Origin: an uncultured SAR86 cluster bacterium
GTDB lineage: Bacteria > Pseudomonadota > Gammaproteobacteria > Magnimaribacterales > D2472
Assembly (NCBI GenBank): GCA_902511425.1
Contig: CABXFE010000008.1
Location: forward strand, 1-38,541
Direction: 5' to 3'
DNA length: 38,541 nt
The notes beneath the pieces were generated by a model. It was not told the origin of the DNA and searched no databases. It worked only from the letters and a program-made list of their open reading frames with translations. Position 1 is the stretch's first letter. Each line of letters starts with the position of its first letter. This document shows, piece by piece, positions 1 through 38,541 of this stretch. The translations under genes and the position numbers were made by a program.

Positions 1-497
1 GAATCAACAACATATACGCATTCTGCTCCATAGGACTCCATTAATTTGGCCTGTTTTGCTAAGTTTGCTGGCGATGTCATATGTGACATCATCAAAAAAC
101 CAATGGTATCCATGCCTAATTCTCTTGCAAACTCTATGTGCTGCTTTGAAACATCTGCCTCGGTGCAGTGAGTTGCAACTCTGACCGATCTAACACCAAG
201 ATCCCATGCCCACTTAAGATCTTCTTTAATTGCAATTCCAGGCAAAATAAGAGTTGTAAGTTTTGCATGATTTAATTTCTCAGCAACTGCTCCAATCCAT
301 TCTTTATCTGTATGAGCTCCAAAGCCATAATTAAAAGAAGACCCAGATAAACCATCTCCATGAGCGACCTCAATGGCATCAACTTTAGCTTCATCTAATG
401 CTTTTGCAATCTCAATTACATGATCTAAACCATATTGATGTCTGATTGCGTGCATACCATCTCTCAGCGTGACATCTTGTATATAAAGCTTACTCAT
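1..497 (-). CDS. hsaF: 4-hydroxy-2-oxovalerate aldolase, partial (C-terminus off the left edge)
   Basis: This HMGL-like pyruvate aldolase cleaves 4-hydroxy-2-oxoacids to pyruvate and an aldehyde and works in a channelling complex with the acylating aldehyde dehydrogenase encoded just upstream. In a steroid pathway the substrate is 4-hydroxy-2-oxohexanoate and the aldehyde is propanal. The visible 165 residues start [20 protein letters not shown]. They include the TLRDG strand with metal-binding Asp13 and the His-rich segment after it, both typical of DmpG/BphI/HsaF. The ATG at 497 overlaps the hsaG stop in an ATGA, so the two are translationally coupled. About half of the protein is missing because the window ends. 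The hsa symbol rests on operon context; from sequence alone it could equally be dmpG, bphI or mhpE. Confidence 0.88.
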
Positions 498-1417
498 GAG
501 TTAAGTTTAATTAATTCCTGTGCAGTTCCCATAGCTGCAGAAGTCATAATATCTAGATTCCCTGCATAAGTTGGCAAATAGTGTCCAGCACCCTCAACTT
601 CTAAGAAAATTGATGCCTTCAACCCCTCAAACTCTCCATAACCAGGAATAAGGCATGGGTTATTAGAGCCAAATCTTTCAAATTGAACTTCTTGCTTTAA
701 TCTATAGCCAGGCACATAAGACTGAACACGCTCTACCATTGCTTCAATGCTATCTTTAACTAACTGTTGATCAACAGGATCACACAAAGTAAAAACAGTA
801 TTTCTCATTAATAGAGGGGGCTCAGCAGGATTCAGCACTATAATTGCTTTGGCTCTGTCTGCCCCTCCAACTTTTTCAAGCCCTAGCTTAGTTGTTTGAG
901 TAAATTCATCGATATTCGCCCTTGTTCCTGGTCCAGCAGACTTTGAAGAAACAGATGCAACTATCTCAGCATATTTAACGCTAGAAACTTGATTAACCGC
1001 TGCGACCATTGGAATGGTAGCTTGGCCTCCACAGGTCACCATGTTTACATTCTTTTCTTTTAAATGTTCAGTTAAATTAACAACTGGGACGCAATATGGG
1101 CCTATTGCTGCTGGGGTAAGATCTATCATCTGCTTGCCATCATTGATAATTAAATCATGATGATTCTTGTGGGCACCAGCAGAAGTTGCATCAAAAAATA
1201 TTTCAGTATCATGATACTCATCCATTTCCATAAAACCCTGCAAGCCAGTTGATGAAATAGCAATATTATGAGATTTTGCCATTGCCAAACCTTCGGACTC
1301 AGGATCAATCCCAATCACTCCATTTAAAGATAATGATTGAGAGGTTTTAATAATTTTTAACATCAGATCTGTACCGATATTTCCAGATCCAATAATTGCA
1401 CATTTAACTTTGCTCAT
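494..1417 (-). CDS. hsaG: Acetaldehyde/propanal dehydrogenase, CoA-acylating
   Basis: This 307-residue enzyme oxidises acetaldehyde or propanal to acetyl-CoA or propanoyl-CoA with NAD+. It acts as partner of the pyruvate aldolase and takes the aldehyde directly from it. The N-terminal Rossmann motif GSGNIG (residues 10-15) and the catalytic Cys129 in [10 protein letters not shown] are visible, and the length fits the DmpF/BphJ/MhpF family. It lies 2 bases after hsaE and overlaps hsaF by 4 bases. In steroid degradation the aldehyde is propanal; I infer that from the operon, because the residues alone do not settle the chain length. Confidence 0.92.
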
Positions 1418-1419
1418 AA

Positions 1420-2205
1420 TTAGATAAAATTAATTTCGCAGGTTCCAACACCCTTGAGCTCTAATGAAAAACTATCGCCAGCAATTGCTGGCTCTAAAGG
1501 AACTAAAGATCCTGATAAAATAAACTCACCTTTGAGTAATGGGATATCATATTCACCCAAAGTGTTAGCAAGCCATGCAACTGCTTCTGCTGGATGACCT
1601 TGAACCGCAGAACCTAAACCTGATGACAAAAATTCTCCATTCTTATGAACAACTACCTCCAACTCATCCATTGGAAACTTTTCAGGGGAAGATGATCCTT
1701 CTCCTAAAACAAAAATTCCACAAGATGCATTATCAGCAATAGTGTCTTGAATTTTAATTTTCCAATCATCAATTCTTGAGTCAACAATTTCAAAACATGG
1801 CACAATTTTGTCAGTTGCCAGAATGACATCTTCCTTTGTAATTCCCGGTCCTTGGATATCATCTTTTAAAATAAAAGCAATTTCAGCTTCTGCTCTGGGT
1901 TGAATTAAAGAATCTTTTATTGAGAAATTCGATTTATTTTTAACTTGCATATTGTCTGTTAAAAAACCAAAGTCTGGTTGGTTGACCCCAAGCATTTCTT
2001 GAACAACTGGGCTTGTAACACCGATTTTTTTTCCAATAACCTTTTCACCCTGGTCTTCTCTTAATGAAAGAAATTTTCGAGAAATTTGATAAGCATCATT
2101 GATATCTATCTCATCATATTGATCAGAAAGTGGCTGAACTGTTTCTTGATTTTTTAAAGCCAAAAATAGCTCTGAAGCTACATCATTTATAGTATTTAAA
2201 TTCAT
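1420..2205 (-). CDS. hsaE: 2-hydroxyhexa-2,4-dienoate / 2-hydroxypenta-2,4-dienoate hydratase
   Basis: This 261-residue protein of the fumarylacetoacetate hydrolase/MhpD fold adds water to 2-hydroxydienoates to give 4-hydroxy-2-oxoacids, the substrate of HsaF. The central segment [10 protein letters not shown] around residues 102-111 carries the two closely spaced metal-binding glutamates of MhpD-type hydratases. The KKIGVTS segment near residue 59 and the C-terminal [10 protein letters not shown] segment are also family-like. It sits 2 bases downstream of hsaD and 2 bases upstream of hsaG, in the order in which the intermediates flow. The C6 substrate preference is inferred from the neighbouring steroid genes. 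Confidence 0.9.
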
Positions 2206-2207
2206 AT

Positions 2208-3017
2208 TTAAGCTGATAGGAAATTAATACAGGCCTCATTAAAGATTTGCTCTTTCTCGATCATAACCCAATGTCCACACTGGCTAAAAAGCATGATCTG
2301 AGCATTTGGACATTTTTCACCAATCTTCATCGAGCCTGATACGGGAATAAATTGATCATTGATTCCCCAAAAAGCAAGGATAGGATGTTGAATTCTAGAG
2401 AGATCTTTTTCCATATTTGGAATAGTCATTGAAGCTAGAACTTGCGAATTCATTAATGGAAGTATTTCCATTCTGTCTGATACCATTTCATCAGAAATAA
2501 TTGAAGGGTCATATGGAAAAAGTGAAAGCAAGCCTTCTATTTTTTCTTGATTCATCTCTCCACCCAAGAAATCAGCAAGAAGTTTCTGTATGCCTGGCAT
2601 TTTGTTATAAGTATCTTGATCTTCGACACCACCAGGAGCCATAAGAATTAATTTCTCTACTCTTTTGGGATGACTCAAAGCTAGGCCTAAGGCCAGTGCC
2701 CCACCTAAACTGTTTCCAATTAATGAGAATGATTCAACCTTTAGCGCATCAAGGAGCTGGAGTATTTTACTATTAAAATAGTCCAGTGAATAAGTTTCAT
2801 CCTCTGGCTTGCTTGAAAAACCATATCCAGGAAGGTCAGGCAAAATAACTCTATATCCTGCTTCTTTCAAAGCTATAAAATTATTTTTGAAATTGGTATG
2901 CCCGGATGCACCAGTACCACTGCCATGCAATAAAACTACAACATCCCCATCTCCCTCGTCATAATAATGAAACTTAAAGTCGTTCTCGACTTCTAAATAC
3001 GAGCCTTGAGGAATCAT
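2208..3017 (-). CDS. hsaD: Meta-cleavage product hydrolase (DSHA/4,9-DSHA hydrolase type)
   Basis: This 269-residue alpha/beta hydrolase of the C-C bond hydrolase group cleaves the ring-fission product made by HsaC into a dienoate (to HsaE) and the C/D-ring acid HIP. The oxyanion-loop GSGTGASGHTNF (residues 32-43), nucleophile Ser103 in IGNSLGG, Asp221 in WGINDQF and His249 in CGHWVMIEK give a complete triad. The asparagine before the nucleophile and the tryptophan after the histidine are typical of BphD/HsaD enzymes. It follows the P450 gene and is 2 bases before hsaE. The assignment as HsaD rather than BphD or MhpC rests on hsaC and the ipd genes in the same operon. Confidence 0.88.
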   Translation of the reverse strand: MIPQGSYLEVENDFKFHYYDEGDGDVVVLLHGSGTGASGHTNFKNNFIALKEAGYRVILPDLPGYGFSSKPEDETYSLDYFNSKILQLLDALKVESFSLIGNSLGGALALGLALSHPKRVEKLILMAPGGVEDQDTYNKMPGIQKLLADFLGGEMNQEKIEGLLSLFPYDPSIISDEMVSDRMEILPLMNSQVLASMTIPNMEKDLSRIQHPILAFWGINDQFIPVSGSMKIGEKCPNAQIMLFSQCGHWVMIEKEQIFNEACINFLSA

Positions 3018-3021
3018 AGAG

Positions 3022-4371
3022 CTAAATCCTAGTTAGAGTTAGTGGCAAACCATCTATTGGCCTTGGCAGATGCACATGCATAAATGCAGGATCGTAATTT
3101 GATCTAAGATTCACTTTATAATTTTTCAGCAATCTAAATAAATACAGTTTTGCATTCATCATCGCAAAATGCATACCAATACATTTGTGCGCACCGCCAC
3201 CAAATGGCACATAGCTAAAACCATGGTTTTTATGTTCAGCTCTTTCTGGAGAAAATCTCATAGGATCAAATTCTAAAGGGTTTGACCACCATTCTTCCAT
3301 GCGGTGAGTAAATGGTGGGCTAAGCATAACAACAGTATTTGCAGGTATGTCATATCCAGCAACATTTACATCTCTGGTGGTTCGCCTATTTAAAATCATC
3401 ACTGATGGATAGAATCTCAACGTTTCTTGAAAAACGTATTCAGTCATGGTCATCTCCGCCATGTCTTCAAATGTAGGCATTTCATTGCTCACACTAAAAA
3501 TTTCATCCCTAACCTTTTCTTGCCATTGAGGATTTTTACCTAAGTAATAAAGAATGTTTGTCAGCGCACTTGTTGTGGTATCAAATGCTGCAAATAACAA
3601 AAATGCCATATGCCCATCAATATCTACATCTTCCAGATACTCATCATCCTCATCTTGAGCATTACAATATCTTGTAAACATATCTTGAGCATCAGAGCCC
3701 CTTCTTTTAGGAATATTTGAAATAAAAAACTGTCTAAGCTCTTCGCGAGCCTGCATAGATTTTCTAAATTTTAAAAATGGCAGATCATAGGGCAAGGGTG
3801 TTACCAGGCCCTCATTAATTGTTGAAAAAAGGTAGCTCAATCTTTGTGCTTCAGGACTTTTTTCATCTAAGCCTATAAACACTCTTGCAGCGACATCCAT
3901 TAATGTTTCTTGAATATTGTCATAGAATACAAACTCCTCTTCAACGGGAAGTGCTTGAATGCGTCGCTCTTGTATGGGAATTAACATATCCACATAGGAT
4001 TTAAGTGCATCAGTCTTAAAAGCTGGTTGAGATGCCCTTCTTGTTTTTTTATGTTTTTTGTCATCCCTGAGCAACATACCCTCAGGGTATAAGGTACCTA
4101 ACGAACTCGCATAACCGCCAGCAACACTAAAATTACCCTTGGGATCAAATAAAGCCGCCTCATTAAATTCTGGACCAAGACACATTAAAACTCTTTGATT
4201 GCGAACCATATCTAACCTAGAAACAGGGCCATATCTATCATAGTGCTTGTTGCACATTGCCAAAGTATCTTTGACTAACTCAACAGTCTTACCAAGAAAA
4301 GGCCAACCATATTGCCCTGGGAACATAGAAAGATCTCTATTATCAGGAGGTAATTTATCAATATATTCCAT
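3022..4371 (-). CDS. Cytochrome P450, steroid-operon associated
   Basis: This 449-residue soluble P450 has no N-terminal anchor. It shows the I-helix AAFDTTTSA (residues 261-269), the ExxR motif at Glu316-Arg319 and the heme loop FGGGAHKCIG with the thiolate Cys397. The N-terminus (LPPDNRDLSMFPGQYGWPFLG) looks more like CYP51/CYP120/CYP26-type enzymes than like the actinobacterial cholesterol side-chain oxidases CYP125 and CYP142; this is a visual judgement. It sits between an SDR and hsaD with gaps of about 4-11 bases, so it is co-expressed with the ring-degradation genes. A role in hydroxylating a sterol, bile acid or related terpenoid is plausible, but the substrate cannot be read from the sequence. 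No ferredoxin partner is encoded nearby. Confidence 0.9.
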   Translation of the reverse strand: MEYIDKLPPDNRDLSMFPGQYGWPFLGKTVELVKDTLAMCNKHYDRYGPVSRLDMVRNQRVLMCLGPEFNEAALFDPKGNFSVAGGYASSLGTLYPEGMLLRDDKKHKKTRRASQPAFKTDALKSYVDMLIPIQERRIQALPVEEEFVFYDNIQETLMDVAARVFIGLDEKSPEAQRLSYLFSTINEGLVTPLPYDLPFLKFRKSMQAREELRQFFISNIPKRRGSDAQDMFTRYCNAQDEDDEYLEDVDIDGHMAFLLFAAFDTTTSALTNILYYLGKNPQWQEKVRDEIFSVSNEMPTFEDMAEMTMTEYVFQETLRFYPSVMILNRRTTRDVNVAGYDIPANTVVMLSPPFTHRMEEWWSNPLEFDPMRFSPERAEHKNHGFSYVPFGGGAHKCIGMHFAMMNAKLYLFRLLKNYKVNLRSNYDPAFMHVHLPRPIDGLPLTLTRI

Positions 4372-4382
4372 GGTCTATTTTA

Positions 4383-5156
4383 TTATGAGTTTTTTTGGAC
4401 TAATTTCCACCAATAATTTGGAAAAAATCTTCTTATCCTGGTGGCGTAAACAGCTTCTTTTGAGGGATAACAAATAATTTTATCAGTCATTAAGTCTTTT
4501 TCGATTTGATCAACCACCTCCTCTGGATCACAAAGCATCCCTTTTTTCACTGCAGTATTAATTGCATCAGGCGCATCAGTCTCATCAACAAATCTCATCA
4601 AGGGAGTATCGGTTTGAGCTGGACAAACTACCATGACTCTAATATTTGTATCTTTAACCTCTTTAGCCAAGATTTCACCAAATATATTTACAGCTGCTTT
4701 AGAAGCGCAATAAGCGGACATGTTTTCGAGAGGACACATTCCTGCAATTGAGCCAAAAAGTATTATTTGCCCATGATTTTTTTCAAGCATTGATGGCAAA
4801 ACATTGCTCACAATGTTTACTGTACCCTCATAGTTAATTCTCATTAAATTATTTATTGAAGATGAGTCTAAATCTTGAATTCTTGCCATTGGCATTACTG
4901 CGCCTGCTTGGGTAACTCTATCAATTGAACCTACCTCTGATTGAACCTGCTGAACCATAGTCTTGACAGCATTTGAATCTGATAAATCACATGGAAAAAT
5001 AGAAATGTTGTTTGATTCTTGCTTAAGGTCATTTAAACCTTCTTCATTTACATCTACAGCTGCAACATGCACACCTTCAGCAGCTAGCCTTTTAGAGGAT
5101 ATTCTGCCCATGCCACTTGCAGCTCCTGTTACCAATGCAACTTTTAAATCATTCAT
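4383..5156 (-). CDS. SDR-family oxidoreductase (possible hydroxysteroid dehydrogenase)
   Basis: This 257-residue classical short-chain dehydrogenase has the cofactor motif TGAASGMG (residues 10-17), Asp35 after the second beta strand (which favours NAD), and Ser136, Tyr149 and Lys153 in the order of the catalytic triad (YCASK). The usual NNAG motif reads TQAGA (residues 82-86), so the catalytic/structural asparagine is replaced, which is unusual. It lies 11 bases upstream of the P450 and 33 bases downstream of the EthD-like gene. Oxidation of a hydroxyl on the steroid or of the P450 product is an inference from context only. Confidence 0.85.
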   Translation of the reverse strand: MNDLKVALVTGAASGMGRISSKRLAAEGVHVAAVDVNEEGLNDLKQESNNISIFPCDLSDSNAVKTMVQQVQSEVGSIDRVTQAGAVMPMARIQDLDSSSINNLMRINYEGTVNIVSNVLPSMLEKNHGQIILFGSIAGMCPLENMSAYCASKAAVNIFGEILAKEVKDTNIRVMVVCPAQTDTPLMRFVDETDAPDAINTAVKKGMLCDPEEVVDQIEKDLMTDKIICYPSKEAVYATRIRRFFPNYWWKLVQKNS

Positions 5157-5189
5157 ATTATCTCCCTCTATCTTAATTTCTTTATACTC

Positions 5190-5882
5190 TTAAATTATTC
5201 TATACCTACTTGTGGGAATTACCTCAATCTTTTTAAAGTCTATAAATTTCTCGCAACTATCCATCATAATTTGCGCATGTTTTGCCAATAGCTCTGGATT
5301 ATTTTTGGCATCATAAAAAACCTCCGGATCTGACATGGCCTCAGACGGAAAGCACTCCTCAATAATGGCAATAAATGAAGGAGATGCTTTCTGCAAAGGT
5401 CTTACAACTGTATTTTGAACATAAATAAAATTAGATTGAGTTTGAATGGCAATGTTTGTGTGATGATTGGTCCAGTGATCAAACCAGTCATATGTAGACA
5501 TTGATTCTGGCTTCTCTAAAAAAACAACTTGTGAAAACCCTTCTGATCTTGATCCCAAAGGACTTTTTTTGAAGCTGTCTAAAATGATTGATTCACTAAC
5601 AACAAAGCCATGGATTTTATTTGTAATTTTTTTTAAATGACTTTCAAGTGTATCGGCTAAAAAATAACTTTTTACTTTTATGAATATTACTGCATTTGGT
5701 GCGGGTGGATAGTTTGATTGTGCCAAATTATTTGCTGGCAAAACATCGGCATCAGCAATATTAATCTGTAATTCTGAAACTAACTCGCCAATATCTTTGC
5801 TGAGGTTCTTAAGAAGTAATTCTTTAAAAGTTTCTAGACTATCATCATCTTTTTTCCAAAGCTGATAGGCTAGTTTTTCCAT
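5190..5882 (-). CDS. EthD-domain-like protein
   Basis: This 230-residue protein resembles EthD/ferredoxin-like dimeric alpha-beta barrel proteins. The second half has the family-like block IIEECFPSEAMSDPEVFYDA, then a helix ending MMDSCEKFIDF. The first half has a related strand-helix arrangement, including the MSTYDWFDHWTNHH segment around residues 130-143, so it may be a two-domain member. EthD-like proteins occur in operons for P450 or sterol/ether breakdown and their biochemical role is mostly unclear. It is flanked without a gap by ipdF (stop and start adjacent), which supports co-translation. No catalytic residues can be assigned. Confidence 0.7.
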   Translation of the reverse strand: MEKLAYQLWKKDDDSLETFKELLLKNLSKDIGELVSELQINIADADVLPANNLAQSNYPPAPNAVIFIKVKSYFLADTLESHLKKITNKIHGFVVSESIILDSFKKSPLGSRSEGFSQVVFLEKPESMSTYDWFDHWTNHHTNIAIQTQSNFIYVQNTVVRPLQKASPSFIAIIEECFPSEAMSDPEVFYDAKNNPELLAKHAQIMMDSCEKFIDFKKIEVIPTSRYRII

Positions 5883-6665
5883 CTATGCCCTTTGAGATGA
5901 TGCAGATATCACCTCACCAGTCATATATGAAGAGAGATCAGATGCCAGGAACAAAATAATGTTTGCTATTTCCCAAGGTTCAGCCCCTCTTCCAAAAGCT
6001 TCTTTGGATTCTAATTCAGCTATCAATTCATCTGAACTAGTCTTTGACAGATGTGGATTCATGGCAAGGCTTGGTGCAACTGCATTGATCCTAATTCCAT
6101 GATTTACTGTTTCCAAGGCAACGCATCTTGTTAAAGCCATTACTCCAGCCTTTGCAGCAGCATAATGAGATTGACCTGCTTGCGCTCTCCAACCCAATAC
6201 AGACGCATTATTAACAATTACTCCTTGAGATTCTTTAAGCACGGGAATAGCGGCTCTCATAATTTTCATGGCACCGTTAAGGGTAACGTTCATAACAAGA
6301 TCCCATGCTTCATTGCTCATATTTTCTAATAAAGATTCTCCGCCCAGCCCAGCATTATTAATTACACCATTTAAATTTGAGTAATAACTAAGCGCGTCTT
6401 TAAACATTGCTTCTATCTCTTTATCATTCGTAACATTGCAAAGACATCCATTGACTTCACCCTTATTCATTAAACGCAAATTATCTATTGCCTCATCTAA
6501 CCTGCCCTGATGAACATCAGAAATAAAAATATTAGCGCCTTCCTCAAGAAATCGCTTCGCGGTAGAAAAGCCAATTCCAGAGCCAGCTGCGGCGGTGATT
6601 AAGATATTTTGATCTTTAAAAAGATTTCTTCCCTCAGGATATTGAGGATTCATTAAATTATTCAT
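5883..6665 (-). CDS. ipdF: 5-OH-HIC-CoA dehydrogenase-like SDR
   Basis: This 260-residue SDR closely resembles mycobacterial IpdF (Rv3559c) as I remember it: the unusual nucleotide-binding motif TAAAGSGIG (residues 24-32), ISDVHQGRLDE, the block NNASVLGWRAQ with catalytic Ser155, Tyr168 and Lys172, and MTGEVISASSQ near the C-terminus. IpdF oxidises the 5-hydroxyl of 5-OH-HIC-CoA during C/D-ring breakdown. I chose the ATG at 6665 because it overlaps the fadA6 stop as ATGA; an in-frame TTG two codons earlier is less likely. Its place directly after fadA6 in a run of other ipd genes agrees with the call. Confidence 0.87.
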   Translation of the reverse strand: MNNLMNPQYPEGRNLFKDQNILITAAAGSGIGFSTAKRFLEEGANIFISDVHQGRLDEAIDNLRLMNKGEVNGCLCNVTNDKEIEAMFKDALSYYSNLNGVINNAGLGGESLLENMSNEAWDLVMNVTLNGAMKIMRAAIPVLKESQGVIVNNASVLGWRAQAGQSHYAAAKAGVMALTRCVALETVNHGIRINAVAPSLAMNPHLSKTSSDELIAELESKEAFGRGAEPWEIANIILFLASDLSSYMTGEVISASSQRA

Positions 6666-7816
6666 GAGCAATTCTCTAAAATCGTAACATTTGCCTGACC
6701 CCCACCCTCACACATTGTTTGAAGACCATATTTAATATTGTTTCTTTTCATATTATGAACCAAGGTAGTCATCAATCGTGCGCCGGTTGCTCCCAGTGGA
6801 TGACCAAGAGCAATTGCTCCTCCATTTATATTAATTTGATCCATCGGGTACTCCATTTCTTTCTGCCAAGCCATAGCAACAGATGCAAAGGCTTCATTTA
6901 TTTCAACCAAACCAATTTCATTTAATTGGATTCCTGACTTTTTAACTGCATATTCTGTTGCAGGCATAGGCGCGGTAAGCATCCATATTGGATCATCGGC
7001 TCTAACACTTATATGCGCTATTCTGGCTAAGGGAGAAAGGTTATGCTCTTTAAGAATTTTTTCTGAAACAATCAAAATAGCTGAAGATGCATCCGCATTC
7101 TGCGAAGAAATAGCGGCTGTAATATCATGACCATCAATCAGAGGATTTAAAGAGGCCATTTTTTCCAATGAAGTTTCTGCTCTGGGAGTCTCATCAGTAT
7201 TAAATCCTTCAACTGAAATAATTTCCTCTTTAAACAAGCCTTTCTCAATAGCGCTCATGGCTTTTTGATGACTTTGGTATGCATAGTTTTCCATCTCTAA
7301 TCTAGATATATTCCATTTTTCTGCAATCATCTGCGCAGAATTAAACTGACTTACCTCTTTATTACCATAGCGATTGACCCAGCCTTTTGATCCAGAAAAT
7401 GGATCGGCAAAACCAAGCGCCTGTCCTGCAATCATTGCATAAGATATAGGGATCAGGTTCATGTTTTGAACGCCTCCAGCGACAACTACATCAGAGGTAC
7501 CAGACATAATCGCTTGAGCAGCAAAATGAACAGCTTGTTGGGATGAGCCGCATTGACGATCAACAGTTGTTCCTGGAACATGCTCAGGAAGTCCTGCCGC
7601 CAACCAACAAGTTCTTGCTATGTCACCAGCTTGAGGTCCAACTGTATCAACGCAACCGAAAATTACATCCTCAACTAATCCTGGATCTAAATCTACTTGA
7701 TCAAAGGTTGCAGAAAGAACCACAGCTCCTAAATCAGCAGGATGCATATTTGATAAAGTGCCTTTCTTCCTGCCTATTGGTGTTCTCAGTGCGCTAACTA
7801 TGAATGCATCTTGCAT
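6662..7816 (-). CDS. fadA6: Thiolase of steroid C/D-ring breakdown
   Basis: This 384-residue thiolase has acyl-accepting Cys89 in DRQCGSSQQA, the GHP motif with His339, and Cys369 in CEGGGQAN, the complete thiolase active site. The stretch FGCVDTVGPQAGDIARTCWL (residues 53-72) and the region around Cys89 match mycobacterial FadA6 (Rv3556c) as I recall it. FadA6 is the thiolase assigned to steps after ring opening of the HIP-CoA skeleton. It overlaps ipdF by 4 bases and lies 11 bases after ipdE2. A general acetyl-CoA acetyltransferase is the alternative, but the neighbours make that less likely. Confidence 0.88.
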   Translation of the reverse strand: MQDAFIVSALRTPIGRKKGTLSNMHPADLGAVVLSATFDQVDLDPGLVEDVIFGCVDTVGPQAGDIARTCWLAAGLPEHVPGTTVDRQCGSSQQAVHFAAQAIMSGTSDVVVAGGVQNMNLIPISYAMIAGQALGFADPFSGSKGWVNRYGNKEVSQFNSAQMIAEKWNISRLEMENYAYQSHQKAMSAIEKGLFKEEIISVEGFNTDETPRAETSLEKMASLNPLIDGHDITAAISSQNADASSAILIVSEKILKEHNLSPLARIAHISVRADDPIWMLTAPMPATEYAVKKSGIQLNEIGLVEINEAFASVAMAWQKEMEYPMDQININGGAIALGHPLGATGARLMTTLVHNMKRNNIKYGLQTMCEGGGQANVTILENCS

Positions 7817-7827
7817 ACCTTATCCCC

Positions 7828-8865
7828 CTAAAAAGTATATAAAACACCAAGCTCTTCACTAGTGGAAGACAGTGTCTTAAAAATTAACTCTTGTTGCTTG
7901 TCTTCATTACCCCAACAGGCCATCATCGACCAGGCTTTTCTCATATATATATGAAGATCCATCTCCCATGTATAGCCCATTGCTCCATGAGCCTGAATGC
8001 TGTTTTTACATGCAAGTTCAGCAGCTTGAGCACACATAAGTTTTGCGTGAGCACAATGTAAAGCAGATTTAGGGTTGTTTTCAGACAAAGAATAAGCTGC
8101 CCTATATACAGCAGGTTTTGCAAACTCAATTTTAACCGCCACATCAGCCAGCATATGTTTGACAGCCTGAAAGGAACCAATTGGCTTCCCAAATTGAGTT
8201 CTATCTAAAACATAAATGGAGCTTAAATCTACCATTTTTTGAGCCAATCCAATTAACAAAGCAGCCGTCATTAACGAGCCTCTTGAAGAAACTGCAGAGT
8301 TAAGCTCATCAAAATTTTCAGAAGTAGAAATAGCATCATTCATTGAGCTTACTTTGAAGAGCTCTCTAGAAGGATCATTAGAGGATATGATTTCAAAATC
8401 CATATCCTCTTTTGCAATGAACTTACATTCAGAATTATCAAGCAAAATAAGTCCAGCTGCATCTTTTAAAAATAGAGGATTCGGGGCTAAAGGATGCGCA
8501 AGAGCAATGTATTGAGTGCCATCATTGTAATTTCTTTCAACAGCTTCAGTAACATTTTTAGGCAGAAAAGGAATTACATCGTTTACTAAAAAAATTTGCT
8601 CTGCAACTGGTTCAGGCAGTCCTGCATAGCCCATTTCTTCGACCATCAAAGCTAATGTGACTTGATCCATGCCTAGGCCACCTTTTTCTTCAGGAAGATT
8701 TGAGCTCAAGACTCCTAACTCAATTAAATTTTTCCATCGCTCTAAATTAAAAGATTTATTTTTTTGCCAGCCATCTCTGATTGAAGCGGGAGCACATTCT
8801 TCAGCTAAAAAAGATTTGATAGCATCCTTAAATTGGATTTGCTCTTCTGTAAAAATAAAGTTCAT
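7828..8865 (-). CDS. ipdE2: Acyl-CoA dehydrogenase small subunit (FadE33/IpdE2-like)
   Basis: This 345-residue acyl-CoA dehydrogenase is shorter and more divergent than ordinary members. It has an N-terminal helical domain with the NLPEEKGGLGMD segment, and a C-terminal helical domain with DRTQFGKPIGSFQAVKHMLAD and QAHGAMGYTWEMDLHIYMRKA. Steroid-degrading bacteria carry paired FadE genes whose products form alpha2beta2 heterotetramers sharing FAD sites. IpdE1-IpdE2 dehydrogenates the propionyl side chain of 5-OH-HIP-CoA. The gene lies 3 bases after a FadE30/IpdE1-like gene, the expected partner. The middle FAD-binding part is shortened, as expected for the minor subunit. FadE31 or FadE32-type subunits are alternatives. 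Confidence 0.82.
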   Translation of the reverse strand: MNFIFTEEQIQFKDAIKSFLAEECAPASIRDGWQKNKSFNLERWKNLIELGVLSSNLPEEKGGLGMDQVTLALMVEEMGYAGLPEPVAEQIFLVNDVIPFLPKNVTEAVERNYNDGTQYIALAHPLAPNPLFLKDAAGLILLDNSECKFIAKEDMDFEIISSNDPSRELFKVSSMNDAISTSENFDELNSAVSSRGSLMTAALLIGLAQKMVDLSSIYVLDRTQFGKPIGSFQAVKHMLADVAVKIEFAKPAVYRAAYSLSENNPKSALHCAHAKLMCAQAAELACKNSIQAHGAMGYTWEMDLHIYMRKAWSMMACWGNEDKQQELIFKTLSSTSEELGVLYTF

Positions 8866-8868
8866 TTT

Positions 8869-10020
8869 TTACCTAGGGAGCCCCAATAGTCTTTCAGCGA
8901 TAATATTTTTTTGAATTTCATTGGTTCCAGCATAAATTGGCCCTGCATAAGAAAACATGAAGCCCTTTATCCATTTAGCCGCATCATTTTTAGATTCTTG
9001 AGATAATTCTGCACTAGCTCCTAAGATTTTCAATGCTGTTTGATGCATCATATGATCAAGTTCAGACCAAAAAATCTTACCTAAACTTGATTCTGAGCCA
9101 ATGGAGCCTCCAGCAAGCATTTTTGATGCAGTATGATAAATGCTTAAGGCATATGACTCTGATTGGGACCAAGCCTCTACAACCTTAGCCTGAATCATTG
9201 GAGAGCAATGGTCTTGGTTTGCAAGATAAAGTTCTAATAGTTTTGAAGCCGTTTGTTGAAAGCGTGCCGGGCTTCTGAGCATTAGACCTCTCTCAAATCC
9301 CGCTGTAGCCATAGCAATCTTCCAGCCCTCGCCATCACCACCAAGCAAATTTTCTACAGGAACTTTTACATCATCAAAATATATTTCTGCAAAACCAGGC
9401 TCTCCATCTAATTGAGGTATGGGTCTGACAGTAATACCAGGTAAATTCAATGGGACTAATATAAAAGATAAACCTCTATGTCTTTCAGAATCTAAGTCTG
9501 TTCTAAATAGTCCAAAAGTCCAGTCAGCATATGCTGCTCTTGAAGACCAAGTTTTTTGACCATTAATTTTATAGTGATCTCCTTCAAGCACTGCTGTTGT
9601 TCTAATAGCAGCCATATCACTTCCAGCACCTGGCTCTGACCAACCTTGAGCCCAGATGTGATCTCCAGTTGCCATAGCATTTAAAAATTTTGATTTCTGC
9701 TCATGAGTACCAAATTCCATTAAGGTTGGTCCAAGCAAAAAAACTCCATTCTGATTTACTCTTGTTGGAGCTTCAGCACGATAATACTCCTCTTCAAAAA
9801 TCAACCATTGAATTAGGTCTAGACCCCTTCCTCCATACTCCTTGGGCCAGGTAACCATTGACCAATTTCCTTGATTTAGTGTTTTTTCCCACTCTCTATG
9901 CTGCTCAAAACCTTCTTTGGTATCTAATGATTTAAGTGGTGTCTTAGGAACATTACTCTCCAGCCAAGCGCGCACCTCATCTCTAAATACGTTTTGTTCA
10001 TTTGTAAAATTAATTTTCAT
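8869..10020 (-). CDS. ipdE1: Acyl-CoA dehydrogenase large subunit (FadE30/IpdE1-like)
   Basis: This is a full acyl-CoA dehydrogenase of 383 residues from the chosen start. It shows the FAD/substrate-loop motif WAQGWSEPGAGSDMAA, the beta-domain block GQKTWSSRAAYAD, and the C-terminal FSYAGPIYAGTNEIQKNI. It resembles FadE30/IpdE1 of mycobacteria in these blocks. With the next gene it should form the IpdE1-IpdE2 heterotetramer. I chose the ATG at 10020 because the family begins just after it (FTNEQNVFRDEVRAWL) and it overlaps echA20 by only 11 bases. An upstream ATG at 10056 would add 12 residues of unlikely sequence and overlap the neighbour by 47 bases. Confidence 0.87.
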   Translation of the reverse strand: MKINFTNEQNVFRDEVRAWLESNVPKTPLKSLDTKEGFEQHREWEKTLNQGNWSMVTWPKEYGGRGLDLIQWLIFEEEYYRAEAPTRVNQNGVFLLGPTLMEFGTHEQKSKFLNAMATGDHIWAQGWSEPGAGSDMAAIRTTAVLEGDHYKINGQKTWSSRAAYADWTFGLFRTDLDSERHRGLSFILVPLNLPGITVRPIPQLDGEPGFAEIYFDDVKVPVENLLGGDGEGWKIAMATAGFERGLMLRSPARFQQTASKLLELYLANQDHCSPMIQAKVVEAWSQSESYALSIYHTASKMLAGGSIGSESSLGKIFWSELDHMMHQTALKILGASAELSQESKNDAAKWIKGFMFSYAGPIYAGTNEIQKNIIAERLLGLPR

Positions 10021-10771
10021 CTTTAAAATCTGCGTCTCTTTTTTCAACGAATGCATCTCGAGCTTCTTGAGAATCCCTTGATTTATAAAGCTCTAGGGTA
10101 AAAGTTTGCTCTGACTTGTAATGCTCATCAACATTGCCATTCTCAATTTCATTCAATGCTTTTTTTGCTAAATTCATAGCTATAGGACTTTTGGAGGCTA
10201 TGTCATTTGCAATAATAAGTGCTGCTTCACGCACAGAGTCTAGATCTGGATGCAAAGACTCAATTGAGCCATATTCATATGCTCTTTGAGCAGAAATAGG
10301 TTTTCCAGTAAACATCATTTTTCTAACTGCCTGAAGTGGGAACAGTCTGCTTAAATGCGCTCCACCGCCCAGCGCACCTCTATCAATTTCAGGCAACCCA
10401 AAATAAGAATCCTCGGTTGTTAAAACAATGTCAGACGCTCCAGCAAGCAAAATTCCTCCTCCAAGAATAAATCCATGACACGCTGATATTACAGGAACAT
10501 TTGAAACATGGATTGCTCTCGCTGTTTTCCAACAACCATCATTAACATCTGTAATTTTTGTTGGATCCTCCTGCAACTCTTTGATGTCTGCGCCTGCACA
10601 AAAACCTTTACCCCTAGCTGATATCAAAATAACTCTAACATCGTTATTGTGAGCAAGATTATCAATGTTGGTTGCTAAATCTAGCCATTCAGTTGAAGTT
10701 AATGCATTAACGGGAGGGCAATCTAAAATTATTTCAGCAACATTATTACTTATTGAAGTTTCAACGCTCAT
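10010..10771 (-). CDS. echA20: Ring-opening crotonase (HIEC-CoA hydrolase, EchA20-like)
   Basis: This 253-residue crotonase-fold protein has the oxyanion-hole segments GKGFCAGADIKE and GGGILLAG, followed by YFGLPEIDRGALGGGAHLSRL. That last block matches mycobacterial EchA20 (Rv3550), which hydrolyses the five-membered ring D of HIEC-CoA to give COCHEA-CoA. The start ATG at 10771 overlaps the ipdC stop as ATGA. It sits between ipdC, which makes its substrate, and ipdE1. Of the two crotonases in the operon this is the better EchA20 candidate by motif. The functional call is from family knowledge and position. Confidence 0.82.
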   Translation of the reverse strand: MSVETSISNNVAEIILDCPPVNALTSTEWLDLATNIDNLAHNNDVRVILISARGKGFCAGADIKELQEDPTKITDVNDGCWKTARAIHVSNVPVISACHGFILGGGILLAGASDIVLTTEDSYFGLPEIDRGALGGGAHLSRLFPLQAVRKMMFTGKPISAQRAYEYGSIESLHPDLDSVREAALIIANDIASKSPIAMNLAKKALNEIENGNVDEHYKSEQTFTLELYKSRDSQEARDAFVEKRDADFKDEN

Positions 10772-11823
10772 GATTTCTCCTCAATCTTTTTAAAATTTTT
10801 AGCAGCGATACAAAATTCTTCCATAATTTGATCTATCAACTCTTTACATGAAGGAAGATTTTTTATGATTCCTGCAACTTGACCAGATGGCATGGCGCCT
10901 TCATTAGGGGAACCTTCCACCATTGCCTTTTGAATAATTGCTGGGCTATTTGCAGACATAATTGATTGTGAAATAGTTAAATCGTCTCCTTTGAGCATTG
11001 CAAAGAAGGATTTAAGCAGGTCCCCAAATGATGCTTTAGTAATTTGCTTATATTTCCAAGCAGAAGTAACCGACATTAAAAATAATGAAATGGGATTGGA
11101 TCGATCTATTTTTTTTATATATTTATTGAAAATAAGCCTATGAGACAAACCATCAAATTTTTTTGTTATTTTGATTTCATCAACTTCTGCTGAAATATAT
11201 GCTTTCTTTGTTTCGCCTGGAACAGGGCTTTCTTGAGTCATCATAAAGCGTGTTCCCATTGCTATTCCACATGCACCCCATGCAAGAGATGCAGCTAGAC
11301 CTGATCCATCTCGAAATCCACCTGCGGCGACTACTGGAATATCTACATGCTCTAGAACAGAACTAAGCAACAAAGTTGTGGGTGTTGATCCAGTATGACC
11401 ACCTCCCTCTGAGCCTTGTATAACAAGAGCATCAGCGCCTAACTGCTCTGCTTTTATTGCATGTTTAAGTGCGCCAACAGTCGGTATACAAATAATCCCC
11501 TGCTCTTTAAAGGCTTTTATGTAGTCCGGCGTTGGGGATCTTGAATAACTAACTGCTTTAATTTTTTTATCTAAGATTGCTTGAACGATCTCATCGGCTC
11601 CTGGTTGGAACATATGAAAATTTACGCCAAAGGGTTTGTTCGTCAAGCTCATTGTTTCATCTATCATTTCAATTGCTTCCTGAGGCCCTGCAGTAGCTAA
11701 AGCTAAGAATCCAAAAGCACCAGCATTTGAAGTTGCAGCAACTAGCTGAGGCATAGCCACCCAACCCATTGCTGTTTGAATAATTGGATAATCGCAACCT
11801 AAAATGTCAGTTAATTTATTAAT
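10768..11823 (-). CDS. ipdC: IpdC-like flavin oxidoreductase (nitronate monooxygenase fold), probable ATT start
   Basis: This FMN-dependent TIM-barrel protein of the 2-nitropropane dioxygenase fold resembles IpdC (Rv3553), which converts the IpdF product to HIEC-CoA. Visible motifs are VIQGSEGGGHTG for phosphate/flavin binding, VVAAGGFRDGSGLAASLAWGA, and GTRFMMTQES. The first ATG is at 11769, but the codons before it read INKLTDILGCDYPIIQTA, exactly the family's first beta strand. Between that point and the upstream in-frame TAG (11836-11838) there is no ATG, GTG, TTG or CTG. The best start is ATT at 11823-11821, 7 bases after GAAGAG, which gives 351 residues. It is coupled to echA20 by an ATGA overlap. 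Confidence 0.8.
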   Translation of the reverse strand: MNKLTDILGCDYPIIQTAMGWVAMPQLVAATSNAGAFGFLALATAGPQEAIEMIDETMSLTNKPFGVNFHMFQPGADEIVQAILDKKIKAVSYSRSPTPDYIKAFKEQGIICIPTVGALKHAIKAEQLGADALVIQGSEGGGHTGSTPTTLLLSSVLEHVDIPVVAAGGFRDGSGLAASLAWGACGIAMGTRFMMTQESPVPGETKKAYISAEVDEIKITKKFDGLSHRLIFNKYIKKIDRSNPISLFLMSVTSAWKYKQITKASFGDLLKSFFAMLKGDDLTISQSIMSANSPAIIQKAMVEGSPNEGAMPSGQVAGIIKNLPSCKELIDQIMEEFCIAAKNFKKIEEKS

Positions 11824-11835
11824 GATATTTCTCTT

Positions 11836-12747
11836 CTATTTTTTGTTCTTTTTTGCGGCAGTCTTTTTAGCTGCTGTTTTCTTTGTGGGAGTCTTTTTGG
11901 TTTTAGTCCTCTGAGATTTAGCCATCTTCTTTGCATCAAAACCTGATAAAACATTACCTGTAGTTAAATCATTATGCGCATGAGAAAAATGATGCCATGC
12001 GAAAGCAGCTTCCATTCCATTACGTTTACCTTGTAGATCTTCGACATGGTTAATAGCTTGCTTAGTTAACGTTAACCCCAGTCTTGGCATTGCAGATATT
12101 TTTTTGGCCATCTCCATAACAGTTGATTCAAGATTCTCTATAGGAACAACCTTATTAACCATGCCCATTTCATAAGCCCTTGATGAAGACATTCTCTCAC
12201 CAAGAAATAAGAATTCTTTTGCGATTCTTGGATTTAACTCATATGGATGGGCAAAATATTCAACCCCTGGAATTCCCATACGTACAACAGGATCAGCAAA
12301 GAAAGCATCTTCAGAGGCAATAATAAGATCACAGACCCACGCCAGCATACACCCGCCTGCAACACAAGCACCATGCACCATAGCAATGGTTGGTTTAGGC
12401 ATATCTCTCCAGCGTCTACACATGTTCAAGTAAACTTCTTGCTCTCTGACATACCAAAACTCTCCACCAGGCTTATTTGTATGGTCGTACCACATGGATT
12501 TTCGATCATACTCAACATCAACATCTCTTCCTGGTGTGCCAATATCATGACCTGCTGAAAAATGCTTGCCATTACCTTTTAGTACAATAACTTTAACCTC
12601 ATCATCGTCTATTGCCCTTTTAAAAGCCTTATCTAGGTCATAAGTCATCTTGCCGTTTTGTGCATTGTTATATTCAGGCCTATTCATAGAAATGATGGCA
12701 ATTTCATCTTTCTTTTTGTATGTGATTGTGGGTTTACTTCTAGGCAT
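11836..12747 (-). CDS. Enoyl-CoA hydratase/crotonase with lysine-rich C-terminal tail
   Basis: This 303-residue crotonase has the oxyanion-hole motif GKHFSAGHDIG and the second block HGACVAGGCMLAW, followed by DPVVRMGIPGVEYFAHPYEL, which is typical of a hydratase group common in steroid- and CoA-ester-degrading bacteria. It may hydrate the unsaturated side chain produced by IpdE1E2, but that is inference. The last ~22 residues are an unusual basic tail rich in KK, TKK and AKK units. I chose ATG 12747 because GGAG lies 9 bases upstream and the family starts there; an upstream ATG at 12819 lies inside ipdB. Its TAG stop is in frame with ipdC, 15 bases downstream. Confidence 0.82.
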   Translation of the reverse strand: MPRSKPTITYKKKDEIAIISMNRPEYNNAQNGKMTYDLDKAFKRAIDDDEVKVIVLKGNGKHFSAGHDIGTPGRDVDVEYDRKSMWYDHTNKPGGEFWYVREQEVYLNMCRRWRDMPKPTIAMVHGACVAGGCMLAWVCDLIIASEDAFFADPVVRMGIPGVEYFAHPYELNPRIAKEFLFLGERMSSSRAYEMGMVNKVVPIENLESTVMEMAKKISAMPRLGLTLTKQAINHVEDLQGKRNGMEAAFAWHHFSHAHNDLTTGNVLSGFDAKKMAKSQRTKTKKTPTKKTAAKKTAAKKNKK

Positions 12748-12751
12748 ATTG

Positions 12752-13507
12752 TTATTCTCCAAAAATTGAATTGCGAATACCTTGAGGATCAAGTATTTCT
12801 CGGATACAAGCAAGCTCATTATCCGTAGGCATTGGTGTGGCTTTATCTGAGTTTATAATTACATCAAAACCTGTATTTTCAATAACGTCATCAACGCTTA
12901 CACCAGGGTGTAAACTAAGGAGCTGAAGGCTATCATCTTTTCCATTGAAATCAAAAACACCCAGATTAGTGACCACAAGCTTAATCTCAAACTTTCCATT
13001 TGATAGGTCTTTGTTCTGGTAACCCATTCCGGAAACCATATCTACTGCGCCACTCACAAAGGTTTTTACAGAATGATTCGGGATGAAAATAGAATTTTTA
13101 TGATTGATAAAGTTTCCTGGAAAACCTCTTACACCGAGAAGCTGAACTTTTGGAGAATTATAATCTCCAATAGCGCTAATATTTGTTTGCCCAAATGAAT
13201 CTATTTGTGTTGGTGTGACCATGGCATGTCTTTTTCCTCCCCAAAGATTTTCAAACACACGGCTGTAACTCATGTAGCCCTCAACTAGATCATGAGAAAT
13301 ATCTCTTTTACCCATAGGTGCTGGTTGAGAGATTAAATAAGTTTCCCCGTCAGTCATCATCAGATCTGGATTATGGGTAAGCTTGGCTAGGCCTGCTGCA
13401 ATTCTTGGTATCAAACCAATGCCTGTAGCAAGGATTTCTCCCTCACCCTCCCAAGCCTTAGAAGATGCGCTGATACAAATTTCCGATAATGTAATAGATT
13501 CTGACAT
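12752..13507 (-). CDS. ipdB: COCHEA-CoA hydrolase beta subunit
   Basis: This 251-residue protein has the fold of a class I CoA-transferase beta subunit. Recognisable blocks are EGEGEILATGIGLIPRIAAGLA, TDGETYLISQPAP, GGKRHAMVTPTQIDSFGQTN and LGVRGFPGN. Length and blocks fit IpdB (Rv3552). IpdAB is a CoA-transferase homologue that hydrolyses the last steroid ring (ring C) of COCHEA-CoA instead of moving CoA. It follows ipdA by 2 bases, the usual subunit order. Its final codons contain the GGAG that serves as ribosome binding site for the next gene. Confidence 0.88.
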   Translation of the reverse strand: MSESITLSEICISASSKAWEGEGEILATGIGLIPRIAAGLAKLTHNPDLMMTDGETYLISQPAPMGKRDISHDLVEGYMSYSRVFENLWGGKRHAMVTPTQIDSFGQTNISAIGDYNSPKVQLLGVRGFPGNFINHKNSIFIPNHSVKTFVSGAVDMVSGMGYQNKDLSNGKFEIKLVVTNLGVFDFNGKDDSLQLLSLHPGVSVDDVIENTGFDVIINSDKATPMPTDNELACIREILDPQGIRNSIFGE

Positions 13508-13509
13508 TT

Positions 13510-14379
13510 TTAAAATTGCGGTAAAGGAATTTTTAGAATTGCGTCGGAGCCCCCAACAGCGTCAAGATAATCTTGATGAGTCCTGTTCAAATACTTAGTG
13601 CTGTATTCATCAAAAGATTTTGCTGCTTCTGAGTACTCTTTTAAATGTTTAATATCAAAACCATAGTTTGGAGCGCAAGATGTTGGATGAGCGCCACAAG
13701 GTGCATGCAAGATCCCCGTCACTAAACTTCTTTCGAACCGATTAAATATTGCGCCGTCTTTGCCACCTAAATCTTGTGTGGATACAACCTCTTCAGAGGA
13801 TACAAAAGTTTTGCTAGCAGCTCTTGCAAAAAGTTCATCAAAAAAAGGGTCGGGCCCAATGATTTGAGTATTACCTTTTTCATCAGATTTATTGACATGA
13901 ATTAATGCAACATCAAGTTTGAGTGCCGGCATTGCAACAAGTTTTTCAGCATCGCTGTATGGAGAGGTAACATATTCTAATTCAGAATTATGGGTTAAAA
14001 CATCTGTGCCTAAGCCAACCCGAGTTGGCAAAAAAGGCAAGTTCATTGCAGCTGCTCGCAATCCCCATTGCACCATTCCCTCATCAAGCTCCATGACTTC
14101 AATTTCATTTTTTTGACGCGCTTGACGAAAGTGAGATTCCAGCGGAATCATATCGAGTGAAACAAAACCAAAAATTAATTTTTTAACTTTTTTATGAGCG
14201 CACAATAAGCCAACATCAGGACCCCCATAACTAACGACAGTTAAATCCTTAATATCTGATTGGCATATCTCTCTGATTAAAGACATTGGTTTTCTGCGAG
14301 CACCCCAACCGCCAACTCCGATGGTCATGCCATCAGACAGTTGATCAATAACATCTTTATATGAAACTATTTTATCCAT
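13510..14379 (-). CDS. ipdA: COCHEA-CoA hydrolase alpha subunit
   Basis: This 289-residue class I CoA-transferase alpha-subunit homologue starts with DGMTIGVGGWGARRKPMSLI (residues 16-35), continues with VSYGGPDVGLLCA, and has MELDEGMVQWGLRAAA around residues 96-110. Published work on mycobacterial IpdAB places a catalytic glutamate in the alpha subunit near residue 105; Glu97 or Glu100 here could be its counterpart, which needs an alignment. LPFLPTRVGLGTD and IHVNKSDEKGNTQIIGPDPF are further family blocks. It lies directly between hsaC and ipdB with 2-base gaps, so it is expressed with both ring-opening systems. Confidence 0.88.
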   Translation of the reverse strand: MDKIVSYKDVIDQLSDGMTIGVGGWGARRKPMSLIREICQSDIKDLTVVSYGGPDVGLLCAHKKVKKLIFGFVSLDMIPLESHFRQARQKNEIEVMELDEGMVQWGLRAAAMNLPFLPTRVGLGTDVLTHNSELEYVTSPYSDAEKLVAMPALKLDVALIHVNKSDEKGNTQIIGPDPFFDELFARAASKTFVSSEEVVSTQDLGGKDGAIFNRFERSLVTGILHAPCGAHPTSCAPNYGFDIKHLKEYSEAAKSFDEYSTKYLNRTHQDYLDAVGGSDAILKIPLPQF

Positions 14380-14381
14380 TT

Positions 14382-15284
14382 CTAGCTTTCTGGTGGTGAA
14401 AAAGCATGGCCCCAGAAACTAGGAATCTTACTTTTTTGCATCTCAAAATTATCCCAGTCAACCTGCCATCCATCATAACCAAATTCTAAATCAAAACCTG
14501 AGGGAGTCTGCATATAAAATGAAACCATCATATCGTTAGAATGCCTGCCCAGCGAAGATGAAATATGAACATTGTTCTGCATGGCTCTATCAAGACCATG
14601 ACCAACTTCGTCGATATTATTAACTTCAACCATAGTGTGTATCAGTCCTGACGGTGGTATTGGAGATTCATATAAAGCAACTGTGTGATGTCTAGGGTTA
14701 TCGCAATGCATAAAATTTAATTTTACTTCAGGGGCATCTGGAGCTGGTCCCATTGGAAAGTTCATATAATCAGAATCTCCAAAACCTAAAATATCAATAT
14801 AAAATCTATGCGCAAGCTCTAGATTTGGTGCGGCAAAAACAACATGACCAAAGCCCAAGCCCTTTGTAATGAAACCTTTAATATCTTGCGTTGATGCAAA
14901 CGGTTCAGACGCATCTTTGCTCCCGTAGGACAGTTCAAGTCTATTACCTGCAGGATCATGAAGACCAATACATTCCTCAACACATCGTAATTTTGCTATT
15001 TCATGACCTAGATCCTCATAATCCACCTTTGCTTTATCAAGCTCGCTTTTAGCATTATCAAAAGCAGCTTTATCTGATAATGAAAATCCTGCTGCAAGAT
15101 ACTTTTTTGAACTACCAGTTTTAATATGAAATCTGAAGGATTTTTCATCCATCCGAAGAAAAAGATTTTGTTCGTCGCTAAGAGAATCATTTTTCATAAA
15201 ACCAACCACATCTTTTGCGTAATCAGCCCATTCCTGAAGGTCGGTTGTTTCTATAAGCAGATAACTTAAAGATTGTATTTTCAT
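14382..15284 (-). CDS. hsaC: Extradiol dioxygenase (3,4-DHSA 4,5-dioxygenase)
   Basis: This 300-residue two-domain type I extradiol dioxygenase opens a catecholic ring next to its hydroxyls. The Fe(II) ligands are His147 in GFGHVVF, His216 in GLIHTMVE and Glu267 in DLEFGYDG, and the catalytic histidine pair is at 199-200 in NPRHHTVAL. These positions agree with the BphC/HsaC family, which is near 300 residues. In steroid degradation HsaC cleaves the A ring of 3,4-DHSA. It is the first gene of the minus-strand operon, with the ribosome-binding sequence GAGGGAG about 6 bases before the ATG. Its product would go to HsaD, encoded 11 kb further down the same run. Confidence 0.9.
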   Translation of the reverse strand: MKIQSLSYLLIETTDLQEWADYAKDVVGFMKNDSLSDEQNLFLRMDEKSFRFHIKTGSSKKYLAAGFSLSDKAAFDNAKSELDKAKVDYEDLGHEIAKLRCVEECIGLHDPAGNRLELSYGSKDASEPFASTQDIKGFITKGLGFGHVVFAAPNLELAHRFYIDILGFGDSDYMNFPMGPAPDAPEVKLNFMHCDNPRHHTVALYESPIPPSGLIHTMVEVNNIDEVGHGLDRAMQNNVHISSSLGRHSNDMMVSFYMQTPSGFDLEFGYDGWQVDWDNFEMQKSKIPSFWGHAFSPPES

Positions 15285-15439
15285 AATGCTCCCTCAAAAA
15301 AAATATCAATATCTTATGTTTTCATTATTAATTCTATCATTCAATTTATTTATACATAATTATTCATCTATTAATTACGAACTATCATCAAAACCATAAA
15401 AGTATCCATTCTTGAAGAGAAATTATATAAAATAGATAC
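15285..15439. promoter_or_regulatory. Divergent promoter region, steroid operon / gloC
   Basis: This 155-base, very AT-rich gap is the only space from which the long minus-strand operon can be transcribed, and gloC is read away from it on the plus strand. I see no convincing consensus -35/-10 pair and no strong inverted repeat, so no KstR-like operator can be named. The ribosome binding site of hsaC is at its left end. Confidence 0.5.
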
Positions 15440-16096
15440 ATGTCTCTAATCAAAGCATTAATTCATCCCGTAACGCCTTTTCAGCAAAATGCTCCTATTT
15501 TATATTGTGAAGAATCAAAGAAATGTGCTTTTATTGATCCAGGTGGTGATATTGATATTCTTCTAGGTGCAGCAAAAGAAAATAATTTGATACCCGAAAA
15601 GATTTTTCTGACACACGGTCATGCTGATCACGCTGGAGCAGCGGCTGAACTTGCAAAGATTCTTTCACTGGAAATTGAAGGCCCGCATAGAGAGGATTTA
15701 TTTCTTCTTGAGTCCCTTGAATCTCAAGGAAAAATGTTTGGAATGCAAGCTCAAAATTGCACTCCGGATAGATGGCTTGAGGATGGAGACGAAGTGAAGC
15801 TTGGCAACGAAATCCTAAAAGTTATTTTTTGTCCAGGGCATACGCCTGGACATATTATTTTTTATCACCCCGAATCAAAACTAGCCGCAGTTGGAGATGT
15901 GTTGTTTCGCGGATCAATTGGCAGAACTGATCTGCCTCGAGGAAACCATCAAGATTTGTTGAACTCGATCACAAAAAAACTTTGGCCTCTAGGAGAAGAA
16001 ATATTATTCATTTCAGGTCATGGGCCTGTATCAACGTTTGGGCAAGAAAGAAAAGACAATGCTTTTGTGGCTGATTCAATTTTAAATCCAGCTTAA
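15440..16096 (+). CDS. gloC: Glyoxalase II-type metallo-hydrolase (YcbL/GloC)
   Basis: This 218-residue metallo-beta-lactamase-fold hydrolase matches E. coli YcbL (GloC) along its length. The metal motif THGHADH (His59, His61, Asp63, His64), then CTPDRWLEDGDE, CPGHTPGHIIFYH with the bridging-site histidines, SIGRTDLPRGNH and FISGHGPVSTFGQER are all in YcbL order. The family hydrolyses S-lactoylglutathione and related thioesters in methylglyoxal detoxification. It is transcribed away from the steroid operon and ends in a 4-base tail-to-tail overlap with the TM2 gene. Confidence 0.9.
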   Translation: MSLIKALIHPVTPFQQNAPILYCEESKKCAFIDPGGDIDILLGAAKENNLIPEKIFLTHGHADHAGAAAELAKILSLEIEGPHREDLFLLESLESQGKMFGMQAQNCTPDRWLEDGDEVKLGNEILKVIFCPGHTPGHIIFYHPESKLAAVGDVLFRGSIGRTDLPRGNHQDLLNSITKKLWPLGEEILFISGHGPVSTFGQERKDNAFVADSILNPA

Positions 16097-16329
16097 TCAA
16101 CCCATAATTTAACTAATTTTCCTTTATCGTCTTTCATTGAGCCGGTTACTATCAATATAAAATCTATAATCCACCAAATACCACAACCGCCAATAGTTAA
16201 AATAAATAATATAGCTGAGGCATAACGTCTCAAAAAAAATCTGTGCGCTCCAAGTGGCCAAGACAAAACAAGAAATAACAAAAACGTTGGCAGAATTCTT
16301 TTTTCTGAAATACTCATCGCCTCATTCAT
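16093..16329 (-). CDS. TM2-domain membrane protein
   Basis: This 78-residue protein has two hydrophobic helices (about residues 13-25 and 38-62) joined by LGAHRFFLRRY. It continues with TIGGCGIWWIIDFILIVTGS, the TM2-domain pattern of a short charged loop, a GG(C)G(I)W turn and an acidic IDF motif. TM2 proteins are inner-membrane proteins of unknown function. The ATG at 16329 overlaps the SDR stop by 8 bases; an alternative ATG at 16317 follows GAGGCG with very short spacing. It is the last gene of the small minus-strand group with the SDR and the thioesterase. Confidence 0.8.
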   Translation of the reverse strand: MNEAMSISEKRILPTFLLFLVLSWPLGAHRFFLRRYASAILFILTIGGCGIWWIIDFILIVTGSMKDDKGKLVKLWVD

Positions 16330-17119
16330 ACCGACCGCCTGCTAAACTTGAGCTCATTTTAATAACAATACTCGTCGGCAATATATTGCAAAGAAATGCT
16401 AATAGTTTATTGAGTATTCCTGGCACCCAAACACTTCTACCTTTCATCAAAGCTTGAACAGCTCCGATAGCAACGGTTTTTGAATCTTTTTTCATAAAAG
16501 CTGGAACCTTGTCCATGGCATCCTGCATCCCGCTAGCTGTGTGGAATTCAGTGACAGTGAATCCAGGACATACATTAGTAGCTGTAATTCCCTGAGAGCG
16601 GTAATTAATATTGATCGCATCCCCGAATCTATTAACAAATGTTTTTACAGGTCCGTATAGCGCACCCCACCCAGATGATGGGGGTGCAAAAGATGCCAGC
16701 GAAGAAACCATCATTATCTTTCCATGCTTGTGTTCCAACATGCTAGGGATGAATTTTTTAGTGAGAGCAATGACTGCAATGCCTAATACTCTTAAAAATT
16801 TCTCTTCCTCATCTTCGCTAGTTTCATGGAACTTTTTATTTATGCTGTAGCCAGCATTATTAACTAAGATTTCAATAATATAATTATTTTCTAAGCAGAA
16901 ATTGTAAATTTTATCTGGAGCAGAGAATTGAGCTAAATCAGCGACGACATAATCACATTCAACCTTGAACTCATCTTTTAATAAAATAGAGATCTCCCTA
17001 AGCCTATCCTCTCTTCTCGCCGTCAAAATAATGTTTTTACCCTGACTAGCAAGCTCTTTTGCAATATCCAAACCTATACCAGCAGTCGCTCCTGTAACTA
17101 ATGCATATTTAGTGCTCAT
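16322..17119 (-). CDS. SDR-family oxidoreductase (DltE-like)
   Basis: This 265-residue short-chain dehydrogenase shows TGATAGIG (residues 9-16), TARREDRL (a basic residue pair after beta strand 2, favouring NADP), NNAGYS, Ser in MVSSLAS and the YGPVK active-site motif. The C-terminal extension is hydrophobic (LLAFLCNILPTSIVIKMSSSL), as in DltE-type SDRs that associate with membranes or lipid substrates. It is followed by the TM2 gene with overlapping ends and preceded 24 bases away by a thioesterase gene. The substrate is not recognisable. Confidence 0.85.
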   Translation of the reverse strand: MSTKYALVTGATAGIGLDIAKELASQGKNIILTARREDRLREISILLKDEFKVECDYVVADLAQFSAPDKIYNFCLENNYIIEILVNNAGYSINKKFHETSEDEEEKFLRVLGIAVIALTKKFIPSMLEHKHGKIMMVSSLASFAPPSSGWGALYGPVKTFVNRFGDAININYRSQGITATNVCPGFTVTEFHTASGMQDAMDKVPAFMKKDSKTVAIGAVQALMKGRSVWVPGILNKLLAFLCNILPTSIVIKMSSSLAGGRYE

Positions 17120-17143
17120 AAAATCTCCTTACTTAATTAAGCC

Positions 17144-17617
17144 TTACAAATCTTTAATTTTTAACCTTATATCATATGGCACTGGACCAGTTAGATCATG
17201 CTCTTTCTTGATTGCCAAAACTTTAGCGAGACGCTCAGAATCCATTGGCGCAATTTTTCTTTGATTCATATCAATGTGGCCCTCAACCGTTTCATACATT
17301 GCTGAAATAATTCCATCCTTATCAAACAAAGCACCTATCATATGAAAGAGCTTTTCATTTACGTTATAAAGCCTGAACGCGGGAAACACTTGATCCCCTA
17401 ATAAAAATTCTTTTTTAAATCTGTAGTTATCCTCAAGCGTGAAACTTGAAAATCCACTTTCAAGATATTCATCATTGAAACCAAACTCTTGGTTTGTAAA
17501 TTCCCACCCCTGTTCAAATACTTCCTTTATGAAATTAACATTCATATGACCATTAAAATCACACATTTCTTCTGTAACTACTACAGGCTTGCCAACATAT
17601 GGAAATAGATTCTTCAT
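17144..17617 (-). CDS. Hotdog-fold acyl-CoA thioesterase-like protein
   Basis: This 157-residue protein from the chosen start looks like a 4HBT/FcbC-type hotdog thioesterase. It has DFNGHMNVNFIKEVFEQGWEF near the N-terminus, where the asparagine/histidine-rich turn and acidic helix form the usual active site, then YRFKKEFLLGDQVFPAFRLYN and ETVEGHIDM. I chose ATG 17617 (MKNLFPYVGKP) because the family motif starts shortly after it. A longer reading from 17671 adds 18 residues not typical of the family. The substrate is unknown. Confidence 0.78.
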   Translation of the reverse strand: MKNLFPYVGKPVVVTEEMCDFNGHMNVNFIKEVFEQGWEFTNQEFGFNDEYLESGFSSFTLEDNYRFKKEFLLGDQVFPAFRLYNVNEKLFHMIGALFDKDGIISAMYETVEGHIDMNQRKIAPMDSERLAKVLAIKKEHDLTGPVPYDIRLKIKDL

Positions 17618-17744
17618 AATTAATTCATTATTAAAAGATTGGATTGTGGAGAAATAGGCACAATTTTGCAAATCAATATATATGTTTTTACCTTGATATT
17701 TCGTACAATTAAAATCTTCAATAGATAATTTAAATCCTTAAAAT

Positions 17745-19037
17745 TTGGAAAAAACTTCTCAACCAAAAGATCAAAGAGCAATAATTGTTTCAATCGATTT
17801 ATTAAGAGCTCATCAAGATCATCTTGAACAATTTAATTCAAATGAATTTATTGAGCTTGCTAAGTCATCTGGATTAAAAGTGGAGCATCACTTTTTTTCA
17901 AAGCAAAACTTTGTAGCAGCTAGTCATTTTCTCTCTAAGGGAAAGGCTGATGAGCTGAAGTATATCGTTGAGTCTGAAAACATTAAGCTAGTTGTTTTGG
18001 ATTGTGAGCTCTCTCCATCTCAAGAAAGAAATTTAGAAAAATTATTGTGCGCACGTGTGCTGGATAGAACAGGTCTCATTCTAGATATATTTGCTGCAAG
18101 AGCTCAAAGTGATATTGGTAAACTACAAGTTGAACTCGCACAACTAAGTTTCTTATCAACTCGCTTGGTAAGAGGATGGAGTCATCTTGAAAGGCAAAAA
18201 GGAGGGATTGGGTTAAGGGGTCCAGGGGAAACACAGCTCGAAACTGATAGACGATTAATTAGCAATAGAATCAAACAACTCAAAAAAAAATTAGATAAGC
18301 AGCATAATCAAAAGAATTTAAATAGATACTCAAGAAAAAAAGGTAACAATAAATTAGTCGCATTGGTAGGCTACACGAATGCAGGAAAAACATCGCTTTT
18401 TAACCTATTAACAAAGGGTGGTCTCGATGCAGAAGACAAACTATTTGCTACATTGGATACAACAACTAGGCGCTCTAATTTTAAATTTCAAACATTTGAG
18501 ACTGTTCTTTTTTCAGATACTGTTGGATTTATATCCAATCTTCCAACTAAATTGGTTGAATCCTTTAAAGCAACACTAGATGATTTGGCTTCTGCAGATC
18601 TTTTAATTCATGTAATCGATGCAGCAGACTCAAATAGGGATATTAAAACAAAAGAAGTGGATTTGATTCTTGATGAATTAGGAGTTAATTCTATGCCTCA
18701 AATTAGAGCATTAAATAAAATTGATCTCATAAAAAATAAAGAAATTTGGCCTGCAAACAACCTTCATCCAGAAATTAAAATATCAAGCGAAACTGGTGAA
18801 GGTCTTGAAGAGTTAAAAAATAAAGTTTCTGAGTGCCTTTTTGGAAATTTGTTACATGGCTGGGTTCAATTCTCTCCTGTTCAAGCATCCGTCCGCTCAA
18901 AATTATTTGATTCTGGCTGCATCATAGAAGAAAAATTGGATTCCAGCGGTCAACATCAATCATTAGTTTCAATCTCACAAAGCATGCTTGAACAATTTGA
19001 AGAAATAGATATTTTCAAAAACTTAAAGCCCATCTAA
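17745..19037 (+). CDS. hflX: Ribosome-associated GTPase HflX
   Basis: This 430-residue GTPase splits stalled or hibernating ribosomes and binds near the large-subunit exit. It has the HflX-specific N-terminal domain ending in GGIGLRGPGETQLETDRR, the G1 motif GYTNAGKTS, G3 DTVGFISNLP and G4 NKIDL, plus a C-terminal domain. The predicted start is TTG at 17745 with no obvious strong ribosome-binding sequence upstream, so the start is less certain than the rest. It is a single-gene plus-strand unit and is followed at once by a strong terminator. In many gammaproteobacteria hflX lies next to hfq; it does not here. Confidence 0.93.
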   Translation: MEKTSQPKDQRAIIVSIDLLRAHQDHLEQFNSNEFIELAKSSGLKVEHHFFSKQNFVAASHFLSKGKADELKYIVESENIKLVVLDCELSPSQERNLEKLLCARVLDRTGLILDIFAARAQSDIGKLQVELAQLSFLSTRLVRGWSHLERQKGGIGLRGPGETQLETDRRLISNRIKQLKKKLDKQHNQKNLNRYSRKKGNNKLVALVGYTNAGKTSLFNLLTKGGLDAEDKLFATLDTTTRRSNFKFQTFETVLFSDTVGFISNLPTKLVESFKATLDDLASADLLIHVIDAADSNRDIKTKEVDLILDELGVNSMPQIRALNKIDLIKNKEIWPANNLHPEIKISSETGEGLEELKNKVSECLFGNLLHGWVQFSPVQASVRSKLFDSGCIIEEKLDSSGQHQSLVSISQSMLEQFEEIDIFKNLKPI

Positions 19038-19040
19038 CCA

Positions 19041-19070
19041 AAAAAAAGAGCTGCATAAGCAGCTCTTTTT
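19041..19070. terminator. Bidirectional Rho-independent terminator after hflX
   Basis: A 7-bp GAGCTGC / GCAGCTC stem (10 bp if the flanking A and T runs are included) closes a 4-base ATAA loop and is followed by a run of T on the plus strand. A run of A precedes it, so it works equally well for the minus-strand lipoprotein gene ending at 19083. It sits between two convergent genes and is the clearest terminator in the window. Confidence 0.93.
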
Positions 19071-19082
19071 GCAAGAAAAAAG

Positions 19083-19898
19083 CTAAGAGAAATCTGGCTT
19101 AGATGGATCTAGAAAGACTTGACCATTTGAAATCTCAGGCACGCCGCATGTACTTACTGATTCTAGTGCAGCTTTTGCTTCTCCGCCTGTAGCTTCCCAA
19201 AGTTCATTGCCTGCATTCATAGTTTCAAGGTTTTCATGAAAGTTCCCGAACCAAAAATCCTCTTCCATGTTCTTATCCTCGGGAATATAAATTCCATATG
19301 CATAAAAACCACTGACTTGAGATTGATCAATTCCATCTAACCAAGCGTTGTAGCTGATGATTGCCTGATTTAAATCATCCTGACCCATACCTTCATTTAA
19401 AGTACATGGACTAAATGCCGCCGCAAAAGATCCGTCTGCAGGAGATTCGCCAAAAGCATATGGATCATACGGAAAAGTAAACTCATACCCATCTCTATTC
19501 TCACCATCACATTGAAGTATTGATGCTGATTGCTCACTCCAAGCCATAGCATCTTTATTTGCGACCCATTCCTCCCAAGCTGCATCAGCCTCTTCTTTTG
19601 AAGACCAGCTTAATTCCCAATAATTATTGAAAGAACTTTTATTTGGAGATACTGATACATAACCCCATCCACCAAGCAAAGATTTGGATAGTCCAAGCCC
19701 TCTCCAAGAGTCAATCATTTCATCTAGTGCTTCTTGGCTGTAGTCATCTCCAGCCGTGCACTGCATGAACTCGTTGTACATAGTGTAATTTGTAGCATCC
19801 CATGTTACTTTTGATTCCTGTACCTCATTTGAATCAGAGCATGAAATTACGAATAAAAAAGGTACACATAGTAAAGCAAATTTTAATTTTATTTTCAT
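19083..19898 (-). CDS. Lipoprotein with two tandem related domains, function unknown
   Basis: This 271-residue lipoprotein has a hydrophobic signal (residues 2-19) ending in the lipobox FVISC, with Cys20 as the lipidation site. The rest appears to be an internal duplication. MQCTAGDDYSQEALDEMIDSW in the first half parallels SPCTLNEGMGQDDLNQAIISY in the second. Each half then has a Gly/Tyr-rich strand, a YWELSW or DFWFGNF strand, a helix with EEW or LWE, and a late cysteine. The paired cysteines in each half could form a disulfide. It is rich in acidic and aromatic residues. I do not recognise a named family. It is a lone minus-strand gene ending at the shared terminator. Confidence 0.8.
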   Translation of the reverse strand: MKIKLKFALLCVPFLFVISCSDSNEVQESKVTWDATNYTMYNEFMQCTAGDDYSQEALDEMIDSWRGLGLSKSLLGGWGYVSVSPNKSSFNNYWELSWSSKEEADAAWEEWVANKDAMAWSEQSASILQCDGENRDGYEFTFPYDPYAFGESPADGSFAAAFSPCTLNEGMGQDDLNQAIISYNAWLDGIDQSQVSGFYAYGIYIPEDKNMEEDFWFGNFHENLETMNAGNELWEATGGEAKAALESVSTCGVPEISNGQVFLDPSKPDFS

Positions 19899-19983
19899 TT
19901 TATTTTTACCTTAAAAAAAATGTATTTATTAACTAAATATACATTAATTATTTGTAATATTCATAGAAAGGTATAATGGAGCT

Positions 19984-21579
19984 ATGTCTTATTCACAAAA
20001 TTCAATTGATGCAATCATTATTGGCGGTGGTCATAATGGTCTAGTTTGCGCCTATTATTTGGCAAAAAAGGGTTTGAATGTTCATGTTTATGAAAAGAGA
20101 CCAATTGTAGGAGGTGCAGCAGTTACTGAGGAGTTTCATCCTGGATTTAGAAACTCAGTTGCAAGTTATACAGTTAGTCTGCTAAATCCAGAAATTATTA
20201 AAGATATGAATCTCAAAGAATATGGTTTAGAGGTTGTAAAACGCCCTATTTCAAATTTTTTGCCAATAGATCAAACAACATATTTAAAACTAGGTGGTGG
20301 CCTTGAGAGAACTCAGGAGGAATTTAAAAAATTTTCTGCAAAGGATGCTGCGCGATTGCCCGAATATTATGATCGAATCGAAGCAGTTGCTGATGTCCTA
20401 AGAGACCTTTCAATCAAAACGCCGCCAAATCCAAAACAAGGCATAAGAGCAGCATTAAATGCTGCTTTGCAACTTTGGCCAATAGCAACCAAAGGCAATC
20501 AAGTCCATAGAGATGTGTATGATCTTTTTACCAAAAGTGCACGATCCTTTCTTGATTCATGGTTTGAAAATGAGCACATAAAAGCTGCCTTTGGTTTTGA
20601 TTCAATTGTTGGAAATTATGCCAGCCCAGATACACCTGGTTCAGCATATGTATTACTCCACCATGTGTTTGGTGAGGTTGATGGGGAAAAAGGTGCTTGG
20701 GGACATGCTATCGGTGGTATGGGTGCAATCACTCAAGCCATGGAAAAAGCATGCAAAGATAATGGAGTTGAAATTTATACTAGTGCATCGGTCAGCAAAG
20801 TAATAATTGAAGATGGTGCCGCTACTGGAATTCAATTAGATGATGGAAGCGCAATAAAAGCTAAAAAAATAATCTCAAATCTAAACCCCAAGCTCCTATA
20901 TAAAAAATTAATTGATGAAAGTGAGTTAGATTCAGAATTTAATCGCAGTATGGATGGATATAAGTGTGGGTCTGGGACGTTTAGGATGAATGTTGCTCTC
21001 TCTGAATTGCCAGATTTTTGTGCTCTACCTGGTAAAGAAATAGCTGAACATCATCAAAGCGGTATTGTGATAGCTCCTACACTTGATTACATGGACAAAG
21101 CCTATATTGATGCTAAGTCTCATGGCTGGTCTTCTGCGCCAATTGTGGAAATGTTAATTCCTTCAACCATGGATAATACTTTAGCTCCAGAGGGCCAGCA
21201 TGTTGCATCCCTATTTTGCCAGCAATTCTCTCCGCATCTAGCAGATGGAGCCTCTTGGCATGATCATCGATTGGCTGCTGCCGATACTATTATTGAAACC
21301 GTAACAAAGCATGCGCCTAATTTTAGAGAGTCTATTTTGGGGATGATGATTTTGTCGCCATTAGACTTAGAGGAAAAATTTGGACTCATTGGCGGAGATA
21401 TTATGCATGGGCAGATGTCTCTCGATCAAATGTGGGCTGCAAGACCCTTAATGAACTATGGAAACTATAGAGGGCCGCTAAAATCATTGTATATGTGCGG
21501 CTCAGGCACTCATCCTGGTGGCGGTGTGACAGGTCTTCCAGGAAAAAATGCAGCTAGAGAGATTCTAAAAGACGGATAA
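19984..21579 (+). CDS. PYROXD2-like FAD-dependent oxidoreductase (phytoene dehydrogenase-related)
   Basis: This 531-residue flavoprotein has the dinucleotide-binding motif IIGGGHNGLVCAYYLAKKG, then VYEKRPIVGGAAVTEEFHPGF, and closes with the CGSGTHPGGGVTGLPGKNAA flavin-contacting segment. This layout and length fit the phytoene dehydrogenase-related / PYROXD2 group, not true carotenoid desaturases. The substrate is unknown. GGAG sits just before the ATG. A TATAAT at 19972-19977 is too close to the start to be a normal -10 box. It converges with the symporter gene, leaving only 2 bases between stops. Confidence 0.88.
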   Translation: MSYSQNSIDAIIIGGGHNGLVCAYYLAKKGLNVHVYEKRPIVGGAAVTEEFHPGFRNSVASYTVSLLNPEIIKDMNLKEYGLEVVKRPISNFLPIDQTTYLKLGGGLERTQEEFKKFSAKDAARLPEYYDRIEAVADVLRDLSIKTPPNPKQGIRAALNAALQLWPIATKGNQVHRDVYDLFTKSARSFLDSWFENEHIKAAFGFDSIVGNYASPDTPGSAYVLLHHVFGEVDGEKGAWGHAIGGMGAITQAMEKACKDNGVEIYTSASVSKVIIEDGAATGIQLDDGSAIKAKKIISNLNPKLLYKKLIDESELDSEFNRSMDGYKCGSGTFRMNVALSELPDFCALPGKEIAEHHQSGIVIAPTLDYMDKAYIDAKSHGWSSAPIVEMLIPSTMDNTLAPEGQHVASLFCQQFSPHLADGASWHDHRLAAADTIIETVTKHAPNFRESILGMMILSPLDLEEKFGLIGGDIMHGQMSLDQMWAARPLMNYGNYRGPLKSLYMCGSGTHPGGGVTGLPGKNAAREILKDG

Positions 21580-21581
21580 AC

Positions 21582-22952
21582 TTAAGCAGATGAAGTCTCG
21601 GAATCCAAAGTTGCAAAATAATCTTTTGCCTTTTCAATCACCTTAGGTGCCAACCAAACCGATGAAATTAATGTTGGTATTGCCATAAATGCAAATGAAA
21701 GATCAATAACAGCAATAGCGGTCTTTACAGGTATTACCGCAAAGACGACAACAAAGAAAATAATGACCCACTGATAAACCTTTACTCCTTTTTTACCAAA
21801 TAAAAATTGAGCGCAAGCAGAGCCATAAAATGAGTAAGTAAAGATAGTGCTAGCTCCAAAGCTGACTACACAGGTAAGCAAAATTGCATATCCCACTGGG
21901 CCGAGAAGAACACTAAATGCTTCTGCTGTTAATTTAACACCCTCAACACCTGAGCCTATATTTAACCAAACGCCTGAAATAATAATTAACAATGCGGTAG
22001 ATGTACACATTATCAAAGTATCAAAAATAGGTCCAAGCATGGCAACTAAACCCTGTTTTACTGGATTTGAGGTCTTGGCGGCACCATGAACAAGTGACTC
22101 TGTTCCTATGCCTGCTTCATTAGAATGAGCGCTTCTTTTAACACCCATGATAATTACAGCTATAACACTTCCCCCAGCAACTGCTGAGCCTGTAAAAGCA
22201 TCTTTGATAATAATTTGAAATGCAGGAATGACCGCGTCAAAATTTAATATTAGGGCAACCATGATAGAACCAAAATATAAGATGCTCATAAAAGGTACAA
22301 GCCATTGAGAAACCTTTGCTATTCTCACCAATCCACCAAAAATTATAGCTCCCGTGATTGCAGCCAATACTATTCCAGCTATTAAATTAAAATATTTGAA
22401 ATCAAATATTGGTATGGTTTCAAGCATTTGAACCATTTGATTGCTTTGAAATCCTGGTAAAGCACCTATTAAACCGGCGGCTGCAAAAAAATATGCCAAT
22501 GGCATCATAGACTTAGGAAGTGCATTTTTAATAATGTACATAGGCCCGCTACGAACTGTGCCATCTTCATCCACATCTCGATACATGACAGATAAAGTGC
22601 AGGTAAAAAATTTAGTTGCTATACCAACAATTGCAGTCACCCACATCCAAAAAATTACTCCTGGGCCACCATAACCAATAGCAAGAGCAACACCAGAAAT
22701 ATTTCCTAGCCCAATGGTGCCGGATAATGCTGTAGTTAAAGCTTGAAAATGCGTAACTTCTCCAATGTCTTCTTGTTTTGTATGCTTGCCTCTAATTAAG
22801 TCGAAAGCATGACGGATATATTTAAAAGGGGTAAGTTTTGAAAAGATAAGAAAGTATATTCCTGCCCCAACTAAAAATGGAGCATTCCACTCCCAAACAA
22901 AATCAGAAAATTTAATTATTAATTCAGAAATATGAGATATCAGATTTTCCAT
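21582..22952 (-). CDS. Na+/alanine or glycine symporter, AgcS family
   Basis: This 456-residue inner-membrane protein has about ten or eleven hydrophobic segments. It carries AgcS hallmarks: FQALTTALSGTIGLGNISGVALAI with the unwound substrate/sodium site, GGPGVIFWMWVTA, and SNEAGIGTESLVHGAAKTSNPVKQGL. The family imports alanine or glycine with sodium, which fits a marine cell; the exact amino acid cannot be told. It is a single minus-strand unit between the flavoprotein and the helicase gene. Confidence 0.9.
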   Translation of the reverse strand: MENLISHISELIIKFSDFVWEWNAPFLVGAGIYFLIFSKLTPFKYIRHAFDLIRGKHTKQEDIGEVTHFQALTTALSGTIGLGNISGVALAIGYGGPGVIFWMWVTAIVGIATKFFTCTLSVMYRDVDEDGTVRSGPMYIIKNALPKSMMPLAYFFAAAGLIGALPGFQSNQMVQMLETIPIFDFKYFNLIAGIVLAAITGAIIFGGLVRIAKVSQWLVPFMSILYFGSIMVALILNFDAVIPAFQIIIKDAFTGSAVAGGSVIAVIIMGVKRSAHSNEAGIGTESLVHGAAKTSNPVKQGLVAMLGPIFDTLIMCTSTALLIIISGVWLNIGSGVEGVKLTAEAFSVLLGPVGYAILLTCVVSFGASTIFTYSFYGSACAQFLFGKKGVKVYQWVIIFFVVVFAVIPVKTAIAVIDLSFAFMAIPTLISSVWLAPKVIEKAKDYFATLDSETSSA

Positions 22953-22987
22953 GCACTCAATTAGAAAAGTAAAATTCTATTGTAGAA

Positions 22988-24295
22988 CTATCCAAAGTGT
23001 TCTGCATGAAAATCTTGAATATCTGGATCAACCAAAGCATCTCTGACTTTGAGTTCTCTATATAAGTTTAAAGAGTCTAAGGTTTTGCATCTACTAAGAG
23101 CTACATATGCTTGACCGGTAGCAAAAGCTCCGTCTCCTAAGTCTACAGAGCAACTTTCAAGAGTTAAACCTTGAGCCTTGTGGATGGTAACCGCCCAACC
23201 TAATTTAAGAGGAAATTGCTTAAAAGATGAGACAACTTCTTCTTCCATTTCATCATTAAATTCGTCATAGACGTATCTAACTTTATTCCATTCTTCCCTT
23301 TTAACCTTGAATACTTCTTTCCCAACTTTTACCTTAATCACTTTCTTATTTTTATCCGAACAATCAATCACCACCCCAATTGTTCCATTGACCCATCTTC
23401 CATCAGGATCATTTTTAATAAACATGACCTTGGCATCCTCTTTTACACGGAGCTCTCTTGGAGCAGGCAGATCATTTTCATTTAGCTCACCTTGCTCTTT
23501 TGATTTTGCAGCAGTTGCGGGACCATCTATTAAATTCAACATTTCTTCATTGATTTGTTCTGCTCGATATTTTCTTGAGGTAATAATAAGTGATGACTCA
23601 GTGTCAAACTCTGGATTATGACAAGTTTGATTAATCGTCTTAATAGACTTCTCAAGGTTTTGTCCAAGGCGAACATTATTAAGCAAGTCATAAAATTCTT
23701 TGTCATCCTGCTGCCTGAAAGAGCTAACTAACTCAAAAAATGAAGGGCTTTCAATCGCTTGGAAATTATCTGCGCTAAAAAAATAGACCGATTCATATCT
23801 TTCAAAAATTGCAGTTTCTTCATTCTCTTTTACCACTGGCGGTAACTGAAACAAATCACCACATGCCAGCACATGTATACCGCCAAATGGCTTGGATGAA
23901 TTACGGTGTATTTGAAGAGTTTCAGAAATAGCATCAAGCATGGGTGCTCGAACCATAGAAATTTCATCGATGATGAGTAGCTCTAGATTCTTTAATAATT
24001 TTTTAAAGCGTGGGTCTTTTGATTCTTGGATAACCGGAAAGGTATCAAAACCAATTCTAAAGGCTGAATTAATCGTGCTACCACCAATATTTAATGCCGC
24101 AACACCAGTAGGGGCTACTACCATTTTTTTTAACAAGCACTCATCCTTAACGCGCTCAATCAATGTTGTTTTGCCCGTACCGGCTGCGCCAGTTAGGTAG
24201 ATAAAATGCTGAGTGTCCTCTTCGAGCAACTCCAAAATATCCTCAAGCGTATCATCAAATGCAGACGCAGGATTTTCTGAATTTGATCGACTCAT
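22988..24295 (-). CDS. Pif1/RecD-like DNA helicase
   Basis: This 435-residue superfamily 1B helicase has Walker A GAAGTGKTT (residues 36-44), Walker B LLIIDEISM, a glutamine motif GDLFQLPPV, and a C-terminal block GWAVTIHKAQGLTLESCSVDLGDG followed by GQAYVALSRCKTLDSL. This is the Pif1-type arrangement. Such enzymes unwind 5'-to-3' and act on replication and recombination structures such as G-quadruplexes. It is compact, with no extra N- or C-terminal domains. Its start lies 79 bases from the divergent GNAT gene. Confidence 0.87.
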   Translation of the reverse strand: MSRSNSENPASAFDDTLEDILELLEEDTQHFIYLTGAAGTGKTTLIERVKDECLLKKMVVAPTGVAALNIGGSTINSAFRIGFDTFPVIQESKDPRFKKLLKNLELLIIDEISMVRAPMLDAISETLQIHRNSSKPFGGIHVLACGDLFQLPPVVKENEETAIFERYESVYFFSADNFQAIESPSFFELVSSFRQQDDKEFYDLLNNVRLGQNLEKSIKTINQTCHNPEFDTESSLIITSRKYRAEQINEEMLNLIDGPATAAKSKEQGELNENDLPAPRELRVKEDAKVMFIKNDPDGRWVNGTIGVVIDCSDKNKKVIKVKVGKEVFKVKREEWNKVRYVYDEFNDEMEEEVVSSFKQFPLKLGWAVTIHKAQGLTLESCSVDLGDGAFATGQAYVALSRCKTLDSLNLYRELKVRDALVDPDIQDFHAEHFG

Positions 24296-24374
24296 ATAAT
24301 TATTGGATTAGAGAAATTTATAAAAAGATTTTAACAGTTACTATAATAATCATGGAGATTAAAATTTAGAAAAT

Positions 24375-24923
24375 ATGAATGAATTTACCCACAAAATTGC
24401 AACTCTAGATGATATTCCAGCCATTGAAAAATTAATGACACTCTCGATTAATCAGCTCCTAGGGCCTCTTCTCACGAAAGATCAATTAGAGGCCTCTTTT
24501 GACAGCATGGGTTTAGATGATCAGTTAATTAAAGATGAAACATACTTCATGATCTTCAGCAAAAATATATTCGTAGGGTGCGGTGGATGGAGCAATAGAG
24601 AAACTTTATTTGGCGGTAATCATACACCCAACAGAGATGATCAATTTCTAGATCCTAAAAAAGATTCTGCTCGCATAAGAGCTATGTATACCCATCCTGA
24701 CTGGACAAGAAAAGGTGTTGGTTCATTGGTAATGAATTTGGGAGAAGAAGCTGCGAAAAAACTGGGATTTAAAAAGTGTGAGCTTATGGCCACCCAATCC
24801 GGGATACTCCTCTATAAAACTCAAGGATATGAACCAATCGAGGATGTTCTTTATAAGGCAAAGTCCGGCAAAACAGTGCCAATGGTTCGAATGGAAAAGA
24901 TATTTAGAACTGGCGGAGAGTGA
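24375..24923 (+). CDS. GNAT-family N-acetyltransferase whose 3' end is shared with the att site
   Basis: This 182-residue acetyltransferase has the acetyl-CoA-binding block RAMYTHPDWTRKGVGSLVMN (the RKGVGS loop) and the later LLYKTQGYEPIE segment of the GNAT fold. The substrate is unknown. Its last five codons (RTGGE then TGA) overlap a 23-bp repeat identical to the 3' end of tRNA-Ser. Before the island inserted, this gene probably ended inside the tRNA gene on the opposite strand. A TATAAT about 25-30 bases upstream may be its -10 box, though no good -35 pairs with it. Confidence 0.85.
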   Translation: MNEFTHKIATLDDIPAIEKLMTLSINQLLGPLLTKDQLEASFDSMGLDDQLIKDETYFMIFSKNIFVGCGGWSNRETLFGGNHTPNRDDQFLDPKKDSARIRAMYTHPDWTRKGVGSLVMNLGEEAAKKLGFKKCELMATQSGILLYKTQGYEPIEDVLYKAKSGKTVPMVRMEKIFRTGGE

Positions 24924-24930
24924 GGGATTC
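24908..24930. repeat. Left attachment site (partial tRNA-Ser 3' end)
   Basis: The 23 bases are identical to 31958-31980: AAC, then TGGCGGAGAG, then TGAGGGATTC. The last 20 are the complement of the tRNA 3' end, from the CCA through the acceptor and into the T arm. Identity stops sharply at 24931, where the tRNA sequence would continue GAACCC. Confidence 0.85.
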
Positions 24931-24984
24931 TCCGTGATATAACTATTTAGACCTTATTTCATCATAAATGTTGTAATAACAAGC

Positions 24985-25164
24985 TTATTGTACTACTTCT
25001 AATTTACCATTCCTATCAATAAAGAAGAGGTAAGTTATAAAGGCTAACATTACTATATCGCCCCAACCTGCATTATTAAAAAGATAATCATAGATGTTAT
25101 AAATAGTTACAGATAATGGAACCAGCCAAAAATGTCTTCCGTATTTTGCTAATAGGTTCTTCAT
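24985..25164 (-). CDS. Small membrane protein, unknown
   Basis: This 59-residue protein from ATG 25164 has two hydrophobic stretches, WLVPLSVTIYNIYDYLF and DIVMLAFITYLFFI, that could span the membrane. A longer reading from a TTG at 25188 would overlap the upstream gene, while the ATG begins one base after that gene's stop. It is the last of three minus-strand genes (secreted protein, membrane protein, this one) at the left end of the island. No family is recognised. Confidence 0.5.
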   Translation of the reverse strand: MKNLLAKYGRHFWLVPLSVTIYNIYDYLFNNAGWGDIVMLAFITYLFFIDRNGKLEVVQ

Positions 25165-25165
25165 A

Positions 25166-25432
25166 TTACTTTTGATAGGTCTTGCCAAAAACCAAATACC
25201 TAATAGTTATGAGAATACCAAGTATTAGAAAGCTGAAATAATCAAAAACAACATCTCTGCAAAATAACTCATCAAAATAAATGGTGCTCGTTATTTCATT
25301 AAAGGATAATGCATTTATAAAATCATAAATGCCGGATCTTAATTTATATTCGCAAGTAAAGACACCAGCAATACAAATCACTGAGTAGAAATAAACCACT
25401 AACATTAAAATCTTATCTAATCGTTCTTTCAT
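25166..25432 (-). CDS. Small two-helix membrane protein, unknown
   Basis: This 88-residue protein has a hydrophobic N-terminal helix (ILMLVVYFYSVICIAGVFTC, residues 8-27) and a C-terminal helix (FSFLILGILITIRYLVFG). The loop between them is about 38 residues long and mildly acidic. Its ATG overlaps the stop of the secreted-protein gene as ATGA, so the two are probably co-translated. No known family is recognised. Confidence 0.6.
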   Translation of the reverse strand: MKERLDKILMLVVYFYSVICIAGVFTCEYKLRSGIYDFINALSFNEITSTIYFDELFCRDVVFDYFSFLILGILITIRYLVFGKTYQK

Positions 25433-25782
25433 AGTGACTTCCTCCCCTCAGTATCATAAAGGACGCAACTCAAAAAGTTATGACTCATTAAAACGTTTCT
25501 ATCAAATCTACAAAAGGCTGAGGCTATATACGTAAAAGAATTTTTTACCTCAGCATCAGTGACAGTTTCACTCAGACTACTATTCACCATAACTAGAAGA
25601 ACATTATTTCTTTCGCAATCATTTTTTTTAATCGTATATTCTATAGTTGCTCTATCTCCTCCGCCTGATGAAGAGAGACCTTCTGGCAAAGGTTTAAGCT
25701 CCACCACACATTGGTTATCCATATTGGCGCTTACTCCAAAGCTTCCAAAGACCATCAAAACTAAAGCAAGGGTGTTTTTCAT
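25429..25782 (-). CDS. Small secreted protein, unknown
   Basis: This 117-residue protein starts with a signal peptide (MKNTLALVLMVFGSFGVSAN, cleavage likely after VSA). The mature part has four cysteines, suggesting periplasmic disulfides. The signal shares LMVFGSFG and a 24-base identical DNA stretch with the other secreted protein of the island (28445-29056). It is the first gene of a three-gene minus-strand unit. No domain is recognised. Confidence 0.65.
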   Translation of the reverse strand: MKNTLALVLMVFGSFGVSANMDNQCVVELKPLPEGLSSSGGGDRATIEYTIKKNDCERNNVLLVMVNSSLSETVTDAEVKNSFTYIASAFCRFDRNVLMSHNFLSCVLYDTEGRKSL

Positions 25783-25964
25783 ATAACTAAATAATATAGC
25801 AAACTAAATGCATATTAAGTTACTTTTTCACCCTCAACGACCTTGAAAAATCCTCCAGAAACCCCATAATAATAAGTGTATCCAAAGAAATAGATTCTTT
25901 ATTTCGACTTCAAATACTCACACTTTTACACCCAATTCCGGGCGTATATTTTATGGAGAAAACT

Positions 25965-26252
25965 ATGGAAATCTTTCGAGAAGATGGGATTGAATTTACT
26001 TCAATCAGAACTAACTTTGGGGCTGATGGAACCTTGTCTATCAATGGGCAGGACATGGGTCCGATGGTAGAGCAATTTTGGGGGGATGAGGATTATGAGT
26101 ACTTCCTTTCCATTCCTAAAAAAAGCATAGAGATGTTTCTTTTGCACTTAATGAAACTAGCTTTTAATACCGAAAAGAAGATAACTTTTGGAGACTGCAA
26201 AGAAATACTAGAGGTTAACAAGATAGAACATGCTTTTAACTGGTGGGCTTAA
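25965..26252 (+). CDS. Small acidic protein, conserved-hypothetical type
   Basis: This 95-residue protein (MEIFREDGIEF start) contains GTLSINGQDMGPMVEQFWGD followed by an aromatic DYEYFLSIP strand. That pattern recalls a widespread family of small uncharacterised bacterial proteins (GQDLGP..EEFWG), some of which look like immunity proteins; this is memory, not a search. I chose ATG 25965 because GGAG lies 6 bases before it; an in-frame ATG at 25953 is possible. A possible promoter (TTGAAA ... CATAAT, spacer about 16) lies about 100 bases upstream. The next gene overlaps its stop as TAATG. Confidence 0.68.
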   Translation: MEIFREDGIEFTSIRTNFGADGTLSINGQDMGPMVEQFWGDEDYEYFLSIPKKSIEMFLLHLMKLAFNTEKKITFGDCKEILEVNKIEHAFNWWA

Positions 26253-26482
26253 TGAGAAAGCTGCCTAAGTTCCCAATCAATAATGAGAATGATTTAAAAC
26301 TGTTTTGGAAGATAGCTTCGCTTGAAACCAAGAGCAGAAAAATGTTGAGCAATAGACACCTAAAGAGTTTTAGCTGGGCAGATTGGTATGCATTAGAGGA
26401 TGATATTGCAGAGCTTTATGCTCAAACCAGTCAGCTCCAAGCAATCGTTGAAAAGATTGCCGATAGACTAGAGTCTTATTAA
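26252..26482 (+). CDS. Small helical protein, unknown
   Basis: This 76-residue protein from the ATG that overlaps the previous stop (TAATG) is mostly helical. The C-terminal half (ALEDDIAELYAQTSQLQAIV and on) has heptad-like spacing of Leu/Ile/Val, suggesting a short coiled coil. A GTG at 26243 is an alternative start. The overlap makes it the second gene of a two-gene plus-strand unit. No function can be given. Confidence 0.6.
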   Translation: MRKLPKFPINNENDLKLFWKIASLETKSRKMLSNRHLKSFSWADWYALEDDIAELYAQTSQLQAIVEKIADRLESY

Positions 26483-26492
26483 GAGAGGTTGT

Positions 26493-26993
26493 TCATGGAT
26501 TAACAGGTTCCCATATCTCTTTTCCATCTTCATCATCCCCTTTGTATATACAGACCTTGCCATCGACAGTTTTTGGGTAATCTAACCTCATAGAGTTTTT
26601 ATAAAAATATGGTTGGATAGCCAGTTTCATCATTGCTCGATCATGATCATTTGCGACCTTACACAATTGTTTATAAAAGACTGCATCAAAGAAATCACTA
26701 GGCACACCCCAACCTCTTACTTCCATTTCATCACATACGGATTCTCTAAAGATGCAGCCAGATAAAGTCATGTTTAAGACTGTTTCGGCATCAAACTTTG
26801 GTGCATATCTGTGATCACTTAAATATGCTTTCTCCCACTCATCAACCCCTCGAGTGTGAATAAACTTTGCAAGAGGAGAATAAGTATCCACAGGAGGACT
26901 CAATCCCCAGCCTGTTAGTTCACCGTGCCCAGTCTCATGAAAGAATTTATTTAGAGCATTTCTTATCCCATATGCTCCAAGAAAAGAACTCAT
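26493..26993 (-). CDS. Hypothetical protein with HExxH motif (HETGH)
   Basis: This 166-residue protein has HETGHGELTGWG near the N-terminus (His19, Glu20, His23), which fits the zinc-metallopeptidase HExxH pattern. The fold is not recognisable, so it may not be a peptidase. The rest has several aromatic and acidic stretches and cysteines at residues ~100 and ~107. It is the last gene of a three-gene minus-strand operon, starting 3 bases after the previous stop. The preceding gene also carries an HExxH sequence. Confidence 0.65.
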   Translation of the reverse strand: MSSFLGAYGIRNALNKFFHETGHGELTGWGLSPPVDTYSPLAKFIHTRGVDEWEKAYLSDHRYAPKFDAETVLNMTLSGCIFRESVCDEMEVRGWGVPSDFFDAVFYKQLCKVANDHDRAMMKLAIQPYFYKNSMRLDYPKTVDGKVCIYKGDDEDGKEIWEPVNP

Positions 26994-26996
26994 CAG

Positions 26997-27332
26997 TTAA
27001 TGCTTTTCCTTTAACCAATCATCTCCAAGCTCTGCTTGAATCTTTTCATTTATACGACTAATAGAGTCATGATGATCTTGAAGATCCTGAAGCTGCCCCT
27101 CAATCTTTTCAAATATTTCATCAAAGTGATCTTTAGATAATTCAGATGGGTTGGTTCGCATGTACTTCTCAATCCATTGCATCCTATTAAATTGGCAAAC
27201 AGAGATGAGTTCTCTGATGTGCATCATCTCGTGATTATTCATCAACCATAACTTGGACTCTTCATTGGCTAGGTTCTTCGACCAATCTGGGATAGGAAAG
27301 GTTTTTCTAGGCTCTGTGTTGATAAACTTCAT
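26997..27332 (-). CDS. Hypothetical protein with HEMMH motif
   Basis: This 111-residue, mainly helical protein contains WLMNNHEMMHIREL (His34, Glu35, His38), again an HExxH pattern, followed by a long charged helix with regular hydrophobic spacing (about residues 65-100) likely to form a coiled coil. Its ATG starts directly after the TAG of the upstream gene. The function is unknown. Two neighbouring genes with the same motif may be chance or a shared metal-binding role. Confidence 0.65.
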   Translation of the reverse strand: MKFINTEPRKTFPIPDWSKNLANEESKLWLMNNHEMMHIRELISVCQFNRMQWIEKYMRTNPSELSKDHFDEIFEKIEGQLQDLQDHHDSISRINEKIQAELGDDWLKEKH

Positions 27333-27698
27333 CTACTCATCACCCACTTCAATCCACTCGAAGAACTGATTAATAAGAGTTTCATGTTCTTCTAAAAAAT
27401 CTGCATGTTCTAAACATGCTTCTTTGTAACTGTCTGTTTCACCAAAATGATATTTATAAACGTCTAACTTTCTATATAAAGAATAAGACAGAAGCCCAAT
27501 ATGTTTATGAGACTCCTTTAACTCTTTATAAATTTTTAAATCCTCAATACCGTTGATTCTATTTCTAGCTTCTTCTTCTACCAGTTGCGTAACCTTAAAC
27601 ATTTCTTCTACTAATTCAGCTTGAGCTAATAGCAGTGATACGTCTGAATCTCTTTCAAAGTTTTCAGGAATTGGAGCAAGATGCAGTTTTGGTTTCAT
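27333..27698 (-). CDS. Hypothetical helical acidic protein
   Basis: This 121-residue protein is rich in Glu, Lys and Leu and appears almost wholly helical (LLLAQAELVEEMFKVTQLVE and on), with a His/Asp-rich middle (ESHKHIGLLSY, EHADFLEEHE). It is the first gene of the three-gene minus-strand operon that reads away from the 27699-27945 control region. No family is recognised. Confidence 0.65.
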   Translation of the reverse strand: MKPKLHLAPIPENFERDSDVSLLLAQAELVEEMFKVTQLVEEEARNRINGIEDLKIYKELKESHKHIGLLSYSLYRKLDVYKYHFGETDSYKEACLEHADFLEEHETLINQFFEWIEVGDE

Positions 27699-27778
27699 TG
27701 TTTTAATAATACATTAAGAAGAGTAAGGTTCAACAAGATATATTGTTGTCACAGAACTTGACTTTGTAAAAGTGAATT

Positions 27779-27814
27779 AGTAAACTCAAATGAGTTTACT
27801 TAATTTAAGTAAAC
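27779..27814. promoter_or_regulatory. Operator-like overlapping palindromes, three AGTAAAC half-sites
   Basis: AGTAAACTC (27779-27787) and GAGTTTACT (27792-27800) form a perfect 9-bp inverted repeat with a 4-base centre. GTTTACTTAA (27794-27803) and TTAAGTAAAC (27805-27814) form a second perfect 10-bp repeat around one base. The two share the middle half-site, giving three alternating copies just upstream of the -35 box at 27830. This looks like a cooperative binding site for a dimeric regulator. Confidence 0.75.
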
Positions 27815-27829
27815 CTTTGTTGAGTGCCG

Positions 27830-27857
27830 TTGACAGGGGGTTTTTTTCGTGCATAAT
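27830..27857 (+). promoter_or_regulatory. Strong sigma70-type promoter for the 27946 gene
   Basis: A perfect -35 box TTGACA (27830-27835) is followed after 16 bases, including a G5T7 run, by CATAAT (27852-27857) preceded by TG, an extended -10. Transcription would start near 27864 and give a leader of about 80 bases before the ATG at 27946. Confidence 0.75.
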
Positions 27858-27945
27858 TTTGCTATCTAGTCGTTTATTGATTAGTTAGTTTCTCCAAACG
27901 TTTTGATGGAGGAACTTTTTTTAAAAGTAATAGAGGGTAAAAATT

Positions 27946-28422
27946 ATGGATAACAGTAAAGATTTAATCTTAGAAGATAAAGTCGTCATTAATGCTTTGG
28001 ACGAACTTATCAATCGATGGGCATCAGCCTCCTTTGATGTTCAGACAGTTGTCGATGGTCTTTTATCTAAAAGTATTCAACTTACATTTAAAATGAGTTC
28101 CTCCCATCAAGATGCAGTAGAGATGATTGCCGATCATGTAACCAATGCAATGGTTGATCATCACCAACACCTTGATGATAGCCCTGCTCCTGATTTAAAT
28201 GACGATGTCTTTAAAGTAGATGAAGACGTTCCACATCATAAGTTCAGGTCACCCTTTTGTTATGCATTAGATAGACTGCAACCGGGTCAAAGCATTGGAA
28301 ATTTAACTAAAGAACAAGTTTATAAGTACAGACCTAACTTTTATACAAAACATTTTGCAGGTAGAAAATTTGCATTTAAGCCAGAGGAAAATGGTAAGTA
28401 TAGGATTTGGAGAATTAAATAA
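27946..28422 (+). CDS. Hypothetical island protein, possible phage-type regulator
   Basis: This 158-residue protein has an acidic N-terminal helical part (residues 1-75), a His/Asp-rich linker (HHQHLDDSPAPD) and a basic C-terminal domain (about 104-158) ending GRKFAFKPEENGKYRIWRIK. The ending resembles small phage or plasmid proteins with an R+F...G.RIWR finish, some suspected DNA binders; this is memory only. It has a good ribosome-binding sequence (GAGGGT) and the strongest promoter/operator set in the island, as expected for a regulator that controls its own promoter. The role is not proven. Confidence 0.65.
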   Translation: MDNSKDLILEDKVVINALDELINRWASASFDVQTVVDGLLSKSIQLTFKMSSSHQDAVEMIADHVTNAMVDHHQHLDDSPAPDLNDDVFKVDEDVPHHKFRSPFCYALDRLQPGQSIGNLTKEQVYKYRPNFYTKHFAGRKFAFKPEENGKYRIWRIK

Positions 28423-28444
28423 TATTTAATTTGTGAAGGATATT

Positions 28445-29056
28445 TTATATATCCAAAAGCTCTCTTTGTTTTTCTTTATATAACTCGTCATCAATAAGAC
28501 CTTTGTCATATAAATTCTTAAGTTTTTCTAACTCTTCTTCAAGACTACTTGAGTTAGGTGAAGGGCTTTCTTCTTGTTTTGATGGCTTATTAAATTCTGA
28601 GGAACCGGATATGGCTATCCCAAAGGAACCGCCTTCTGTTGCGGAAAATGAATTTTCAAATGAGCCACTCCACAATAGTCCAACTCCAAACACTCCTCCA
28701 GTTATCCCTGCCCAAAAGTTACTACTTCTGGGAGCAATAACAAAAGAATATTCTTCTCCAGCTTTTGCAATGAAACTAACCGTTGATTCACCTGGAGCAC
28801 CAAAACCACTTACCGCAAGAGTATTTCTGCCTGATGGAACATTAATCGTATCTGATTTTCCATTACCAACTTTAGTGACTCTTGCTCCATTGAGCCTAAC
28901 TCTTGCTTTTAATCCACTAAATAGAAACGCACTTTCTCTTTTTAACTCAACTTTGGCTGTACCCTGAAGTTGCTCAGGAGATGTAATAGCAAAATTATCT
29001 TGCCCAACCAATCCAAAGCTTCCAAAGACCATCAAGATGAGGAGGATGTTTTTCAT
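28445..29056 (-). CDS. Secreted protein with C-terminal SHOCT domain
   Basis: This 203-residue protein has a signal peptide (MKNILLILMVFGSFGLVGQ). Next comes a beta-rich part with a PEGA-like strand pattern (KVELKRESAFLFSG to VPSGRNTLAVSG), a Gly-rich hydrophobic segment (WAGITGGVFGVGLLWSGS), and a linker with many Ser and Pro. It closes with LEEELEKLKNLYDKGLIDDE, a clear SHOCT domain, a short helical hairpin found at protein ends. It follows the membrane-protein gene by one base. The mature protein is probably periplasmic or anchored by the Gly-rich segment. Confidence 0.72.
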   Translation of the reverse strand: MKNILLILMVFGSFGLVGQDNFAITSPEQLQGTAKVELKRESAFLFSGLKARVRLNGARVTKVGNGKSDTINVPSGRNTLAVSGFGAPGESTVSFIAKAGEEYSFVIAPRSSNFWAGITGGVFGVGLLWSGSFENSFSATEGGSFGIAISGSSEFNKPSKQEESPSPNSSSLEEELEKLKNLYDKGLIDDELYKEKQRELLDI

Positions 29057-29057
29057 T

Positions 29058-29366
29058 TTATTGATTTAGTACCGCATACAAAGCAGCAAGTGCAACTAAT
29101 AATATAAATGAAATAGTTACTATCTTTTGGGAAGTGTCCATTTCATCGAAGGATAAATTTTTTCCATCACCCTCAAAGGCTTTTTCTTCATCTTTAATTC
29201 TTTTTTCAGCCTCTGAATCAACATCCTTCATTGCAATAAACAGAATTGCTATAGGAAAGATAATCGTTAAAAAAAACCATAGTCCAGCTGATTGATTTCT
29301 TTTTGGTGCAATAATTGCAGCAATAACAGCAAGAATTAAACCCAATATGAAGTATAGATATAACAT
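29058..29366 (-). CDS. Small membrane protein, unknown
   Basis: This 102-residue protein has three hydrophobic segments: residues 1-20 (LYLYFILGLILAVIAAII), 28-46 (LWFFLTIIFPIAILFIAM), and a C-terminal one (KIVTISFILLVALAALYAVL). A hydrophilic acidic loop of ~35 residues (DSEAEKRIKDEEKAFEGDG) lies between the second and third. It is the first gene of a two-gene minus-strand operon with the SHOCT protein. No family is recognised. Confidence 0.68.
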   Translation of the reverse strand: MLYLYFILGLILAVIAAIIAPKRNQSAGLWFFLTIIFPIAILFIAMKDVDSEAEKRIKDEEKAFEGDGKNLSFDEMDTSQKIVTISFILLVALAALYAVLNQ

Positions 29367-29410
29367 TCGGTTCTCTTAAATTATTTACTTAAACTTAATC
29401 GTAACAAGAT

Positions 29411-29439
29411 TTGACAAATGAATAAAATAGTATTAATCT
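29411..29439 (+). promoter_or_regulatory. Promoter-like sequence with no gene immediately downstream
   Basis: TTGACA (29411-29416) and TAATCT (29434-29439) are 17 bases apart. A transcript would begin near 29446 and run about 460 bases before the endonuclease gene, through the 29459-29531 inverted repeat. It could make a small RNA or be an extra upstream promoter. Confidence 0.45.
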
Positions 29440-29701
29440 CAGTTAGATTTAATCGTTTCTGAGAGCTTTAAAATCTCGAGATATATCATCACAATAACCC
29501 ACATACAAGCGTTCAATACAGAGGCTCTCAGAGCTTTCTAGAGGCATAATTTAATGGGTTCTTTGTCATTAATTTGAGGTCATTCCATTTACCAGAATAT
29601 TTAATCCATTTGTTACATGATTTGACATATGCAAATTTAAACTGTATTCTCATATATATCTTTATAAGATTTATAATCTTTATAAGATATTTCCATGAGA
29701 C

Positions 29702-29730
29702 TTGACAAAACTTCAAAAGAGGTGTATACT
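29702..29730 (+). promoter_or_regulatory. Near-consensus sigma70 promoter for the restriction endonuclease
   Basis: TTGACA (29702-29707) and TATACT (29725-29730) are exactly 17 bases apart, the best promoter in the window. Transcription would start near 29737, giving a ~175-base leader before the ATG at 29912. The -10 box lies inside the operator-like repeat at 29722-29740, so a bound protein would block it. Confidence 0.82.
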
Positions 29731-29740
29731 AAGTGTATAC
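29722..29740. promoter_or_regulatory. Operator-like repeat, two GTGTATAC copies 11 bp apart
   Basis: GTGTATAC occurs at 29722-29729 and 29733-29740, one helical turn apart, and each contains the palindrome GTATAC. The pair covers the -10 box and start point of the 29702 promoter, as a repressor site would. A known C-protein gene is not present, so the binder may be the methyltransferase or a host or island regulator. Confidence 0.65.
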
Positions 29741-29834
29741 GTTCCCCCGTTTTACATATACATAAACCCCAGCCTACATAGACCATCAAAATGAGAGGGA
29801 ATTTATCTCATCTCTTATAAAGCTTTATAAAGTT

Positions 29835-29899
29835 AGGGGCGATTGGCAAGACCCCTCTTTGCCAAGTTCCCCAGTCTTTTGATTGATCTTATACTGGGG
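29835..29899 (+). promoter_or_regulatory. Structured 5' leader of the restriction endonuclease mRNA
   Basis: TTGGCAA (29843-29849) pairs with TTGCCAA (29859-29865) around a C-rich loop. The loop's CCCCT (29852-29856) can pair with AGGGG at 29835-29839 to make an H-type pseudoknot. Next, CCCCAGT (29869-29875) pairs with ACTGGGG (29893-29899). The GGGG of this last stem is the only ribosome-binding-like sequence, 11 bases before the ATG at 29912, so the stem could hide it. A second CCCCAG at 29767-29772 could compete for the same bases. Confidence 0.45.
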
Positions 29900-29911
29900 T
29901 AATATGCAGAA

Positions 29912-30646
29912 ATGGGATATAACAATGGCGATACATATGAGGAACATATTTATAATTGCTGTAATGATCTAAAAATTCTTCCACCTCACTTTTCTAGAGC
30001 TGGCGCAGCAGCAGACAAACCTGATGTAATGTTTGTTCACAAAGGGAAAGAATATAACTTAGAAGTAAAAGACTTTACTAATCCAGATTATGGGCAAAGA
30101 CGTATTCATTTTTATCCCAATCAACGAATTTGGAAATGGGCTAAACAAGATAAACTTTCTAATCTGTATGAAAATTTAGGTCTCAAAGAAAATATACCCA
30201 AAGATTTTTCACCTATTTGGTATCAAAAGAGAATTATCAAAGAAGGCAAAAAAAAATATGAGTTCGCTGAAGGTATGGACTATACCTTAGATGATCTTCA
30301 AGGAAATCACGGAGATCAAAAATTATTCAACTATGATCATATTGCAATTCCAAGAGAAGCGTTGTTTTTGTATTACTCCATTAGAAATACTTTTTATATT
30401 CATATTCATAAGCTGGGTTTGTATCATTTAGATTCAGACCCTGCAGGTTTAGGAACTACTCAGTTTAATGGAAGTCCACATTTCAGGTTTAGGGTGAAGA
30501 GAAAAAGTACAAGGATACCTCCTCATAATTGTCAGTTTCTTGGGGTGATGAAGTTGCTTAAAAAAAATAACCCAACTATTTCAAAATATAATCTTGATGC
30601 ATCAGATTTTCAAAATAATCAATCTTGCCCAAAAATTATTCCTTAG
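29912..30646 (+). CDS. Type II restriction endonuclease, PD-(D/E)xK type
   Basis: This 244-residue protein has a PD-(D/E)xK core near the N-terminus: Asp35-Asp38 region DKPDVMFVHKGKEYNLEVKD, with PD in the first strand and the ExK (EVK) in the next, the usual metal-binding arrangement. The remaining part has no recognisable second domain. It lies tail to tail with a cytosine-5 methyltransferase, the stops sharing a 4-base overlap, which identifies it as the endonuclease partner. The recognition sequence cannot be told. It is preceded by a strong promoter, an operator-like repeat and a structured leader, so expression is probably held down until methylation is in place. Confidence 0.82.
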   Translation: MGYNNGDTYEEHIYNCCNDLKILPPHFSRAGAAADKPDVMFVHKGKEYNLEVKDFTNPDYGQRRIHFYPNQRIWKWAKQDKLSNLYENLGLKENIPKDFSPIWYQKRIIKEGKKKYEFAEGMDYTLDDLQGNHGDQKLFNYDHIAIPREALFLYYSIRNTFYIHIHKLGLYHLDSDPAGLGTTQFNGSPHFRFRVKRKSTRIPPHNCQFLGVMKLLKKNNPTISKYNLDASDFQNNQSCPKIIP

Positions 30647-31830
30647 ACTTTTAGCTCCTGTTGTTTAGGTGCTGTGTTATCAAATGTATCTTTGTCATAC
30701 TTAAATGCATAACTGCGGATCTGCTCAAAATCTAAAGGACCTTTGTCTGCTTTCTTTTTCTTTCTAGAAGCGTGGGATTTCAATACAGCCTTGCCTAACT
30801 CTTCAGCCATGATTGGTGGAACTGCATTACCTATTTGAGTCCATTGTTTGCTTAACGAACCCTTGAAAACAAATTTAGCTGGAAAAGATTGAAGTGCAGC
30901 AGCCTCTCTTGCTGTTAAATATCTGTTATCTGTTGGGTGATAGTACATTTTTGCATTGGTTACTATTGTAGGTGAAGGCTTTGCCCTATCCAGCCTAGCA
31001 AACTTGGCTTCTCTGAACCTCTTCTCACTCATGGTATTCCAATCATGATCAAACCAAAGCTCTTCAGGTAGATAAGCCTTCTCATCCCGTTCATACCTGA
31101 TTGCTTTACCCTCAGGAACAGCATTAATTCGTGCTTGTTCTAAATTGCTTTTAATAAAAGCCGCTTCAATGTCATGGTTATGGATCTTCTTTCTGTATTC
31201 CATTAAATTTTCAAAAGCCCACCCCACAGTTCTGACTGGCTTCAGCTTAGAATTTTCTTCTCCATAGTTAGCAAATATTTTTTCTGGATAGAAATTTTCT
31301 TTGCCTTTATTGTTACCTAGAATAATTACCCTCCTCCTTGCTTCAGGAACACCGTAATGACTTGCAGTTAAGACTCTTATATCTAGCTCATATCCAAGTT
31401 TTTGAAAGCAATCAAAAATTGATAACAAGGTATTTTCATTTTTTCTTGCAACCAAGCCCGTCACATTTTCAATCATGATGTGGTTGGGTTTAAAAAATTC
31501 TACAAATTTTAAGAACTCATAGAAGAGATGGTTTCTATCATCATTGGCATTGCCCGGTCCTATTGTTGAGAAGCCCTGACATGGTGGACCTCCACATATT
31601 AAATCCACTTTTTTTCTTCCAATCATTTTCTGAACATCTGCAGGAGATATTTCTTTCAAGTCTCCGCATATACCAATGCTGTTTGGATGATTGTGTTTAA
31701 AAGTTTCTATAGCAGGTTCTAAAAAATCAATTCCAATAAGACAATTTAATCCTGCTTTTTCTAAGCCATACGAAAGACCTCCAGCTCCTGAAAATAGGTC
31801 TATAAAATTTAATTTTCTTTTATTCGGCAT
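30643..31830 (-). CDS. DNA (cytosine-5) methyltransferase of the R-M pair
   Basis: This 395-residue C5 methyltransferase shows motif I FSGAGGLSYGL, motif IV GGPPCQGFS with the catalytic Cys, motif VI ENVTGLV, motif VIII ASHYGVPEARRRVI and motif X QIGNAVPP, followed by a basic C-terminal tail. It would protect the DNA from the partner endonuclease. I chose ATG 31830 because AAGGGAG precedes it and the family core starts within ten residues; a longer reading from a TTG at 31917 has no ribosome-binding site and would run through a repeat. It is the last gene of the island, about 130 bases from the tRNA end. Confidence 0.9.
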   Translation of the reverse strand: MPNKRKLNFIDLFSGAGGLSYGLEKAGLNCLIGIDFLEPAIETFKHNHPNSIGICGDLKEISPADVQKMIGRKKVDLICGGPPCQGFSTIGPGNANDDRNHLFYEFLKFVEFFKPNHIMIENVTGLVARKNENTLLSIFDCFQKLGYELDIRVLTASHYGVPEARRRVIILGNNKGKENFYPEKIFANYGEENSKLKPVRTVGWAFENLMEYRKKIHNHDIEAAFIKSNLEQARINAVPEGKAIRYERDEKAYLPEELWFDHDWNTMSEKRFREAKFARLDRAKPSPTIVTNAKMYYHPTDNRYLTAREAAALQSFPAKFVFKGSLSKQWTQIGNAVPPIMAEELGKAVLKSHASRKKKKADKGPLDFEQIRSYAFKYDKDTFDNTAPKQQELKV

Positions 31831-31888
31831 AATGATTTTTTGCTCCCTTATCTTATCAAAATTTCTTATAAGATCTTTAACTACTTTT

Positions 31889-31909
31889 TCTACTACATCT
31901 CTACTACAT
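31889..31909. promoter_or_regulatory. Direct repeat upstream of the methyltransferase gene
   Basis: The 10-base unit TCTACTACAT occurs at 31889-31898 and 31900-31909, 11 bp apart. On the minus strand it reads ATGTAGTAGA twice. It lies about 60-80 bases upstream of the chosen ATG, in the likely promoter area, and mirrors the 11-bp spacing of the repeat before the endonuclease gene, so it may be the second regulated site of the R-M pair. Confidence 0.5.
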
Positions 31910-31957
31910 TTGCACAATGAAACAGTCGCTAAACGTTGATTTAATAAGGTTTATAGA

Positions 31958-31980
31958 AACTGGCGGAGAGTGAGGGATTC
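31958..31980. repeat. Right attachment site at the 3' end of tRNA-Ser
   Basis: This is the intact copy of the 23-bp repeat at 24908-24930. It comprises the last 20 bases of tRNA-Ser(GCT), read on the minus strand, plus 3 bases beyond the CCA. Because this copy keeps the tRNA gene whole, the host lost nothing on integration. Confidence 0.85.
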
Positions 31981-32050
31981 GAACCCTCGATACAGTTGCC
32001 CGTATACCTCCTTAGCAGGGAGGCGCTTTCGACCACTCAGCCAACTCTCC
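31961..32050 (-). tRNA. tRNA-Ser (anticodon GCT)
   Basis: On the minus strand the 90-base gene begins GGAGAGTTGGCTGAGTGG and ends with an encoded CCA. The 7-bp acceptor stem GGAGAGT/ACTCTCC is perfect. The anticodon loop CTGCTAA gives GCT, which reads AGC and AGU serine codons. A long variable arm (GGTATACGGGCAACTGTATC) and the GGTTCGAATCC T-arm complete a class II serine tRNA. A TATAAT at 32067-32072 (minus strand) may be its -10 box. pyrC ends 47 bases upstream on the same strand, so read-through from pyrC is also possible. Confidence 0.96.
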
Positions 32051-32096
32051 GATTTTTTGGACAGGAATTATAACGCTTTAAAAGAATAAAATAATA

Positions 32097-33431
32097 CTAT
32101 CTATCGAATTCTATTTGCATGCCAAAAGGCAGATTCTTGCTTACCATTCCATCTTGAAAAGCAATATTGCCATTAACAATTGTCATAAATATAGAGGATT
32201 TGAAACTGTGTCCTTCAAATGGTGACCATCCACACTTATATAAAATATTTTCTTTGGAAACTTCATAGGGCTTTTCATGATCCAGGATTGCTAAATCAGC
32301 ATAATATCCCTCTCTAATATAGCCCCTGTCTTTTACTTGAAATCTTTTGGCTATGTTGTGGCTTGTCTTTTCAACTATGGTATCAAGGGATAAAACATCC
32401 TGATGATAAAGATCCATTAGAATCTGGAGACCATGTTGAACTAAGGGTAAGCCTGCTGGCGCTTCAGTGTAAGCTCTGCTCTTTTCCTCCCATGTATGAG
32501 GAGCATGATCGGTGGCAATGATATCAATTTTATTTTCTAAAAGTGCTTTGATTAGTGCTTGGCGATCTGATTCTTGTTTGATGGATGGATTACATTTAAT
32601 TTGGTTGCCAAGCTCAGCATAATATGAGTCATTGAAATACATGTGATGCACACAAACTTCAGCGGTAATCTTCTTTTGGTCTGCCTCACCAGCAGAAAAT
32701 AACTCCATTTCTTTTTCAGTGGTTAAATGAAACACATGAAGATCTGCATCATATTTTTTTGCTAGACCAACGGCTAAAGAACTTGAGATATAGCAGCTTT
32801 CAACGTCCCGAATTAAATGATGGTGCTCGGGAGAAACTCCTTCACCATACTTTTCATGAAATAATTTCTCATTTCTTTCAACAGTTTTTTGATCTTCACA
32901 GTGAGTTACAACTATTAGTGGAGAATAGTGAAAAATATCATCCAATGCATCTAAATCATCAACTAACATGTGGCCGGTTGAAGCGCCCATAAAAACTTTT
33001 AATCCTGCAGCTTGATGAATATCTGCTTTTTTAATTTCTTCAATGTTGGTATTGCTTGCTCCAAGGTGAAATGAGTAATTTGAAACAGATTTGGTGCTGG
33101 CTAGTTGAAATTTTTTTGTTAAATTCTCATTTGTTGTGGTGGTTGGATTAACATTAGGCATTTCAAAGTAGCTGGTAACACCTCCCGCAAGACCAGCTGT
33201 TGATTCTGTTGCAATCTCACCTTTATGCGTTAAACCAGGCTCTCTAAAGTGAACTTGATCATCAATTAATCCTGGGATAACGTATTTACCATTAAGATCA
33301 ACAATACTTTTAGATTCGGCATCTATCGAAGATGCAATTTTCTCAATTCTATTTCCTTTAATTGCAATATCAGATTCAAAAATTTGCCCCTCATTGATCA
33401 AGGTTCCATTTTTTAATATTAAGTCGTACAT
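32097..33431 (-). CDS. pyrC: Dihydroorotase
   Basis: This 444-residue amidohydrolase closes carbamoyl-aspartate to dihydroorotate in pyrimidine synthesis. It has DDQVHFREPGLTHKGE (residues 57-72), a MPNVNPTT substrate-loop motif, KVFMGASTGHM with the probable carboxylated lysine, VTHCED, HVFHLT and ATDHAPH metal or catalytic segments. The usual HxH is QVH here (Gln59, His61), as I recall in a Bacteroidetes-type dihydroorotase branch. Its ATG shares one base with the lysC stop. Allantoinase or dihydropyrimidinase are less likely alternatives. Confidence 0.87.
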   Translation of the reverse strand: MYDLILKNGTLINEGQIFESDIAIKGNRIEKIASSIDAESKSIVDLNGKYVIPGLIDDQVHFREPGLTHKGEIATESTAGLAGGVTSYFEMPNVNPTTTTNENLTKKFQLASTKSVSNYSFHLGASNTNIEEIKKADIHQAAGLKVFMGASTGHMLVDDLDALDDIFHYSPLIVVTHCEDQKTVERNEKLFHEKYGEGVSPEHHHLIRDVESCYISSSLAVGLAKKYDADLHVFHLTTEKEMELFSAGEADQKKITAEVCVHHMYFNDSYYAELGNQIKCNPSIKQESDRQALIKALLENKIDIIATDHAPHTWEEKSRAYTEAPAGLPLVQHGLQILMDLYHQDVLSLDTIVEKTSHNIAKRFQVKDRGYIREGYYADLAILDHEKPYEVSKENILYKCGWSPFEGHSFKSSIFMTIVNGNIAFQDGMVSKNLPFGMQIEFDR

Positions 33432-34645
33432 CAGTCTCCTAAGTTAAAAGCAGAATGCAAAGTTTTCACTGCTTCTTCAAGTTGGTCGCCTGAAATAACA
33501 ATTGTGATTTTAATTTCTGATGTGCTGATCATTTGAATATTTATACTGGCATCAGCCAATGCATTAAATGCAGTGCTTGCAATACCGGCATGAGAACGCA
33601 TGCCAACACCCACCAAAGAAACTTTACCAATGCCCTCATCGATAATTAATTCATCATATGAAATACCCTGCATTTTATTTGTCAGCACTGACTCAACCTC
33701 AGCCCTATCAGCATTCCCAACTGTAAACGTAAAATCTGTTTTTCCTGAAACACTTACGTTTTGAACAATAACATCAACTTCAATGCCTGCATCACTGACT
33801 GGACTTAAAATCCCAGAAGCTATTCCGGGAGTATCTCCGACTCCATGCAAAGTAAATTTTGTTTGATCTTTTTGAGAGGCTATACCCGTAATCACAGCAT
33901 CTTCCATTCCCTCTTCCTCCTGTAAAATAAGCGTTCCAGAGCCTGGTTCAAAACTTGATAAAACTCTTACTAGAACCTTGTACTTGTTCGCAAACTCAAC
34001 CGCTCGTATTTGCATAACTTTAGCACCCTGACCTGCTAGTTCCAACATTTCCTCCATGCTGATTGAATCAAGTTTTTTTGCATTTGGAACAATTTTAGGG
34101 TCTGTTGTATAGATGCCATCAACATCGGTGTAGATATCACATCGCTTAGCTTTAATTGAAGCGGCTATTGCTACTGCAGTGGTATCACTTCCACCTCTTC
34201 CCATAGTAGTGGTGTCTCCGTCATTGTTGACGCCCTGAAATCCAGTAATAATTGGGATATAGCCGTCTTCAATGGTTTTGAAAATAACATCTTTATCTAA
34301 ATCAAGGATTTTTGCTCGCGAAAAATTAGAAGTGGTCTTCATACCAAATTGAGCAGCAGATAACGATTTGGCTTTTAAACCTAATTGGTTCAAGGCAATG
34401 GAAACCAAGGAGGCGCTAACCTGCTCGCCAGTTGAAACCAATGCATCAAACTCTCTTTTATTGGGTTCAGTCCCAAAGGATTTAGCTAAATCAATTAGAC
34501 GATTCGTTTCTCCACTCATCGCAGAAACTACCACAACCGGTGAAGCTTCCTCGCATGCAGTTTTAATCAAATCAGCAACAGCAGATATTCTGTCAGTCGA
34601 CCCAACTGAGGTACCACCAAATTTTAATACTATTGTTTCCATCAT
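33431..34645 (-). CDS. lysC: Aspartate kinase
   Basis: This 404-residue enzyme phosphorylates aspartate as the first step to lysine, threonine and methionine. The kinase domain starts with VLKFGGTSVGS (residues 6-16), has the GRGGSDTTAVAIAA block and the TDVDGIYTTDP motif. Two ACT domains follow (about 260-404) with SLVGVGMRSHAGIAST and NIQMISTSEIKITIVI, which typically bind feedback amino acids. The ATG at 34645 is followed by a second ATG at 34642, and either could be used. It is between alaS (13-base gap) and pyrC (overlap) in one transcription unit. Confidence 0.94.
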   Translation of the reverse strand: MMETIVLKFGGTSVGSTDRISAVADLIKTACEEASPVVVVSAMSGETNRLIDLAKSFGTEPNKREFDALVSTGEQVSASLVSIALNQLGLKAKSLSAAQFGMKTTSNFSRAKILDLDKDVIFKTIEDGYIPIITGFQGVNNDGDTTTMGRGGSDTTAVAIAASIKAKRCDIYTDVDGIYTTDPKIVPNAKKLDSISMEEMLELAGQGAKVMQIRAVEFANKYKVLVRVLSSFEPGSGTLILQEEEGMEDAVITGIASQKDQTKFTLHGVGDTPGIASGILSPVSDAGIEVDVIVQNVSVSGKTDFTFTVGNADRAEVESVLTNKMQGISYDELIIDEGIGKVSLVGVGMRSHAGIASTAFNALADASINIQMISTSEIKITIVISGDQLEEAVKTLHSAFNLGD

Positions 34646-34658
34646 TAATGCTTAAAGA

Positions 34659-37229
34659 TTAAGCGATGGATTGTACGATATCAGGAATAGAATTAACAAA
34701 TTCTTCAAAATTATCAGCTACGCCTGCTCCCTGAGCAAAATCCTTGCGACCACCGCCTTTTCCATCAGAGGCCTTAGCGATTGCTTGAATAACATCATTA
34801 GCGCTCAGTGATTCTTGAATATCATCAGTCACTCCACAAACCATCACAACTTTAGAGTCTTGGTGGCTCAAGATTAAAACACATCTCTCGGATTGGTCTT
34901 TTTTAGAGCTATCAACCAGCTTCCTTAAATCTTGGATATTTTGCGTATCTGCCTCTATCAAAACTAAATCAAGGTTCTTGATTTTATGTGTTACTTCTTT
35001 AAGATCCACTGAAGATTTTGCGTTACTTTTATTCCCTTTTTTTAAGGATTTATTTTCTTTAACCAAATCTTCAACTTTGGAGCTAACCTGCGAAGCTCCA
35101 ACATTTAATATCCCTTGAACATCTTGCAGTTGAGATCGTATCTCGAGTGCTAGCTCTACTGCCTTAGCACCAGTAACGGCTTCAATTCTTCGCACTCCTG
35201 ATGAAACACTGGATTCACTTAGAATCACAAACATGCCAATATCACCGGTCCTGGCAACGTGGGTTCCACCGCAAAGCTCTACCGAGAAACCATCACTCAT
35301 TGATAAAACTCTAACCTCATCATCATATTTTTCTCCAAACATCGCCTCAGCACCAGATGCGATTGCATCATCAAGCTTCATTAATTCAGTTTTTACTTCA
35401 GCATTGTTTAAGGTATGTTGGTTAACCAATAATTCTATTTGTTTAATCTCATCTTTTGTTACGGCTTTAGGATGTGAAAAATCGAAACGTAGCTTAGATG
35501 CATCAACTAGTGAGCCCTTTTGCTCAACATGACTTCCGAGAACGTGCTTCAAGGCAGCATGCATTAAGTGAGTTGCAGAATGATTAGAAGCCGCAGAAGC
35601 TCTCTTATCAGGTGCAACTGCAAGTTTTAATTTATCACCCAATTTAATTGCACCTTCATCAATTTTAATTGTATGAAGAAAGATTTTTCCTTGTTTAATA
35701 CAATCTAATATCTGTCCACTTCCGCTAGAACAAGAGAATTTACCTTGATCTCCAACTTGGCCACCTGATTCTGCATAAAACGGAGTTTGATCTAATGCAA
35801 GGAAATACTCTTTATCAGCAGTTGCAGAATCAACTCGCAGATCGTCATTCCATAAACCCAAGATCTTACCTTCAGCATTTAATCTGTCATAGCCTAGAAA
35901 TTTGGTTTCATCAATTGATGACAGGTCTAATTGAGTGCCTTTAAACTTACTGGCTGATTTCGAATTTTTTACTTGCTCTTCCATGCATTTATTAAAACCT
36001 GCTTCATCCAACTTTAAATCTTGTTCACGGGCAATATCCGCAGTTAGATCAAATGGGAACCCAAATGTATCATGAAGTTTGAACACAACATCCCCAGGAA
36101 TAACCTTTGAATCCATGTTAGAAATTTCTTTTTCTAATATTTCAATTCCTTTATCGAGAGTTTCAAGAAATTTTTTCTCTTCGTTGTGAATGATTTCTTC
36201 AATTTGTTTTTGGTTGGAGGCAAGCATGGGAAATGCAGACTCCATCTCTTTGACTAATGGCTCTACCAACGAATACAAAAATGGTTTTTTGGCTCCAAGC
36301 TTATACCCATGTCGGATGCCTCTTCGCATGATCCTTCTCAGGACATATCCCCTGCCTTCATTTGACGGAGTTATGCCATCAGCAATTAAAAAGCTAACAC
36401 TTCTAATATGGTCTGCAATTACTTTATGCGATGCCTCGCCAGGAGATTTAATGACCTCCTCAGAGGCCTTAATAAGATTAAGGAAAAGATCCGTTTCATA
36501 ATTTGAATTCACTCCCTGCATCACAGCAGCAACCCTCTCCAATCCCATGCCAGTATCAACAGAAGGCTTTGGCAGAGGTGTTAATTCACCTTTAGCATCC
36601 CTGTTAAACTGCATGAAAACTAGGTTCCAAATTTCTACAAATCTATCTCCCTCGTCACCCGGTGATCCAGGAGGAGTTCCTTCATATTGTTCACCGTGAT
36701 CATAGTAAATTTCTGAGCAAGGTCCGCACGGGCCTGTATCACCCATTGACCAAAAATTATCTTCTTCATCTAATCGAACGATTCTCTCAGGATCAATACC
36801 AATTATTGATGACCAAATTTCTGCTGCTTCATCATCTTCCCTAAATACAGAAATCCATAACCTTTCTTTGTCTAGATTTAGCTCATTGGTTAAAAAGTTC
36901 CAAGCAAGCTTAATTGCTTCTTCCTTAAAATAGTCACCAAAACTAAAGTTACCCAACATTTCAAAAAAGGTATGATGCCTGAGGGTGTAACCTACATTTT
37001 CTAAATCATTGTGTTTTCCACCAGCCCGGATACATCTTTGAGTTGTGGTGGCTCTCTTGTATGGGCGCTTTTCTGACCCCAGAAATACATCTTTAAATTG
37101 AACCATTCCAGCATTAGTGAATAAAAGTGTATCGTCATTTACCGGAATTAATGGACTAGAATCAACCACTTCATGGTCATTTTTACTAAAGTAGTCTAAA
37201 AACTTAGCTCTTAGTTCACTTGTTAACAT
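34659..37229 (-). CDS. alaS: Alanyl-tRNA synthetase
   Basis: This 856-residue enzyme is near the usual ~875. The N-terminal catalytic domain has TTTQRCIRAGGKHNDLENVG and HHTFFEMLGNFSFGDYFKEE. The editing domain has HSATHLMHAAL and the CGGTH zinc-type motif. A C-terminal DHHA1 region ends with GGGRKDFAQGAG. It charges tRNA-Ala and removes mischarged serine. The start ATG at 37229 overlaps the hydrolase gene by 14 bases, and alaS-lysC-pyrC run in one direction with tiny gaps. Confidence 0.96.
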   Translation of the reverse strand: MLTSELRAKFLDYFSKNDHEVVDSSPLIPVNDDTLLFTNAGMVQFKDVFLGSEKRPYKRATTTQRCIRAGGKHNDLENVGYTLRHHTFFEMLGNFSFGDYFKEEAIKLAWNFLTNELNLDKERLWISVFREDDEAAEIWSSIIGIDPERIVRLDEEDNFWSMGDTGPCGPCSEIYYDHGEQYEGTPPGSPGDEGDRFVEIWNLVFMQFNRDAKGELTPLPKPSVDTGMGLERVAAVMQGVNSNYETDLFLNLIKASEEVIKSPGEASHKVIADHIRSVSFLIADGITPSNEGRGYVLRRIMRRGIRHGYKLGAKKPFLYSLVEPLVKEMESAFPMLASNQKQIEEIIHNEEKKFLETLDKGIEILEKEISNMDSKVIPGDVVFKLHDTFGFPFDLTADIAREQDLKLDEAGFNKCMEEQVKNSKSASKFKGTQLDLSSIDETKFLGYDRLNAEGKILGLWNDDLRVDSATADKEYFLALDQTPFYAESGGQVGDQGKFSCSSGSGQILDCIKQGKIFLHTIKIDEGAIKLGDKLKLAVAPDKRASAASNHSATHLMHAALKHVLGSHVEQKGSLVDASKLRFDFSHPKAVTKDEIKQIELLVNQHTLNNAEVKTELMKLDDAIASGAEAMFGEKYDDEVRVLSMSDGFSVELCGGTHVARTGDIGMFVILSESSVSSGVRRIEAVTGAKAVELALEIRSQLQDVQGILNVGASQVSSKVEDLVKENKSLKKGNKSNAKSSVDLKEVTHKIKNLDLVLIEADTQNIQDLRKLVDSSKKDQSERCVLILSHQDSKVVMVCGVTDDIQESLSANDVIQAIAKASDGKGGGRKDFAQGAGVADNFEEFVNSIPDIVQSIA

Positions 37230-37935
37230 TGCTAAAAACTTCCTCTAAAAAATTAGACATAGCAGTCCAGGATCTTATATCACTATCATGATTATAAACT
37301 GTTCCCATTTCAATATCGTTAGCTGCGGGATTGGTAAAAGCATGGTAAGTATTTCCATAACTAATAAATTGCCAATCAGCATCAGATTCTGTCATTTCAT
37401 CCTGCAAAGCCAATATTTGCTCAGAAGAAACCATGGGGTCTTTGTCTCCATGCAAAACCAATAATTTAGTATTCACTTTTTGGAACGGCTCATCGGATTG
37501 ATTTAAAAGGCCATGAAAACTGACACATCCTGAGAGTTCATAGCCTGAGCGAGCAAGCTCTATAGCCGCAAGGCCACCAAAACAAAATCCAATCAATGCT
37601 ATTTTTGATGCATCAACACCTTCAATAGTTTTGCCAAACTCAACTGCGCTAATAAGACGTTGTCGAAATATCTGTCTATCTTTTACAAAAGGTTCAATTA
37701 ATGCCTGATTCTCTTCAACACTACTTCCATTAACACCACTGCCAAAAATATCAATCGACATGGCAGCATATCCTAAACTATTAATTGATATCACTTTTTG
37801 ATCTTCAAACTCAGATCTACCTTTCCATGTATGAGCAACCAAAACCAATGGCACAGATTTTGAAGATTTAGGGAGCGAAAGATAGCCTTCACACTCTATT
37901 GAGTCGTCATGATAATTTACTACTTTTCCTGACAT
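37216..37935 (-). CDS. Dienelactone hydrolase-family protein
   Basis: This 239-residue alpha/beta hydrolase has the Cys nucleophile Cys118 in GFCFGG, an acid in HGDKDPMVSS and a histidine in NTYHAFTNP, the DLH triad order. Family members hydrolyse dienelactones or other esters and thioesters; the natural substrate here is not evident, and it is not near an aromatic pathway gene. It starts 4 bases after the gamma-carbonic-anhydrase-like gene's stop and overlaps alaS. Confidence 0.87.
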   Translation of the reverse strand: MSGKVVNYHDDSIECEGYLSLPKSSKSVPLVLVAHTWKGRSEFEDQKVISINSLGYAAMSIDIFGSGVNGSSVEENQALIEPFVKDRQIFRQRLISAVEFGKTIEGVDASKIALIGFCFGGLAAIELARSGYELSGCVSFHGLLNQSDEPFQKVNTKLLVLHGDKDPMVSSEQILALQDEMTESDADWQFISYGNTYHAFTNPAANDIEMGTVYNHDSDIRSWTAMSNFLEEVFSNVNK

Positions 37936-37939
37936 GAGA

Positions 37940-38455
37940 TTAACCTAGCTCAGCCTTATACCTTTTGTAATTTTCAATATAATGATGTGCATTTAAAGAT
38001 GGGATTGCTTGCTCTTCAAGCGTAAGCTCTTTTTTAATCTTTGCAGGAATACCCAATACCATTGAACCATCAGGCACCACCATGCCTTCTGTAATCAATG
38101 CTTTTGCTCCGATAATGCAATTTTTTCCTATTTTAGCGCCATTTAGAATAACTGAGCCTATGCCAATAAGTGAGCCATCTCCTATTTCACATCCGTGAAG
38201 CATAGCCATATGACCAACTGTGACAAATTTACCAATATTGCATGGAAATCCTGGATCTGTATGAATCACTGAATTATCCTGAATGTTTGTTCCTTCCCCT
38301 AAAATAATTGGTTCATTGTCTCCTCTGACAGTGCAATGAAACCATATGCTTGTGTCTGTAGCCATTTGCACATCTCCAATCACAGTTGCATCTGGAGCAA
38401 TCCAAAAATCATCATTCTCGGTCTTTAAACTTTTATTATTGATATCTATGATCAT
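37940..38455 (-). CDS. Gamma-carbonic-anhydrase-like hexapeptide protein
   Basis: This 171-residue left-handed beta-helix protein is of the YrdA/CaiE/gamma-CA family. Hexapeptide repeats run from about residue 20 to 140 (IAPDATVIGDV, IGDGSLIGIGSVIL, IGKNCIIGAKALI). Three zinc-ligand histidines fit the gamma-CA pattern: His65, His82 and His87 in SVIHTD and VGHMAMLHGC. Activity as a carbonic anhydrase is unproven for most YrdA members. It starts 86 bases from the right edge and is co-directional with the hydrolase and alaS genes. Confidence 0.9.
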   Translation of the reverse strand: MIIDINNKSLKTENDDFWIAPDATVIGDVQMATDTSIWFHCTVRGDNEPIILGEGTNIQDNSVIHTDPGFPCNIGKFVTVGHMAMLHGCEIGDGSLIGIGSVILNGAKIGKNCIIGAKALITEGMVVPDGSMVLGIPAKIKKELTLEEQAIPSLNAHHYIENYKRYKAELG

Positions 38456-38522
38456 GGAACATTAGCCCTCTAGTATCTCTATATTCGCATCAAAACACAC
38501 ATTTAAAAAGTTTACTGTAATC

Positions 38523-38541
38523 ATGGCAGTTAATCCCCATA
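38523..38541 (+). CDS. Possible 5' end of a divergent gene (off the right edge)
   Basis: An ATG at 38523 opens MAVNPH and runs off the window on the plus strand. There is no clear ribosome-binding site. The divergent layout next to a gamma-CA gene resembles the prlC (oligopeptidase A) neighbourhood in pseudomonads, but six codons cannot settle it. Confidence 0.25.

Follow-up and report, generated by a model that had tools for sequence, protein, structure and literature searches.

Comparative evidence for an AUU/AUC start codon of ipdC in a genus of SAR86 bacteria

The ipdC gene of an uncultured SAR86 cluster bacterium, a marine gammaproteobacterium, raises the question of where its translation begins. 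The window, by which we mean the whole 38,541-nucleotide stretch of DNA that was analysed, carries the gene on its minus strand (Table 1), and a mechanical list of open reading frames places the start at the ATG at 11769, giving a product of 333 amino acids. The codons that follow the TAG of the upstream crotonase gene read AAG AGA AAT ATC ATT AAT AAA TTA ACT GAC ATT TTA GGT TGC GAT TAT CCA ATT ATT CAA ACA GCA ATG. Between that stop (11838-11836) and the ATG at 11769 the window sequence contains no in-frame ATG, GTG, TTG or CTG, a statement of the initial annotation that was confirmed on the minus strand. The same annotation had proposed that ipdC starts instead at an ATT at 11823, 7 bases after a GAAGAG. 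The motif is present at that spacing (11836-11831), and 12 nt separate the crotonase stop from the ATT. Comparison of related genomes supports a translation start at a near-cognate isoleucine codon at or adjoining 11823: all 24 orthologues in the genus have ATT or ATC there. We number the ATT as codon 1, the ATC before it as codon 0 and the ATG at 11769 as codon 19.

Table 1. Features of the ipdC start region and its upstream neighbours (window coordinates).
Feature	Coordinates	Strand	Evidence
Proposed ATT start codon of ipdC (codon 1)	11821..11823	-	Column conserved in genus; onset of protein-like evolution
ATC (codon 0), which may share or replace codon 1 as start in the window's clade	11824..11826	-	Near-cognate in 14/24 genomes
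GAAGAG, weak Shine-Dalgarno-like, overlaps crotonase stop	11831..11836	-	Ends 7 nt before ATT; -2.9 kcal/mol
Crotonase TAG stop, in frame with ipdC	11836..11838	-	TAG 11/24, TAA 13/24 genomes
ipdC, 351-aa NMO/FabK-type flavoprotein if read from ATT	10768..11823	-	Pfam NMO 2.8e-73, residues 3-336; FabK structures 1.4e-51
Codon 19, the earliest in-frame ATG; read as an internal Met (QTAMGW) and not as the start	11767..11769	-	Invariant in 30/30 aligned homologues
Upstream crotonase (EchA20-like position), lysine-rich C-terminal tail	11836..12747	-	NCBIfam PRK08290 446 bits, cut-off 280
Two CoA-transferase-family genes, ipdB/ipdA-like context	12752-13507, 13510-14379	-	Pfam CoA_trans above gathering score, both

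The product of ipdC matches the Pfam NMO family at 247.6 bits (cut-off 28). Its score against the NCBIfam FabK equivalog, 232.1 bits, falls under the cut-off of 453.1, so it is not FabK itself. Further neighbours above their cut-offs are a PRK07938 enoyl-CoA hydratase and a PRK07801 thiolase, and matches to IpdE2, HsaC and HsaD, all below cut-off, were also found nearby. The locus looks like a steroid-ring degradation operon, and because of this gene context the ipdC label (predicted 5-OH HIC-CoA reductase) is well supported. Genes of this kind are assigned in PMC5380842 to the last two steroid rings, and the presence of steroid-degradation genes in SAR86 is reported in PMC11582366 and PMC4810484. 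The IpdC of the steroid degraders described in PMC5380842 is, like the protein considered here, a FabK-related flavoprotein encoded beside ipdAB-, echA20- and fadA6-like genes. The lysine-rich, A-rich tail of the crotonase (window 11839-11960) is common to this genus and to other SAR86 genera, and slowing of ribosomes at this tail could affect a restart of translation at ipdC. Elsewhere in the same operon, the listed TTG start of a short-chain dehydrogenase gene (window 5883-6671) lies inside the thiolase gene upstream of it, with an overlap of about 10 nt. The acyl-CoA dehydrogenase gene downstream of ipdC is intact in the window (8869-10056) and contains an in-frame stop in genome G024 (L201, G024:C12:2500-8500), which is either a real disruption or an assembly error.

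We searched 26 genomes of the SAR86 genus at a threshold of 1e-100 and found ipdC in 24. The two genomes with no match at that threshold, G008 and G012, are 86% and 72% complete, so that loss of the gene from them is unproven. The codon aligned to 11823-11821 is ATT in 21 of the 24 orthologues and ATC in three, and none of them has an ATG, GTG or TTG between the upstream stop and codon 1. By its own criterion the initial annotation would have been refuted by an ATG or GTG here in related strains; none of the 24 genus members has either. The agreement of 24 genomes rules out a sequencing or assembly error, or a local mutation, as the cause of the ATT. ATA makes up 188 of the 689 isoleucine codons in codons 2-329, yet it occurs at codon 1 in none of the 24 genomes, which are not independent of one another. 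Within the genus, divergence at four-fold degenerate sites, counted over the first 240 codons, reaches 0.755, which amounts to saturation. Beyond the genus, GTG is found at shifted positions in seven orthologues of other genera in the same family (L025-L030, G032), and an ATG start is found in G060, from another family of the order. In the more distant homologues L093-L140 a standard codon always precedes the motif, in the 41 of 48 rows covered, and in this standard start these IpdC homologues from outside SAR86 are unlike those of the genus.

The point at which coding begins was located by the synonymous share of pairwise codon differences over the 24 genomes, a measure in which the pairs are not independent. 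Only 46 of 633 differences (7%) are synonymous in the three codons before the ATT, against 1606 of 2167 (74%) in codons 2-18 and 6335 of 8389 (76%) in codons 19-80, which belong to the body of the gene. The synonymous share thus changes abruptly at the ATT and coding therefore begins there. The ATT codon aligns, with no gap, to a methionine of a FabK structure (7l00, chain residue 7). In an AlphaFold model of the ipdC product, built with 30 sequences and having a mean pLDDT of 87.4, Met19 comes after a helix (residues 3-8) and the first strand (14-16), and a product read from 11769 would for that reason be without the helix and the first barrel strand. The view that the family's N-terminal strand lies ahead of 11769 is thereby upheld in the model, and the codons concerned evolve as protein. 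It is very hard to believe, then, that the protein begins at 11769, even though ipdC has no earlier standard codon in the window: protein-like evolution covers the 17 codons that follow the ATT, the helix and strand would be lost, and Met19 is invariant in all 30 aligned homologues, including those whose own start lies upstream. A functional fusion of crotonase and IpdC by read-through of the stop, which had been raised as a further product of the locus, is equally hard to credit, for although the two genes share a frame in all 24 genus genomes, the stop is TAG in 11 and TAA in 13, is doubled in L009 (another in-frame stop, 3 nt ahead of the ATT) and in L024 (two tandem stops), the 46/633 share in the spacer codons is not protein-like, and the crotonase of L200, from another genus, is in a different frame from ipdC.

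Two further codons downstream of the ATT deserve attention. Codon 7 is ATG in nine of the 24 genomes and codon 8 is TTG in three others, and initiation at either would keep the first strand; these might be the real starts in those 12 genomes, with the ATT surviving as a relic. We regard this as improbable. Neither codon is present in the window and 11 other genomes, in which no standard codon occurs after the ATT before Met19, and across the 24 genomes codons 2-6 still evolve as protein does, with 431 synonymous differences among 641. Moreover, the nine genomes with ATG carry AAGGA properly spaced from codon 1, 7 nt before it, while most of the others have the weaker GAAGAG or GAG. The duplex energy of GAAGAG in the window is -2.9 kcal/mol, a stronger pairing than in 55% of the 276 G024 genes compared; values of -5.3 to -5.6 kcal/mol were obtained for nine relatives, and L010 reaches -7.9 kcal/mol, the 94th percentile. 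With the exception of L010, no exceptional Shine-Dalgarno sequence was seen across the 24 genomes, the energies being ordinary for the genome. Nor was a special RNA structure seen at the start: the region is less folded than the median G024 gene in 18 of the 24 genomes and more folded in six.

The codon immediately before the ATT is a stronger competitor. Codon 0 is ATC or ATT in 14 of the 24 genomes, the window among them, while codon -1 varies freely, and a methionine stands in the codon 0 column of several homologues from outside SAR86, among the matches listed. On the latter ground both codon 0 and codon 1 may serve in the window's clade. It is nevertheless unlikely that the ribosome there uses the ATC/ATT one codon earlier (11826-11824), whether alone or together with the ATT. 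In the remaining ten genomes codon 0 is AAT, GAA, AAA or GAT and hence unusable, so that codon 1 is the sole column able to serve in all 24, and the spacing from GAAGAG to codon 0 is only 4 nt.

Comparison supports the position of the start at codon 1, its persistence in the genus and its rarity in these genomes. Taken together, the data make it probable that ipdC in this genus starts at the AUU/AUC at 11823, perhaps shared in the window's clade with the AUC before it, that initiation there is weak and that IpdC is made in a low ratio. The initiator tRNA would presumably place formylmethionine at codon 1, yielding an enzyme of about 351 amino acids with a complete barrel. Both AUU and AUC are described in a review (PMC4611024) as codons against which IF3 discriminates, and because IF3 disfavours them we infer that initiation at ipdC would be weak; in S. 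aureus grown in poor medium, near-cognate starts are reported to yield about 10% of what AUG yields (PMC13009471). The distance from the crotonase stop to the ipdC start is 12 nt in 20 genomes, 15 nt in three and 18 nt in one, and ribosomes that finish the crotonase may restart at ipdC, supplying much of its initiation. Excess IF3 is reported to lower re-initiation in E. coli, less so in the presence of a Shine-Dalgarno sequence (PMC2268962). The outcome would be a low level of IpdC relative to its operon neighbours, possibly one that is sensitive to IF3 or to the state of the ribosomes.

Whether the near-cognate codon has a purpose is a separate matter. Because ATG and GTG are absent from codon 1 in all 24 genomes, selection for a weak start is suggested, and the retention of ATT or ATC in every genus member with the gene suggests that evolution holds IpdC production low. 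Regulation through the ipdC start codon is plausible. More specifically, a start that is discriminated against by IF3 might act as a throttle, making IpdC dependent on restart from the crotonase and on the balance of IF3 and ribosomes, and selection might have kept it past the point of synonymous saturation; we offer this only tentatively. There may equally be no regulatory meaning, an explanation that we find possible without favouring it. Restart from the crotonase might make the identity of the codon unimportant, in which case ATT or ATC could have persisted without a function. The close spacing of stop and start fits such an account, as do the ordinary ribosome-binding site, the start regions, whose folding is weaker than that of the median gene in 18 of the 24 genomes, and the relaxed start usage of G024, where 53 of 277 genes begin with GTG or TTG (ATG 224, TTG 37, GTG 16). 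Against it, a single base change would turn ATT into ATG, yet even with synonymous sites at saturation neither ATG nor GTG has appeared at codon 1. Reconstructions reported in PMC5622118 point the same way: 202 of 5,080 ancestral GUG starts became AUG, whereas only one of 61,358 AUG starts became AUU.

A survey of other genes was carried out by comparing 340 kb of G024 with 400 kb of G009 and 397 kb of G021. Three of the 277 conserved genes tested were flagged, and ipdC is the only real case among them. The flag on an acyl-CoA dehydrogenase gene is explained by its in-frame stop in G024, and a gene whose protein starts with MCGIVGIY was judged from its sequence to begin at its own ATG. The survey thus lends no support to a genome-wide habit of non-standard starts, ipdC being the sole real flag among the 277 genes. 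The survey could have detected a non-standard start in 170 of these genes; the other 107 would have escaped it, since it misses genes in which the next standard codon lies a few codons on, infC included. In the window itself, 31 open reading frames were matched in G009 or G021, and only ipdC has a long conserved stretch before its first standard codon together with synonymous changes in both; the conserved stretches before window 5883-6671 and 8869-10056 overlap a neighbouring gene. The infC gene was matched in 22 of the 26 genus genomes, the match in G000 being a fragment. In the 11 infC loci inspected the start, judged by homology, looks like ATC in nine and ATT in two, and a TTG two codons later, in ten of the 11, is a possible start. 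Across SAR86 families (L031-L060) the starts of infC seem to vary between ATC/ATT, ATA and ATG, and for this reason the usual near-cognate start of infC may have been lost in some lineages.

To our knowledge, few bacterial genes are known to have an AUU or AUC start. One of them, infC (AUU, AUC or AUA), resembles ipdC in that a near-cognate isoleucine start is kept across relatives, apparently in this same genus, but the product of infC, IF3, itself disfavours the start of its own gene, whereas ipdC is a catabolic gene with no known feedback. The initial annotation had taken infC to be the known AUU case; this was too narrow, for E. coli pcnB and staphylococcal cvfC1 have AUU starts as well. 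The AUU of pcnB limits its expression, as cited in PMC1780047 and PMC13009471; pcnB encodes a poly(A) polymerase, whereas ipdC belongs to a catabolic operon and follows its upstream neighbour by 12 nt. The near-cognate starts of staphylococcal cvfC1 (AUU) and ccpN (AUA) are reported to be conserved among relatives, as is that of ipdC, but they have a strong extended Shine-Dalgarno sequence and evidence from ribosomes (PMC13009471), whereas pairing at ipdC is ordinary or weak and its start is predicted from sequence comparison. The GTC start of Streptomyces sigR is likewise non-canonical, within an operon and conserved in a genus; it belongs to a regulator for which repression by IF3 and unequal ratios of operon proteins are described (PMC5472188), whereas at ipdC control by IF3 would be an extrapolation. 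Our literature search, which had partial coverage, found no report of an ATT or ATC start for ipdC.

On the comparative evidence, ipdC has a real, genus-wide AUU/AUC start and is an addition to a small known group, in an unusual place: a catabolic enzyme. A gene finder limited to ATG, GTG and TTG would start ipdC 18 codons late. A start of this type that is kept throughout a whole genus, in a catabolic enzyme instead of a translation factor, makes a good case that selection can maintain near-cognate starts, beyond mere tolerance of them. To find further examples, any well-sampled genus can be screened in the same comparative way, by looking for a non-NUG codon at which evolution turns abruptly protein-like. 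If the proposed throttle is true, the last steps of steroid-ring breakdown would be tied to growth state without a dedicated regulator, in a wild and abundant ocean bacterium.
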